From the NCBI GenBank assembly GCA_947446285.1, contig CANFGH010000019.1:1-39649 (forward strand): DNA of 39,649 nt, in the 5' to 3' direction. The notes under the pieces are model-generated. The model had not been told where the DNA came from. It saw only the letters and a program-made list of their open reading frames with translations, and did not search any database. Positions 1-39,649 of this stretch are shown in pieces; position 1 is the first letter of the stretch, and the number at the start of each line of letters is the position of its first letter. The stretch comes from Chloroflexota bacterium (lineage in GTDB: Bacteria; Chloroflexota; UBA11872; UBA12225). The position numbers and the translations under genes are program-made.

Positions 1-102
1 CCCACACGCCCGATCAGACCGGGCTGGCACACTGCGCGGCCATACCGGCTCGACCAGTTCGAGGCGAATGCCGGCCGTCCTGTGCTACGATCACAGCCGC
101 AG

Positions 103-176
103 TGCCGTGTCGTCTAACGGTAGGACGCTTGACTCTGAATCAAGTAGTTGGGGTTCGAATCCCTGCACGGCAGCCA
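103..176 (+). tRNA. tRNA-Gln (anticodon CTG), CCA encoded
   Basis: Acceptor TGCCGTG pairs with CACGGCA; anticodon stem CTTGA-CTCTGAA-TCAAG; T-arm GGGTTCGAATCCC; 3' GCCA. Confidence 0.95.
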
Positions 177-292
177 GGCAGCTGCCTTCGCGCACTGCAT
201 GACATCCAGCCACTTCGGTCCTCGCATGGTTCCGGTAGCGGTCGGTTCAACTAACTGGCCGGGTACCCGACTCATGGCTCTTTGAGACACGC

Positions 293-1081
293 ATGATGTG
301 GACCGATATTCCTGCCCCTGAGGCGCACTCCCGGCTGACGAAGGCGCTTCAGGATCTCGGATCTGTGACCGACCCGACAGTCACGTCAGTCGCCGAGGCG
401 ACCGGGGATCCGTCCCGGCCATGGCGGGATTGCCAATCGCTGGTCACCGTCGCCGGTTCCTTTAATCCATTGCACTGGGCGCATCTGGAACTGCTTGCCT
501 GCGGCATCTCGACCGTCTCGGCCGATGCCGGAGCATTCATTCTCAGCCCGAATACCGTCGACAAGATGCGCCCGCTTGGCATGGACCTCGTTGACCGAGC
601 ATGGACGACGCAGACGACGCTCGACTGGGCAAGCATGCACGACACGCGCTTGGCGCGGGCATCCCTTTCCGGACTTCTGGTCAGTCACGGCCTCTACGTC
701 GACCAAGCCCGTGCCCTCCGACACGCCTGTGCCAATCTGAGCGAAGCGGGTCTCTGGTTCGTGGTTGGGTTCGACAAGATCGTGCAGATTTTCAACCCGC
801 GGTATTACACGGACCGCACCACCTCGTTGGGAACCCTCTTCGCCTTGGCCGGTTTCCTGGTTGCGCCGCGCGACGAAGCCACGCATGCCGACCTCGCCAA
901 CCTCCTAGCCACCCCCCAGAACCTGCCGTATGCCACCAGGGTGAGGCCGATTGAGCTTCCGGCCACTCTCGCCAGTGTGGCTTCCACGGGCATCCGCGCA
1001 CGCGCATCGTTTGGGACCACCCTATCGGACGATGTCCCACCACCCGTGGCGACAATGATCGAAACACGACACTGCTACTGA
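293..1081 (+). CDS. NadD-like nicotinate-nucleotide adenylyltransferase / nucleotidyltransferase
   Basis: Motif VAGSFNPLHWAHLELL resembles the GxFxPxHxGH cytidylyltransferase-fold signature. Confidence 0.7.
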   Translation: MMWTDIPAPEAHSRLTKALQDLGSVTDPTVTSVAEATGDPSRPWRDCQSLVTVAGSFNPLHWAHLELLACGISTVSADAGAFILSPNTVDKMRPLGMDLVDRAWTTQTTLDWASMHDTRLARASLSGLLVSHGLYVDQARALRHACANLSEAGLWFVVGFDKIVQIFNPRYYTDRTTSLGTLFALAGFLVAPRDEATHADLANLLATPQNLPYATRVRPIELPATLASVASTGIRARASFGTTLSDDVPPPVATMIETRHCY

Positions 1082-1587
1082 CCAGGAACGGATTCGAGTG
1101 CGGTCAGGAAGGCACGTAGCGAAGCGGACATGAACGCTTCCTGGTTCTCGAGCCGTCCGTCGAGACCTGTTCTCACCTCGATCACCATTGGGGCTGGTAG
1201 CGGTCCCACCACCGCGATGAACACGAGGCCTGCGGACTTGGACGACCGGCGGCCCGATTGCGGTCCCGCAATCCCAGTCTCAGCAAGACCCCATGTCGTA
1301 CCCGAGACCGCACGAACTGCTTCCGCGAGACAGACGGCGGCTCCCGCGCTGACGGCACCATCCTTGCCGAATGCATCCGCGCCCAGACCAAGCCACGTCT
1401 CGCGCACCCTTGAGGAGTAGGGAATCACCCCGCCACCGAACCACGCTGATGCGCCCGCTACCCCCAGGAGTGCGCCCGAGATCATCCCGCCCGCCGACGT
1501 CTCCGCAACCGCAACTGTCGCCCCGGTAGCGATCAGGTACGTCGCGATTTTTCCGGCAATCTCATGGACGGACATGTGCGCACTCAC
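1075..1587 (-). CDS. CinA C-terminal domain family (PncC-like nicotinamide-nucleotide amidase)
   Basis: IATYLIATGATVAVAETSAGGMISGALLGVAGASAWFGGGVIPYSSRVR is typical of standalone CinA-C. Confidence 0.88.
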   Translation of the reverse strand: MSAHMSVHEIAGKIATYLIATGATVAVAETSAGGMISGALLGVAGASAWFGGGVIPYSSRVRETWLGLGADAFGKDGAVSAGAAVCLAEAVRAVSGTTWGLAETGIAGPQSGRRSSKSAGLVFIAVVGPLPAPMVIEVRTGLDGRLENQEAFMSASLRAFLTALESVPGQ

Positions 1588-2870
1588 TCTCCCTTGGCCA
1601 TCACTTGCGTCGCTACCTCCATCGCCTGAGGGATCACCGTTTCAAGTGACACCCGCCCGGCCCAGAATGGCGTGAGTGCCTCGCCGACCGCGCGTCGCAT
1701 CGCCCCGGTTGCCGGTGACAGGTTTGGCGTGCGGACACGTAGGAGCGCACCGGGGATCGACGCCCGCCGGTCATGCGGGGCCGAACCCGGGGTCCGGTAC
1801 GTGGTTGCGTCCGTGATCGACTTCGACTGCGGAAGCCACAGACCCTGTTCGAACTCGAGTCGTTGCGTGTCGGGATCGACCAGGAACTGGAGGAGTTCCC
1901 AACCGTCGTCCGGGTTTGACGCGCGCGAACCGATTGCGATCACATCCGGTTGGTAAGCCCCAACCTGAGCAACCCGGCCCTTCGGTTGCGGCGAAATCCC
2001 GAAGTCCAGTGCACCATGGCGACGAATCGTCATCTCATCGTCTGCATTGCCGAACCACATCGCGACCCGCCCAGCAGCGAAGTCGCCAATGTCCCGCACC
2101 ACGCCCGCGGGAGGCGCCACCCGATGCGTCTCCCGCAGCGACATGATCCATGTAAGCGCCTCGCGCACCATGGGTGTGTCAAGTTGCGGCTTCGCTCCAT
2201 CCCGGTCGACATCGTCCCCACCGGCACCCCATAGCCACGGGAGCGGGAATGACGCCATCGGTTCGATGGCCGTTCCCCACCCACCACCACCCGGTGCGGT
2301 ACCTGTCAGCCGTCGCGCAACCCCAAGGAAGTCTTCCCACGTCCACGTCGGCAGTGGATCGGCCATCCCAAGACGTTGGAACCAGGCACGATTGTGAAAG
2401 ACTACCCACGCTGCCGTCTGAGACCGGGGAAATCCGTACCAGTTGCGCTTGAAGGTGCCAACGTCGTAAGGCGGAGCAATGTGATCTGGACGAAAACCGT
2501 CCCGCTTTACCAGCGCATCCAGACGCAACGCCGCCCCGCGGGCGTACATGTTCTGAGCAAGTTGCCCAGGCACCCGCATGACATCCGGGTCCGTGCCACC
2601 GGAGATGAGTGCCTCGAGGCGATCGACGTATGTCGCTTGGTCTAGTGCGGTGATGATGTCGATCCGAAGGTCCGTGTAATTCTTCTCGAAGTTCAGCAAC
2701 GACCAGTGCTCCGCCGCACGAGGGCCAACCTCACCCCATGTGGCATAGATCACTTTCCCGGGCGACGTACCAATTCGAGGCACGCCTGGGAGATCGTCAT
2801 CGGTCCCGCACGCGACCAAGGCAGCCCCGGCAAGTAGTGAGGCATGCACTCCAACCAACCGGCGTGTCAT
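1584..2870 (-). CDS. Extracellular solute-binding lipoprotein (sugar ABC type)
   Basis: Likely start MTRRLVGVHASLLAGAALVACG with lipobox; body reads as a family 1 solute-binding protein (YATWGEVGPRAAEHWSLLNFEKNYTDL). ORF open to 3011. Confidence 0.85.
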   Translation of the reverse strand: MTRRLVGVHASLLAGAALVACGTDDDLPGVPRIGTSPGKVIYATWGEVGPRAAEHWSLLNFEKNYTDLRIDIITALDQATYVDRLEALISGGTDPDVMRVPGQLAQNMYARGAALRLDALVKRDGFRPDHIAPPYDVGTFKRNWYGFPRSQTAAWVVFHNRAWFQRLGMADPLPTWTWEDFLGVARRLTGTAPGGGGWGTAIEPMASFPLPWLWGAGGDDVDRDGAKPQLDTPMVREALTWIMSLRETHRVAPPAGVVRDIGDFAAGRVAMWFGNADDEMTIRRHGALDFGISPQPKGRVAQVGAYQPDVIAIGSRASNPDDGWELLQFLVDPDTQRLEFEQGLWLPQSKSITDATTYRTPGSAPHDRRASIPGALLRVRTPNLSPATGAMRRAVGEALTPFWAGRVSLETVIPQAMEVATQVMAKGE

Positions 2871-3332
2871 CCGCACCGGTGCCGGAAGTGGCGGCGGGGT
2901 GGTACGTGCCCCATCCCCACCATCTGACCCCGCTGGGGCCTGCACGCCATGCGAACCCACCCGCTGTCCGGTGCTGACTGACATTCCAGTGGCCGAGGGT
3001 TCGCGTATCACCAGTCAATCCTCCGCGAACCCGCCCGCGCGACCCAACGACCATCGAAGTCCCCCAAACCAGGCGCAAATCCATGCGCGCTCGGAACTAG
3101 GGGTATGGTTTGGCCTCGGCGAAGGGTACATGAATAGGGGTGGGATGCGGTCCGGAAACGATGGTACGCCACAACGCGCCAACCACCGAGCCAATCACTT
3201 GCGCGCAACAAGAAGACCTCACCTCCCGGATACGTGCAGCTGACCCACCGGAATCGCTGCGGGCAACCGGCGGTCATCGCGGGATATGATGCGGGGGCCG
3301 AACCGACCATAAGCAGTAGATCGGAGCCACCC

Positions 3333-4742
3333 GTGAGCCGAACGAGCGCAAGCTACAGCATCATCGTCCGCTGCCAGATCGAGAACAGGCCCGGAATGCT
3401 CGGACGCCTCGCCTCCACGATCGGTGAGGCTGGTGGGGACATTGGCGCGATCGACATTGTTCGGCAGGAGCGAGGCATCCTCACCCGCGATGTCACCATC
3501 AACTGCCGGAACGACAGCCACGGCGAGGCAATCGTAGAGACGCTCAAGGCGATCGACGGCATCACGGTTGTGAACGTGTCCGACCGGACTTTCCTGATGC
3601 ATCTTGGTGGGAAGATTGAGGTCACGTCGAAGTCGCCCCTGAAAACCCGTGACGACTTGTCGATGGCCTACACGCCAGGTGTCGCCCGCGTTGTCCGTGC
3701 CATTGCCGAGGATCCCGCGCGTGCCTTCGCTCTCACGATCAAGCGCAATACCGTTGCCGTGGTCAGTGACGGATCCGCCATCCTGGGCCTTGGCAACCTC
3801 GGCCCGCTCGCAGCCATGCCAGTCATGGAAGGCAAGGCGATGCTGTTCAAGGAGTTCGGCCGCGTTGACGCGTTCCCAATCTGCCTCGATACCCAGGACA
3901 CCGACGAGATCATCGAAACCGTCGTGCGCATCGCCCCCGCGTTCGGTGGCATCAACCTCGAGGACATCAGCGCACCAAGGTGCTTCGAAATCGAGGAACG
4001 GCTTCGGGAACTTCTCGACATACCGGTCTTCCATGACGACCAGCATGGCACTGCCGTAGTGGTCCTGAGTGCCCTGATCAACGCGTGCCGTCTCAGCGGA
4101 CGCACCCTTCAGGATCTGAAGATCGTCGTCAACGGCATCGGCGCTGCTGGGGTCGCGATCATCAAGATCCTGCTGGCGAGCGGCGTGCACAACATCGTCG
4201 GATGCGACCGCAGCGGCGCAATCCATGCCGGCCGGGCTGACAACATGAACTCCATGAAGGAGTGGATTGCAGTCCACACGAACGCCTCTGGGGTCCGCGG
4301 ATCCCTGAGAGATTGCCTTGTCGGTGCCGATGTCTTCGTTGGCGTCTCCGCGCCAGGCGTGGTCACGGTCGACGACATCCGGAGAATGGCGCCTCATCCC
4401 ATCGTGTTCGCCCTCGCCAATCCGGATCCGGAGATCAGTCCGGAGGATGTTGCCGACGTCGTCAGTGTCATTGCGACCGGCCGTAGCGACTATCCGAACC
4501 AGATCAATAACGTCCTTGCGTTCCCGGGCATCTTCCGCGGCGCGCTTGACGCAAGTGCGACGACCATCAATGAAGAGATGAAGGTCGCCGCCGCCTACGC
4601 TATCGCCAGCACCGTGGCCGATGAGGAACTGAGCGCGGACTACATCATCCCGAGTGCGTTCAATCGACGCGTGGTGGAAGCCGTGGCAGCAGCGGTCGCC
4701 GAAGCCGCGACCACATCGGGGGTCACGCGACGCCGGTCGTAA
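3333..4742 (+). CDS. NAD-dependent malic enzyme with N-terminal ACT domain
   Basis: ACT-like YSIIVRCQIENRPGMLGRLASTIGEAGGDIGAIDIV, then malic enzyme motifs (DLSMAYTPGVARV, SDGSAILGLGNLGPLAAMPVMEGKAMLFKEF, FHDDQHGTAVV). GTG start inferred. Confidence 0.93.
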   Translation: MSRTSASYSIIVRCQIENRPGMLGRLASTIGEAGGDIGAIDIVRQERGILTRDVTINCRNDSHGEAIVETLKAIDGITVVNVSDRTFLMHLGGKIEVTSKSPLKTRDDLSMAYTPGVARVVRAIAEDPARAFALTIKRNTVAVVSDGSAILGLGNLGPLAAMPVMEGKAMLFKEFGRVDAFPICLDTQDTDEIIETVVRIAPAFGGINLEDISAPRCFEIEERLRELLDIPVFHDDQHGTAVVVLSALINACRLSGRTLQDLKIVVNGIGAAGVAIIKILLASGVHNIVGCDRSGAIHAGRADNMNSMKEWIAVHTNASGVRGSLRDCLVGADVFVGVSAPGVVTVDDIRRMAPHPIVFALANPDPEISPEDVADVVSVIATGRSDYPNQINNVLAFPGIFRGALDASATTINEEMKVAAAYAIASTVADEELSADYIIPSAFNRRVVEAVAAAVAEAATTSGVTRRRS

Positions 4743-4804
4743 TGCTGCCAGGCGCGATTTGGTGAGGTGGATGGACAGGGGTAGGTCCGGATCTTGGGAC
4801 CGTC

Positions 4805-4852
4805 GGAGAGGGTCAGCGAAGCTCATCCTGAGAGCACCCCCTGACCCTCTCC
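4805..4852. terminator. Bidirectional terminator-like hairpin between convergent genes
   Basis: 12-bp perfect inverted repeat GGAGAGGGTCAG ... CTGACCCTCTCC, 24-nt loop. Confidence 0.65.
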
Positions 4853-4946
4853 CGTCGAAACGGGCGTGGGCGGCGAACCAACAACTGTCCGGATCAAACA
4901 AGTCACTCTGGCAACCTGGGACCGGCGACCCCACGGGGCCAGCCAT

Positions 4947-5735
4947 CTACCTGAGTGTATGCAAGGGCCGTCGCCGTCCTACCGGCAGCGGATCAATCGC
5001 GCCGAATCCGAACCGGCGTTTCAGCCAGTACCCGATGATCAGCAGGATCATGCGCGTCCCGACACGAAGCGTTGTGTTCAACGATCCGGTGATCTTGCTC
5101 TCGCCGACCCGTCCGCGATAGTTGACCGGGATTTCGATGAGGCGCATTCCCGAAGCAAGCGCGAGGCAGACCATCTCCGGCAGGAAGTGTGATGCCCCGA
5201 CCGTGAGGTTGCCAGCGAACATCAGATAGGCGTCGGTGCGCACAAGACGCAAGGTGCAGCCACAGTCCGAGAGTGACGGGCCATCATGAAGCACTTGCAA
5301 GAACTTTGCCACGGCCCAGTTCCCCCACCGCAGGAAACGACCCATGTTCGCCTCCTGCCAGATGAGTTCCGGTGTCGTGCGCGTCCCGAGGACGAGGTCG
5401 AAGTCATCGGCAAACGCCAGCAACTTCATCACATCCTTGCCGGCAAACGTGCCGTCCGGTTCCGCCATCACGATGAGTTCCGCGCCACTTCGAGCGGCCT
5501 CAGCCAAACCACGTTGCAGGGCATTTCCGTAGCCCTGCTTTGTCTCCAGGACGTAGGTCGCACGCGTGCCCTTGATCAGCTCGGACGTGCGGTCCCGACT
5601 GTTGTTGTCCACTGCGAACACGTCGTCAACAATCGTTCCCCCACCGGCTGCAAAGAAGTCATCGATTGCCTGGGCAATGTTCTTCTCTTCGTTGTAGGCA
5701 GGAAACACGACGGCAACACGCTGGCCGTACCACAT
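4947..5735 (-). CDS. Glycosyltransferase family 2 (DPM1-like)
   Basis: VAVVFPAYNEEKNIAQAIDDFFAAG, DDVFAVDNNSRDRT, YGNALQRGLAEA. Likely start MWYGQRV; ORF open to 5843. Confidence 0.9.
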   Translation of the reverse strand: MWYGQRVAVVFPAYNEEKNIAQAIDDFFAAGGGTIVDDVFAVDNNSRDRTSELIKGTRATYVLETKQGYGNALQRGLAEAARSGAELIVMAEPDGTFAGKDVMKLLAFADDFDLVLGTRTTPELIWQEANMGRFLRWGNWAVAKFLQVLHDGPSLSDCGCTLRLVRTDAYLMFAGNLTVGASHFLPEMVCLALASGMRLIEIPVNYRGRVGESKITGSLNTTLRVGTRMILLIIGYWLKRRFGFGAIDPLPVGRRRPLHTLR

Positions 5736-5963
5736 CAGTCGTCTCCGCTCCTTCCGTGGCAGGATACCCAACCGACGCGACGTTCGAACATAACGCGGCC
5801 CGCAACACACGGATGACTCCAATCCATTCGGGTGCCGGGACAAGCTACCAGCCTGGTCAGAGATTCCTTGTTGGAACGCTCGTGAGGACGCAGATCAGGC
5901 GCAAAGCGCGCAGTGGTCACCGTGCTGTGGGAATGAATGCAAGTGGTCAGGCAACTGGGTCGA

Positions 5964-8435
5964 CTACGGTGGGGTCACGAGCGCGAGGCGCTGGGTGGTC
6001 AGCACGAGTGCCCGCTTGCCACCTTCATCGACCCACAATCCACGCGCAATCTCGCCAGGCGCAATCACGCCAGAGACCTCGCCCTCGAATGCACCGTCCT
6101 TGTTGAGGCGAAGCATGCGTCGCGATGGTTCATCAATAACGTAGAGCGACTTCGTGGCCTGATCTGTATATATTGCGCCGAGGGATCTGGCGGGTGGGGT
6201 GACCCCTGAGAGGGCAAGTACCTCGGCGCGACCTCCAGCCAAGCGCAAGATGGTGCCGTCTCGACGGGACACCCAGAAAACCCCGTCCGTCGCCACATCA
6301 GACGCAAGGGACAAGTCGGCGCGCTGTCCCGCCTGAAGCCAGGCAACGGGTTCCGCGTCATATTGGCCCCCTGCGGTGGCCGGGTGACGCCAAACCAAGC
6401 CCACCCCATCCTTGCCGGCATCGAATACGTACATCGACGGCCCGTATACCACCGCAGCAACGGGTGATACCCAACCCCCAGTTCCACGGACCCGCACTAC
6501 CCGTGGAGGCTGCGCCGCGTTGCCGAGAACCGATACCGTCCCGCCCGGGTCGAGGTAGAGAACACCATCATCGCGCGGGATCAGGCCACCGCCGGTTGCC
6601 AGGAAGCCTCGTGGGGGGAATGGCGTCGGCTGAGGCCCAGTGCCTGGCGTTGGCCTCGGGGGCACCGGATCACGTGTGCCTTCCATCGGTCCAAGCCGGA
6701 TCCCGACAATATCTCCCACATCGTCAAGCAGGCGTGCCGTGACTGAAGCCACCGCACCAGGTTCGGCACCGGTGTTCGGAGGGACCGCCAACGCGACGAA
6801 CCGCCCCCTGGCCGACGCAATGGTCCGGCCAACAACTGGCGGGGTAGTCGGGGTAGGAGGCAACGGTGTTGCAGTCGGTGGTGGCGCAATCCGGACAAGC
6901 ATGTTGCGCGCAGGTGCAATGACGAAGGGTTCGTACTGCCATGCCACAACGCCAACGGCGACGAGTGATGCAAGGACCAACAGCGATCTCCTCAGCCTGC
7001 GGAAGCGCGCCGCCCTCGGTCCACCAGGCAGGAACGCCGGTGGATCGACTAACCGGTCCCACCACTCCCATGGACTAGTCACTCGCGGGTACCGTGCCGA
7101 TGCCAAGGGCGTACCTGCAAGGGTCGAAGGAACAAGCACCACACGTCCAAAAGGCGATACCGGCGCGCCCACCTCAGAACCCGTTCGAGACGGATCCACA
7201 GCAGCACCTTCGGGTTCACCGAGCGACTTGCGCCGCCTGCGCTCAATCCCAACTGATCCATCCGTGGCGACCCACGGCCCACCACGTTCAAGATCGCCGG
7301 TCGGTTGCCGGACACTGGTTTCCCGGGCATCCGCATCCCACGCACCCCGGTCACGCCAACCCGTGCCCATCATCCGGTCATACAAACCGCGGCCCGCTCC
7401 GAGGGTCGCCCGCCAGCCCTGAAGTGAAAACGATGATGCTCGATGGGCGAGTGGCAACACGAACCGGACGACGATGGCCTCGGGCTGCGCATCTCCCGGC
7501 GAAAGAGTGGCACCTGTTGCGCCGATCGGCGACCGGATGGGGTTGATCGGTTCCCCAAGTGTCTCGACCAACATCGAAGCCGCGCGGGCAACAGGCATGC
7601 GTCGAAACTCTTGCAACGTCGCCGGATCCATGCGCGTCGGCAATGCCGCGTCGGTGAGGACTAACCTGACCTCGTGGGACAACGGGATGCGATCGATCTC
7701 GATTTCCACTTCCCAGCGGCGATCGCTCCGCACCTGGCCAACGCTTAGTCCAGTCGGGATCTCGGGTACGGCCCGGACACCTTCGGCATCGACTGCGTAC
7801 AACTGGCACGGTGGCAACTGCGCCACAAATGCGAATGGTTGTGACGTCGCCTCCACAAGAACAACGGTGAAGCCGAACGCGTCTAGGTCGTGCCGGCGGC
7901 GCACCCGTGACCGGATGGCCCGGCAGCCAGCCCGAACTGCCCGCCCCACTGCAGTCGCAGGATCGATATTCGCAACCGCGAGCTCATTGCGAGCGGCATC
8001 ATAGAACGCCTGTGCGACCCCCGATGGAACCCCGTGAACAAGCGCGAGGAACGGCCCACGACGTCCGGTCCCCGGCGATACGAACGCACTTCGCGGCCCT
8101 TGTCCGGTCGACAATTCGAGCAACGGAACCGTCGCGACATCAAGTGCGCCACCACCATCACACTGAATTCGAACCGTGCCGTCGGCACTTACGCGAACCT
8201 CGTCATTCTCGGTCTCTGATGACGATTTACCGGAGGGTGCATTCGTCTCGGCACGCGCGGAACCGGAGGCCCCTCTGCCCCGATCCTGGCGCGTGACCGA
8301 CCTATCGCCACCACCGCGGTCATCCCGACCACTTCGCGCCACGTCTCGACTGGAGGAAACCGGGCCGAGATCAATGATCCCCGGGCGAACGCCGGGCCGA
8401 AGGTCCGGATCATCAGCCCCACGTCTTCGGTCCAT
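5964..8435 (-). CDS. PP2C-like (probably degenerate) cytoplasmic domain, single TM, extracytoplasmic beta-propeller-like domain
   Basis: N-terminal PPM-like strands (FGFTVVLVEATSQPFAFVAQLPPCQLYAVDAEG; EVRLVLTDAAL); TM LRRSLLVLASLVAVGVVAW; Pro-rich linker; repeated blade-like C-terminus (GVFWVSRRDGTILRLAGG, SLYVIDEPSRRMLRLNKDGAFEG). Start MDRRRGADDP inferred; ORF open to 8537. Confidence 0.6.
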   Translation of the reverse strand: MDRRRGADDPDLRPGVRPGIIDLGPVSSSRDVARSGRDDRGGGDRSVTRQDRGRGASGSARAETNAPSGKSSSETENDEVRVSADGTVRIQCDGGGALDVATVPLLELSTGQGPRSAFVSPGTGRRGPFLALVHGVPSGVAQAFYDAARNELAVANIDPATAVGRAVRAGCRAIRSRVRRRHDLDAFGFTVVLVEATSQPFAFVAQLPPCQLYAVDAEGVRAVPEIPTGLSVGQVRSDRRWEVEIEIDRIPLSHEVRLVLTDAALPTRMDPATLQEFRRMPVARAASMLVETLGEPINPIRSPIGATGATLSPGDAQPEAIVVRFVLPLAHRASSFSLQGWRATLGAGRGLYDRMMGTGWRDRGAWDADARETSVRQPTGDLERGGPWVATDGSVGIERRRRKSLGEPEGAAVDPSRTGSEVGAPVSPFGRVVLVPSTLAGTPLASARYPRVTSPWEWWDRLVDPPAFLPGGPRAARFRRLRRSLLVLASLVAVGVVAWQYEPFVIAPARNMLVRIAPPPTATPLPPTPTTPPVVGRTIASARGRFVALAVPPNTGAEPGAVASVTARLLDDVGDIVGIRLGPMEGTRDPVPPRPTPGTGPQPTPFPPRGFLATGGGLIPRDDGVLYLDPGGTVSVLGNAAQPPRVVRVRGTGGWVSPVAAVVYGPSMYVFDAGKDGVGLVWRHPATAGGQYDAEPVAWLQAGQRADLSLASDVATDGVFWVSRRDGTILRLAGGRAEVLALSGVTPPARSLGAIYTDQATKSLYVIDEPSRRMLRLNKDGAFEGEVSGVIAPGEIARGLWVDEGGKRALVLTTQRLALVTPP

Positions 8436-8572
8436 CGCAGAACGATTGTAGCCCTCGTATCGATGTTTATGGAAAGTCGACCAGTCACCGAAGAAAGTTT
8501 GAGCCCATCGAGCAACTACCAGCCAGGATGCGAACATGTGTCCAATTCTGGACCGGTATACTCAAAGGAAAT

Positions 8573-8586
8573 CGAACACCTGTTCG
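8573..8586. promoter_or_regulatory. LexA/SOS box upstream of lexA
   Basis: CGAACACCTGTTCG: CGAAC-N4-GTTCG inverted repeat, just downstream of a -10-like TATACT (8557-8562). Confidence 0.8.
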
Positions 8587-8649
8587 CGTTTCCGGTTCCA
8601 TTTCGGCCGTGCAGGTCGTATCCGGCGCGGGCTTGTTCAGGAGTTGGCC

Positions 8650-9348
8650 ATGGTCGTCGGTCTCAGTGAAAAGCAACAGCAGATCCTCGAGTTCATCGGC
8701 AGTCATATCCGGGAACATCGTCGCCCACCTACGAACCGCGAAATCGGCAAGAAGATGGACATCGGTTCAACGGGACACATCGACTACCACTTGACCGCCT
8801 TGGACAAGAAGGGATTTCTCGTCCGCGATCCGAACACCGCGCGTGGCGTTCGCCTCACCCCTGAGGGGGAGATGGCCCTCGGGATCGTGTCGGCCAGCAA
8901 TGATTCGGACAATCTCTCCGGAAGGGCTCCGATTGATTTCGATCGATCGCGGTCGACGGTCCGCGTTCCAATCCACGGTCGGATCGCGGCTGGCGCCCCC
9001 ATTGAGGCAATCTCCGACCCGTCAGACGTGATCGAAGTGGGCCTCGACATCGCCGATGACACATCGTACGCCCTTCGGGTCCGCGGACAGTCGATGGTCG
9101 AGGACCTCATCGCTGACGGCGACATTGTGATCATCAGACCCGGTTCCACCGCCTCAAACGGTGACACAGTGGTCGCCCTCATCACCAACAGTTCCAGCGA
9201 GAAGGGCGAAGCAACGCTAAAGCGCTTCTACCGCGAGGGCAACCTTGTCCGGTTGCAACCGGCAAACCAGACCATGGAACCCATCTACGTGCGGTCTGAA
9301 GACCTGGTCGTGCAAGGGAAAGTCGTCGCACTCATCCGTCGCATCTGA
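8650..9348 (+). CDS. lexA: LexA repressor
   Basis: N-terminal wHTH LSEKQQQILEFIGSHIREHRRPPTNREI; S24 peptidase motifs GQSMVEDLIADGDIVII (Ser) and ATLKRFY (Lys). SD AGGAG at 8639-8643. Confidence 0.97.
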   Translation: MVVGLSEKQQQILEFIGSHIREHRRPPTNREIGKKMDIGSTGHIDYHLTALDKKGFLVRDPNTARGVRLTPEGEMALGIVSASNDSDNLSGRAPIDFDRSRSTVRVPIHGRIAAGAPIEAISDPSDVIEVGLDIADDTSYALRVRGQSMVEDLIADGDIVIIRPGSTASNGDTVVALITNSSSEKGEATLKRFYREGNLVRLQPANQTMEPIYVRSEDLVVQGKVVALIRRI

Positions 9349-9366
9349 TCCGGCAGACGTGCCTAT

Positions 9367-9408
9367 CACTGGCGTGGCGAGACCAATCGTGAACTCGCGA
9401 CGCCAGTG
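9367..9408. terminator. Bidirectional terminator-like hairpin between lexA and galK
   Basis: CACTGGCGTGGCGAG-N12-CTCGCGACGCCAGTG, 15-bp stem with one mismatch. Confidence 0.7.
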
Positions 9409-9417
9409 AAGGGCGTC

Positions 9418-10596
9418 CTACCCGATTACACCCGCACCATCAGTTGCATGACACACGAACACGCGTGGAATTAGCCCGGTTTCGGTGCGGTACTCAGCTG
9501 CAATCTCCTCCACGTATGAAGCCACGGCCTCGGGCTTGACCAAGGCGACGATGCACCCGCCAAACCCGGCCCCAGTCATGCGTGCCCCAAAAACACCTGC
9601 CTTTGATCGCGAGAGGTCAACCAGGAGGTCGAGTTCCGGAACAGTCACCTCGAAATCGTCTCGAAGGCTGTCATGACTGGCGTACATCAGTCTCCCGACC
9701 TCGGGGAGGTCACCACGCCGGAATGCCTCGCCGGCATTGATGACGCGCGCGTTCTCGGTGACAACGTGCCGGGCCCGTTTGGCGACTACCTCGGCAAGCT
9801 CCTTCGCGTGGGCCTGGAATTGAACCTCGCTGACATCCCTCAGGGCGCGAACACTGGGATAAGCCGTCGCAAAGTGCGCGGAGGCACCTTCACACTCGGC
9901 CCGTCGGTCGTTATATGCCGATCCCACAAGCCCACGGGTCACTGCGGTATCCGTCACCACGACGGCAACATCGGACCCCAGAGGGACCAGGGTCGTTTCA
10001 AGCGACCGGCAGTCTAGCAGCATCGCGTGGCCCGCACGCCCTACCGCCGAGATTGCCTGGTCCATGATCCCGCACGACACGCCGACAAACTCACGTTCCG
10101 CGCGCTGACCCAGCTTTGCAACCTCAAACGGCGCCAAACCAAGCCCGAAAAGCGAATTCAATGCCGTCACGGTCGCAACCTCGACCGCCGCCGAAGAGGA
10201 AAGCCCGGCACCTTGGGGGACGTCCCCGACGATGGCCATGTCGAACCCACCCACGATCGCACCACTATCCAGCAAAATGTGCACGACCCCACGTTCGTAG
10301 TTACTCCACGTCTGGGCCGGATCGTGCGCGACATCATCGAGACTGAACTCTGAATGCGCGTGATAGTTCACCGAAACCAGTCGGACTAGCCGGTCAGTTC
10401 GCCGGCGCACTGCCACGCGCACCTCACGGTCGATGGCCATCGGCATGACGAACCCGTCGTTGTAATCCGTGTGCTCGCCAATCAGGTTCACGCGGCCCGG
10501 GGCGCGCGCGATCAGGTCTGGTGGCGATCCGAACGCCGCGCCAAATGCCTCACGGAATGCCTCCACGGTGGGTAGGTTCGTCATAACCGCCTCCAT
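9418..10596 (-). CDS. galK: Galactokinase
   Basis: RAPGRVNLIGEHTDYNDGFVMPMAI; GAGLSSSAAVEVA; MTGAGFGGCIVALV. Confidence 0.97.
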   Translation of the reverse strand: MEAVMTNLPTVEAFREAFGAAFGSPPDLIARAPGRVNLIGEHTDYNDGFVMPMAIDREVRVAVRRRTDRLVRLVSVNYHAHSEFSLDDVAHDPAQTWSNYERGVVHILLDSGAIVGGFDMAIVGDVPQGAGLSSSAAVEVATVTALNSLFGLGLAPFEVAKLGQRAEREFVGVSCGIMDQAISAVGRAGHAMLLDCRSLETTLVPLGSDVAVVVTDTAVTRGLVGSAYNDRRAECEGASAHFATAYPSVRALRDVSEVQFQAHAKELAEVVAKRARHVVTENARVINAGEAFRRGDLPEVGRLMYASHDSLRDDFEVTVPELDLLVDLSRSKAGVFGARMTGAGFGGCIVALVKPEAVASYVEEIAAEYRTETGLIPRVFVCHATDGAGVIG

Positions 10597-10662
10597 TCGT
10601 CCTGGTTCGTGCCTCGCTTCAACGTGAACCTCGGCAACTGGGCAACGAGTTAGGAATGACCG

Positions 10663-11712
10663 TCACTTTTCGGCAACACCCGTGGTGCGCCACAACGGAA
10701 CCGCCGCAAGATCCGGCACACCGTGTGGCAATACGGCTCGCAGCGCGGCAGCCGTTTCCTCGGGCAGGGTGTCGTTGATGAAGGTCCCGGCACTCGTTTC
10801 CACGGACGCAAGGTACTTCAGTTTCACCGGGGTCCGGTGCGGCGGGTAGAACTCCAGGTGGAGGTGGAAACTGCTGGCATCCACGTCACCGCACGGCGCC
10901 TGATGAACCGCCATCAGGTAGGGCATCGAGAAGTTCCATAGGTTGTCGTATTTCAGAAGAACTGCCTTGATCGCCTCCGCAAGCGCGTACCGTTCATCCT
11001 CGGTGAGATTGGCAAGAGACAGCACGTGTGCCTTTGCGAAGACGTGCACCTCGTATGGCCAACGCGCACAGAACGGCACGAACGCCACCCAGCATGTGTT
11101 CTCCCAGATCACTCGTCGGCCGTCTCGGAGCTCCTCCTCAACCACATCGCAGAACAGGCATGAACCCGTCGCCTCACGGTGAGCCTGCCCCGACGCGAAC
11201 TCCTGGGCAATCTTCGGCGGCACGAACGGGAACGCGTAGATTTGACCGTGCGGGTGCGTCAAGGTCACACCGATGATTGCCCCCTTGTTTTCGAAGGGCA
11301 TGACGTACTCGACGTCATCACGCGAAGCGAGGTCAACCGACCGGTCAGTCCAGACCTGAATCAGTCGGTCGATCTCATCAACTGACCGGTCAGCGAGCGT
11401 ACTGTCATGATCCGAGGTGTAGAGAACCACCTCACAGACCCCGTTTGCCGGAGCAACTGGGTAGAGGTCCGTTCCTACGATTGCGGCTTCCGGCGCGACC
11501 GGATGCAGCGACGCAAACCGATTCTCGAAGACCACGATGTCATACGCCGCAGCCGGCACCTCGGTCGGGACTAATGCACCGGGCAGTGTCGGACACAGCG
11601 GACAGTAATCACGCGGTGGCAGGAAGGTGCGATCCTGGCGGTGCGTCGCGGTGATGACCCATTCACGCAGGATCGGGTTCCATCTCCGTTCAGACACCGG
11701 ATCGCTCCTCAT
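10663..11712 (-). CDS. galT: Galactose-1-phosphate uridylyltransferase
   Basis: RWNPILREWVITATHRQDRTFLP; TLTHPHGQIYAFPFVP; FHLHLEFYPPHRT. Confidence 0.96.
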   Translation of the reverse strand: MRSDPVSERRWNPILREWVITATHRQDRTFLPPRDYCPLCPTLPGALVPTEVPAAAYDIVVFENRFASLHPVAPEAAIVGTDLYPVAPANGVCEVVLYTSDHDSTLADRSVDEIDRLIQVWTDRSVDLASRDDVEYVMPFENKGAIIGVTLTHPHGQIYAFPFVPPKIAQEFASGQAHREATGSCLFCDVVEEELRDGRRVIWENTCWVAFVPFCARWPYEVHVFAKAHVLSLANLTEDERYALAEAIKAVLLKYDNLWNFSMPYLMAVHQAPCGDVDASSFHLHLEFYPPHRTPVKLKYLASVETSAGTFINDTLPEETAAALRAVLPHGVPDLAAVPLWRTTGVAEK

Positions 11713-11899
11713 CGTGTACCGGTCGACTGGTGGCCCTTGGTTCAGGGAACCGGTAGTAGATCAGCCGCCTCCCGTCAGGCATGCGGACCTCATCGCGGGT
11801 AAACGTAGTGGATGCCTCAACCCGTTCTCGTACGCGGGCCTTCTTGGGTGGGTCCGAACGTTCCGGGTTGGCAAGTGGGACGGCACGTTCCGCGTTCAT
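11690..11899 (-). CDS. Small hypothetical protein overlapping galT start
   Basis: 69-aa ORF, same strand, overlaps galT by 23 nt; VRMPDGRRLIYYRFPEP looks protein-like. Confidence 0.5.
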   Translation of the reverse strand: MNAERAVPLANPERSDPPKKARVRERVEASTTFTRDEVRMPDGRRLIYYRFPEPRATSRPVHDEERSGV

Positions 11900-12040
11900 C
11901 GAATGTGATCGTACGGTTTGGGACTCTCATCCGGTTGCGACCAGTTCCACGCCACCACGTTCACTTGCAAATGCCCTGACATCGATCTGGCAGGTACCGT
12001 GTTGGACACAGGAGGCGAGGATCCGGGAGTGTCCACTCGC

Positions 12041-13711
12041 ATGAACCAAGCCGGGATCACCAAGAGGGCCGGGCTACGCATGACCACCGGCCTTCTGGGG
12101 TTGCTTGCCGGGGCCTGCGCCTCGCCTTCGCCACAGCCCACACCCGCACCGACCTCAAGGCCGGAACTGCGTCGTGACGTGCCGGCTCGGCCACGACCTG
12201 GTGCGGGAACGATCACCATTGGCATCGCCAGCGACGCCCAGACGATGCAGCCACTACTTGCACGTGACACCGCGTCCGCGTCGTTCATTGCGACGCACTA
12301 CAACGCACCATTGATGCGCCGCAACCCTGAGACCCTGGACTGGGACCCCACCTACGGGACCGCTGCGGGGGTGGTGATCGGGAATGGGGGCAAGACACTT
12401 CGCTTCACGCTCAAGCCGGGACTTCAATGGAGCGACGGCAAACCACTGACCGTCCACGACTACCGGTACACCTACGCGAGGATGTCCGACCCAAGTACCG
12501 GCTACCCATACCGCGACTTGTTCCGGTCATTTGAGGCGGTCACCACGCCGGATGACGAAACCCTTGAGGTGACCTTGCATGAACCGTTTTGCCCCGCTCT
12601 CGACTACGCAGTCCTCAACCCAATCCCCCAGCACGTGTTCGGCAATTCCCCCCTTGACGCGCACTCGGCGAGCGTGAAGCCGACGGTCGGCTCCGGGGCT
12701 TGGGTCCTGTCATCATGGACGCGCGATCAGGAGGCAGTCTTCGTCGCCAACGACCGGTTCTACCTCGGACGACCTCCGATGGACCGCCTCGTCTTCCGCC
12801 TGGCCCGCGACGCCGACGCCGCCTTTTCACTCCTCCGGACCGGGGAAATCGATCACGCCGCCCTGCAAGCATCCGATTGGGACGTCGCGTCCCGCACACC
12901 CGGGATCCGAGCGGTCGGGTACTACCCGCCGACCGCCGCATGGACCTACATCGGGTTCAACCTACGCAGACCGGCGCTGACTGACCTGCGTGTCCGAAAG
13001 GCGCTCGCACATGCGATCGATCGGACACGCATGGTTGAGACAATCCGTCAGGGCCATGCACGCCTGATTGACAGCATCGTCGCTTCGGCTTCATGGGCTT
13101 CGACCCCGGATGTCACCCGGAATCCATTTGACGTGACGCAAGCGCGTCAGTTATTGGATGAAGCCGGCTGGCAAACACCCGAAGGACAACCGGAAGCGAT
13201 CCGGACAAAAGACGGCGTTCCCCTCTTACTGCGCCTTCATTACAACTCGGGCAATCGCGAACGCGAACAGATCGCAACCATGACCCGTGACTTTGCGCGT
13301 GCCGTCGGTGTTCAGATCGAATGCATCGCTGAGGAGTGGGCGCCGTTCCTCTACCGCGTCAATGGCAACCACGATGTCGACCTCTACATTCTCGGGTGGT
13401 CATCACCAGTCGAACCACACGGCACATCGCCGATCTGGATGACCGGCGGTGCACAGAATGCGTCCGGGTACACGAACACCCAAGTTGACACCCTATTCGG
13501 TCAGGCGACCGCGGTGAATGGATGCCGCCAGGACGAGCGCCAGCGCCTCTACGCGGAATTGCAGAGGCAGATCACCACCGACGTGCCATGCATCTTTCTC
13601 TGGGAAAACGAGAGCCTGAGTGCCTACGCCGACCGACTGAGCGTCAACCCCTTGACCCGCCTCGGCTATGACTACCGACCATGGGAGTGGCGTCCCCGCC
13701 CGGCGCCATAG
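12041..13711 (+). CDS. Peptide/oligopeptide ABC transporter substrate-binding lipoprotein (SBP_bac_5)
   Basis: Lipobox LLGLLAGAC; DAQTMQPLLARDTAS, LKPGLQWSDGKPLTVHDYRYTYARMSDP, VRKALAHAIDRTRMVE. ORF open from 11918. Confidence 0.92.
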   Translation: MNQAGITKRAGLRMTTGLLGLLAGACASPSPQPTPAPTSRPELRRDVPARPRPGAGTITIGIASDAQTMQPLLARDTASASFIATHYNAPLMRRNPETLDWDPTYGTAAGVVIGNGGKTLRFTLKPGLQWSDGKPLTVHDYRYTYARMSDPSTGYPYRDLFRSFEAVTTPDDETLEVTLHEPFCPALDYAVLNPIPQHVFGNSPLDAHSASVKPTVGSGAWVLSSWTRDQEAVFVANDRFYLGRPPMDRLVFRLARDADAAFSLLRTGEIDHAALQASDWDVASRTPGIRAVGYYPPTAAWTYIGFNLRRPALTDLRVRKALAHAIDRTRMVETIRQGHARLIDSIVASASWASTPDVTRNPFDVTQARQLLDEAGWQTPEGQPEAIRTKDGVPLLLRLHYNSGNREREQIATMTRDFARAVGVQIECIAEEWAPFLYRVNGNHDVDLYILGWSSPVEPHGTSPIWMTGGAQNASGYTNTQVDTLFGQATAVNGCRQDERQRLYAELQRQITTDVPCIFLWENESLSAYADRLSVNPLTRLGYDYRPWEWRPRPAP

Positions 13712-13848
13712 AACGGCCGAAGCAGTTCGCGGCCGGGAATGTTGACCTGCAACCCCTCCGGCCGGTATCTTTATATGGTTACGGGGCGTTCGTGGCCATC
13801 CTGTCGTAGGTGGCACTCGTTCCGACTTCTGATCGCGGAGAGACTCCC

Positions 13849-14163
13849 GTGTACGCAATCGTCGCCACCGGTGGAAAGCAATATCGGGTCCAGCCGGGGC
13901 AGGTTCTCGATGTCGAACTGCTTGATGCCCCCGAAGGCACACGCATCGACCTAGGCGATGTGCTCATGATCAACACTGGTGAACACGTCACCGTTGGTCA
14001 TCCGCACGTCGCTGGTGCCCGCTGCGTCGTGGACGTCCTTGGTCGTACCAAGGGCAAGAAGATCATCGTATTTAAGTACAAGGCAAAGGTGAGGTACCGT
14101 CGCAAGACCGGTCATCGCCAGAAATACAGCCGCGTCATCGTCCGCGAAATCGTCGCCGCCTGA
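13849..14163 (+). CDS. rplU: 50S ribosomal protein L21
   Basis: GTG start; MYAIVATGGKQYRVQPGQVLDVELLDAPEGTRIDLGDVLMI. Confidence 0.96.
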   Translation: MYAIVATGGKQYRVQPGQVLDVELLDAPEGTRIDLGDVLMINTGEHVTVGHPHVAGARCVVDVLGRTKGKKIIVFKYKAKVRYRRKTGHRQKYSRVIVREIVAA

Positions 14164-14189
14164 CGCCAACCTAACCCAGGGAGCTCACG

Positions 14190-14444
14190 ATGGCACATAA
14201 AAAAGGCGTCGGCAGTTCGCGGAATGGCCGCGACAGCAACCCCAAGTACCTTGGCGTAAAGCGCTACGACGGCGAGGCAGTCTTGGCGGGATCGATTCTG
14301 GTGCGTCAGCGCGGCACCAAGTTCAAGCCGGGTAAGAATGTTGGTGTTGGCCGTGACTACACGCTCTATGCGCTCGTAAGCGGCAAGGTCAAGTGGCAGC
14401 CGTTCTCCTCCGAACGCAAGATGGTCACTATCCTGGCGGGCTGA
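14190..14444 (+). CDS. rpmA: 50S ribosomal protein L27
   Basis: [45 protein letters not shown]. Confidence 0.98.
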
Positions 14445-14492
14445 TCCCGGGCAGCGCAGGACAGGGTGGTTTGATGCCCTGCTCGAGCGCAT

Positions 14493-14568
14493 GGGCCGCT
14501 AGCTCATCTGGGAGAGCGCAGCATTCGCATTGCTGAGGTACGGGGTTCGAGTCCCCGGCGGTCCACCA
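14493..14568 (+). tRNA. tRNA-Ala (anticodon CGC), CCA encoded
   Basis: Acceptor GGGCCGC/GCGGTCC with a G3:U70 identity pair; anticodon loop TTCGCAT; T-arm GGGTTCGAGTCCC; ACCA end. Confidence 0.96.
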
Positions 14569-14578
14569 GCAACGATCA

Positions 14579-14610
14579 GGGAAGTGGGTTCAACCACTTC
14601 CCTTTCTGTT
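14579..14610 (+). terminator. Rho-independent terminator downstream of tRNA-Ala
   Basis: GGGAAGTGG-GTTCAA-CCACTTCCC followed by TTTCTGTT. Confidence 0.88.
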
Positions 14611-14626
14611 TCTGGCCGACATCCGA

Positions 14627-15265
14627 TCAGTTGGTATCACCGACGGGCCCGGACGTTTCGACATCCGCACTCACCGGTTCATCAGTACCGCTCACCTCAG
14701 CGACCACAACCTCACCGGCAACCTGAGTGGTTCCCTCAGCAACGTGCCTCACCCGCGACGTCCCTCGGGGCGCATCGGGGTCCATCGCTAGCACATCTCC
14801 GGGCCGGACAATCGACCACCCATCGCCCGCGCGTGGCACATCGGTCCAGTCATCACCGTCATTCCCCCTCCGGTCACCCGGTCGGCTCGGTCGCTGACTA
14901 CCTAGCTGCCCTCCCGACCACCCCGGTCGTCCCCGCCCATCGCGTTCCCCACTAGGCGTCGCAGCCACAAGGCCCGATCTTCCATCGCTCCTTGGCGGGG
15001 CGTCAGGCGCGGGTGGTGGCGCGGTAAGACGGAACTCCATTTCACCGTCACTCCAGATCATCACCCGGCTGATTCGCGCTAACGACGGTATTTGGCGCCC
15101 GGCGCGACGCTGATCAAAAAGGTGCTGAAGGATGCGTGCCTCGTGCTTATGTGCCGCGAGGTACGAATCAACCGCCTCGACCCCGCGGATCATAGGCAGT
15201 TCGTGATCAACCTCACGCAACCGCGCACCGGTCAGATTGGCCACCATCGTCCTTGCCATCGGCAT
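14627..15265 (-). CDS. Hypothetical protein
   Basis: 212-aa ORF; ordered N-terminus, low-complexity Pro/Gly/Asp-rich C-terminal half. Confidence 0.6.
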   Translation of the reverse strand: MPMARTMVANLTGARLREVDHELPMIRGVEAVDSYLAAHKHEARILQHLFDQRRAGRQIPSLARISRVMIWSDGEMEFRLTAPPPAPDAPPRSDGRSGLVAATPSGERDGRGRPGWSGGQLGSQRPSRPGDRRGNDGDDWTDVPRAGDGWSIVRPGDVLAMDPDAPRGTSRVRHVAEGTTQVAGEVVVAEVSGTDEPVSADVETSGPVGDTN

Positions 15266-15302
15266 CTGTTCCCTTCAAGACCCGCACGCATGAAAGACCA
15301 AC

Positions 15303-16070
15303 TCAACTTGTACTGTCACCCGCAGGATCATCAATTCCGATCGGTAGACCTAGTTGCTTCATCCCATCAAATTCAGCTCGAGGCGGGCTCCGTCTGCCCA
15401 CGCGCGTACTCTTTGGAACGACGCGCATGCCACTGCGTCCAACACCAACGAATTCACCGTCCACGAAGTCCACCTGATACGCCTCCGGCGCGGCGCGCTT
15501 GGGCTCAGCACCGTCAAACAGTTGCCCTTCCGCTATCGCGGTCACGACGCCCGAAGCACCGTTGCCTGGTTCAAGTGAGACCCCGATGACAGGGAGGCCG
15601 CCAAGAGCGGGTAGAACCTCGCCAATCAGATCAACTGAAGCATCCGGGGCGGCCGGCAACGCTCGATAGTCATCGGCCGAAATATCCCCACCGGGCACGA
15701 CGACGGCAGCCTCCGAATCACGTTCACGATGGTCAATATCCAGCGAACCGTCCCGTTCCGAACTTGGGAATACGTCAGAGGCAAGATCATCCGGCGAGAC
15801 CTCGGGAGCCTCCGGAACCTCATCCGACCAATCTGGCAATCCAAACTGGCGTGGTCGTCTGAGGAGCTGGGTCATCGTTCGCCCGACGACCGCATCCGAT
15901 TGCCCGGCAAGTTCGGTCGTATCCCCAAGGATGTCGTCCCACTGCCCAAGATACCCCTTGAAGGCATCGACATCACCTGCAACCAAGATCGGACGCAAGC
16001 CTCGCGCGAAATCGCGCACTTGCCCGGACTGCCCGTCGCGTACCCCGTCGGTCATCACGGCTACGACCAT
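15303..16070 (-). CDS. Hypothetical protein
   Basis: 255-aa ORF; ordered N-terminal region VRDFARGLRPILVAGDVDAFKGYLGQWDDILGDTTELAGQSDAVVGRTMTQLLRRPRQFGLPDW and acidic linker. Confidence 0.6.
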   Translation of the reverse strand: MVVAVMTDGVRDGQSGQVRDFARGLRPILVAGDVDAFKGYLGQWDDILGDTTELAGQSDAVVGRTMTQLLRRPRQFGLPDWSDEVPEAPEVSPDDLASDVFPSSERDGSLDIDHRERDSEAAVVVPGGDISADDYRALPAAPDASVDLIGEVLPALGGLPVIGVSLEPGNGASGVVTAIAEGQLFDGAEPKRAAPEAYQVDFVDGEFVGVGRSGMRVVPKSTRVGRRSPPRAEFDGMKQLGLPIGIDDPAGDSTS

Positions 16071-16136
16071 GGTACCCGCCGCCTCGTCCTATCAGACGTG
16101 CAATCGCGTGCCCCACCCGACTGGCACACTTGCCGC

Positions 16137-16850
16137 ATGAACGCTCCCTCCCTGACACCGGACCACACGAACGCTGAACGCTTGGCCGCCGCCAATCTGG
16201 CTGCCGGGGCGGTCAAGGATGGGATGGTGATCGGGTTCGGTACGGGTCGGGCCGCCGAGACCGTCCTGACGATCCTTGCCCGACGCGTCTATGAAGGCCT
16301 GAAGGTTTCCGGCGTCCCGACGTCGATTGCGACTGAGGCCCACGCGCGCGCCCTCGGCCTGCCTCTCACCGACTTGGGTGCGCACCCTTCTCTCGACCTG
16401 ACCATCGACGGCGCCGATGAGGTCGATCCAGCCCGCAACCTCGTCAAGGGCGGCGGCGCGGCACTCTTTCGCGAAAAAGTTCTGGCGGCCGCCAGCGACC
16501 GCCTGATCATCGTGGTCGACTCCACCAAGTTAGTCACCCGCCTCGGGTCGACCCGGGGCATTCCCGTCGAGGTCCTGCCGTTCGCAACCGGCGCATGCAT
16601 CCGTCAGATTGCCGAAATGGGTGGCGAAGCCATCGTACGCACGAGGAACGAGTCTCCTGTCGTTACCGACAACGGCAACTGGGTGCTTGAAGTGACCTTT
16701 GACGCCGAGGCGATGACAAACCCTCGAGCCCTCGACATGGCCATGCGAGCGATACCCGGAGTCATCATCACAGGCCTCTTCTGGTCGTTCGACGCGACTG
16801 TCGTCGTTGGCACCCAAGGGGGACCCGAGGTCCTCGGTCCTCCGCTTTAG
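16137..16850 (+). CDS. rpiA: Ribose-5-phosphate isomerase A
   Basis: VIGFGTGRAAETVLTIL; DLTIDGADEVDPARNLVKGGGAALFREKVLAAASDR. ORF open from 15729; start inferred. Confidence 0.96.
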   Translation: MNAPSLTPDHTNAERLAAANLAAGAVKDGMVIGFGTGRAAETVLTILARRVYEGLKVSGVPTSIATEAHARALGLPLTDLGAHPSLDLTIDGADEVDPARNLVKGGGAALFREKVLAAASDRLIIVVDSTKLVTRLGSTRGIPVEVLPFATGACIRQIAEMGGEAIVRTRNESPVVTDNGNWVLEVTFDAEAMTNPRALDMAMRAIPGVIITGLFWSFDATVVVGTQGGPEVLGPPL

Positions 16851-17026
16851 AGGCCGTTGCCCATACTCCGATGGCGCCTGCAACGTTCTGAGCAATAGCG
16901 GACTTCATCCCACACTGTCAGCCATTTCTTGCGCCATTCAAACGGCCGCCCACACGTCAGGCACACCTTGGTTGGCAACTGCCCCTTCCGTCTCGCGGTG
17001 GGGAGGGTCTGATGACGGTTTCTCAC
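16847..17026 (-). CDS. DUF2256 family zinc-ribbon-like small protein
   Basis: QLPTKVCLTCGRPFEWRKKWLTVWDEVRYCSERCRR; GTG start overlaps the photolyase stop (GTGA). ORF open to 17488, but upstream part is in the photolyase gene. Confidence 0.85.
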   Translation of the reverse strand: MRNRHQTLPTARRKGQLPTKVCLTCGRPFEWRKKWLTVWDEVRYCSERCRRHRSMGNGL

Positions 17027-18618
17027 ATGTCCCCACCAGTCAGATCGAATGCCAACTGCGAAGAATTCGCAGATGCCGCCCGGTCGTGAGTTGCTGGGGG
17101 ATCCACGACCTTGGGTGATTTTCTGCGCAATGGCGACGTTCTTGCCTTGCGGCTTCCGTGCCTGACCAAGATCGCACGTGCCTCGGAACGAAATGCATCG
17201 CCACGACGCACTGCCCAGACACGTTCGCGTGCCAGCCGCGCAGCGATTTCGTGGTCGACAATTGGCGAGGGATAGTCGGTACCGAGTACGCACGAGACGA
17301 GTTTCTGCATATCCTCGGGCATCCGCCACGGTTGGTGGATGAAGGTGCCGGGAACTTCGCGCAATTCCGGGACCCATCTGCGTATGAATGTACCTTCGGG
17401 GTCCTGATCGGTCGATTGCTTCACGGGGTTGTAAATGCGGACCGTATTCGTTCCCGTCGTACCACCTTGCATCTGCATTTGTGACCAATGGATGCCCGGT
17501 TCATAGTCGGTGAAAAGCCGTGCCAGATGCAAACCGGTGTCGCGCCAGTGCAGCCACAAGTGGTAGGACGCAAACGCCACGAGCATTGCGCGCATGCGGA
17601 AATTGATCCATCCGGTCGCGGTGAGCGATCGCATGCATGCATCGACAAGCGGGAAGCCTGTACGACCCGTCGCCCACGCCCGAAAGAGCGTCTGGTCAAA
17701 CTCATTCTCACGGAGGCCGTCATAGGCCCGATGGAGGTTTGCAAACTCCAGGGAAGGGGAAGCCTCGAGTTTCTGGATGAAGTGGCAGTGCCAATGGAGA
17801 CGCCCGATGTAGGCCCGAAGTGCCGTGGGCTGGGCGCCTCGGACTTCCGCCGGCATGGCTTTCACCTCGGCCAGCCTTCCCCACGTCGCCTGCGCCACTT
17901 CGCGCATCGAAAGCGTGCCGTTCGCAAGGTGCGCGGATAGCCGGGAACAGGCCGTGTCCGCGGTCAACGGACTCGACATCTCGCGGTGGTAGGTTGCGCC
18001 ACGATCATTCAGGAACGAGCGCAATAGGTCAAGTCCGGCTAAGCGTCCACCTGGCTGCCTCCCGGGACAATCGTCCGGCGCGAGACCAAGATCGGAGACA
18101 CCCGGTATCGAACCCGGGTCAAGGCCTGGCAGGGATCGGACCGCCGCGGGCGCTGGAATAATCGGTGCGCGCATCTTCCGATCCCAACGCGATGCCCAAC
18201 CATCACGCGTTCTGCGTGGACGCTCCACCCCGGACTGAGGAAACTCGTGCCACGGAACCGCACGGCCACGCGCCCACGCCGCAACTTCCTTGTCACGCGA
18301 ATACGTCCACCCGTTCCCGGTCTCCTCATGTGACCAGATCCCGGATATACCGACCTGCCGATGCAACCGATCTAAGAGCGAGACCGTGTCACCGGTCCGG
18401 ATGACCAGCGTGCCCCCAATCGACAGGAGGTCATGCCTCAACTCCTGAAGCGACTCCTGGATGAAGAGCCACTGGCGGGCGGACGCGCAGGTTTGCGCCC
18501 ACAGGTCTGGTTCGGCGATGTAGAGGCAGACTACCGGGGCCCCGGTTGCAACCGCAGCAATGAGAGGATGGTGGTCGACGATCCTCAGATCACGCTTGAA
18601 CCAGACCACCTCAACCAT
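17023..18618 (-). CDS. Deoxyribodipyrimidine photolyase / cryptochrome family (FAD-binding)
   Basis: VEVVWFKRDLRIVDHHPLIAA; GRTGFPLVDACMRSLTATGWINFRMRAMLVAFASYHLWLHW; DYEPGIHWSQMQMQGGTTGTNTVRIYNPVKQSTDQDPEGTFIRRWVPEL. Confidence 0.95.
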   Translation of the reverse strand: MVEVVWFKRDLRIVDHHPLIAAVATGAPVVCLYIAEPDLWAQTCASARQWLFIQESLQELRHDLLSIGGTLVIRTGDTVSLLDRLHRQVGISGIWSHEETGNGWTYSRDKEVAAWARGRAVPWHEFPQSGVERPRRTRDGWASRWDRKMRAPIIPAPAAVRSLPGLDPGSIPGVSDLGLAPDDCPGRQPGGRLAGLDLLRSFLNDRGATYHREMSSPLTADTACSRLSAHLANGTLSMREVAQATWGRLAEVKAMPAEVRGAQPTALRAYIGRLHWHCHFIQKLEASPSLEFANLHRAYDGLRENEFDQTLFRAWATGRTGFPLVDACMRSLTATGWINFRMRAMLVAFASYHLWLHWRDTGLHLARLFTDYEPGIHWSQMQMQGGTTGTNTVRIYNPVKQSTDQDPEGTFIRRWVPELREVPGTFIHQPWRMPEDMQKLVSCVLGTDYPSPIVDHEIAARLARERVWAVRRGDAFRSEARAILVRHGSRKARTSPLRRKSPKVVDPPATHDRAASANSSQLAFDLTGGDM

Positions 18619-18714
18619 GCGGATTCCCTCAACTCGGCCACAGCATCGCAGGGATGGGGAAGCACTGGCGTCAGGGACGAGTCCCCTCGTATCGCAACCC
18701 CGTACGCTTTGCCA

Positions 18715-19758
18715 ATGAATCCTCCTGAAGAAGCCGTTGGATCTTCACTACGCCGCGCCGTCGTGATCGGTGCCGGACCGGCCGGACTGTCCGCAGCCTC
18801 CCGCCTCGCGCTCGCAGGAGTCGATGTGACGGTCCTCGAAAAGAGCCGTGGCATCGGCGGGCGGGTTGCAACTCGGCGAACACGGGACGGACTTGCATTC
18901 GACCACGGGGCACAATTCGTCACTGCGCGCGGCGCCTCGTTCGGCGCATTCCTGCAGGGGGCGTCCGAGATCGGATGTGCGTCGGAATGGAACCCGATCA
19001 CCGATCCGTCCCGGTTCCGCGTCGCCACCGGCTCGACCGACCCCGCCCTGTCGGGACCAGCTTCACACTGGTTTGTCGGAACCCCCGGGATGTCCTCGCT
19101 GTTCAAGCACCTCGCTGCCGGATTGACGATCCGAACCGAGGTGACCGTGACGCGGGTGGACCTGACCGAACACGAGGTATGGGTAGACGTCATCGAATCC
19201 GAACACGGCCCACATCGTAGCGGCCCATTCGACGCGGCGATCATTGCTATTCCGGCAGCCCAAGCCAGCGCAGTTGCCGGGCACCTTGACGGTGTCGCCG
19301 CTTCACTCGCAAGGGTTGTCATCACCCCATGCTGGGCACTGATGCTGGCCTTCTCTGGCGACCTGCAGATGCCATCGGACGTGGTCCGTCGGTCCGAAGG
19401 CCCAATCGCATGGGTTGCTCGAAATACGTCCAAGCCCGGGCGCGCGCCGGACGTCACCACACTCGTGGTCCACGCATCGCCGGAGTGGACCCGGGAGCAT
19501 CTCGAAGACGATCCCGGAACCGTGGCCACTCAGCTGTTCGACGCGCTGCCGGCGGTCGTTGGAAGGACATTGCCCGATCCGCAACACGCCGTCTCCCACC
19601 GGTGGCGGTACGCCCAGACCGCGGTGCCCCTTGCCTCGCCGTTTCTCGAAGCGGTCAACGGGAGGGTCCTCATCGGGGGTGACTGGGCGACCGGGGCCCG
19701 AGTCGAAGCGGCATGGGACAGTGGCGAAGCAATGGCCTCACGCCTGCTCGGCCAGTAA
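18715..19758 (+). CDS. NAD(P)/FAD-dependent oxidoreductase (renalase-like)
   Basis: Rossmann motif AVVIGAGPAGLSAASRLALAGVDVTVLEKSRGIGGRVATRR; C-terminal LIGGDWATGARVEAAWDSGEAMA. ORF open from 18433. Confidence 0.88.
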   Translation: MNPPEEAVGSSLRRAVVIGAGPAGLSAASRLALAGVDVTVLEKSRGIGGRVATRRTRDGLAFDHGAQFVTARGASFGAFLQGASEIGCASEWNPITDPSRFRVATGSTDPALSGPASHWFVGTPGMSSLFKHLAAGLTIRTEVTVTRVDLTEHEVWVDVIESEHGPHRSGPFDAAIIAIPAAQASAVAGHLDGVAASLARVVITPCWALMLAFSGDLQMPSDVVRRSEGPIAWVARNTSKPGRAPDVTTLVVHASPEWTREHLEDDPGTVATQLFDALPAVVGRTLPDPQHAVSHRWRYAQTAVPLASPFLEAVNGRVLIGGDWATGARVEAAWDSGEAMASRLLGQ

Positions 19759-19780
19759 GCCCAATTCTCGCGCTTTGGGC
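19759..19780. terminator. Hairpin filling the convergent intergenic gap
   Basis: GCCCAA-N10-TTGGGC occupies the entire 22-nt gap. Confidence 0.5.
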
Positions 19781-20230
19781 CTAACCCTGCATGTACGCCA
19801 GGATGCCACCCATGAGCACACAGTTCAGGATGTCGTTCCCAACCTCAAGCGCCCACACGCCGAACCCATGCCCACCGAACAGGCGGTGGCCCAACGGGGC
19901 AGTTGCAGTGAACCCCACCCCGGCAACAAGCCCTACGATAAGTCCATCTACGACCCCGAATGGCGTCGCAATCCCGGCGCGAATCGCCAGATTGATCACC
20001 ACCGCCATTGCGGCCGCCTGAACGATCTGTGCGACAAAGGTAGACCTAAAGACGACCCCCATGGACAGGTTGCCACCGGGGTTCGTGGTCGATCCCGGTT
20101 CGTGACCCATAAGACGCCACCATAGTGGGAAGAAGGTCTTCGGACCGAACCACAAGCCACCCGAAACCGTTCCCACAACGCCGGCAACAACGACGCCGAT
20201 CCAATTGATTCCGTCAAGCATTCGCACCAC
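19781..20230 (-). CDS. DUF1761 family membrane protein
   Basis: INWIGVVVAGVVGTVSGGLWFGPKTFFPLWWRLMG and further TM segments. Confidence 0.75.
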   Translation of the reverse strand: MVRMLDGINWIGVVVAGVVGTVSGGLWFGPKTFFPLWWRLMGHEPGSTTNPGGNLSMGVVFRSTFVAQIVQAAAMAVVINLAIRAGIATPFGVVDGLIVGLVAGVGFTATAPLGHRLFGGHGFGVWALEVGNDILNCVLMGGILAYMQG

Positions 20231-20332
20231 TCCGACCGTTGCAATCGCCGCTCCTCACGGGAGGTGCGCCGTATCGACGATTGGGAAACGACCGGGACCA
20301 ACTCATGGTTTCCTTGACAGGACCTCCCACTC

Positions 20333-21880
20333 TTAGGCGAGGCCATCCAGGAACGTCTCGGCCTCCGCCAAGACCGCCGCGCGTCGGTCTGAATTCCACG
20401 TGCCAAGGGTTCGGTACGGCATCGCCATGCGTGGGTTTCCCTTCAGGATGTCCTCATTCCGGATGAGAAAGGCCCAGTACAGGTAATTGAATGGGCACGC
20501 CGTCGGCCCGGATTTCGCCTTTACGTCGTAGCGGCACCCCCCGCAGTAGTCCGACATGCGGTCGATGTACGCCCCAGAAGCTGCGTACGGCTTCGACGCG
20601 ATGATCCCGCCGTCGGCCCAAGTCGCCATCCCATGAGTGTTCGGCAGCTCGACCCACTCGAAGGCATCGGCGAAGACCGCGAGGTACCACGCCTCCACGT
20701 CAGCGGGACGTACCCCGGCCAACATCGCGAAATTGCCTGTGACCATCAGTCGCTGGATGTGGTGCGCATAGGCATGGCGACGCACCTGATCCACGGAATC
20801 CGCGAGGCATCGCATCGGGGTCTGCGCCGTCCAATAGAAATCCGGTAGCGGGCGTGACGCACCAAGTGCGTTCGACGCCGCGTATTCCGGACCGAGGTGC
20901 CAGTACATCCCGCGAACGTACTCGCGCCAACCAAGCACCTGCCGCACGAACCCCTCCACGGCATTCAGTGGCGCACGCCCGGCACGGAATTCCGCCTCGG
21001 CGGCATCGCAGACCTCGCGGGGCAGCAGCAGGCCAACGTTGAGGTATGGCGAGATTGTCGAGTGGAACAGGAATGGCGCGCCGTGCCTCATCGCATCCTG
21101 GTAGTCACCAAACGATGGCAGGCAGGTCATCAGAAAGTCGTCAAGGACGACCAAGGCCTCGTCGCGCGTCACCGCCCACCCGAACGGGTTGAGATCGCCA
21201 AAGCCATGCGGGAACCGCTCTGCGACGAGATCGATGACTTGCCGCGTCATCACGTCTGGAGCCGGTCGAGACCTTGCCGGAATCGGTAGGCGCGACGGCA
21301 AGGCACGACGGTTCTCGGCATCGAGGTTCCACTGGCTCCCAACCGGGTCGGCACCATCCATCAGGATGCCCGTCTCTCGGCGCATCTCCCGGTAGAAGAA
21401 CTCCATCCGGTACGTCTTCCGGCCGCTCGCCCATCGATCAAACCGCGCGTGTGACGCGATGAACCGGTTGTCCTCGCGCATCTCCACAGGGATGCCGAGG
21501 GAGGCCTCCCAAGAATCAATCAGCCGTCGAACACGCCATTCCCCGGCCTCGGTAACGATCAGTCGCGTTGCGTCGTGGCGCGCAACGGCCCGCGCAACCT
21601 CGCCGGTAAATGTGCCCGTGTTGGCCGGGTCATCAAGCCGGACATAGTCGACCCGGACACCATCGGCACGCAACTCCTCGGCGAAGTGGCGCATCGCCGC
21701 GAGTATGAACACCAGCTTTTGGCGGTGATGGGGGACGTAAGTCGCTTCCTCCTGCACCTCAACCATCAGGACAACCTGGGCGGGGTCTCCCGGACGAAGG
21801 TCGGACAGAGAGGACAGGCCCCGTGTGAGTTGATCCCCAAGGATGAGCCGGACGGTAGTCACGCTCAAAGTATCGGCCAT
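20333..21880 (-). CDS. Cryptochrome/photolyase, FeS-BCP / PhrB-like ((6-4) photolyase type)
   Basis: TVRLILGDQLTRGLSSL; GWREYVRGMYWHLGPEY; NFAMLAGVRPADVEAWYLAVFADAFEWVELPNTHGMATWADGG; four candidate Fe-S cysteines in MRCLADS, DYCGGCRY, TACPFNY. Confidence 0.95.
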   Translation of the reverse strand: MADTLSVTTVRLILGDQLTRGLSSLSDLRPGDPAQVVLMVEVQEEATYVPHHRQKLVFILAAMRHFAEELRADGVRVDYVRLDDPANTGTFTGEVARAVARHDATRLIVTEAGEWRVRRLIDSWEASLGIPVEMREDNRFIASHARFDRWASGRKTYRMEFFYREMRRETGILMDGADPVGSQWNLDAENRRALPSRLPIPARSRPAPDVMTRQVIDLVAERFPHGFGDLNPFGWAVTRDEALVVLDDFLMTCLPSFGDYQDAMRHGAPFLFHSTISPYLNVGLLLPREVCDAAEAEFRAGRAPLNAVEGFVRQVLGWREYVRGMYWHLGPEYAASNALGASRPLPDFYWTAQTPMRCLADSVDQVRRHAYAHHIQRLMVTGNFAMLAGVRPADVEAWYLAVFADAFEWVELPNTHGMATWADGGIIASKPYAASGAYIDRMSDYCGGCRYDVKAKSGPTACPFNYLYWAFLIRNEDILKGNPRMAMPYRTLGTWNSDRRAAVLAEAETFLDGLA

Positions 21881-22081
21881 TCCCGCACCAGGAATTGGTC
21901 CGGCCTGAATCAGGAACTGAAGTTGTGCCCGCCTGCGAAGGGTCGCGCAGGCCTCGTGAGCGTGTCTACACCGGACGCGGTGCGATCAGCAAAACTTCGC
22001 GCAACTTCGAGGCGCATGCCGCGCCGAAGGACGCCGAAATCCGTGGAGATGCGTCATGCACAGTCACACGGACTGGGAGAG

Positions 22082-23263
22082 CTAGAAGCCTGGGGAAAGG
22101 CCAGCCAGACTGCGTTGCCAGGCACCGCGACGGTGGAGCCAGAGCAAGGCGCCGGCAGTCGCGATCGGAACGCCATCCGGGCAGACGGCACTGATCAGAC
22201 GCCAAAGCGGAGCGGCCGAGTTCACCAAAGCGTCGGTCGACGCCTCCAAGGCAAGGTGGTAGCCGAGAGGTTCGGGAGATACGAGGACCGCCTCCGGCGA
22301 CCACCGCGCACCGCCAATGAGCGCGGCGCACGCGCTCACGAACGCCTGCACCACCCGTCGATCCAGCGTTCCGTTGCTCTGCCGGAACTCGATGATGTCC
22401 TTTTCACGCGAACCCACGTCCGTCAGGTTCAAGACAGCGTGCCTCGACGTTCCAGCTCGGTCGAATGACTGCGCAGGTTCATCGAAGGTCCAATACTCGC
22501 CAAGCCGTGGTGGCGAGTGCCGATAGATGAATGGTTGTCCTCGGTGGCACCCTCCCTCGGCACTTGCCATGCGGAAGAGAACATCCTCGAAGCACGCATT
22601 GGCAAGTACTGCGAGGCGGGTAATCCGCGTCAGGAACGCGTCCTGCCTGCCTTTCGCCGACGCAGCATCCTGCCCGTCCCGCAACGCATCAGCAGCGAAG
22701 TGCACATGAAACCCACATTTCCCACTCACGTCGGCCCCGCATGCACGCAAGACCTCGAGAACTGTCGAAACCTGTTCCCATGTCTCCGGCGTATCAGAAA
22801 GTGGCGGAGACACGACTTCCCCTCCAAGTGGGGAGGATGTGCCTGGCCACGCCTCGCTGCCGCCAAGTTCCCAAGTCAATGCCGGATCAACTTCAACCGT
22901 CCATGACGCAGGCGACCGGGGGGTGTGGCGCCGTCGCGGTTCCGCAACCGCCGTGATGCCTCGTGCGTGCAATTCACTTGCGACCCACTCGCGATTTGCC
23001 GCTCCGAATTCAATTTCCAAGCCAAACGTCCACGTCTGCGTGATATCGCGACGCGACGGCCAGAGTCCGAAGACTTCCTCAGTCCGGTAGAGAGCGGTGA
23101 AGTCCTCGGACACACCTTGGCGATTCAGCCACCAGTAAACCGGCGCCGCACCCTCAGGCAGGCACACAAGAGAGCCGTCAGCTGTCTCAAAATAGTTGAA
23201 GGGCTGAGCCGCGGAGGCGCCGGGTGCCTGTGATGTGCCAATGGCACCTGTCATGAATCCCAC
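22082..23263 (-). CDS. Amidoligase_2 family enzyme (glutamine synthetase-fold COOH-NH2 ligase)
   Basis: TFGLEIEF; WTVEVDPALTWE; GGEVVSPPL; CGFHVHFAADAL; DIIEFRQSNGTLDRRVVQAFVSACAALI. Confidence 0.85.
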   Translation of the reverse strand: MGFMTGAIGTSQAPGASAAQPFNYFETADGSLVCLPEGAAPVYWWLNRQGVSEDFTALYRTEEVFGLWPSRRDITQTWTFGLEIEFGAANREWVASELHARGITAVAEPRRRHTPRSPASWTVEVDPALTWELGGSEAWPGTSSPLGGEVVSPPLSDTPETWEQVSTVLEVLRACGADVSGKCGFHVHFAADALRDGQDAASAKGRQDAFLTRITRLAVLANACFEDVLFRMASAEGGCHRGQPFIYRHSPPRLGEYWTFDEPAQSFDRAGTSRHAVLNLTDVGSREKDIIEFRQSNGTLDRRVVQAFVSACAALIGGARWSPEAVLVSPEPLGYHLALEASTDALVNSAAPLWRLISAVCPDGVPIATAGALLWLHRRGAWQRSLAGLSPGF

Positions 23264-23289
23264 CCTTAAACTGGCGTATCAGCGTGACT

Positions 23290-23302
23290 CACGGGTACCG
23301 TG
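23290..23302. promoter_or_regulatory. Candidate operator dyad in divergent amidoligase/aroQ intergenic region
   Basis: CACGG-GTA-CCGTG, 5-bp arms, in a ~50-bp divergent gap. Confidence 0.35.
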
Positions 23303-23312
23303 TCTCATTACC

Positions 23313-23768
23313 ATGACACTAAGAAACCGTTTCTTGATACTGCACGGCCCCAATCTCAATCTTCTTGGAACCCGTGAGCCTGGCATCTACGGGTCCCTCA
23401 CCATTCATGACATCGACGAACACATTCGGGGACTGTCAGTGGAGCTTGAAGTGGATGTGGAGTGCCACCAGTCCAACCATGAAGGTGCACTGATCGACCT
23501 GATGCACGGCGCGATCGGCCATGTTGACGGGTGCATCATCAATGCCGGGGCATACACCCATACCAGCATCGCCCTTCATGACTGCATCAAAGCAGTGCCG
23601 TACCCCACCATCGAAGTCCACCTTTCGAACATTCATGCGCGGGAGCCATTCCGCCACGTCTCGCGACTTGGCCCGGCCGTGCGCGCATCGATTGCGGGGT
23701 TCGGATGGCGCAGCTACACCGCCGCACTGCGTGCACTGGTGGAGCAGCTGCGTGAGGCCGACGCCTGA
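23313..23768 (+). CDS. aroQ: 3-dehydroquinate dehydratase, type II
   Basis: FLILHGPNLNLLGTREPGIYG; CHQSNHEGALIDLMHGA; INAGAYTHTSIALHDCI; EVHLSNIHAREPFRHVS. Confidence 0.97.
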   Translation: MTLRNRFLILHGPNLNLLGTREPGIYGSLTIHDIDEHIRGLSVELEVDVECHQSNHEGALIDLMHGAIGHVDGCIINAGAYTHTSIALHDCIKAVPYPTIEVHLSNIHAREPFRHVSRLGPAVRASIAGFGWRSYTAALRALVEQLREADA

Positions 23769-23802
23769 TACCCGGGAGTCCTCACGCAACAATCCCGGCC
23801 CG

Positions 23803-24186
23803 TTACTCCCCTGTCCACCCGTACCGTTCACGCAGGATGCGTTGAAGGTCCGGTGGTTGCCACCCGGCGGGTTTGAGCCACTTGCCGTCCGCCCGGCGCG
23901 AACCACCACGTTTGGCCATGTTCGAACGATGAACTTCCCCAAAGAAGGGCTCGATGTCGATGCCAAGGGAGACCGCGGCGCCATACGTGACGTAGAGCAG
24001 GTCGCAGAGCGCGTCAATCGTGCCAACAACATCGCCGGCACGGGCCGCCTCGGCGAATTCGGAGGCTTCCTCCTCAATCAACTGGATCCGAAGTTCGGCC
24101 GGAAAGTTGCCTTCATCTAACGACCCCGGTGCACCAAGCTCGAACGCTTCGTGAAACTCCAGTACCTGCCGTTGCGCCTCGTTCAT
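23803..24186 (-). CDS. MazG-like / PRA-PH-like nucleotide pyrophosphohydrolase
   Basis: LRIQLIEEEASEFAEAARAGDVVGTIDALCDLLYVTYGAAVSLGID (EExxE...D motif). Confidence 0.8.
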   Translation of the reverse strand: MNEAQRQVLEFHEAFELGAPGSLDEGNFPAELRIQLIEEEASEFAEAARAGDVVGTIDALCDLLYVTYGAAVSLGIDIEPFFGEVHRSNMAKRGGSRRADGKWLKPAGWQPPDLQRILRERYGWTGE

Positions 24187-24365
24187 GGATCCATCCCTCC
24201 ATCCATCACCGGCCCGCCGGCCTCAGATCGGACACTGCACCGTTGCAACGATTGGCATCGGGACCGTGCCACGCACTCCCAGTGGATCAGGGTCCGCGCC
24301 ACATCGGTACCATGACCGTAAAGACCACCGGGAGACGCGCCCGAAAGCGTCAAGGATCTACCGAC

Positions 24366-25604
24366 ATGACGACACCGTCGACACACGCGGGCACACCGGC
24401 CCTGGCGAACCTCGATAGCCTCTACAGCCAGATTGCCGCCCCACTTCCGCCAGTCCAGTTCACCGGGGCGACGGGTGCGCGCTACAACATGGGCGCCGGC
24501 CAACCCGATCCCGCCTCTCTCCCCAAGATGGAGCTGATCGAAACCCTTGAGGGAATCTTCTCCGGACCTGAAGGCGACCTTGCGTTGATGTACGGCGATG
24601 CCGCCGGTTTCATTGGCCTGCGGGAAGTCCTGGCCGCGAAACTCAAGCGGTGGGAAGGCATTGAGACCAACCCCAAGGAATTGCTGATCGTCAACGGGTC
24701 GAACCACGGCTTGGCAACCGTTGCCCAGGCATTCCTGAACGTTGGCGATACTGCCATCTGTGAAGCCCCGACGTTCATGGGCGGGCTCCGGCCATTGCGC
24801 CAGTTGCAGGCAAAGGTCCACGGCATTCCGCTTGACGACGACGGCATGCGGATCGACCTCCTCGAAGCCAAGCTCAAGGAACTCGTCGACGCCGGAACAC
24901 CAGCAAAGCTCGTCTACACCATCCCGAACTTCCACAATCCGGCCGGTGTCAATCTTTCCCTTTCCCGGAGACACCGTCTCGCCGAACTTGCCGACCTCTT
25001 CAATTTCGTCATCCTGGAGGACGACGCGTACGGCGAACTCCGGTTCAGTGGGGAGCACATAGCCGCCATCTACACCATGGCGACACCGGGCCGGGTCGTT
25101 CGGTCGGCTACCCTCTCGAAGATTCTCTCCGCAGGCATGCGCGTTGGCTATCTCCTTGCCCCTGAACCGGTCATTGCCCGCCTGAACGCGATGAAACTGG
25201 ACGGTGGTGCAAGTCCGTTCACAAACCGACTGGCCGCCGGCTATTACTCGCAACACGGCGACGCGCATATCCATCAACTGATCGGCATCTACCGGCACAA
25301 GCGTGATGCACTGGTCCGTGGCCTCGAGGAAGGCTTCGCCGACGCGCCTGCCCTAAAGCCGGTCTGGCGCATCCCGAACGGCGGCTTCTTTCTTTGGATG
25401 AGACTTCCTGATGGCGTTGACCCCGTGAAAGTTGCCAAGGAAGCCGGCGACCGCGGTGTTGCGTACGTCGGCGGGCCTGCCTTCTTCGCCGACGGCAGCG
25501 GACGTGAGTACATCCGTCTGGCTTGGAGCATGCTTTCCGAACCCGACTTGGTGACTGCGGGCCACCTCGTGGCGGAAAGCATCAAGGTCGCCGCCCACTC
25601 GTAA
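24366..25604 (+). CDS. PLP-dependent aminotransferase, class I/II (2-aminoadipate/MocR-C-like)
   Basis: YNMGAGQPDPASLP; YTIPNFHNPAGVNLSLSRRHRL; ILEDDAYGELRF; SATLSKILSAGMRVGYLLAP (Lys). Confidence 0.93.
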   Translation: MTTPSTHAGTPALANLDSLYSQIAAPLPPVQFTGATGARYNMGAGQPDPASLPKMELIETLEGIFSGPEGDLALMYGDAAGFIGLREVLAAKLKRWEGIETNPKELLIVNGSNHGLATVAQAFLNVGDTAICEAPTFMGGLRPLRQLQAKVHGIPLDDDGMRIDLLEAKLKELVDAGTPAKLVYTIPNFHNPAGVNLSLSRRHRLAELADLFNFVILEDDAYGELRFSGEHIAAIYTMATPGRVVRSATLSKILSAGMRVGYLLAPEPVIARLNAMKLDGGASPFTNRLAAGYYSQHGDAHIHQLIGIYRHKRDALVRGLEEGFADAPALKPVWRIPNGGFFLWMRLPDGVDPVKVAKEAGDRGVAYVGGPAFFADGSGREYIRLAWSMLSEPDLVTAGHLVAESIKVAAHS

Positions 25605-25668
25605 CGCTATCCGCGGGGCGTGCCTGCAATCAATCCCCTTCTGGCTGCAAATCATCAACGTGCACGTA

Positions 25669-25708
25669 CAGACCGGGACCAACGGATCAATCCGCGGGTC
25701 CCGGTCTG
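25669..25708. terminator. Strong bidirectional hairpin between convergent genes
   Basis: CAGACCGGGACC-aa-CGGAT-ca-ATCCG-cg-GGTCCCGGTCTG; 12 + 5 bp stem. Confidence 0.8.
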
Positions 25709-25710
25709 CA

Positions 25711-26493
25711 TCATGCGCGCATCGCTGTCAGGTTCCCGGACTGGTATCTGCGCAGGCCGACAGTGAACGTTGTTACGGCAACACTGATCGACCCGATGGT
25801 CCCCGCAAGGAGAACCAGCGCCCAACCCCAATCCCATTCGTGCAACAAGCTGACTGGGATGTACGCCACAAACCCTGCCGGAACCACCGTGTAGAGGACT
25901 ACCTTGACGGCGCCGGTGAAGAGTTTCTCGGGATAGGTCGCAAACGTGATCAGTCCGAAGATCAGCTGATCTGACAACGTCTCGGCACGCCCGGTCCAGA
26001 ACGCCAGTGAGTTGACTGCAATGGCGTACGACACAAAGATTGTTGTGGCAATTAGCGACAATCCCACAAACGCGACGGCATCCATCGGCGTCGGCGAAGC
26101 AAGGAAGGCAAACACCGCTACTCCAAACAGGGCATCTCCCCAACCTGAGGTGTCCATTCGGCTCACCACCAGATGCAGGATCACGGGTTTGGGTAACACG
26201 AGATAGAAGTCGAGTTCACCACGGGCTATTCGAGAGGCCAACGTGAACGCGCCACCTGCTAGCCCAACGGCCAACCCGAACGCCGTCGCACAGATACTCC
26301 ACACAATCACGATGTCCCGGAACCCATAGCCGTCAACACTCGGGAACCGCGTAAAGAACAGCCACCAGAACACGACCCAGATTGCATCGTTGATGACCAT
26401 TCCAAGTACCGCCGAAAAGAATGCAGCGCGGTATGCCAGTGTGATCCGGAGGTTCGCCCACACGTAGGCCCCTGTGAACCGTACGACGTTCAT
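25711..26493 (-). CDS. ABC-2 type permease (PF06182-like)
   Basis: FTGAYVWANLRITLAYRAAFFSAVLGMVINDAIWVVFWWLFF; six-TM-like hydrophobic pattern. ORF open to 26550. Confidence 0.85.
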   Translation of the reverse strand: MNVVRFTGAYVWANLRITLAYRAAFFSAVLGMVINDAIWVVFWWLFFTRFPSVDGYGFRDIVIVWSICATAFGLAVGLAGGAFTLASRIARGELDFYLVLPKPVILHLVVSRMDTSGWGDALFGVAVFAFLASPTPMDAVAFVGLSLIATTIFVSYAIAVNSLAFWTGRAETLSDQLIFGLITFATYPEKLFTGAVKVVLYTVVPAGFVAYIPVSLLHEWDWGWALVLLAGTIGSISVAVTTFTVGLRRYQSGNLTAMRA

Positions 26494-26501
26494 CACTCGC
26501 G

Positions 26502-27347
26502 TCAACCACCCTGTGCCGTGACCCGACGTCGTGCCACGCCATATTCCCACCAGACCAGACCCCCCGCGAGGGCCAGTGATCCACCTAGCATCGTGAAGAG
26601 ACCGGGCACCTCCGCAAGACCGGATGAGAGAACCAAGCGCGCTGGCCCATGGATCATCGCCGCGAATGGCAATGCCCGTGCAATGGCACCAATCGTGTCT
26701 GGGAAGAGGTCGATGGGGATGAGAAGTCCCCCCAGGATCATCGAGACCCGGGTGTAGATCAGGTAGATCGAACTCGTGTCCTCGATCCAGAACGCGCCCA
26801 ATCCGATGCCGAGAACCATCACGAAATCAAGGAGCATGGCCACCAGCGACGCAGTCAGACCGACAAGCAACGGTACCGGCCCGACCGGAATGGCACCGAC
26901 AGAGAGCAGGGCAAACACGCCGCCAACCAGTAGGGCGAAGGCAAATCGAACCAACCGCTCGGCAAGGTAGGCGCCAAAGTGAGCGCTGACGTATCCGCCC
27001 GGACGGACGAGCGCGTAAGCGAGGTCACCAGTGCGGACATCAGTGTCAATCTTGCGTGCGAATGCCACCCGAGAGGTGATGAACGCCTCGGTTAGAACGA
27101 GGTACCAGATAACTTGCGCAAGCGTGTATCCGCCCAACGTGTGAGCACCCTGGAAGCGAAAGGTCGCTTGCCAGAGCTGCGTAAGGACGAACAGCAAAAC
27201 GGCCAGGATGATGCCCCCGAGCGCGACTTCGCCAAGGTAGGCCATCTGATCACGCAAATGGACCACAAAGTAGGCCTGGATCACCCGCATCCGATATGCC
27301 GCAATTCCGACGACGCCACGCCCACCGCGACCCCGCACAGACGTCAC
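26502..27347 (-). CDS. ABC-2 type permease (PF06182-like)
   Basis: MRVIQAYFVVHLRDQMAYLGEVALGGIILAVLLFVLTQLW; GTG start overlaps the ATPase stop (GTGA). ORF open to 27506. Confidence 0.82.
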   Translation of the reverse strand: MTSVRGRGGRGVVGIAAYRMRVIQAYFVVHLRDQMAYLGEVALGGIILAVLLFVLTQLWQATFRFQGAHTLGGYTLAQVIWYLVLTEAFITSRVAFARKIDTDVRTGDLAYALVRPGGYVSAHFGAYLAERLVRFAFALLVGGVFALLSVGAIPVGPVPLLVGLTASLVAMLLDFVMVLGIGLGAFWIEDTSSIYLIYTRVSMILGGLLIPIDLFPDTIGAIARALPFAAMIHGPARLVLSSGLAEVPGLFTMLGGSLALAGGLVWWEYGVARRRVTAQGG

Positions 27348-28369
27348 GACACCGCTTCCGATGAAGACGCCTGCCCATAAATCGCGGCGATCACATCCTC
27401 CATCGGTGGGTCGGTGATCGTGAGATCGGCAATCTGCATCCTGCCAATCAGGCCGGCGAGAACCGTCTCTGCCGGCACGACGGTCGTGTCGACCTGAAAC
27501 TGCCACCTCATTGGCGTCAATTGCGTGGAGACTACGCCGGACATGATCGGACTTTCCCCAGTAAATGGCGAAGAAAGCTCGAGTGAAATGGTCTTGCGCC
27601 GGACAAAGTCACGCCGGAGTGTCTCGATAGACCCGTCAAAGACCACGCGGCCGGTGTGGATCACAATCGCCCGGTCGCAAACCCGTTCAACGTCACCGGC
27701 GTCGTGCGAGGTCAGGAAGACCGTGACGCCATCGCGCTGGTTCAATTCCCGGATGATCGATCGCAGCTCCTGACGCGCGATCACGTCCAGTCCGATCGTC
27801 GGCTCATCGAGGAACAGGATGCGTGGCGAGTGCAAGAGCGCCGCCGCGACTTCGCAGCGCATGCGTTCACCGAGGGACAGCGTGCGCACCGGGCGATCGA
27901 GCAACCCTTCAAGCCCGAACCGTTCACACAAGGCACCAGCACGTCGGCGCGCCAGATCGGCATCGAGGTCGTGGATGCGTGTCAGCAAGGTGAACGAGTC
28001 CCGCGCGGGAAGGTGGTACCAGAGTTGCGACTTCTGGCCGAAGACCGTTGCGATTTCTCGCGAAAGTGCGTCCCGATCCAACCATGGCACATGCCCAAGG
28101 ACCGTTGCCATCCCCGTCGTTGGGTGAAGAATGCCGGTCAGAATCTTGATGGTCGTGCTCTTGCCCGCACCATTTGGCCCAATGAACGCGACTGACTCGC
28201 CAGCGTTCACGTGAAAGGTCGTCGGGTGGAGCGCGACGGCTTCTACCGTCGGCCGACGGGTCCAGAGCCTCCGGAGCCCCCGTATGGGCACGCCAAGGTC
28301 CGGCCTCTCAAACGTTCTCGACAGTCCTTGAAGGGAAACAGCTATCTCGCTGCGCATACCTGTCGCCAT
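27344..28369 (-). CDS. ABC transporter ATP-binding protein (ABC-2 exporter type)
   Basis: Walker A GPNGAGKSTT; signature LSLGERMRCEVAAALLH; Walker B ILFLDEPTIGLD. Start MATGMRSE inferred; ORF open to 28576. Confidence 0.95.
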   Translation of the reverse strand: MATGMRSEIAVSLQGLSRTFERPDLGVPIRGLRRLWTRRPTVEAVALHPTTFHVNAGESVAFIGPNGAGKSTTIKILTGILHPTTGMATVLGHVPWLDRDALSREIATVFGQKSQLWYHLPARDSFTLLTRIHDLDADLARRRAGALCERFGLEGLLDRPVRTLSLGERMRCEVAAALLHSPRILFLDEPTIGLDVIARQELRSIIRELNQRDGVTVFLTSHDAGDVERVCDRAIVIHTGRVVFDGSIETLRRDFVRRKTISLELSSPFTGESPIMSGVVSTQLTPMRWQFQVDTTVVPAETVLAGLIGRMQIADLTITDPPMEDVIAAIYGQASSSEAVS

Positions 28370-28503
28370 TGACGGTTCATCCTTGGCACACGTCTCGGTG
28401 CCGGCTCCGCAACAACCCGGCCCGCACTCCCAGCCTTGCGCTCCCGATTTTAATCGAGTTACCCGGCGAGGACTTACCGGAACGGCAAGATACAATCTGC
28501 AGC

Positions 28504-30210
28504 GTGGCCCGAGAAGCACTTGCAGACCTGATCCGGCACGCCGCGACCGTCGCACAGACGAGCGGTCTGCTTCCAAAAGTCGCCCTGCCGGAATTCAGCG
28601 TTGAACCGCCGTCCAGACCTGAGCACGGCGACTACGCAACCAATCTGGCGATGCGCCTCGCCCGGGCCGCCCGGATGGCACCAAACGCAATCGCGCAGAT
28701 CCTGGTCTCCTCCATGCCACCGAACGACATGGTGGCAACTGCGGAGGTTGCAGGGGCCGGATTCATCAACATCACGCTGAAGCCGGAGTACCTTGGTCAT
28801 CGCATTGCCTCAATCATCGAAGAGGCGGGTCACTACGGAAACAACAATCAGGGTGGAGGTCGCCGGATCCAGGTTGAGTTCGTATCGGCCAACCCAACCG
28901 AGCGTCTCCACGCAGCAAGTGGACGGGCAGCTTCGTTAGGTGCTGCGCTTAGCAACCTCCTCCGGGCATCCGGGTGGCAGGTCGAGCTTGAGTACTACGT
29001 CAACGACGCCGGAAGTCGCCTCGCCGCATTCGGCCAGAGCATCCTCGCTCGGTACCTGGCAGCACGGGGCCATGTTGGACCCGAAACCGAGGTGCCGAAG
29101 GACGGCTATCACGGGACATTCATCGCCGAGTACGCGCAAACGCTCGCTGCGTCGGTCGGAGAGCGCTACGAACTCATGCCGATGGCGGATGCCGTGGCTG
29201 AACTTGCCCGCAACGGTGCCGAGCACATGGTGGCGTTGCACCGTGCCGACATGGAAGCGCTCGGCGTGCACTTCGACGTCTGGTTCCGTGAACAGGCACT
29301 GCACGACCGAAATGAGGTCACCGCAATCGTCGATGAACTCCGTAATCGCGGGTTCGTGTCGGAGCGGGATGGCGCCGTCTGGTTTTCAAGTACCGCACTC
29401 GGTGATGATCGCGACAACGTGCTGATCCGGAGCAACGGCACACCGGGCTACATGACCTCGGACATCGCCTACCACCGGGACAAGTTTGTCACCCGTGGCT
29501 TCGACCAGGTCATCGATATCTGGGGGGCCGATCATCAGGGTCACGTCGGACGCATGAAGGCGTCCATGCAGGCCATCGGTATCGACCCAGACCGTTTGAC
29601 CATCATCCTCCACCAACTCGTGGTCCTGCGCCGAGGCGATGAGATCGTCAAGCTGTCCAAGCGCACAGGAAACATCATTGCCCTTTCCGATGTGATCGAA
29701 GAGGTAGGCAAGGATGCGTGCCGGTTCTTCTTCCTTGCGCGGTCGTCCGACAGCCAGATGGACTTCGACCTCGAACTCGCAACGCGCGAAGCCGCCGAGA
29801 ATCCGGTCTACTACGTGCAATATAGCCATGCACGCACTGCCAGCATCATGCAGCTTGCCGAGGAACGAAGGGTCGCGCACCTCACCGTTGACGGTCCGCC
29901 TAGCTACTCACACCCGGCGGAGATTGCACTGGTGCGCGCGCTGATCCGGTATCCGGAGGTGGTTGCCGACGCAGCGACAAACCTCGAGCCACACCGCCTC
30001 ACCTTTTTGGCGCAGGAGGTTGCGTCACTGCTCAACGCGTTCTACCGCGACTGCCGGGTCCTGCCGTCAGACCGCCAACCGGTTGAGGACGCGGTGATTG
30101 CGGCCCGCCTGACCCTTGTCGCCGCCACCCGTGCGGTTCTCGCACACGTCCTCGGCCTCATCGGGGTCAGTGCCCCGGAACGCATGGACCGTCTCGACCG
30201 ACCCGAATGA
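28504..30210 (+). CDS. argS: Arginyl-tRNA synthetase
   Basis: RPEHGDYATNLAMRLA; VEFVSANPTERLHAASGRAASLGAALSNLL; IDIWGADHQGHVGRMKASMQAIG; VKLSKRTGN; DALR anticodon-binding-type C-terminus. GTG start inferred. Confidence 0.95.
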   Translation: MAREALADLIRHAATVAQTSGLLPKVALPEFSVEPPSRPEHGDYATNLAMRLARAARMAPNAIAQILVSSMPPNDMVATAEVAGAGFINITLKPEYLGHRIASIIEEAGHYGNNNQGGGRRIQVEFVSANPTERLHAASGRAASLGAALSNLLRASGWQVELEYYVNDAGSRLAAFGQSILARYLAARGHVGPETEVPKDGYHGTFIAEYAQTLAASVGERYELMPMADAVAELARNGAEHMVALHRADMEALGVHFDVWFREQALHDRNEVTAIVDELRNRGFVSERDGAVWFSSTALGDDRDNVLIRSNGTPGYMTSDIAYHRDKFVTRGFDQVIDIWGADHQGHVGRMKASMQAIGIDPDRLTIILHQLVVLRRGDEIVKLSKRTGNIIALSDVIEEVGKDACRFFFLARSSDSQMDFDLELATREAAENPVYYVQYSHARTASIMQLAEERRVAHLTVDGPPSYSHPAEIALVRALIRYPEVVADAATNLEPHRLTFLAQEVASLLNAFYRDCRVLPSDRQPVEDAVIAARLTLVAATRAVLAHVLGLIGVSAPERMDRLDRPE

Positions 30211-30219
30211 CGCGCCTGT

Positions 30220-30247
30220 CCCCTCGCCCGTCGCCACGGAGGAGGGG
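30220..30247. terminator. Hairpin between convergent argS and nagB
   Basis: CCCCTCgcCCGT-CGCC-ACGGagGAGGGG. Confidence 0.55.
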
Positions 30248-30269
30248 TTGGCGAATCGACCCTCTACCG

Positions 30270-31037
30270 TCACGCGGTGTAGTGCACCCATGAACCCGCC
30301 GCCTCATCCAGTATGAAGGTGACATCTGGGTGGAGTTGGAGGAACGAGGCCGGGTTGCGAGGTGTAATCGCACCACGCACTGCACTCGCCAGGATCGAAG
30401 CCTTCGCCATGCCACTGGCGAGGACAAGGATCTTTCTGGCCCGCAGGATTGTCCCGATCCCAACCGTGTAGGCCGTCGAGTACCGCGCGCGGAGTTCGGG
30501 TTCATCCTTGAGCCGTGGCGCAAGTGACGGGAAGTTCCGCAGCCACGTGTCGTCAGCAAGCGCGGCGACATGCGTTGGCCCGGTCAGCGTGTCACCCGGT
30601 TCATTGAACGCCAGATGCCCGTTTGCCCCGACACCCAGGATCGCGAGGTCAATTCCTCCCGAAGCGTCGATCAGACCCTCGTAGCGGCGAACCTCCGCCC
30701 CGGCATCGGTTGCCTGCGGGTTGGGTAGGTGCCACGCTCCCTCCGGAATATCCACATGGTCGAACAGGTGTGACCGCATGAAACCGTGGTATCCATCTGG
30801 ATCATCGACGGCGATACCCACATATTCGTCCAGATTGAAGGTCGTCACGGCACTCAACGACAGCCCTTCATCGCGATGCCTCCGTACGAGGTCTGCGTAC
30901 AACCCGATGGGCGTGGTTCCGGTTGGCAGCGCAAGGACAATCGACGGGTTGTGTCGAATGGCTTCGCCAACGATGTCTCCCGCCCGGAGGCTCATCGCGT
31001 TGTAGTCAGCTTCGAGCAGGATCTCTGGAACGTGCAC
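30270..31037 (-). CDS. nagB: Glucosamine-6-phosphate deaminase
   Basis: VLALPTGTTPIGLYADLVRRH; TTFNLDEYVGI; DLAILGVGANGHLAFNEPGD. GTG start inferred. Confidence 0.95.
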   Translation of the reverse strand: MHVPEILLEADYNAMSLRAGDIVGEAIRHNPSIVLALPTGTTPIGLYADLVRRHRDEGLSLSAVTTFNLDEYVGIAVDDPDGYHGFMRSHLFDHVDIPEGAWHLPNPQATDAGAEVRRYEGLIDASGGIDLAILGVGANGHLAFNEPGDTLTGPTHVAALADDTWLRNFPSLAPRLKDEPELRARYSTAYTVGIGTILRARKILVLASGMAKASILASAVRGAITPRNPASFLQLHPDVTFILDEAAGSWVHYTA

Positions 31038-31236
31038 AGTGGGCCTTTCGACGGTCTCATCGCGTGCCTGAGAGCACGGGAGTAGCGTATACGAACCTCT
31101 AGGGACGACAGTAATTTCCACGGGCACCCCTGCCCGCTTCGGAAAGGTGGTACGGGATGAGGTGCGTCCCTGCAGACGGTAATGGTGCCATAGCCAATAT
31201 CCACCAAACCTCCTGATACCCCCCTCCCGCCGAAAC

Positions 31237-31270
31237 GGAAGTGGCCGGAGATCGCTCTCCCTTCACTTCC
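31237..31270. other. Hairpin in the murQ-nagB intercistronic gap
   Basis: GGAAGTG-gcc-GGAGA-tcgc-TCTCC-ctt-CACTTCC. Confidence 0.55.
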
Positions 31271-31368
31271 AAACAAGTGATGGGACGAAATCCCTCCCAC
31301 CCGTCGCAACCGGGAAGGGGGGTGGGGGCCGAATTGATCTCAGCTCTCCGTCTCGAGCTTCAGACCGG

Positions 31369-32310
31369 TCAGTCGATTACCCGTCTCAGTACCCCGCCCG
31401 CATCCGCCAAATGCCGGTCTGCATCCACAGCCGAGCATCCGAGCCTCGCGATCACGATCGCAGCCTTGACCCGGTGCCCGGATGCCTCCAATGCGGCGTC
31501 CGCCCTCGCCAGGTCAACATGCCCGATCCGTGCCACCAGATCACGCGCGCGAGCACGCAACTTCCGGTTCGTCGGCAGCACATCCACCATCAGGTTGCGG
31601 TACGTCTTGCCAGACTTGATCATGCTTGCCGTCGAAAGCATGTTCAGGACGAGTTTCTGGGCAGTTCCGGCCTTCATTCGTGACGATCCCGCCACGACTT
31701 CCGGGCCGACAATCACCTCAATCGGGATATCCACCACTCGGGAAAGTGGGGCATCGTGGTTGCAGCAAACGCCAACCGTGACCGCACCTCGCGCCCGGGC
31801 TTCACGCACGGCACCGACAACATAAGGGGTGGCTCCGCTTGCGGCGAGGCCCACGACAACGTCTGACGTGCCAACGCCCAATCGAACCATTTCCGACGCA
31901 CCGGCTTCCGGGCGATCCTCGGCCGCTTCTACGCTTGACCGCAACGCAACATCGCCGCCAGCGATCACACCTTGCACGAGATCGGGGGAGACACCAAAGG
32001 TCGGCGGACACTCCGAGGCATCAAGCACACCGAGGCGTCCAGACGTCCCGGCCCCGATGTAGAAAAGGCGACCACCGGAAGCCCACCCCGCCACGATAGC
32101 GTCGACCGCAATCTGGATGCCGGGAAGTGCTTTCGACACGGCTTCCGCCACCCTGCGGTCCTCATTGTTGATGATGGTCAGAATTTCAGATGTGTCGGCG
32201 ATATCGATCTCTGCCGACGCCGGGTTCGCTGCCTCGGTAGCACGCGACGCCAACGGGAGTGTGACCAGTGCGTCAGCATCGTCGGGCAACAGTGCGTCCC
32301 CAGTGGTCAT
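31369..32310 (-). CDS. murQ: N-acetylmuramic acid 6-phosphate etherase
   Basis: GGRLFYIGAGTSGRLGVLDASECPPTFGV; GLAASGATPYVVGAVREAR; EVVAGSSRMKAGTAQKLVLNMLST. Confidence 0.97.
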   Translation of the reverse strand: MTTGDALLPDDADALVTLPLASRATEAANPASAEIDIADTSEILTIINNEDRRVAEAVSKALPGIQIAVDAIVAGWASGGRLFYIGAGTSGRLGVLDASECPPTFGVSPDLVQGVIAGGDVALRSSVEAAEDRPEAGASEMVRLGVGTSDVVVGLAASGATPYVVGAVREARARGAVTVGVCCNHDAPLSRVVDIPIEVIVGPEVVAGSSRMKAGTAQKLVLNMLSTASMIKSGKTYRNLMVDVLPTNRKLRARARDLVARIGHVDLARADAALEASGHRVKAAIVIARLGCSAVDADRHLADAGGVLRRVID

Positions 32311-33368
32311 GCGCCATCTCCCGGAGACAGCAGGCCCGCCTCACGCCTCGCAAGCCAGACTGCACCCTCAACCGGCTCGTGTGAGGATACTGACGGGCGA
32401 GCGTTCGGCACATGTTCTGACAATCGGGATGCAAAGCCATCCCGAAGCCGCGCTGATGCCGGCCACAGTCCACCAGCCAAGACTATGGGCAGGTCGCGTG
32501 ACCTTTCGAACGGCAAGGCATCGATCACCGCCCGCGCACTTGCAACGAGTTCGGCAACCGCCTCATCCACCAACCCGCCAGCAACCTCGTCACCAGCCCC
32601 CGCCTCCCGGACGACGACCGGAGCAACCGCCGCTGTCTCGGCGACACCCCACGTCTGCGCTGAAACGATACCGATCAGGTCTGGAGGCGTTGACGCCCCC
32701 ACATGGGCAAGGACCGCTCCTGTGAGGGACGTCGCGGGCGCGCGCCCGTCATGTGCCCGGCAGACTGCACGCAGGGCACCGATACCGAGCCCAAATCCAC
32801 TTCCCTCATCCCCCAAGATGGATCCCCACCCTCCGGCACGCGCCCGAACACCATTGCACACCCCATACGCGATGCTTCCGGTGCCAGCGACCACCACCAC
32901 CCCGTCAAGGGTTGATGCACCCGCGGCCAAAGCGGCCACGGCATCGTTCGTCACAATCGGCAAGCCGCCGGGAAGATCCCATACTGGTCCGCGGGCATCC
33001 CTGTCCGCATCGGGGTGCGTGGAGGCAACTGGGGTTGATTTTCCACGAGCCTCTACGTCAGCGATCGCCCCGAGAATGGCCTCAGTCACCACCGGCACGT
33101 CAGCGGGACGGTCTACGCCTGCAAGGGAGACGGCGAGCCCGCGGATAGTCACTGCACCAGTCGCGCCAGACAGGATTGCACTGATGAGGGAACCGATCCG
33201 TTCCCTGACCACCACTGCTCCGACGGTCTGGAGATTTGCCCCGGCGCCCACCGAACGCGCCAGTTCGCGACCATCCGCATCAGCGAGGACCGCGACCGTC
33301 TTTGTTCCACCGCCGTCAATCCCGATAACCACCACGGCGCCGTCAGCAATCGTGTTTCCGGTCTTCAC
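32307..33368 (-). CDS. N-acetylglucosamine kinase (BadF/BadG/BcrA/BcrD ATPase family)
   Basis: VIGIDGGGTKTVAVLADADG; VVAGTGSIAYGV; GDEGSGFGLGIGAL. GTG start inferred; ORF open to 33431. Confidence 0.9.
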   Translation of the reverse strand: MKTGNTIADGAVVVIGIDGGGTKTVAVLADADGRELARSVGAGANLQTVGAVVVRERIGSLISAILSGATGAVTIRGLAVSLAGVDRPADVPVVTEAILGAIADVEARGKSTPVASTHPDADRDARGPVWDLPGGLPIVTNDAVAALAAGASTLDGVVVVAGTGSIAYGVCNGVRARAGGWGSILGDEGSGFGLGIGALRAVCRAHDGRAPATSLTGAVLAHVGASTPPDLIGIVSAQTWGVAETAAVAPVVVREAGAGDEVAGGLVDEAVAELVASARAVIDALPFERSRDLPIVLAGGLWPASARLRDGFASRLSEHVPNARPSVSSHEPVEGAVWLARREAGLLSPGDGA

Positions 33369-33438
33369 GGATAGCTCCCCCCGACCAAACTGCAGTATGG
33401 AACCAAATCTAGTCAGGCACCACGCGAACAAGATCCAA

Positions 33439-34668
33439 TCAGGCGCCTGGCGGGAATCCGTCAGGGTGAAACAACCGCGACATCAGTGATCGATAGTTCG
33501 ACCCTGGCACGATCTTTCCCATCACCGTCGCGTGGCGGGCGCCAGTGCTTGACGCCACCGTGTTCACGTTGCCACGGATTGCGGCGTTTCCAAGCATCGC
33601 GAACAACAGCGCTTCCTTGGCTTGCGAGGCAATCCCGTAGTCATCCACCGTCGAAAGCCTGACCCCAGGAATTCGCGATGCAATTGCGCGCATGATTGCC
33701 GGATTTCGAGCCCCACCGCCTCCCGCCACTACCTCGACCACTGGGGCGCGGTCAGGCGCATTCCGGATGATGTCCGAAGCCACCGTTGCCCCTGTCATCG
33801 CGGTGACCGTCGTCATGATGTCAAGGTTCGCCAATCCGCGAACGCGCCCATCTGCAAGCACCCGTGAAGCATATTGCGACCCGTAGCGTTCCCGACCGGT
33901 CGTCTTCGGTGCCGGTGCGCGAAAGTAGTCGTCGTCAAGGAGTTCCCGCAACCACGCTTCATCGACTGTCCCGGCAGACGCCATCCGCCCATCCTCATCG
34001 AACTGACTAGCGCCTCCAGTCAGTTCGGAGACAATCCAGTCGAGCACCATATTAGCGGGACCGGTGTCGCAGGCAATCCGAGGAGCGTCTGCACCGTGGG
34101 CAAACGGTGGCAGCACCGTGATGTTGCCGATACCACCAAGATTCAGGAGCACCCTTGTGGAGTCGGCAAGCCGGAATAGCTTGTCATCCAGGAATGAGAC
34201 CAAGGGCGCACCGTGACCACCAGCCGCCATGTCCCGCACCCGGAAATCGGCAACCGTCGTCACACCAGTACGCTCGGCGATGACCGACGGCTCACCCAAC
34301 TGAAGCGTGCTTCCCGACTGGCCGGGCCGGACGGGCGGATCATGGAAGATCGTCTGTCCATGCGATGCGACAACGTCGATGTCACCCGGGGTCAATCCCG
34401 CGTTCGCAATTGTCTCGAGCGCCGCTGACGCGAACCACTCCCCGAGGTCGGCATTCACGCGACACAGGAAATCTGCGGTTGCCGTTGCCGTGTTGAACGA
34501 CGCAAAGACCGCATCTCGTTGACCGGGTGTGAGCGAAACGTGGTGGTGCACAAGACTGCGCACGTCTTCAAGCGAAGGTGCCTCAGGCAACTCGACGCAC
34601 ACACCATCGATTCCATCGGCCGATGTCCCTGAAATCAGCCCGATCACCCGCAATCGTCGAGATGCCAT
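33439..34668 (-). CDS. anmK: Anhydro-N-acetylmuramic acid kinase
   Basis: VIGLISGTSADGIDGVCVEL; VASHGQTIFHDP; LQLGEPSVIAERTGVTTVADFRVRDMAAGGHGAPLV; NLGGIGNITVLP. Confidence 0.96.
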   Translation of the reverse strand: MASRRLRVIGLISGTSADGIDGVCVELPEAPSLEDVRSLVHHHVSLTPGQRDAVFASFNTATATADFLCRVNADLGEWFASAALETIANAGLTPGDIDVVASHGQTIFHDPPVRPGQSGSTLQLGEPSVIAERTGVTTVADFRVRDMAAGGHGAPLVSFLDDKLFRLADSTRVLLNLGGIGNITVLPPFAHGADAPRIACDTGPANMVLDWIVSELTGGASQFDEDGRMASAGTVDEAWLRELLDDDYFRAPAPKTTGRERYGSQYASRVLADGRVRGLANLDIMTTVTAMTGATVASDIIRNAPDRAPVVEVVAGGGGARNPAIMRAIASRIPGVRLSTVDDYGIASQAKEALLFAMLGNAAIRGNVNTVASSTGARHATVMGKIVPGSNYRSLMSRLFHPDGFPPGA

Positions 34669-34814
34669 CACACCTTGCCTCCCTGGGCCAGGACCGATCC
34701 CGGTAGTCGAAGTATTCGGCCGAGTATGCCAATCCGCGGTTCGCACGAAGGCGAATGGCCTATCTAACACTGGGGCAAGGAGTTGGGGGCACCAGGGTCA
34801 TGAAACTTTGTTCT

Positions 34815-34828
34815 AGAACTCACGTTCT
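34815..34828. promoter_or_regulatory. LexA-like dyad (GAAC-N4-GTTC)
   Basis: AGAACTCACGTTCT, overlapping a 10-nt palindrome GTTCTAGAAC at 34810-34819. Confidence 0.5.
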
Positions 34829-34891
34829 ATTCCTGACCACCAGTGTGGCACGACGGTCACACCGCGAAACCTCACTAAGGACCGACCGGCC

Positions 34892-35353
34892 ATGAACACG
34901 ACAACCGCGGCATCTCCATCAGTTTCACCGCAAAACCGGTTTGCGTCCGACCGCGTCGGATCGCCCAAAGAAATCGCAAGGCGCCGGGCATACAGCGCCA
35001 CCCCCACGCGTAAGCAGCCACAGGCACCATGCAACATGAAACTCCCCCCGGAACTACCAAAGGAGCGTCATGAAACCGGTCAGGAACTGGCGATGATGTT
35101 CCAAAGGGTAGAACCGGCCTTGCGGTTCGGGCTGGCCGTTGCCCTCGTCGTCGGGTGGAGCGTGAACTTCGTCGGACGTCACCCGGTCATGGGGGGAGGA
35201 CCGATGGAACTTGCAAACAGCGCCCTTGAGGCGTGCATCCTGAGCCTGATCTGGATGGCGATCCTTGCACGCACTGTCTACACGTGCATGCTCGATCAAC
35301 CGTCAAGCGCGTGGCATCCGCTTCCAGCCGCTCATGACCCCAGCCGCAAATGA
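34892..35353 (+). CDS. Small two-TM hypothetical membrane protein
   Basis: Two hydrophobic segments (ALRFGLAVALVVGWSVNFVG; LANSALEACILSLIWMAILARTVYTCML). Start uncertain: 34892, or internal ATG 35093 giving 86 aa. Confidence 0.55.
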   Translation: MNTTTAASPSVSPQNRFASDRVGSPKEIARRRAYSATPTRKQPQAPCNMKLPPELPKERHETGQELAMMFQRVEPALRFGLAVALVVGWSVNFVGRHPVMGGGPMELANSALEACILSLIWMAILARTVYTCMLDQPSSAWHPLPAAHDPSRK

Positions 35354-35451
35354 ACGAATGCACGACCACCGCGTTACAAGGCGCGCCCTACGACCCCTGC
35401 CGCCCGTGGTCCATAAACCCTTTGATTTCGCCCAACGCCATCGAGCGACAA

Positions 35452-36627
35452 TCACGGTTCAGAGATGAGTGCCTGAAGGTGACGGCTTGCGACAACGGGG
35501 CGTGAACCGATGCCATCAATCTCAATGCTCGTTGCGAAGACCTCTACCTCGGATGGGAGCTGCACCAGGTACGGAAGCACTCCCGTAACCCGGACAACAC
35601 GTCCTGCACCCGGACCGTTTCGAACCCTCGCCGTCGAGATCCCTCCAACAGTAACCGGAGGAGGCATTCCGCCCGAGGGTCCGTCCAGTGTGGCGAGCAG
35701 CTCCGGAGCTGAACCCGGCTCATACCCAAGTAGGGAGACTGGCCTTCCATTTAAGGACGCTACTCGCTCCCATATCTGGGTCGGGCACGCGTCCTCGCCG
35801 ACCGATAGCAAGACGATCGTCAGCGGCGGCGCCGGATCGTACGCAGGTGAGCCGAAACGCGGGCGCGTCAGGGGCCACAGCACGTCATCCCATCCAAGAC
35901 GGGACACGGCACCTGGAACAATCCCCGAGGCCAGAACCCCGACGGCACCGCGGGTCGGCAACTGCCGCGCCGTGGTCTCGTCAAGCGGGAAGGAACATGC
36001 GACGATCGACCCGGTCAAGTCCATCGGGATTTGGGTCGGTGCCGAGGCCACAATCAGACGGCCAGCGACCGAGCGTCCTGCGCCCGCAACCCCGGAGATT
36101 GAAACGGCATTGCCCTCAACGAGCACGCTGTCGGCGAACACGCCAACCACCTGACCACCGACGTGCGCGTACACCTGCGTCTCCGTCGCCGAGCCCGCGA
36201 CATACGCGACTCCAGAAGTCGTCGAGAAGTAGATGAATGTCCCGGTTGCCGGCGAGACAATCCGGCGACGCCTTTGCCCGAAGAACAGGCGCTGTTCCGC
36301 AAGAAGGTCACCTTCGGCGAGTTGCTCGCCGATGTTACGGACAAGCATCTTCACGACCTGCTCAGGCGCCACACCAAGCGCTCCGGCAACATCAATCGCC
36401 CGTACGCGGCCGTTGCGGAAGATTGTTGCCACGTTGTGGCTCGCCGCGACCGTTGCCCCATTCTGGACGACGCACGCACCGCGCTCGCCGGTCCACCGGC
36501 GCCACCGGCGGAGGCGACCACGCTCCACGACTGCCCGGCGTCGAGGTAAATCGTCCCGAACCGGCTCGGGTACCGTGCCCTCGTTCGTCTCGAGAAATCG
36601 CGCCAGTTCCTGAGTTGTCGCGGTCAT
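35452..36627 (-). CDS. Hypothetical protein with barrel-sandwich/lipoyl-like segment, downstream of the MutL-like gene
   Basis: VVKMLVRNIGEQLAEGDLLAEQRLFFGQRRRRIVSPATGTFIYFSTTSGVAYV; same strand as the MutL-like gene. Confidence 0.6.
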   Translation of the reverse strand: MTATTQELARFLETNEGTVPEPVRDDLPRRRAVVERGRLRRWRRWTGERGACVVQNGATVAASHNVATIFRNGRVRAIDVAGALGVAPEQVVKMLVRNIGEQLAEGDLLAEQRLFFGQRRRRIVSPATGTFIYFSTTSGVAYVAGSATETQVYAHVGGQVVGVFADSVLVEGNAVSISGVAGAGRSVAGRLIVASAPTQIPMDLTGSIVACSFPLDETTARQLPTRGAVGVLASGIVPGAVSRLGWDDVLWPLTRPRFGSPAYDPAPPLTIVLLSVGEDACPTQIWERVASLNGRPVSLLGYEPGSAPELLATLDGPSGGMPPPVTVGGISTARVRNGPGAGRVVRVTGVLPYLVQLPSEVEVFATSIEIDGIGSRPVVASRHLQALISEP

Positions 36628-36674
36628 CGGTTGCTTTCCACGTGCACCGGGCCCACAATCGGGAGGTGGGCAGG

Positions 36675-36710
36675 ACCCGCCCCCACAACGGGCCTCGGGT
36701 GGGGGCGGGT
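36675..36710. other. Strong intercistronic hairpin
   Basis: ACCCGCCCCCAC-N12-GTGGGGGCGGGT, 12-bp perfect stem, between the MutL-like gene and the downstream ORF. Confidence 0.7.
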
Positions 36711-36720
36711 TCTCGCAGTA

Positions 36721-38499
36721 CTAACCGTCAGCCCTGCCATTCTCAACGAATGACAGGGCAGGATACGCGCGCAGTGCTTGGAACCACTGCAACAGTTTCG
36801 CCTGCCGCTTCTCATCGTCGTCTGGCAGCACAAGCGGGCGTCCCCGGCAATCGATGACGATGCCAACGGCACCGCCTTGCACCTCGACCCGAGGCGCCGC
36901 CGCCTCTCCCTTGCCCAATCCCACATCGAAGTCGCGGGACGGATAGAGCTTGAGCGCCGCCCGCTCGCCAATCGGCAAGGGGAGGATCTCGATCACCCCG
37001 AATGGCACATCCACGTGCAGTGGCGCCCGATCACTGTAGATGACCTCCACGCGGATGGCGGTATCCCCCTCGTGACCCTTCCCCTCCGGAGCGACGCAAA
37101 TGCCAAGGCTTAGCAACACATCGTGTTCAAGGTCAGTTCCGACCGCGAGGCTGCCCCCCATGTAACCCAGGACGCCGAGCAATGCCATTGAGGTGGATCG
37201 ATCGAGCGCGAGTTGGGTCAACCGTGTCGGTTCGGCTGCGTCAAGCATCTGCAAGACTGCCTGGGCCAAACGCGGCGTGCGGGCCAGCGCACCGCCACTC
37301 CCGATCAGCAGGTCCGGAGGCGGTATCGAGGCCAAGCCACGTGATCCCCCGCGCCACGTCCGGTCAGGTTCAAAGCGACGGCCGAGGCGTTCAAGCGTCG
37401 CCCGCAACGCCTCTCTTCCGAAGGCGTGATCGATGAGTAACTCTCGCACCGTGACGGGCACACGCCAGGGGGTCATCTGCGCCTGCCTCGCGTGCGCGAG
37501 CAACTGCGCGTCGTCAATGTCAAAAGGAAGCCACCGGGAAATCGCGGACGCGCCAACCTCCCTCAGCAGCGCCAGGCGCCCCGTGGCGGCACCAACGTCA
37601 TCCCGGACGACATTTACCCCGCGCCTTGCATTGAGCATTCCGGTATAGGTCGACGCCATCGTGTACGTGGCACCGCTGTGCACGGCAAGGACATCGACGT
37701 CATAACGATCGGCCACGTTTCGCGCGGCCACGAAGATGCCGTGCAACGACGAATGAATGATCATGCCCCCAGACGGACTGGTCAGCGGTTCCCGATCCAC
37801 GGGATCGGACCATCTCTGATAAAGGGATTCCATGATTCGGCGACCGACGGCCTGCAGGATCGGTTGCGGTTCCGGTCTTGTCAGCTGGTGCCTGCCCGGC
37901 AGGTAGTTGTCGATCATCAGTTTGAGTGAGTCGAACTGCCTGATGTCACCGGCAAGGATCAGATAGGGAACGGTACCCGCCATTCCGAGACCGACCGATT
38001 CGGCAACCGCGCGTGCGCGTTCGTGGTCGAGCCCCCGGGAACCCGACATCAGTACGACAATGTCTGGGGAACCGCTTTCCAGGAAGGCACCGATCACGTC
38101 GGGATTGAGGCCCGCGCCATCAAGGACCATGGGATCCAAAAGAACAAGAGGCAGGGTCTCCAGTTCTGCAGTTGCGACCGCAGCATCCTCTGGCGACGGC
38201 GCAATCACCGCCACCCTTGGCAGCGATCCAGCAGACGTAATCAGCGCGCGTTCCCGTGGCGCATCTGCCCACGTCCGGCCACCCGCCTCAAGGCATTGGT
38301 TGAGTGCCCGGGTTAGCGCACCTCGGACGTCGGGTAGTCCATCGTCCCCAAGCGTTGAGCACTCGCCGATCGATACAAGCCGACGCGACCCCGCCACGAG
38401 TTCAAGCAGGTAGGCGCGCGTGACCACGGTGCCCACATCGACCGCTAGGATCGGTTCTCGGGTTACCACTGGGTCCGAGACATTGTTTACCGCCGTCAA
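36721..38499 (-). CDS. MutL/GlmL-like glutamate mutase accessory ASKHA ATPase
   Basis: ILAVDVGTVVTRAYLLE; VVLMSGSRGLDHERARAVAE; LLIGSGGALARTPRLAQAVLQMLDA; overall MutL-family layout. Confidence 0.85.
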   Translation of the reverse strand: MTAVNNVSDPVVTREPILAVDVGTVVTRAYLLELVAGSRRLVSIGECSTLGDDGLPDVRGALTRALNQCLEAGGRTWADAPRERALITSAGSLPRVAVIAPSPEDAAVATAELETLPLVLLDPMVLDGAGLNPDVIGAFLESGSPDIVVLMSGSRGLDHERARAVAESVGLGMAGTVPYLILAGDIRQFDSLKLMIDNYLPGRHQLTRPEPQPILQAVGRRIMESLYQRWSDPVDREPLTSPSGGMIIHSSLHGIFVAARNVADRYDVDVLAVHSGATYTMASTYTGMLNARRGVNVVRDDVGAATGRLALLREVGASAISRWLPFDIDDAQLLAHARQAQMTPWRVPVTVRELLIDHAFGREALRATLERLGRRFEPDRTWRGGSRGLASIPPPDLLIGSGGALARTPRLAQAVLQMLDAAEPTRLTQLALDRSTSMALLGVLGYMGGSLAVGTDLEHDVLLSLGICVAPEGKGHEGDTAIRVEVIYSDRAPLHVDVPFGVIEILPLPIGERAALKLYPSRDFDVGLGKGEAAAPRVEVQGGAVGIVIDCRGRPLVLPDDDEKRQAKLLQWFQALRAYPALSFVENGRADG

Positions 38500-38608
38500 G
38501 CGAGTTCCTCCGGCGTCGGCCGACGCGGACGCCGCACCGTTGCGGACGCCACCGCTGTGCGGCCGAGGATATCACCAGTTCCCGGGAAGGCATCCAGACC
38601 CGGGAACA

Positions 38609-39124
38609 TCAGTTCCGGCGTGCCTGGTGTTCAAGCTTGTCGAGCACCTGCGAGAGGTGGCTCAGGGTCATCGCGCTCCGTCGACGTCCGCGCTCAACCT
38701 CGGCGACGAGGCCTCGCGAACAGTGCGCCGCGTGCGCCACGGCCGCCTGGGAAATCCCAAGTGCCTCGCGGCGGCTCCTGAGCGTCTCGCCAGTGACCGC
38801 ATCCGACGGCGCGGCCCAGTCCCCATCCGGAAGCGTCCACTCCCCGCGGCTTCGTGCCGCGCTACGTCCAGCCGTCGCTGCCCGAGGCGCCGGCGCATCA
38901 ATGACCGGCATTGCACCATTCGACGCGGGCACGCCGACTTTCGCCTGGATCGTGGCAAGCCTGACCACCGCGACCTGCAACGCCTCGTGGATTGCCTCGA
39001 AGACCGAACGAAGTTGCCGGATCTCCTGGGTGACGGATTCAATATTTTCGGAGTCGTTCATCTTCACGGGCTGCGCGATTGCCACGGACTGAGTTCCTTT
39101 CATCAGGAAGGGCAAACCGGGCAC
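38609..39124 (-). CDS. XRE-family helix-turn-helix protein with N-terminal coiled-coil-like region
   Basis: LRSRREALGISQAAVAHAAHCSRGLVAEVERGRRRSAMTLSHLSQVLDKLE. Confidence 0.85.
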   Translation of the reverse strand: MPGLPFLMKGTQSVAIAQPVKMNDSENIESVTQEIRQLRSVFEAIHEALQVAVVRLATIQAKVGVPASNGAMPVIDAPAPRAATAGRSAARSRGEWTLPDGDWAAPSDAVTGETLRSRREALGISQAAVAHAAHCSRGLVAEVERGRRRSAMTLSHLSQVLDKLEHQARRN

Positions 39125-39407
39125 CGTGCCAGATCCTCAAGACCCCATCACCCGAATGGCCGGCTAGCCCGGGTTCGCATGACACGCCAGTGATCCACCC
39201 ACCGGGAAACACTCACTCCGCGCATCTCACGATGGGCAGGAATGCCCGCACCCGGTCACGACACGAAATGTCCAAGCCAACGGACGCCAATTGCGCGCAC
39301 ATTATGTCGCATAGCGCGGCATTGCCGCTAATCGCCGCGGCACAATCCCCGGCTCGGACAACCCCGCGTAAATCTCTTGAAGCACGCTTGGTGATCCTTT
39401 GGTTCGG

Positions 39408-39649
39408 TGTTGTCTCTCACAAGGTTGTTGACAGGGCAGCGAGGCGGGAGAGGGGGGTGAGGCCCTTGATGCCGAGGTGTGGTCGGTCATTGTTGTAATA
39501 CTTCACGAAGGCGTCCAGTGCACGTTGACGCTCGTCCTCGCTCGCCAGCGGGCGCAGGTACAGGCATTCGCGCAGGACGGTCTGGAACCAGCGCTCGACC
39601 TTCCCGTTCGTCTGTGGCCGGTACGGCCGGGTCCGGCGGGCACCCACAC
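39408..39649 (-). mobile_element. IS481-like insertion sequence, partial (continues past window)
   Basis: Transposase C-terminus plus candidate terminal sequence TGTTGTCTCTCACAAGGTTGTTGACAG from 39408. Confidence 0.75.
39417..39649 (-). CDS. IS481-family transposase, C-terminal part (truncated by window edge)
   Basis: TRPYRPQTNGKVERWFQTVLRECLYLRPLASEDERQRALDAFVKYYNNDRPHLGIKGLTPLSRLAAL (DDE integrase C-terminal signature). Confidence 0.92.
   Translation of the reverse strand, partial: VGARRTRPYRPQTNGKVERWFQTVLRECLYLRPLASEDERQRALDAFVKYYNNDRPHLGIKGLTPLSRLAALSTTL

Follow-up and report, generated by a model that had tools for sequence, protein, structure and literature searches.

An orphan Amidoligase_2 gene of a Chloroflexota bacterium and its apparent decay within the genus

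Does an amidoligase gene that stands without visible partners mark an active pathway to a new metabolite or peptide tag, as an earlier note on this DNA had suggested? The gene is found on contig CANFGH010000019.1, of which the whole analyzed stretch of 39,649 nucleotides is referred to as the window; the window belongs to a 3.4-Mb metagenome-assembled Chloroflexota genome, and no second PF12224 gene was found in that genome. The answer favored here is that the gene encodes a ligase of the Amidoligase_2 family with the GS fold, of which the copy in the window would be weakened or dispensable under relaxed selection rather than the center of a working pathway; this reading is considered probable, with ample room for doubt.

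Gene, fold, and active-site residues

The ORF at 22082-23263 on the minus strand comprises 393 codons when read from the GTG at 23263. The ATG at 23254, which is the fourth codon, is the likelier start, because the alignments with orthologs begin there; it yields a protein of 390 amino acids, and residue numbers are counted from it. All five strings on which the first assignment had been based, FGLEIEF, VEVDPAL, GGEVVSPPL, CGFHVHF, and IEFRQSNGTLD, are present in the ORF (Table 1), and a degenerate DNA pattern of the first one had a single match in the window and none in any of 100 shuffles. Residues 1-75 (positions 23030-23254, minus strand) form an N-terminal extension without a Pfam match, which is conserved in the Chloroflexota family of the window genome and is marked by GT at its start and, further on, by LP and LWP-x-R.

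Table 1. Features of the amidoligase locus in the window. Coordinates of the strand-2, -3, -4, and -6 regions were calculated from residue numbers.
Feature	Position	Strand	Basis
Amidoligase_2 (PF12224) gene, 390 aa	22082..23254	-	Pfam match, ortholog-based start
Strand-1 motif FGLEIEF (GhExE), E80 and E82	23006..23026	-	Alignment; motif definition PMC2588565
Strand-2 region WTVEVDPALT, residues 118-127; invariant W118, D123; A125 for family Ser/Thr	22874..22903	-	
Strand-3 region GGEVVSPP, residues 144-151; invariant E146, V148, P150	22802..22825	-	
Strand-4 motif CGFHVHFA, residues 180-187; invariant G181, H183, H185; A187, Gly in 28/30	22694..22717	-	
Strand-6 motif IEFRQSNGTLD, residues 288-298; invariant E289, R291	22361..22393	-	
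aroQ, type II 3-dehydroquinate dehydratase, divergent neighbor	23313..23768	+	PF01220, TIGR01088
FeS-type photolyase-related protein	20333..21880	-	PF04244; 201 bp downstream of amidoligase, same strand

The protein matched Pfam Amidoligase_2 (PF12224) with an E-value of 4.5e-18 and 66.4 bits (gathering cut-off, 22), residues 77-195 of the 393-amino acid form being aligned with profile positions 2-123 of 245; PHROG 2443, "amidoligase enzyme", was matched at 1.1e-10. The family is that of Iyer et al. 2009 (doi 10.1039/b917682a), as cited in PMC11318856. NCBIfam offered no model for the protein, and searches of the PDB by sequence and by profile gave no relevant match. AlphaFold models were built for the window protein and for the ortholog L014 (mean pLDDT 63 and 66, respectively), in both of which the core strands are well predicted. 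In Foldseek searches with the models m56adece7ff26 and m184a22a8b607, the top match was YbdK (1r8g; E-values 6.4e-4 and 1.3e-4, respectively), and the next matches of either model included glutamine synthetases, gamma-GCS, and PafA or Dop. The TM-scores were low, about 0.3-0.44, so the predicted folds support the GS fold class and not close kinship. The motifs described for the superfamily are GhExE in strand 1, acidic residues in strands 2 and 3, [HD]x[NH] in strand 4, an arginine in strand 5, and Ex[RK] in strand 6 (PMC2588565); they are represented in the window protein by GLEIE, D123, E146, HVH, R271, and EFR, where R271 is the putative strand-5 arginine as assigned here. The last Asp of Ex[RK]x2D is replaced by Asn, as in 25 of the 30 alignment rows. 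Judged by profile match and predicted structure, the gene is a genuine member of the known family Amidoligase_2 in the GS fold class, and this part of the earlier assignment has been borne out.

The alignment of 30 rows comprised the window protein and 29 relatives, of which one belongs to a sister genus and the rest to a second Chloroflexota group and to viral contigs. Sixteen columns are invariant, and all are kept in the window protein (T76, F77, G78, E80, E82, W118, D123, E146, V148, P150, G181, H183, H185, N276, E289, and R291). An intact active site is supported in part, by the 16 invariant residues; at position 125, two residues past the strand-2 Asp, the window protein has Ala where the other 29 rows have Ser (27) or Thr (2). 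The string VEVDPAL itself departs from the family, since orthologs read VE-H/Q-D-x-S-V at this site; at position 187, Ala occupies a site with Gly in 28 of 30 rows. Family membership stands in spite of the missing Ser/Thr: the residue is near-invariant in the alignment set, yet published definitions of the family do not include it.

By analogy with glutamine synthetase, YbdK/gamma-GCS, and PafA, the encoded enzyme would be an ATP-dependent carboxylate-amine ligase. The pairs E80/E82 and H183/H185 together with E146 would hold ATP and Mg2+, while the carboxylate would be phosphorylated; attack of an amine on the acyl phosphate would then give the amide, with R291 and R271 stabilizing the phosphate and D123 being the acidic residue of strand 2. 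No assayed member of Amidoligase_2 was found in the literature searched here.

Inheritance and probable decay of the gene

Four further genomes of the family to which the window genome belongs (G004, G005, G006, and G007) carry intact orthologs with 49-56% identity, each adjoining aroQ and an aminotransferase gene. Full-length orthologs (>650 bits) were found in these four only, and any relative at all in 16 of the 400 sampled genomes of the phylum. Since the intact orthologs occupy the same place, divergent from aroQ, the amidoligase gene is an old, vertically inherited chromosomal gene that this Chloroflexota family has in single copy and at a fixed place next to aroQ. The GC profile gave no sign of a foreign island. 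Among the orthologs, L014 (CAMBEO010000013.1) is from a record titled Thermoflexus hugenholtzii JAD2 isolate; its contig matches G004, a genome assigned to the family of the window genome, and the public name may be wrong.

The surroundings of the gene are as had been described, with aroQ divergent and the PF04244 photolyase downstream. The block at 17023-21880 between rpiA and the amidoligase gene, which is also present in G001, encodes an FAD photolyase, an FAD amine-oxidase-like protein, a DUF1761 protein, and the FeS-type photolyase, while rpiA directly adjoins the amidoligase gene in G005-G007. The position being inherited, adjacency to aroQ or rpiA says little on function. The reported lack of a partner was confirmed by profile searches of the window, the genome, and the family: no gamma-glutamylcyclotransferase, ATP-grasp, or DUF4417 gene adjoins the amidoligase gene in the window, no match to GGACT/AIG2 (PF06094) was obtained in the genome (89% complete), and no ParB and DUF4417 genes adjoin the window gene, DUF4417 not being found in its Chloroflexota family.

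Within the genus, the copy in G003, the closest relative, is 92% identical to that in the window. It contains two in-frame stops (CGA to TGA, and GGA to TGA inside NGTLD), has lost its stop codon (TAG to TCG), and holds an assembly gap (Ns). In G001, a relic of about 175 N-terminal codons is spread over more than one frame and has FGMGIVF for FGLEIEF; the remainder of the gene is deleted up to the photolyase gene. The whole locus is absent from G002, which gives no information on amidoligase loss. As read from the assembled sequences, both congeners with an examinable locus have a broken gene, and no intact frame other than that of the window was found in the genus.

Pairwise dN/dS between the window and G003 is 0.56 for the amidoligase gene versus 0.03-0.18 for eight in-frame neighbor genes, with strong constraint on aroQ (0.125) and the aminotransferase gene (0.04); a ninth control, ABC2b, had 10 stops from an out-of-frame reading and was left out. 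In a Tajima test, 38 unique changes at otherwise constant sites fell on the window lineage and 12 on that of G004 (p = 3e-4). The same counts are 5 versus 6 for the aminotransferase and 4 versus 2 for aroQ, and a direct contrast of the amidoligase with these small neighbor numbers did not reach significance (Fisher p = 0.12). The fast changes, to which the A125 and A187 substitutions belong, are common to the G003 copy in 34 of 38 cases and in no case clearly private to the window; the burst of change therefore preceded the breakage in G003. By these counts the stem lineage of the genus is shown to have accelerated; relaxed selection on the amidoligase in the genus is inferred. Clearly private amino acid changes number two on the window branch versus nine on the G003 branch, which hints at remaining constraint and leaves room for a still-working enzyme. 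With branch-specific codon models, a window-branch omega equal to the background was not separated from omega = 1, the outgroup branches being saturated and their omegas unstable. The open frame of the window copy says little either way, because the probability of no stop arising in 20 random substitutions is 0.48.

Alternative readings of the locus

According to the favored reading, the amidoligase lineage of the genus evolved rapidly once it had separated from the sister genus, and the gene afterwards broke in both examinable congeners. The same stem burst might instead have been adaptive, the window protein being a working amidoligase with an altered substrate and the sister species having lost the gene later. 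Retention of all invariant residues, the small number of clear changes on the branch of the window itself, and the placement of 34 of the 38 fast changes before the loss in G003 would agree with such a history. The exchanges of Ser/Thr and of Gly for Ala at near-invariant sites, the loss of the gene in both other genus genomes with the locus, and the lack of a new partner gene nearby speak against it, and it is regarded as unlikely. An artefactual origin of the breaks in G003 and G001, with the gene ordinarily conserved across the genus, is brought to mind by the metagenomic assembly of all genomes and by the gap within the G003 gene. However, what breaks the gene in G003 are ordinary point substitutions, while the remaining sequence can be aligned and the neighbors are intact. 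The G001 relic has frameshifts, has lost ExE, and lacks a large C-terminal part, and the two losses are unlike each other; such an origin is deemed very improbable.

The least probable proposal, to which hardly any weight is given, is that the amidoligase works together with its neighbors, namely aroQ, a PRA-PH-like pyrophosphohydrolase, the aminotransferase, and rpiA, in aromatic or nucleotide-sugar metabolism. The gene order amidoligase-aroQ-PRA-PH-aminotransferase does recur in other genera, and in G005-G007 rpiA lies on the opposite side. Yet aroQ is divergent, the relatives of the amidoligase elsewhere sit among quite different genes, and no genome with aroQ was found to have a second dehydroquinase, which makes aroQ a housekeeping gene; aroQ and the aminotransferase gene remain intact and constrained where the amidoligase gene is broken. 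A functional link between the amidoligase and aroQ was rejected on these grounds.

The evidence does not support an active pathway to a new metabolite or peptide tag, since the gene is decaying in the genus, its neighbors are housekeeping genes, and a link to a pathway is missing. The gene looks more like one for an ordinary enzyme being lost in the genus than like the entry point to a new pathway. An orphan enzyme with good motifs is poor evidence for a new pathway, and the sister genomes show that this gene is dispensable. Better targets for biochemistry would be the conserved orthologs in G004-G007 and the mobile cassettes combining ParB, DUF4417, ATP-grasp, and amidoligase genes; their substrate, if found, would bear on the entire Amidoligase_2 family.

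Comparison with known systems

With the YbdK/GCS2 carboxylate-amine ligases (1r8g), the best fold match of both models, the window protein shares the layout of the metal- and ATP-binding motifs (PMC2588565); identity is about 12% without a sequence-profile match, and the YbdK substrate cannot be carried over. Compared with Amidoligase_2 at large, the window gene is alike in domain score, family motifs, and GS fold and differs in the Ala for the near-universal Ser/Thr and in the N-terminal extension of about 75 residues, which is recognizable only in its own Chloroflexota family. Viral contigs yielded no relatives when searched with a single ortholog and 44 relatives in an alignment-based search. 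Two phage members (L050 and L051) have gamma-glutamyl(amine) cyclotransferase genes nearby, whereas the window gene is without the gamma-glutamylcyclotransferase or glutamine-amidotransferase partners of these phage members.

In the tree, the window clade joins the second Chloroflexota group and the plasmid amidoligases of Streptomyces and Nonomuraea, apart from the phage group, the grouping being weakly supported (SH-aLRT 76). In the second Chloroflexota group, the amidoligase gene lies behind genes for ParB, DUF4417, and a RimK-like ATP-grasp protein (L065; partly L022) or, in L015, near those for an N6/N4 methyltransferase, an AAA ATPase, an HTH protein, and an integrase; on the actinobacterial plasmids (L048 and L049) it follows ParB and DUF4417. 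The cassettes (L065:819-6241; L022:9246-13752, minus strand; L048:1784-5864; L049:1949-9595) have the order ParB-like protein, DUF4417, RimK-like ATP-grasp protein (Chloroflexota), and then one to three amidoligases, and those of Chloroflexota also encode a conserved protein of small size (about 110-130 amino acids). The two adjoining ligase folds suggest peptide or protein modification on mobile DNA. A further plasmid sequence, L052 (NZ_CP109476.1), encodes in CDS 1-5757 a very large protein annotated as "toxin glutamine deamidase domain-containing" with an amidoligase-like stretch inside.

It is conceivable, albeit rather improbable, that an amidoligase of a mobile element became resident at the base of the family, gained the N-terminal region, lost its ParB, DUF4417, and ATP-grasp partners, changed its substrate in the genus, and was then dropped by the sister species. 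The mobile-element amidoligases of L065, L022, L048, and L049 are, within the weakly supported grouping, the nearest relatives of the window gene. Those of Chloroflexota have 31-36% identity with the window protein and share with it the motifs YHx-R-x-W-x-E-x-D and HRG. The mobile-element genes are accompanied by ParB, DUF4417, and often an integrase, in contrast to the window gene, which has none of these and keeps its inherited place beside aroQ.
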